Origin: Paludibacter sp.
GTDB lineage: Bacteria; Bacteroidota; Bacteroidia; Bacteroidales; Paludibacteraceae
Length of the DNA: 10,029 nucleotides
Direction of reading: 5' to 3'
NCBI GenBank assembly: GCA_028748945.1
Contig: JAQTOL010000083.1
Span: 1 to 10,029 of the forward strand
This document shows, piece by piece, positions 1 to 10,029 of the stretch. Below the pieces are notes generated by a model, which was not told where the DNA came from, made no database searches, and saw only the letters and a program-made list of their open reading frames with translations. The position numbers and the translations under genes are program-made. Position 1 is the stretch's first letter, and every line of letters begins with the position of its first letter.

Positions 1-594
1 AACTACATTCACTCTGATGTAGAAACGCTTGACCGTGTTAAGATAATGGAAGATTTGAGACGTGGGGTGTACGATGTATTGATTGGCGTTAATCTGTTGC
101 GTGAAGGACTGGACTTACCCGAGGTTTCGTTAGTGGCAATTCTGGATGCCGATAAAGAAGGATTTCTCCGGTCCCACAGGTCACTGACTCAAACTGCCGG
201 TCGTGCTGCCCGTAACCTGAATGGTAGAGTTATCATGTATGCTGATAAAATAACAGACAGCATGGCTAAAACCATTTCCGAGACCAATCGTCGCCGCGAA
301 AAACAGTTGGCATACAACGAACTCCATGGTATTACTCCGACTGCAATTATCAAAGGAGAGCGTAACTCATTCAGTAAAGCCGAACCTTATGCTTATGTTG
401 AACCCGAATCCATGCAGGGAATTGCCGCCGATCCGGTGGTTCAATATATGTCCAAAACCGCTCTGGAAAAAACCATCGCCAAAACCAAAAAGGCCATGCA
501 GGATGCAGCCAAAAAACTTGATTTCCTCGAAGCAGCTCAGTATCGGGATGAATTAATTAAACTGGAAGATTTGTTGAAAACGAAGAACCCCTAG
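1..594 (+). CDS. uvrB: UvrB, excinuclease ABC subunit B (3' part only)
   Basis: UvrB is the DNA-damage-verifying helicase-like subunit of the cytosolic UvrABC nucleotide excision repair complex; it is loaded by UvrA and then recruits UvrC. The reading frame is open from base 1, so the start lies outside the window and 197 C-terminal residues are visible. They begin with [11 protein letters not shown], continue through [14 protein letters not shown], and include the helicase motif [11 protein letters not shown] (about bases 190-216), all hallmarks of UvrB. The last 35 or so residues form the UVR motif ([19 protein letters not shown]), the coiled-coil hairpin that binds UvrC. The frame is intact to a TAG stop. 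The gene converges on the minus-strand series and is functionally unrelated to it. Its last four codons and stop fall inside the left arm of the inverted repeat at 583-703. Identification is very secure. Confidence 0.97.
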
Positions 595-703
595 CACCAA
601 AAGGGGAATAAAATTAGTCTCAACTGAATAATATAGAATGCAATATAAAGATAAAAATAAAGACGAAAGTAACTCAGTTCCCCTTCAGGAGTTAGGGGTT
701 CTT
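583..703. repeat. 121-bp imperfect inverted repeat between convergent genes; long hairpin or MITE-like relic
   Basis: The arms are 583-608 and 678-703. An outer block of 11 bp is perfect (AAGAACCCCTA at 583-593 against TAGGGGTTCTT at 693-703). An inner block of 8 bp is also perfect (AAGGGGAA at 601-608 against TTCCCCTT at 678-685). The 7 bases between them pair partly, giving about 22 of 26 Watson-Crick pairs plus one G-T pair, around a 69-base AT-rich centre. The pentamer AAAAC lies just outside on both sides (577-581 and 705-709), which could be a target duplication or chance in AT-rich DNA. The repeat contains the uvrB stop codon and ends at the stop codon of the minus-strand barrel gene. 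A smaller stem, CCCCT (680-684) with AGGGG (694-698) followed by TTCTTT, could act as a terminator for uvrB. I saw the repeat directly; its function is open. Confidence 0.7.
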
Positions 704-2418
704 TAAAACCGTTGACTGATATTGATAAATGAACGCCATTGAAGTTTGTTGTAGGTATCCAGACTTCCTTCAAAATCAGCAGAAATCAGCAGTTTCTTTG
801 TTATTCTCCAGGACATACTTAACCCCCCAATATTCTCCAGTTCATTTGTTGTGGTTTTTAATGTGTAATTTACATGCCTGAACGATAGTTCAGTATATAA
901 TTTTCCGTTCACAAAATCGCGTGACAACGATCCACCGTAAATCAATCCACTCAAATATCCGGTATTCAGTAAAGTCGCATCAATTGTCATTGAAGCATTG
1001 ATTAGTGGTAAATCAGGAATTGTTATATAAGCATATTCATTTGAAGATGATTTTGAAGTTGCAGTTGCAAACCGATAACCGGCATTTCCTCCGATGCTCA
1101 AAAAATTAAATGGTCTGTAATAGGCATGAAACCGTAATCCCTGACGGGTTTCTTTATCCAAAACACTATCGATATAATTTTTGTATGTTTCGTAATAGTA
1201 TATATTTTTACGTGCATCATATGACAGGCTGAGTGATAAATTATTCCATGGACGGTAATTCAGGGATACATAAGCACTGGTCAGGTCTATAATATTTTTG
1301 GGAGTTCGGTTATTCCAAAAGACGGTACTGTCATTTCCTGAAATGTCTTTTACTTTTGCACTATCTTTCTGATTATTGGCCCCATATAAATCTACTTCAA
1401 AAGAACAGAATAAATCCAGATGTTTAAGGAGTGAATTGTTGTGCTGGAAATATAGAAATCGTCTGTCTGTCTGGAAATTATTTGTTTGATTAATAGCTGC
1501 AAAGGAGGTTTGCATATATCCTTTTACTTTTGTTAAATGGTGACTTATATATGCACCAAACTGAAACAAATAAGGGTTAATATTATAGTTATAAGTATCA
1601 GGACGAGACCCGACAAAAGCACCATATGACATATTTTTTTTATTATTCTCAAACTGTAGTCCATCTACTGCTCCAATATTGGCTAAACTAGAGTTTATTT
1701 TTCGACCCAAAATCACGTTGGCAGTTTTACTAATATCATACTTAACTGCTAAATTGTAAATTTTCAAATCATTAGTTGGTGCAAGCCGGTAGTTGATTGT
1801 GGTAAGCGTATCAGGGCCTAACTGAGGAATAAAACCATTTTTATTCGTTAGCGACACATAACATTCGGCTGAAAATTTTGAATTCGCGATATGAATTGCA
1901 TTCAATGATAAATTAAATCGGGTTGTTGTATTAATCGTTGTATCACTCGTGTTGTTGATATAAGATGAAATTGAAACGCGACCGTCAAAAGAAGGCTTCG
2001 ATTCTCCTGTTTTATCTTTTTTTACGGGATTCTTTACAAGCTGGTCATTAACAGCAATGGCTTCTTTTGATTTCTGAATGACCACATCAACAGGTTTTTC
2101 TTCTATTCTTTTTTTTGCATAAACCTGATTGGAAACTGCAACTATACTGCCCGGTATCAGATAGCAAACACATGAAATAGAAGAAAGGTTTTTCACGATC
2201 AAAACCGGTTGCAGACTATCCTTTATAGATAAAAACAATGTGTCACCTGCTTGAATATCAGATGTGCTTACGAACTGAGCATATACGTTTTGAGAACTGA
2301 TATAGGATACATTCCCTTTAATAAGTTCGTTGAGATTTTGACCTTTTAAATTTATGGCTGAAAATATCAACACGATTAGTAAGAGATATTTCCAGTGTCT
2401 GTTTCTTCTAAAATTCAT
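703..2418 (-). CDS. Outer-membrane beta-barrel protein with N-terminal periplasmic domain, partner of multihaem cytochromes
   Basis: The protein has 571 residues and I do not recognise a named family. Residues 1-26 look like a signal peptide (basic MNFRRNRHWK, then a hydrophobic run, cut near LKG-QN). Residues about 30-100 form a small beta-rich domain (GNVSYISSQNVYAQF, then DIQAGDTLF and LSSISCVCYL), perhaps SH3-like. Residues 101-142 are a Lys/Glu-rich linker. From about 145 to the end the sequence alternates polar and aromatic or aliphatic residues with Asn/Asp/Ser-rich turns, as in a large barrel, and ends ...INISQRF; a terminal Phe is the usual BAM insertion signal. There is no CXXCH, so it carries no c haem itself. 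It starts 15 bp after the 12-haem cytochrome gene and ends the series. By analogy with MtrB-type porins it could hold a cytochrome across the outer membrane, but no sequence kinship to MtrB is visible. A porin or structural role is the alternative. Confidence 0.8.
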   Translation of the reverse strand: MNFRRNRHWKYLLLIVLIFSAINLKGQNLNELIKGNVSYISSQNVYAQFVSTSDIQAGDTLFLSIKDSLQPVLIVKNLSSISCVCYLIPGSIVAVSNQVYAKKRIEEKPVDVVIQKSKEAIAVNDQLVKNPVKKDKTGESKPSFDGRVSISSYINNTSDTTINTTTRFNLSLNAIHIANSKFSAECYVSLTNKNGFIPQLGPDTLTTINYRLAPTNDLKIYNLAVKYDISKTANVILGRKINSSLANIGAVDGLQFENNKKNMSYGAFVGSRPDTYNYNINPYLFQFGAYISHHLTKVKGYMQTSFAAINQTNNFQTDRRFLYFQHNNSLLKHLDLFCSFEVDLYGANNQKDSAKVKDISGNDSTVFWNNRTPKNIIDLTSAYVSLNYRPWNNLSLSLSYDARKNIYYYETYKNYIDSVLDKETRQGLRFHAYYRPFNFLSIGGNAGYRFATATSKSSSNEYAYITIPDLPLINASMTIDATLLNTGYLSGLIYGGSLSRDFVNGKLYTELSFRHVNYTLKTTTNELENIGGLSMSWRITKKLLISADFEGSLDTYNKLQWRSFINISQRF

Positions 2419-2433
2419 AAAACAAATGTTGGC

Positions 2434-3387
2434 TTAATTTTCATCTAAGGATCCTGAACTGAAATTGTGACATTTTAGGCAATTTGCCACATAAGCAGCA
2501 TCGTTGTTATGGCAGTCTGTACATGAATTCCATTTTCCTTTGTGTTTCCCGGAATAGATTCGCCCGTAGCTACCATCATGTTGAATGAATTTTATTCCGT
2601 TAGACCAGGATGTTGTGTTGTGACAATCATTACAGGCGAATTTCAGAAATTTAGTCGTATGAACCGGAGAAGTCGTGTTGGCTGGTCCCGGGCTGTGACA
2701 TGAGCTGCATTCGGTAGAAAGTTTAACAGAATAATTATTCTCGAAATGACAGTTTTCACAGGCGATATTATGTGCACCTGTTAACGGAAATACTCCATGA
2801 TCAAATCCTTTCCCAATTAAATTCCAACTGACGCCGGCCATATTGTGGCAACGTTCACAATCCGTACCAAAGCCACTTGTTTTATGATTTGGTTTAATGG
2901 TATTTTCGTATTGAAATTGGTGGCACGAATAACAATCCGTACGAATATTGTTAAAACGAAGAGCAGAAGCTGATGTATGACAGCGATTACAATCGGCAGC
3001 AGCATGTTCGCCAAGAAGTGGAAAACCCTGTTGTCGGTGTATTTGTCTGATATTGGTAACAATCCATGAATTGGTTTTATGGCAACTGGCGCAATCATTT
3101 CCAACCGTACCTTCGTGTATATCGGTGTGACATGATGCACAATTAGTCGTTGCTTTGGAAAAATCAAGTGAAGTATGACACTTCCGACAATCCACCATTT
3201 TATGTTGTCCAACAAGTGGAAATTTAGTTGTATTATGATTAAACCCGTTCTCTTTTATTTTGCTCCAGTTTTCAGTCGTATGACATACAGCACATGCAAC
3301 TTTTAATTTTGCTCCATGTGGAGAATTAATTGCATTTATAGTTGCAACTAAAAAAATAAGAAAAGTGAAAAGAATTAATTTACGCAT
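2434..3387 (-). CDS. Periplasmic 12-haem c-type cytochrome
   Basis: The product has 317 residues with a signal peptide (residues 1-19, cleavage near TINA-I), so it is exported. Twelve CXXCH haem c attachment sites begin at residues 32, 67, 83, 99, 133, 152, 177, 210, 227, 252, 289 and 303. After a single N-terminal haem, the protein is a tandem array of three-haem modules starting near residues 48, 116, 195 and 269, each opening with a motif like FxH...FPLxGxH before the first CXXCH; the last module has only two haems. The extra conserved His residues are probable sixth ligands, which would make most haems bis-His, low-potential electron carriers. Lack of a lipobox suggests a soluble periplasmic protein. 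It lies 50 bp after the 20-haem gene and 15 bp before the barrel gene, so it is well placed to pass electrons between them. Its physiological partner and electron acceptor cannot be read from sequence. Confidence 0.93.
   Translation of the reverse strand: MRKLILFTFLIFLVATINAINSPHGAKLKVACAVCHTTENWSKIKENGFNHNTTKFPLVGQHKMVDCRKCHTSLDFSKATTNCASCHTDIHEGTVGNDCASCHKTNSWIVTNIRQIHRQQGFPLLGEHAAADCNRCHTSASALRFNNIRTDCYSCHQFQYENTIKPNHKTSGFGTDCERCHNMAGVSWNLIGKGFDHGVFPLTGAHNIACENCHFENNYSVKLSTECSSCHSPGPANTTSPVHTTKFLKFACNDCHNTTSWSNGIKFIQHDGSYGRIYSGKHKGKWNSCTDCHNNDAAYVANCLKCHNFSSGSLDEN
2467..3246 (-). repeat. Tandem three-haem protein modules in the 12-haem cytochrome
   Basis: This is a protein-level repeat of 68 to 79 residues. 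Modules start at about residues 48, 116, 195 and 269. Each has the order (F/I)xH...LxGxH-x(4)-CXXCH, then a second CXXCH, then a third; haem triplets are 67/83/99, 133/152/177, 210/227/252 and 289/303. The second haem of the first module is followed by TDIHEG, matching xDxHxG in the larger cytochrome. The last module lacks its third haem. Repeats have diverged and are not evident as DNA repeats. Confidence 0.85.
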
Positions 3388-3437
3388 AGTAGAAAGGTTT
3401 TCTGTCTGTTATCAAAAAAATCATCAACTTTAATCAG

Positions 3438-5033
3438 TTATGAGTGACAAACTTTACACTCGATGCTTTTAAATTTATATTGAATATATTTCCCTTTATC
3501 ATCCATAACCGGTTTATGGCATTCAATACATTCAACTCCAATATGTCCCCCATCTATTTTAAATCGGGAAGTATTATGATCAAATATGGAATTTTCCCAT
3601 TTATCGAATCCGTGGCATCTTGTACAATCGGTCTTCCCCTTCACTTCAAATTGACCAACATGCGAATCTTTATGACAACTTGAACATTCTTTAGATGTAC
3701 CGGCAAATAACTGAGTTCGTATTCCGTTTTCATTATTTCGGTAATGACAGGATGAACAAGTTGCAGTGGCATGTGCTCCGACTAACTTATACCCTGTTTT
3801 ATCATGATCAAAAGTAATGGTTTTCCAGCTATTAACATTATGACATGCAACGCAATTTTCATTTGGATAGAATTTCTCGTCAATAAATCCCTTGTGTTCA
3901 TCTCTATGACAATCAACACATTTATTCCCCATATTTTTAAAATGCCACTCTTTTTGCGTTTTATGACAGGCCATGCATGGACTCGCTAAATGTGCACCTT
4001 CGAGCTTAAATTTAGTTTGATTGTGTTTCTCGATAGTGAAACTACTGGGTGTAAATCCAAAATTAGTATGACATTGGTCGCAATCGGGAGTTATTCCTTT
4101 TCTATTCGTAAAATCACCTTTATGAAAATCAGCATGACAATCTTTACATTGATCATGTTTCAGAGGTGCCGTCAGACTTTTTTTATGACAAGCCTTGCAA
4201 TCCACCAGTTGGTGTTTTCCAATCAGTTTAAAGTTGGTTTTATCATGATCAAAAGACTTCATACTCTTACTAAAGAGAAATGATTCTTCCGAATGGCATT
4301 TTTTGCAGTTTTGTCCGAACCTGTTTTCGTGTACATCTTTGTGACAGGGCGTACAATTATTAAATTGCAAACTTGTAAATTTTTGTACCGTTTTGCCATT
4401 GACAATTTCTGTTTTATGACAATCAACACAGGCAACTGTTTTGTGTTTTCCCAATAATGGGTAACGTGTCTTACTGTGATCAAATCCGGTTGCATTTTTA
4501 AAGGAGTTGAAATTGTGACATGTAGCACAGTTTGGAGACAATTTGCCCTGATGGTAGTCAGCATGGCAGCTTAAACATTCCTGACTTAAACCAAGATAAG
4601 TTCCTTTCTTTTTTCTTATTTCCGGATCTTTAATAAATGCCGCCTTGTGGCAAGCTATACATTCTATTTTAGCATGATCGCCCTTCAATTCATATCCGGC
4701 TTTTCTGTGGTCGAAGTTCTTTTTATCGAAACGGGTAATCAGAAAATTTCGACCATGATGTTCATTATGGCATGTTGAACATAATTTAGTCCCGACTTCT
4801 GCCGAAGCATGATAGCCTCTTTTAGCATCAATATTTGCTTTTATTTCCTTATGACAAGCCAGACATTTTTCACGGGTTACCACATTTCCGGTTGAATGAC
4901 ATTTGGTGCAATTACTCACACCCTCAAGATTAGCGTGAGCATTACTTAATTCCCCGGGGGAGATTTGAGCTGACACACTGTATCCCGACAAGATGAATAC
5001 TATAAATAATCGGATTATCCTTTTAAGTTTCAT
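3438..5033 (-). CDS. Periplasmic 20-haem c-type cytochrome
   Basis: The product has 531 residues with a signal peptide (cleavage near SVSA-Q at residue 22). Twenty CXXCH sites begin at residues 42, 57, 85, 125, 153, 169, 202, 227, 243, 279, 296, 318, 353, 372, 394, 426, 450, 470, 502 and 526; all are intact, and the protein ends one residue after the last (CKVCHS). Haem density is about one per 26 residues, typical of molecular wires. Three N-terminal haems are followed by six tandem modules of about 75 residues. The first haem of each module is preceded by FDHxKTxxxLxGxH and the second is usually followed by xDxHxG, so there are ample spare His for bis-His ligation. It follows the flavoprotein gene by 103 bp, where a possible promoter lies, and precedes the 12-haem gene by 50 bp. 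The role inferred is electron relay from the inner-membrane module through the periplasm. It belongs broadly to the multihaem cytochrome c (c3/c7-like) superfamily; the exact family is unknown to me. Confidence 0.94.
   Translation of the reverse strand: MKLKRIIRLFIVFILSGYSVSAQISPGELSNAHANLEGVSNCTKCHSTGNVVTREKCLACHKEIKANIDAKRGYHASAEVGTKLCSTCHNEHHGRNFLITRFDKKNFDHRKAGYELKGDHAKIECIACHKAAFIKDPEIRKKKGTYLGLSQECLSCHADYHQGKLSPNCATCHNFNSFKNATGFDHSKTRYPLLGKHKTVACVDCHKTEIVNGKTVQKFTSLQFNNCTPCHKDVHENRFGQNCKKCHSEESFLFSKSMKSFDHDKTNFKLIGKHQLVDCKACHKKSLTAPLKHDQCKDCHADFHKGDFTNRKGITPDCDQCHTNFGFTPSSFTIEKHNQTKFKLEGAHLASPCMACHKTQKEWHFKNMGNKCVDCHRDEHKGFIDEKFYPNENCVACHNVNSWKTITFDHDKTGYKLVGAHATATCSSCHYRNNENGIRTQLFAGTSKECSSCHKDSHVGQFEVKGKTDCTRCHGFDKWENSIFDHNTSRFKIDGGHIGVECIECHKPVMDDKGKYIQYKFKSIECKVCHS
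3444..4715 (-). repeat. Six tandem three-haem protein modules in the 20-haem cytochrome
   Basis: Modules start at about residues 107, 184, 261, 335, 409 and 485, a period of 73 to 77 residues (about 225 bp). Haem triplets are 125/153/169, 202/227/243, 279/296/318, 353/372/394, 426/450/470, and a final pair 502/526. The opening motif FDHxKT...LxGxH is seen in modules 1, 2, 3, 5 and 6; module 4 has EKHNQTKFKLEGAH. The mid-module motif xDxHxG appears as ADYHQG, ADFHKG, RDEHKG and KDSHVG, with KDVHEN in module 2. The last module lacks the third haem. Confidence 0.88.
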
Positions 5034-5069
5034 TTTTGAATGTCTAATAGTTCGTTAGATAATTCAGTA

Positions 5070-5103
5070 AAAACATTTATCTGTAATATTGAAAAAATAC
5101 AAA
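5070..5103 (-). promoter_or_regulatory. Possible Bacteroidota-type promoter ahead of the 20-haem cytochrome
   Basis: Read on the minus strand there is TTTG (5103-5100), a 20-base spacer, then TAAATGTTTT (5079-5070). This partly fits the known Bacteroidota sigma-ABfA pattern of TTTG, about 19-21 bases, TAnnTTTG. Transcription would start near 5062, leaving a leader of about 30 bases before the ATG at 5033. The -7 box matches imperfectly and the region is very AT-rich, so this may be chance. If real, the cytochrome and barrel genes could be transcribed apart from the two upstream genes. Confidence 0.3.
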
Positions 5104-5136
5104 GGTTTTATAACTAAATTATTGATAAACAATTTT

Positions 5137-6468
5137 CTATCTTGGCCTCATAATAACGTCACCAAATTTTGTTGTAACATTTATTCCTATTTTCTTTAAA
5201 AACTGCGTTGGAAGTTCCCCACCTGCAAAAATATACACTAAGTCATTCTCCAGTTTAAGCAACTCGTCCGAATCGTTTTCAGTATAGTAAACAGCATTCG
5301 TTTCAATCGAAGTTACATTTGTGTTAAGTTTTACATCGATTAACCCTGTATTTATGGCTGTTTCTATTTTTTTTGCATTTTTAGGTTTTATTCTTGTAAA
5401 GGCATCACCCCTGTAAGAAAGTGTTACTTTATTCTGATCAGCCAGCAGTAAAGCCGATTCAATGGCTGAATCACCACCACCGACTATCAGTATTTTTTTA
5501 TTTTTTATTTCTTCGGGTTCTAAAAGCCGATAGGTTACTTTTTCTGTTTCTTCCCCCGGAACATTCAGTTTCCGTGGAGTTCCACGTCGTCCGATCGCTA
5601 ATAATACAGTTTGTGTTGTATAACTCTCACCGTTTACTGTTTCAATTTTAAATATTCTATCTTGTTTACTAATGGATTCAACCTTTGAATTCTCTTTAAT
5701 CGTAATATTGTTTTTTAATATGACGCTTTTCCATATTTCCAGTAACTGCGCCTTTGACGTTTCCTTTAGTTTTACTTTCCCGTATAATGGTAGTTCCATG
5801 GGATGAGTCATAATAACTTTGGATCTTGGGAAATTATATACTGTTCCTCCCAATGTACCTTGTTCTAAAGTCAGTACTTTTAAATCGGATTGTTTAGCAG
5901 CCAATGTAGCAGAAATTCCCGCCGGACCTGCACCAACAACAATCAGATCATACTCTGCTCCGGAGTTTTTAGTTACTGTTTTTACAATATTTGCAACGGC
6001 TTCTTTACCTTGAGTGACTGCATTTCTGATTAAACCCATTCCACCTAATTCGCCGGCTATATAAATGCCCGGTATATTGGTTTCAAAATCAGGACTTACA
6101 TGGGGTAAATCAACACCTCTTTTTTCGGTACCAATCCATAAACTGATAGCTTCCATTGGACAGGCACTCAGACAGGCACCATGACCTATACAGCGTGTTG
6201 CATTAATTATTGTCGCTTTCCCGTTTCTTATTCCAAGTACATCGCCTTCCGGACACGCTGTTATACAAGCTCCGCTTTTAATGCATCTGTTGGGGTCTAC
6301 AACCGGATAGAGGGAAATAGGTTCGTTAACGCCATCTTCCTTCGCCTGAGCTATTCGTTGATCTACATCCTTCGATTCCCTTCTTTGCTTCAGAATATAT
6401 ATTAATAAAACAATAGCAATCAGCAAAAACAGGAAGCCATAAATGGCTATTTCAATTATTTTATCCAT
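5137..6468 (-). CDS. Membrane-anchored Fe-S / FAD / NAD(P)-binding oxidoreductase, apparently circularly permuted
   Basis: The protein has 443 residues. One membrane helix (about 7-26) is followed by KQRR, which places the rest in the cytosol. Two ferredoxin-like motifs follow: CIKSGACITACP (62-73) and CIGHGACLSACP (93-104). Both lack the usual second Cys, having Ser65 and His96 there. Next comes a segment like the end of thioredoxin-reductase-type flavoproteins (about 128-163, with IPGIYIAGELGG and AVTQGKEA), then the FAD-binding start (IVVGAGPAG, 176-184) and the NAD(P)-binding site (ILIVGGGDSA, 326-335). The chain stops soon after FAGGELP without a second copy of the terminal segment, so the fold looks permuted. 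No redox CXXC is present, so it is not a thioredoxin reductase. The likely role is to take electrons from NAD(P)H through FAD and Fe-S clusters to the cytochrome b encoded just upstream, whose stop codon lies inside this gene (13-bp overlap, suggesting coupled translation). The direction of flow and the substrate are inferred. Confidence 0.85.
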   Translation of the reverse strand: MDKIIEIAIYGFLFLLIAIVLLIYILKQRRESKDVDQRIAQAKEDGVNEPISLYPVVDPNRCIKSGACITACPEGDVLGIRNGKATIINATRCIGHGACLSACPMEAISLWIGTEKRGVDLPHVSPDFETNIPGIYIAGELGGMGLIRNAVTQGKEAVANIVKTVTKNSGAEYDLIVVGAGPAGISATLAAKQSDLKVLTLEQGTLGGTVYNFPRSKVIMTHPMELPLYGKVKLKETSKAQLLEIWKSVILKNNITIKENSKVESISKQDRIFKIETVNGESYTTQTVLLAIGRRGTPRKLNVPGEETEKVTYRLLEPEEIKNKKILIVGGGDSAIESALLLADQNKVTLSYRGDAFTRIKPKNAKKIETAINTGLIDVKLNTNVTSIETNAVYYTENDSDELLKLENDLVYIFAGGELPTQFLKKIGINVTTKFGDVIMRPR

Positions 6469-7253
6469 AAATTAAGAATTTGAACAAAATAAAGTACAAC
6501 TACTACATGTATAACCATTATAATCAGCATTATCAAAGCAAATGGCAAGTGTGCTACATGCCAGTATTTAAAAAGATTTTGCATCATGGCCAACCGTTCA
6601 ATTCGTTTGCTGATTTTTCGTTCATCCCTTATGAGTTTTCTGACTTTTTTGAAATCTTTCCCTGAGATATTTCTGGAAATCAATTCCAATTTGATTTTAG
6701 AAAATTTACTCGACTTAATGGTTGAAAAATCAATCTGATACTTATTTAATAATACTAAATTAAGTTCATCTTTTATATCATTAATCTCCTGTAAACTTAA
6801 CTCACGTCCTTCGATGCTACGAGGTATCTGAAGATAAATAAACCTACCAATCACTCCACTCACCCAGACAATGACTAAACTCCAGAAACCAATTGAAACA
6901 ATGCCTCCAAATTTGAAGGATGTATGAAACAATACTAAAACGGAGCCCAACGTACACAAGAAAATATGAAATTCAAGCCAGTATTTTAAGAGCCCGATTC
7001 CGGAAAATATTTTCATTCTTTTACGCGCCATGTAACCAAACAGGCCAACTACGATAAGTATGGTTCCATATATACCTAAGTTATGTCCGACAGTTCCCCC
7101 GGGATTAAAAATATGGTAAATTACCGGATCGTCGTACCGATGTTCAATCGGCAAATGGTAGTACGAGTACCCTGCATAAGTTAATACAACAATAGCCAGA
7201 ATGATGATTAAAAAATAGAGGGTCAAAGATAGCCTGTGAACAAATCGCGTCAT
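6456..7253 (-). CDS. Integral-membrane b-type cytochrome
   Basis: The protein has 265 residues and about five membrane helices: 9-27, 57-76, 92-112, 117-141 and 236-259. Basic residues place the N-terminus, the KRMK loop (79-81 region) and the long charged loop 142-230 in the cytosol, consistent with alternating topology. His residues sit in or at the ends of helices: His57 (GHNLG), His96 and His110 (spaced 14, as in many di-haem cytochromes b), His232/His235 (YWHVAH) and His249 (VIHVV; again 14 after 235). These are good haem b ligands for probably two haems. I do not recognise a named family; it most resembles cytochrome b561 or ferric-reductase-like membrane proteins. It is the first gene of the five-gene series and overlaps the flavoprotein gene, so the two products probably form an inner-membrane complex moving electrons toward the periplasmic cytochromes. 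Quinone could be an additional partner, but no quinone site can be assigned. Confidence 0.78.
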   Translation of the reverse strand: MTRFVHRLSLTLYFLIIILAIVVLTYAGYSYYHLPIEHRYDDPVIYHIFNPGGTVGHNLGIYGTILIVVGLFGYMARKRMKIFSGIGLLKYWLEFHIFLCTLGSVLVLFHTSFKFGGIVSIGFWSLVIVWVSGVIGRFIYLQIPRSIEGRELSLQEINDIKDELNLVLLNKYQIDFSTIKSSKFSKIKLELISRNISGKDFKKVRKLIRDERKISKRIERLAMMQNLFKYWHVAHLPFALIMLIIMVIHVVVVLYFVQILNLWIK

Positions 7254-7310
7254 TATTGGTTTGATATTTCTTTTTTAATTGTATTCTTAATTTTTTAAAG
7301 TGTTACTTGT

Positions 7311-7338
7311 CAGTGTATTTGAACATTTCTACCGTCAA
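7311..7338 (-). promoter_or_regulatory. Weak candidate promoter upstream of the cytochrome b gene
   Basis: On the minus strand TTGAC (7338-7334) lies 16 bases before TACACTG (7317-7311), about 58 bases ahead of the ATG at 7253. The first box fits a -33/-35 element; the second matches TAnnTTTG only in part. It lies just downstream of the 18-bp inverted repeat. Listed because a promoter is expected in this 268-bp gap, not because the match is strong. Confidence 0.22.
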
Positions 7339-7346
7339 CTTTAATT

Positions 7347-7394
7347 TTTAAAATCATTACAAATATAAGACTTTAAATTTGTAATGATTTTAAA
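7347..7394. repeat. Perfect 18-bp inverted repeat with 12-bp spacer in the ccsBA / cytochrome b gap
   Basis: TTTAAAATCATTACAAAT (7347-7364) is exactly complementary to ATTTGTAATGATTTTAAA (7377-7394), with a 12-base spacer (7365-7376) whose middle can add three more pairs. It lies 128 bp after the ccsBA stop and 94 bp before the cytochrome b start. As RNA from the minus strand it would form a strong though AT-rich hairpin that could end ccsBA transcription, but no clean U-run follows. As DNA it could be an operator for a dimeric regulator. The rest of the 7254-7521 gap shows only a 10-bp palindrome CAAAATTTTG (7505-7514) and AT-rich sequence. Confidence 0.85.
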
Positions 7395-7521
7395 TTGAAC
7401 AGCATTGTGAATTATTTATACTCAATCTTAATTACATAATTTATTTTACACTCTGATAATCCACTTTAAACAAACACAGAACCTTCCTAATTATTGTTCG
7501 AGCGCAAAATTTTGTTTTGTT

Positions 7522-10029
7522 TTAAGAATTACTTTTTTTCTCCGCTCTATAGGCAAAAAACACAAGCGCAATAATTGCAACAATGATAAAATATGCGGCG
7601 CTTGGAATAGTTGGCGGAATACCTTTACCATAAGAGTGCATACCCGCAAGGTAATAATTTACGCCCAAAAATGTCATAATAATCGAACTGAACCCTGTTA
7701 ACGCCATGGTGCTTAAAACCAACGGACTGTTTGTTTTCGGGATTAATCGTAAATGGAGAATAACTGCATAAACCAGTACACTGACAAGTGCCCAGGTTTC
7801 TTTGGCATCCCAGCCCCAATAGCGACCCCACGACTCATTGGCCCAAACACCACCCAGAAAAGTTCCGACGGTTAACATGAATAATCCGACGGTTAAAGTC
7901 ATCTCTATAAGATAGCTTATTTCCAGAATATTTCCTTTCAGTTGAGGGGCATTCTTTTTTGTCCGGGCAACCATCAATATTAAATTAAGGAGTCCCAGTA
8001 TGGCTCCCAATGCCAGAAAGCCATAGCTCGAAGTAATGACTGCCACGTGAACAACCAACCAATAGGATTTAAGAACCGGAACCAGGTTGGTTATCTCCGG
8101 ATTCATCCAGCTCATACCTGCAACGGATAAGGCTATTGCCGACAATAGAGCCGTCGCGGAAAAAGCAAGTGTCGATTTGCGGGCAAATAATAATCCTGAC
8201 AAACTTGAACCCCAACCGACGAAAATCATGCTTTCATATCCGTTGCTCCAGGGTGCATGACCCGATATATACCACCGTACGGCCAGCCCGAATGTATAAA
8301 TCAGAAAGAGGAAGGCCAGGGGATATACTGCATAACTCAGGGTTTTTTCCAAACCTGCATTGGGTTTAAATATATAAAAAAAATGGAGGAGAAGTAGTAT
8401 TAAACCTAAAACCGCATAGGAAATAGCCAGATTAAGAAATATACCCCATTTATTGTACGAAATTTCGAGATTTATTTTAGCCGGGGATGGAAGGTTATTT
8501 CCACCATTATCCAACTGGTATTTTTTTAGAAGAGCCAACTTTTGGCTGGCATCACTCCAGTTTCCTGACTTTTCAGCCTGAATAACGGCGTCCAAATAGT
8601 TATTGAGCAGATTATCATTCGAAGTCATGCCGGTGAGATTCATTGTTGTAGCTGAATTACGGGTACAAACTCCTAAAGACGAATCAGCTGTCATTTCACC
8701 CATGCCTGCATGTGGATTTGCTTCACTCATAATCGAGTCAGTATTCATTCCGGTCATTGCTCCACCCATATCTTCAACTTTACCACCGGAAGCAATATAG
8801 GGGCAGGCTTCCGTTCCTTTAGCAGTAACTCCGCTTAGGGTTGATTGTTGGGCTACAGTCCATTTTCCATTATCAACTCCCGGTACTGGGAACAGAGCTA
8901 ACATATTCTTCAGGTAGATTTGGGTACAAATGTTGACCCGTTCGTCCACATTCAACGCTTCTTTTTCGTACTTATTTCGTTCCGATTCCGGTTTTTGGTA
9001 AATTTTATCTACTATATCTTTTAACTTGTACGATCCGCCTTTGTCAAAATCAAAAAGCTTATTATACGAAATATAACCTTTTACCGCTCCTAATTCTTCT
9101 TCCAGTTGTGGGTTCGCAACTTTTATAATGGGTTCGTTACTCCAATAGCTTGAATTTACCGACATGCCCAGGATTACTTCCACCCCGGACATATCTTTAT
9201 AAGTATCATGCTTGGAAATTTTCCGCAAAATATCTGAAGCGTAAGAACATAAGGGCTCAATCCTTCCCTGTGCTCCATCCTGAACCAATAAACTGTTCAA
9301 CGATTTGATGTGATCGCTTTTTGATATTCCGTTACCGGATGCAAATAAACCACTTGTAACAGAAAGTAAAGCGACAAACAGGAGCGTCTTGTTCACTTTC
9401 CTGTTCATCTGAATCTGAGATGTCAGATTCATCAATGTTCTGAACCGGCTGTTTTTATTGAACAAAGTCATAACCATTCCGATTAACATAAGTAAATAAC
9501 CTAAATAAGTGACCATCGTTCCCCAATAATCGTGATTGACAGAGAGTATGGTTCCCATTTCATCCTGATCGTACGAAGATTGGAAAAACCGGTATCCTCT
9601 GTAATTTAAAATATTATTCATGTATATACGGAAAGGGCGGACACTTTTGTTTTCATTATCGGTTACAGTGATTTCACTGGCATAGGATGAAGGACTCATT
9701 GAGCCGGGATACCTTTCTAATTCGAATTTACGCAGTGTGATACTGAACGGAATTTTTATCTGCATTTTACCATAAAATACAGAAATTTTTACATCATTCA
9801 ATTGAGTAACGGTCGGTTGGGGATATTGATCTCCTGAACTCAATACATTTATTTCTTTGGAGGAGTTACCATCACTGATCTTTAATACGAGTGCATCCGA
9901 ACCTTCATTCGGTACCGAATCATCACTCTGAGTAGTTGCCGGAACCAGCGTTTTTTTTGCCCTGGGCATAAAACCGTTGATCATAAAAACAAGGCCACCA
10001 GCCCTGAATACAGTATTTTGTGTTGCCGG
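7522..10029 (-). CDS. ccsBA: System II cytochrome c haem lyase, ResB-ResC (CcsB-CcsA) fusion, 5' end outside window
   Basis: CcsBA moves haem across the inner membrane and attaches it to CXXCH sites of exported apocytochromes. The frame is open to the window edge, 15 codons beyond the Met at 9984, so that Met is probably not the start. Numbering from that Met, residues 1-216 are the end of the ResB part (ITLRKFELERYPGS, then YRGYRFFQSSYDQDE, then a membrane helix at 156-175 and another at 199-216). Residues 217-510 are largely periplasmic and include a Met-rich stretch. Residues 511-813 are the CcsA part with about eight helices, the WWD signature WANESWGRYWGWDAKETW (714-731), and His646, His744 and His783. 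The 98- and 39-residue spacings agree with those I recall for the essential His of Helicobacter hepaticus CcsBA (761, 858, 897). Its neighbourhood, two cytochromes with 32 haem sites, fits its role. In this phylum such genes often follow nrfHA, which cannot be checked here. Confidence 0.95.
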   Translation of the reverse strand, partial: PATQNTVFRAGGLVFMINGFMPRAKKTLVPATTQSDDSVPNEGSDALVLKISDGNSSKEINVLSSGDQYPQPTVTQLNDVKISVFYGKMQIKIPFSITLRKFELERYPGSMSPSSYASEITVTDNENKSVRPFRIYMNNILNYRGYRFFQSSYDQDEMGTILSVNHDYWGTMVTYLGYLLMLIGMVMTLFNKNSRFRTLMNLTSQIQMNRKVNKTLLFVALLSVTSGLFASGNGISKSDHIKSLNSLLVQDGAQGRIEPLCSYASDILRKISKHDTYKDMSGVEVILGMSVNSSYWSNEPIIKVANPQLEEELGAVKGYISYNKLFDFDKGGSYKLKDIVDKIYQKPESERNKYEKEALNVDERVNICTQIYLKNMLALFPVPGVDNGKWTVAQQSTLSGVTAKGTEACPYIASGGKVEDMGGAMTGMNTDSIMSEANPHAGMGEMTADSSLGVCTRNSATTMNLTGMTSNDNLLNNYLDAVIQAEKSGNWSDASQKLALLKKYQLDNGGNNLPSPAKINLEISYNKWGIFLNLAISYAVLGLILLLLHFFYIFKPNAGLEKTLSYAVYPLAFLFLIYTFGLAVRWYISGHAPWSNGYESMIFVGWGSSLSGLLFARKSTLAFSATALLSAIALSVAGMSWMNPEITNLVPVLKSYWLVVHVAVITSSYGFLALGAILGLLNLILMVARTKKNAPQLKGNILEISYLIEMTLTVGLFMLTVGTFLGGVWANESWGRYWGWDAKETWALVSVLVYAVILHLRLIPKTNSPLVLSTMALTGFSSIIMTFLGVNYYLAGMHSYGKGIPPTIPSAAYFIIVAIIALVFFAYRAEKKSNS
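8626..8805 (-). other. Met-rich, Cys-bracketed segment in the periplasmic part of CcsBA
   Basis: Residues 394-453 (numbered from the Met at 9984) contain Met406, 410, 413, 419, 428, 431, 448 and 453, plus His425 in NPHAGMGEM, lying largely between Cys394 (EACPYI) and Cys440 (GVCTRN). The composition differs sharply from the flanks and is unexpected for the family core. Met-rich periplasmic stretches can bind Cu(I); a metal or haem-handling role is only a suggestion, and a flexible linker is the simpler reading. Confidence 0.6.

Follow-up and report, generated by a model that had tools for sequence, protein, structure and literature searches.

Five adjacent genes in Paludibacter sp. may encode a PCC3-like porin-cytochrome conduit of Bacteroidota that is fed by NAD(P)H, a reading to which we assign a probability of about 0.5. 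The genes lie in a 10,029-nucleotide stretch of DNA, the whole of which we call the window (GenBank GCA_028748945.1, contig JAQTOL010000083.1, positions 1 to 10,029). All five are where the first-pass annotation had placed them and are encoded on the minus strand, in the order cytb, FAD/Fe-S protein, cyt20, cyt12 and barrel. The first (6456..7253) encodes a 265-residue, five-helix di-haem b inner-membrane protein (cytb), assigned from hydropathy and motifs, and the second (5137..6468) a 443-residue FAD/NAD(P) oxidoreductase, assigned from Pfam, with an N-terminal membrane anchor and two ferredoxin motifs. Hydropathy agrees with the topology proposed earlier for this pair: cytb has five hydrophobic regions, the FAD protein a single one, at its N-terminus. 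Two exported cytochromes, recognised by CXXCH count and Pfam, come next: cyt20 (3438..5033; 531 residues), a 20-haem protein of c7/c3 modules, and cyt12 (2434..3387; 317 residues), a 12-haem c7-type member of a family that we call cytN. Both haem-site counts given earlier are exact, and CX3CH and CX4CH sites are absent from the two proteins. The last gene (703..2418) encodes a predicted outer-membrane barrel of 571 residues.

The successive gaps between these genes are −13, 103, 50 and 15 nt, the first being a 13 nt overlap of the FAD gene with cytb. A terminator-like hairpin found by consensus scan (588..605, minus strand) lies 3′ of the barrel gene and overlaps the end of uvrB. Such hairpins number 11 between positions 560 and 7560 compared to 4.1 in shuffled sequences, which is no proof of function, while sigma-70-type sites (32 versus 29.4 in shuffles) are uninformative. 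The Bacteroides-type promoter consensus occurs 0 times in the window where 0.84 would be expected. Immediately upstream of cytb, also on the minus strand, is ccsBA (7522..10029), a ResB and CcsA fusion whose 5′ end is outside the window. It matches the Pfam families Cytochrom_C_asm (5e-39) and ResB (1e-13), falls slightly below the cut-off of TIGR03144 (1e-51), and is the sole PF01578 match in the host genome. A ccs gene stands upstream of cytb in 20 of 80 loci (the nearest of 476), and on the Emticicia plasmid pEMTOL02 as well. As a gene for system II cytochrome c haem ligation, ccsBA is likely to serve the two neighbouring cytochromes.

The five genes are also found together elsewhere. Among the 100 loci examined, 64 were roomy, with at least 8 kb after cytb, and in 57 of these all five families occur together on one strand. 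Conservation of gene order among relatives, which the first-pass annotation had named as a refuting test, thus holds in most roomy loci. Parts of the set are missing in the other seven. Three of them (L004, L007 and L010) have the missing genes elsewhere in the same genome, in the L120 genome the barrel lies at a distance of about 20 kb, and L130 is a remnant; in L035 and L070, the barrel was not found in the stretch examined. In a survey of 395 genomes, cytb was present in 45, the barrel in 39 and both in 38 (Fisher 1e-44, uncorrected for relatedness), which ties the barrel to cytochrome-bearing neighbourhoods, as had been anticipated. The seven genomes with cytb and no barrel comprise five weak cytb matches (E 2e-5 to 1e-10), one locus cut by a contig end (G361) and G380, and a single genome (G216) has a weak barrel match (E 1.5e-5) without cytb. 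Gene order and co-occurrence together reject a chance arrangement and support the conclusion that the five genes behave as one system.

The two cytochromes differ in how they vary. Their Pfam matches are to cytochrome c7/c3 domains (Cytochrome_C7, 5e-26 for cyt20 and 5e-18 for cyt12). A match of cyt20 to the DmsE-family decahaem proteins (1e-11) is far under the cut-off, and a sequence search of the PDB with cyt20 returned nothing. Leaving out genes that touch a locus end and cyt20 proteins shorter than 471 residues, 61 of 82 cyt20 relatives have 20 haems and 19 have 23. Complete cytN proteins carry 10–85 haems, and in 61 of 74 this number leaves a remainder of 1 after division by 3; the 12-haem protein of the window is a short form of this family, which grows by three-haem modules. 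In relatives with 90% identical barrels, cytN has 34 haems in one and 49 in the other, and cyt20 is constant at 20. A near-constant cyt20 beside a variable cytN is what would be expected if cyt20 bridges a fixed gap and cytN extends freely. Our first model of cytN, with a head of 12 conserved haem spacings, fits only 50 of 86 proteins (those with fewer than 10 haems were left out of this count) and was rejected. The spacing 16, 16, 34 near the start occurs in 79 of the 86, and because only this pattern holds widely, the conserved head is shorter than 12 spacings.

The N-termini of both cytochromes resemble ordinary signal peptides, and from its N-terminus we infer that cyt20 is periplasmic. 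No export route to the surface is apparent for cytN: a lipobox-like motif is present in only 4 of 91 members, and the three that were scanned (those of the window, L113 and L132) gave no match to a T9SS sorting domain. When we searched the host genome, which is 85% complete, with cyt20, only the window's two cytochromes were matched. The Pfam c7 model matched two stretches below cut-off, the first within cyt12 and the second within a frame of 122 codons that includes a stop (G000:C44); this search is insensitive, as it missed cyt20.

The barrel of the window has no significant sequence match in Pfam, NCBIfam or the PDB. Three features point to an outer-membrane protein: the N-terminus, the amphipathic peaks, of which a crude count gives 28 beyond residue 147, and a C-terminal Phe, found in 71 of 79 aligned relatives. 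They suggest a protein with a small N-terminal domain and a barrel of, very roughly, 20–28 strands. Neither the window barrel (Pfam, NCBIfam) nor any of the 79 aligned members (Pfam) matches the MtrB/PioB family. In all three genomes with a split cluster that we followed up, cytN adjoins the barrel elsewhere, and because the two stay neighbours where the cluster is split, we pair cytN with the barrel.

In cytb, the motifs are W92-x3-H96-x13-H110, S132-G133-x2-G136 and W231-x3-H235-x13-H249. All 66 aligned sequences contain HX13H twice as well as SGXXG, and WX3HX13H is complete in 62 of 66 for the first copy and in 66 of 66 for the second. The four invariant histidines would be the ligands of two stacked b haems. 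No Pfam family matches the window protein above cut-off; across the 66 members there are weak matches to DUF4405 (27) and b561 (7), and PF01794 (ferric reductase transmembrane) is absent among the 25 of 38 Pfam families listed. PDB searches with a single cytb or barrel sequence gave only hits with E values of 0.4 to 0.7, and those with cytb or barrel profiles gave no hits. We found cousins of cytb that keep the four histidines in seven plasmid records from six genera (Variovorax, Methylophaga, Glaciecola, Legionella, Spirosoma and Pontibacter); SGXXG is kept in 4 of the 7, the first Trp in 1 and the second Trp in 5. In every record the cytb cousin lies between a small cytochrome of c3/c7 type and a flavoprotein of FNR type, the latter with FAD_binding_6, NAD_binding_1 and 2Fe-2S domains in 7 of 7. 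One and the same cytb family is therefore partnered by two types of NAD(P)H flavoprotein.

The partner in the window belongs to a different kind of flavoprotein. It matches Pyr_redox_3 (2e-45) and Fer4_10 (1e-10), and its nearest named family is YpdA (2.5e-49, below the family cut-off). The second Cys is replaced in both ferredoxin motifs (C62, S65, C68, C72 and C93, H96, C99, C103), leaving six Cys instead of eight, and the window protein has no further Cys. These six Cys, H96, R353 and R359 are invariant in 92 of 92 FAD proteins (those shorter than 421 residues were left out before counting). Both arginines follow the NAD(P) glycine motif, and R353 aligns with the YRG of YpdA; our guess from these residues is that NADPH rather than NADH is the donor. 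We rejected an identity as thioredoxin or bacillithiol reductase because the catalytic Cys is absent: the position of the YpdA Cys next to the flavin motif, which we take to be redox-active, is Ala183 in the window and Ala (89) or Ser (3) in the 92 proteins. A Pseudoalteromonas plasmid relative of the FAD domain was set aside as well, being a 784-residue protein amid glycosyltransferase genes with no adjoining cytochrome. The FAD gene is part of the cluster at 94 of 100 loci; in the commonest order it comes right after cytb, the two being separated by a median of 3 nt in 87 pairs.

Taken together, the set resembles a described conduit type, from which it probably differs in the enzyme through which electrons enter, an NAD(P)H/FAD protein with odd ferredoxin motifs. 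The first-pass annotation had thought that the set might be undescribed, which is too strong, as its parts and cytb motifs match PCC3, proposed in 2017 for Proteobacteria (PMC5566968). As the published accounts present them, PCC3 are clusters of Alpha-, Beta- and Gammaproteobacteria (PMC5566968), including Gallionellaceae (PMC10734462), with four roles: a porin that is homologous to neither MtrB nor OmbB, long multihaem cytochromes both outside the cell and in the periplasm, and a five-helix inner-membrane protein (PMC5566968). Their function is itself still predicted (PMC12442390). By published motifs and make-up, the window is like PCC3 in uniting candidates for the four roles in one cluster, with a predicted barrel adjoining cytN in place of the porin. 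Its cytb carries every motif given for the PCC3/PCC4 inner-membrane protein, WX3HX13H on helices 3 and 5 and SGXXG on helix 4 (PMC5566968). The periplasmic cytochrome has a median of 21 haems there (21, 24 and 27 in Gallionellaceae; PMC10734462) and 20 or 23 here, the repeat-built cytochrome of variable haem number is published with up to 85, the upper end of cytN, and the median of 26 residues per haem compares with 26.6 and 26.4 in the window. Unlike PCC3 as described, the set has Bacteroidota hosts, a fifth gene, which encodes an NAD(P)H/FAD/Fe-S protein, and, in the window's lineage, ccsBA upstream. No PCC3 relatives were recognised in plasmid and viral searches, one of which covered the best 20 of 42 records, with 7 examined.

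Other systems share less. PCC4, of Proteobacteria and Planctomycetes, has a porin, periplasmic cytochromes, the same inner-membrane motifs and further redox genes, but its cytochromes carry 4, 5 and 10 haems and its other redox partners differ, according to the published outline (PMC5566968). MtrCAB, Pio, Mto and Geobacter OmbB-OmaB-OmcB likewise combine a barrel with multihaem cytochromes, and cyt20 has its weak DmsE-family match; the window's barrel has no MtrB/PioB match, however, and these systems have shorter wires and lack a flavoprotein entry. As had been suggested, the inner-membrane entry is not CymA-like: NapC/NirT (PF03264) has no match in the 85% complete host genome, nor above cut-off among the window genes, and since NrfA is not matched in that genome either, we rejected a nitrite reductase system. 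The plasmid modules have the same four cytb histidines, an NAD(P)H flavoprotein and a c3/c7-type cytochrome in one row, yet theirs is an FNR-type flavoprotein with 2Fe-2S, the cytochrome is small and no barrel was seen. NOX/FRD enzymes similarly join an NAD(P)H-FAD domain to a bundle of membrane helices that holds two haems, the third and fifth helix each bearing HX13H (pattern in PMC5566968); here, by contrast, the polypeptides are separate, Fe-S clusters would lie between them and the flavin domain is of YpdA/TrxR type. Putative new conduits (PCCs) in Bacteroidetes were mentioned in 2019 (PMC6344600) and six cytochromes clustered with a barrel were reported from Bacteroidetes (PMC8258643); going by these descriptions, either may be related to the five-gene set, which we did not find described in open-licence PMC text.

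In the pathway we propose, cytosolic NAD(P)H would reduce the FAD of the membrane-anchored flavoprotein, whose two unusual Fe-S clusters would hand electrons to the two b haems of cytb, spanning the inner membrane. The 20-haem cytochrome would bridge the periplasm, and cytN with the barrel would carry electrons across the outer membrane to an external acceptor, which could be a mineral, a humic quinone or another cell. Each part has a fitting place on the way from the cytosol through the inner membrane and periplasm to the outer membrane, as first suggested; the accompanying view that no described conduit resembles them is not supported. Because electrons would leave the cytosol without a quinone step, the system would work like a NOX-type enzyme, as a redox-balance sink paid for with membrane potential and not as a respiration that conserves energy. 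It is tempting to speculate further, and more tentatively, that this is a phylum-wide, quinone-independent export system: a split NOX-like NAD(P)H oxidoreductase, whose ferredoxin clusters would be non-standard (three-iron, or with His and Ser/Thr as ligands), would feed a haem wire across the periplasm, a barrel, and an extracellular nanowire made of one polypeptide with about 10–85 haems, its length set as three-haem modules are gained or lost. Fermenting or oxygen-limited heterotrophs would use it to shed surplus reductant.

The same conduit could instead be coupled to quinone, with cytb oxidising menaquinol and the FAD protein being an extra input or serving another partner. PCC3 as described has no FAD gene and its authors hypothesise quinone exchange by cytb (PMC5566968), in some lineages (7 of the 100 loci, 6 of them roomy) the FAD gene stands at the far end, behind the barrel, and the host's Rnf/Nqr-type genes and cytochrome bd make a quinone pool likely. 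The tight placement of the FAD gene after cytb in the commonest order and the second NAD(P)H flavoprotein beside the plasmid cousins argue against this, and we regard a quinone link as rather unlikely. A slightly less probable explanation is that soluble metals or oxyanions are reduced at the expense of NAD(P)H, either within the periplasm or at the outer membrane, for detoxification or iron acquisition and not for mineral respiration. Copper genes do adjoin four of the seven small plasmid cousins, cyt20 is weakly similar to ExtN/ExtO of the selenite/tellurite operon (40 bits, far under the cut-off of 200), and the set is carried by presumably aerobic lineages such as Emticicia. However, those cousins have neither barrel nor long wire in the regions fetched, and a periplasmic device would need no barrel, whereas barrel and cytb co-occur across the phylum.

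Electrons might also run inward, from Fe(II) or another cell to NAD(P)+ or the membrane, since PCC3 was described from iron oxidisers and drawn inward-running (PMC5566968). Such wires conduct both ways in principle, but most external donors could reduce NAD(P)+ only uphill and against the membrane potential, and the named hosts are mostly heterotrophs, so uptake seems improbable. Least probable of all, and by our estimate very much so, is that the two cytochromes store charge in the periplasm and the barrel serves only as a porin for a soluble acceptor. The ordinary-looking signal peptides and our failure to find a cytN export signal would agree with this, but cytN adjoins the barrel even in split clusters, and its length varies while the barrel stays the same.

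We retain an NAD(P)H-fed conduit as our working interpretation. In sediments, bogs and wastewater, Bacteroidota are abundant as degraders, and they are rarely listed among electroactive bacteria; with a conserved conduit in this phylum, models of humic, iron and methane-forming systems would gain a further electron sink. A natural series for relating wire length to electron transfer is provided by cytN, which ranges over 10–85 haems next to a 20-haem bridge that hardly varies. If NAD(P)H entry is true, the set would represent a class of inner-membrane entry unlike the quinol-linked CymA, CbcL and ImcH (PMC6295460), with different energetics, acting as an overflow valve rather than in respiration.

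The window is contig C83 of the host draft genome (3.46 Mb, 85% complete, 540 contigs). Read on the minus strand, the transcription order is ccsBA, cytb (a five-helix di-haem cytochrome b), fad (a membrane-anchored FAD/NAD(P)/Fe-S protein), cyt20 (a 20-haem cytochrome), cyt12 (the member here of a cytochrome family, cytN) and an outer-membrane barrel gene. ccsBA (7522-10029, minus strand) is open at the window end and lies 268 nt from cytb; the remaining gaps are -13 (cytb/fad), 103 (fad/cyt20), 50 (cyt20/cyt12) and 15 nt (cyt12/barrel), and uvrB, convergent to the cluster, ends at 594. Our recount of haem sites gave exactly the 20 and 12 of the first-pass annotation. The best named match to the window cytb, with records very near the host possibly excluded, came from a Paludibacter MAG (73% identity), which would place the host close to that genus.

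We searched genome_contigs with 20 cytb relatives and kept the best 80 of 476 relatives, a biased sample because these are the nearest by cytb. Adding 20 regions from 45 positive genomes of an even phylum draw gave 100 loci, which were scored with profiles made from the loci themselves. At least 8 kb followed cytb in 64 of the 100, and in 57 of these 64 all five families lay on one strand. The window's exact order occurred in 47/100 loci, and in 7/100 fad came last, after the barrel; going by record titles, the carriers include Paludibacter, Mariniphaga, Prolixibacteraceae, Labilibaculum and Saprospiraceae. Of the 20 phylum-draw regions, 16 were complete and two (L115, L124) ran off a contig end; the other two (L120, L130) were incomplete. 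L130 holds a cluster remnant (11014-12136) in which cytb adjoins a 94-residue barrel piece, the intervening genes being gone.

Among 395 genomes across the phylum, cytb was found in 45, the barrel in 39 and both in 38 (Fisher 1.2e-44, relatedness uncorrected), in some cases on different contigs (G385, G322, G082) or ~20 kb apart (G294). Together with the 57 complete loci, this speaks against a chance grouping of the five genes. Two Paludibacter loci (L004, L010) and one from Bacteroidales (L007) have the cluster without cytN and barrel, one also without cyt20; the missing genes are present elsewhere in these genomes, with cytN directly 5' of the barrel in each. By the co-occurrence and these split clusters, the five genes form one system, with cytN going with the barrel. 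Four loci (L014, L017, L021, L058) have an extra cytN gene after the barrel, with 17 to 39 haems, that of L058 being a 5-haem piece, and in L034 the sole cytN is located there.

The distribution is patchy: within the host family, 150 genomes yielded seven with the trait, the host among them. All seven belong to the host's own genus, and six other genomes listed for that genus are without it. Among plasmids, tblastn located the entire cluster, ccsBA included, on pEMTOL02 of Emticicia oligotrophica, where the two cytochromes have 23 and 40 haems. Of 80 loci, 20 have a ccs gene upstream of cytb and 3 have one downstream of the barrel. L113 (12236-12829) and L119 (7861-8460) encode a membrane-anchored TPR protein between cytb and fad, apparently also present in other loci with a ~600-nt gap there. 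This protein shows a weak, sub-cut-off likeness to the CcmH/CycH TPR domain and may assist in maturing cytochrome c.

The two cytochromes vary differently. Of 82 cyt20 relatives, 61 have 20 haems, 19 have 23, one has 17 and one 19. Complete cytN proteins range from 10 to 85 haems, with a haem number that leaves 1 modulo 3 in 61/74. Long forms have a conserved start (haem-site spacing 16, 16, 34 in 79/86) followed by repeats of ~70-78 residues with three haems each; within five long proteins tested, the commonest-length repeats averaged 38-75% identity, reaching 95%. In genomes whose barrels share 90% identity, cytN has 34 haems against 49, a difference of 15, with cyt20 constant at 20. Judged by this size range and repeat growth, the window's 12-haem protein is a short cytN form. 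A fixed cyt20 bridge and a freely growing cytN would fit a periplasm-spanning cyt20 and a putatively outward cytN.

At the inner membrane, cytb has two His pairs, each 14 apart (H96/H110 on helix 3, H235/H249 on helix 5), each preceded by a Trp at a distance of four residues, while helix 4 carries SGxxG; both pairs and SGxxG are kept in 66/66 aligned sequences. According to He et al. (PMC5566968), the inner-membrane proteins of the porin-cytochrome conduit types PCC3 and PCC4 have the same motifs, and the His pattern also occurs in NAD(P)H oxidases and in ferric reductases.

The closest named family of the FAD protein is YpdA, an NADPH user. A YpdA-type disulfide reductase is ruled out because Ala stands at the position of the YpdA Cys. 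Two arginines, R353 and R359, do not vary, and the first of them lines up with the YRG of YpdA; this hints at NADPH as the substrate. Both ferredoxin motifs lack the second Cys, with six Cys invariant (n=92): at that position the first motif has Ser in 60/92, Thr in 25/92 and Cys in 7/92, and the second has His in 92/92. Such motifs would suit either three-iron clusters or four-iron clusters with His/Ser ligands. A Pseudoalteromonas plasmid (L170, 7932-10286) encodes a 784-aa protein with a similar FAD domain, surrounded by glycosyltransferase genes and no cytochrome.

tblastn gave 42 plasmid matches to cyt20 and 4 to cytb; of these, Emticicia and seven other records (L133-L139) were examined, the seven carrying a three-gene module. 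It comprises an NAD(P)H flavoprotein, a cytb cousin and a small c3/c7 cytochrome, carried by Pontibacter, Methylophaga, Variovorax (two), Glaciecola, Legionella and Spirosoma. The flavoprotein has FAD_binding_6, NAD_binding_1 and 2Fe-2S domains in 7/7, the cytb cousin has all four His in 7/7 and SGXXG in four, and the small cytochrome gives c3/c7-type Pfam matches, some sub-cut-off; copper genes adjoin the module in 4/7 records. The same cytb family thus has NAD(P)H flavoprotein partners of two kinds, an independent hint that makes NAD(P)H a likelier donor than quinol. Three IMG/VR viral contigs (L167:8001-8375, L168:8001-8273, L169:7896-8402) encode a compact cytb relative (31-39% identity, SGxxG in all three). 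Two have both HX13H pairs within ~125 residues and no cytosolic insert, and the third matches the first half only; neighbouring genes are phage-like by eye. A cytochrome b of this kind on a phage would be unusual.

The cluster shares with PCC3 a like parts list, flavoprotein excepted, and like haem ranges, as far as the text of PMC5566968 describes them. PMC10734462 gives Gallionellaceae PCC3 a periplasmic protein of 21, 24 or 27 haems and an extracellular one of 10-35, and a passage in PMC12442390 described PCC3 function in 2025 as untested. For 'a number of Bacteroidetes' from a bog lake, PMC6344600 mentioned in 2019 putative conduits that had no known relatives; the present type may be among them. 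With the PCC3 likeness and this mention, the kind of conduit is already known, and the first-pass suggestion of an undescribed conduit is too strong for the kind. For the Bacteroidota form, which has an NAD(P)H/FAD/Fe-S protein of its own, we found no description in open-licence PMC text.

NOX exports electrons without proton pumping, at the cost of membrane potential. In the proposed working, electrons would likewise leave the cell, passing from NAD(P)H to FAD and Fe-S, through the cytosolic-side and periplasmic-side haems b to cyt20, and on to cytN in the barrel and an external acceptor. The host has Rnf/Nqr-type genes and cytochrome bd; its 85% complete genome gave no match to NrfA or NapC/NirT, no further cyt20-like cytochrome, and a single CcsA-family match, the ccsBA heading the cluster. 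Within that genome, the cluster may be the host's main use of c-type cytochromes. As export would pump no protons and would spend membrane potential, the conduit's use would be the disposal of surplus reductant.
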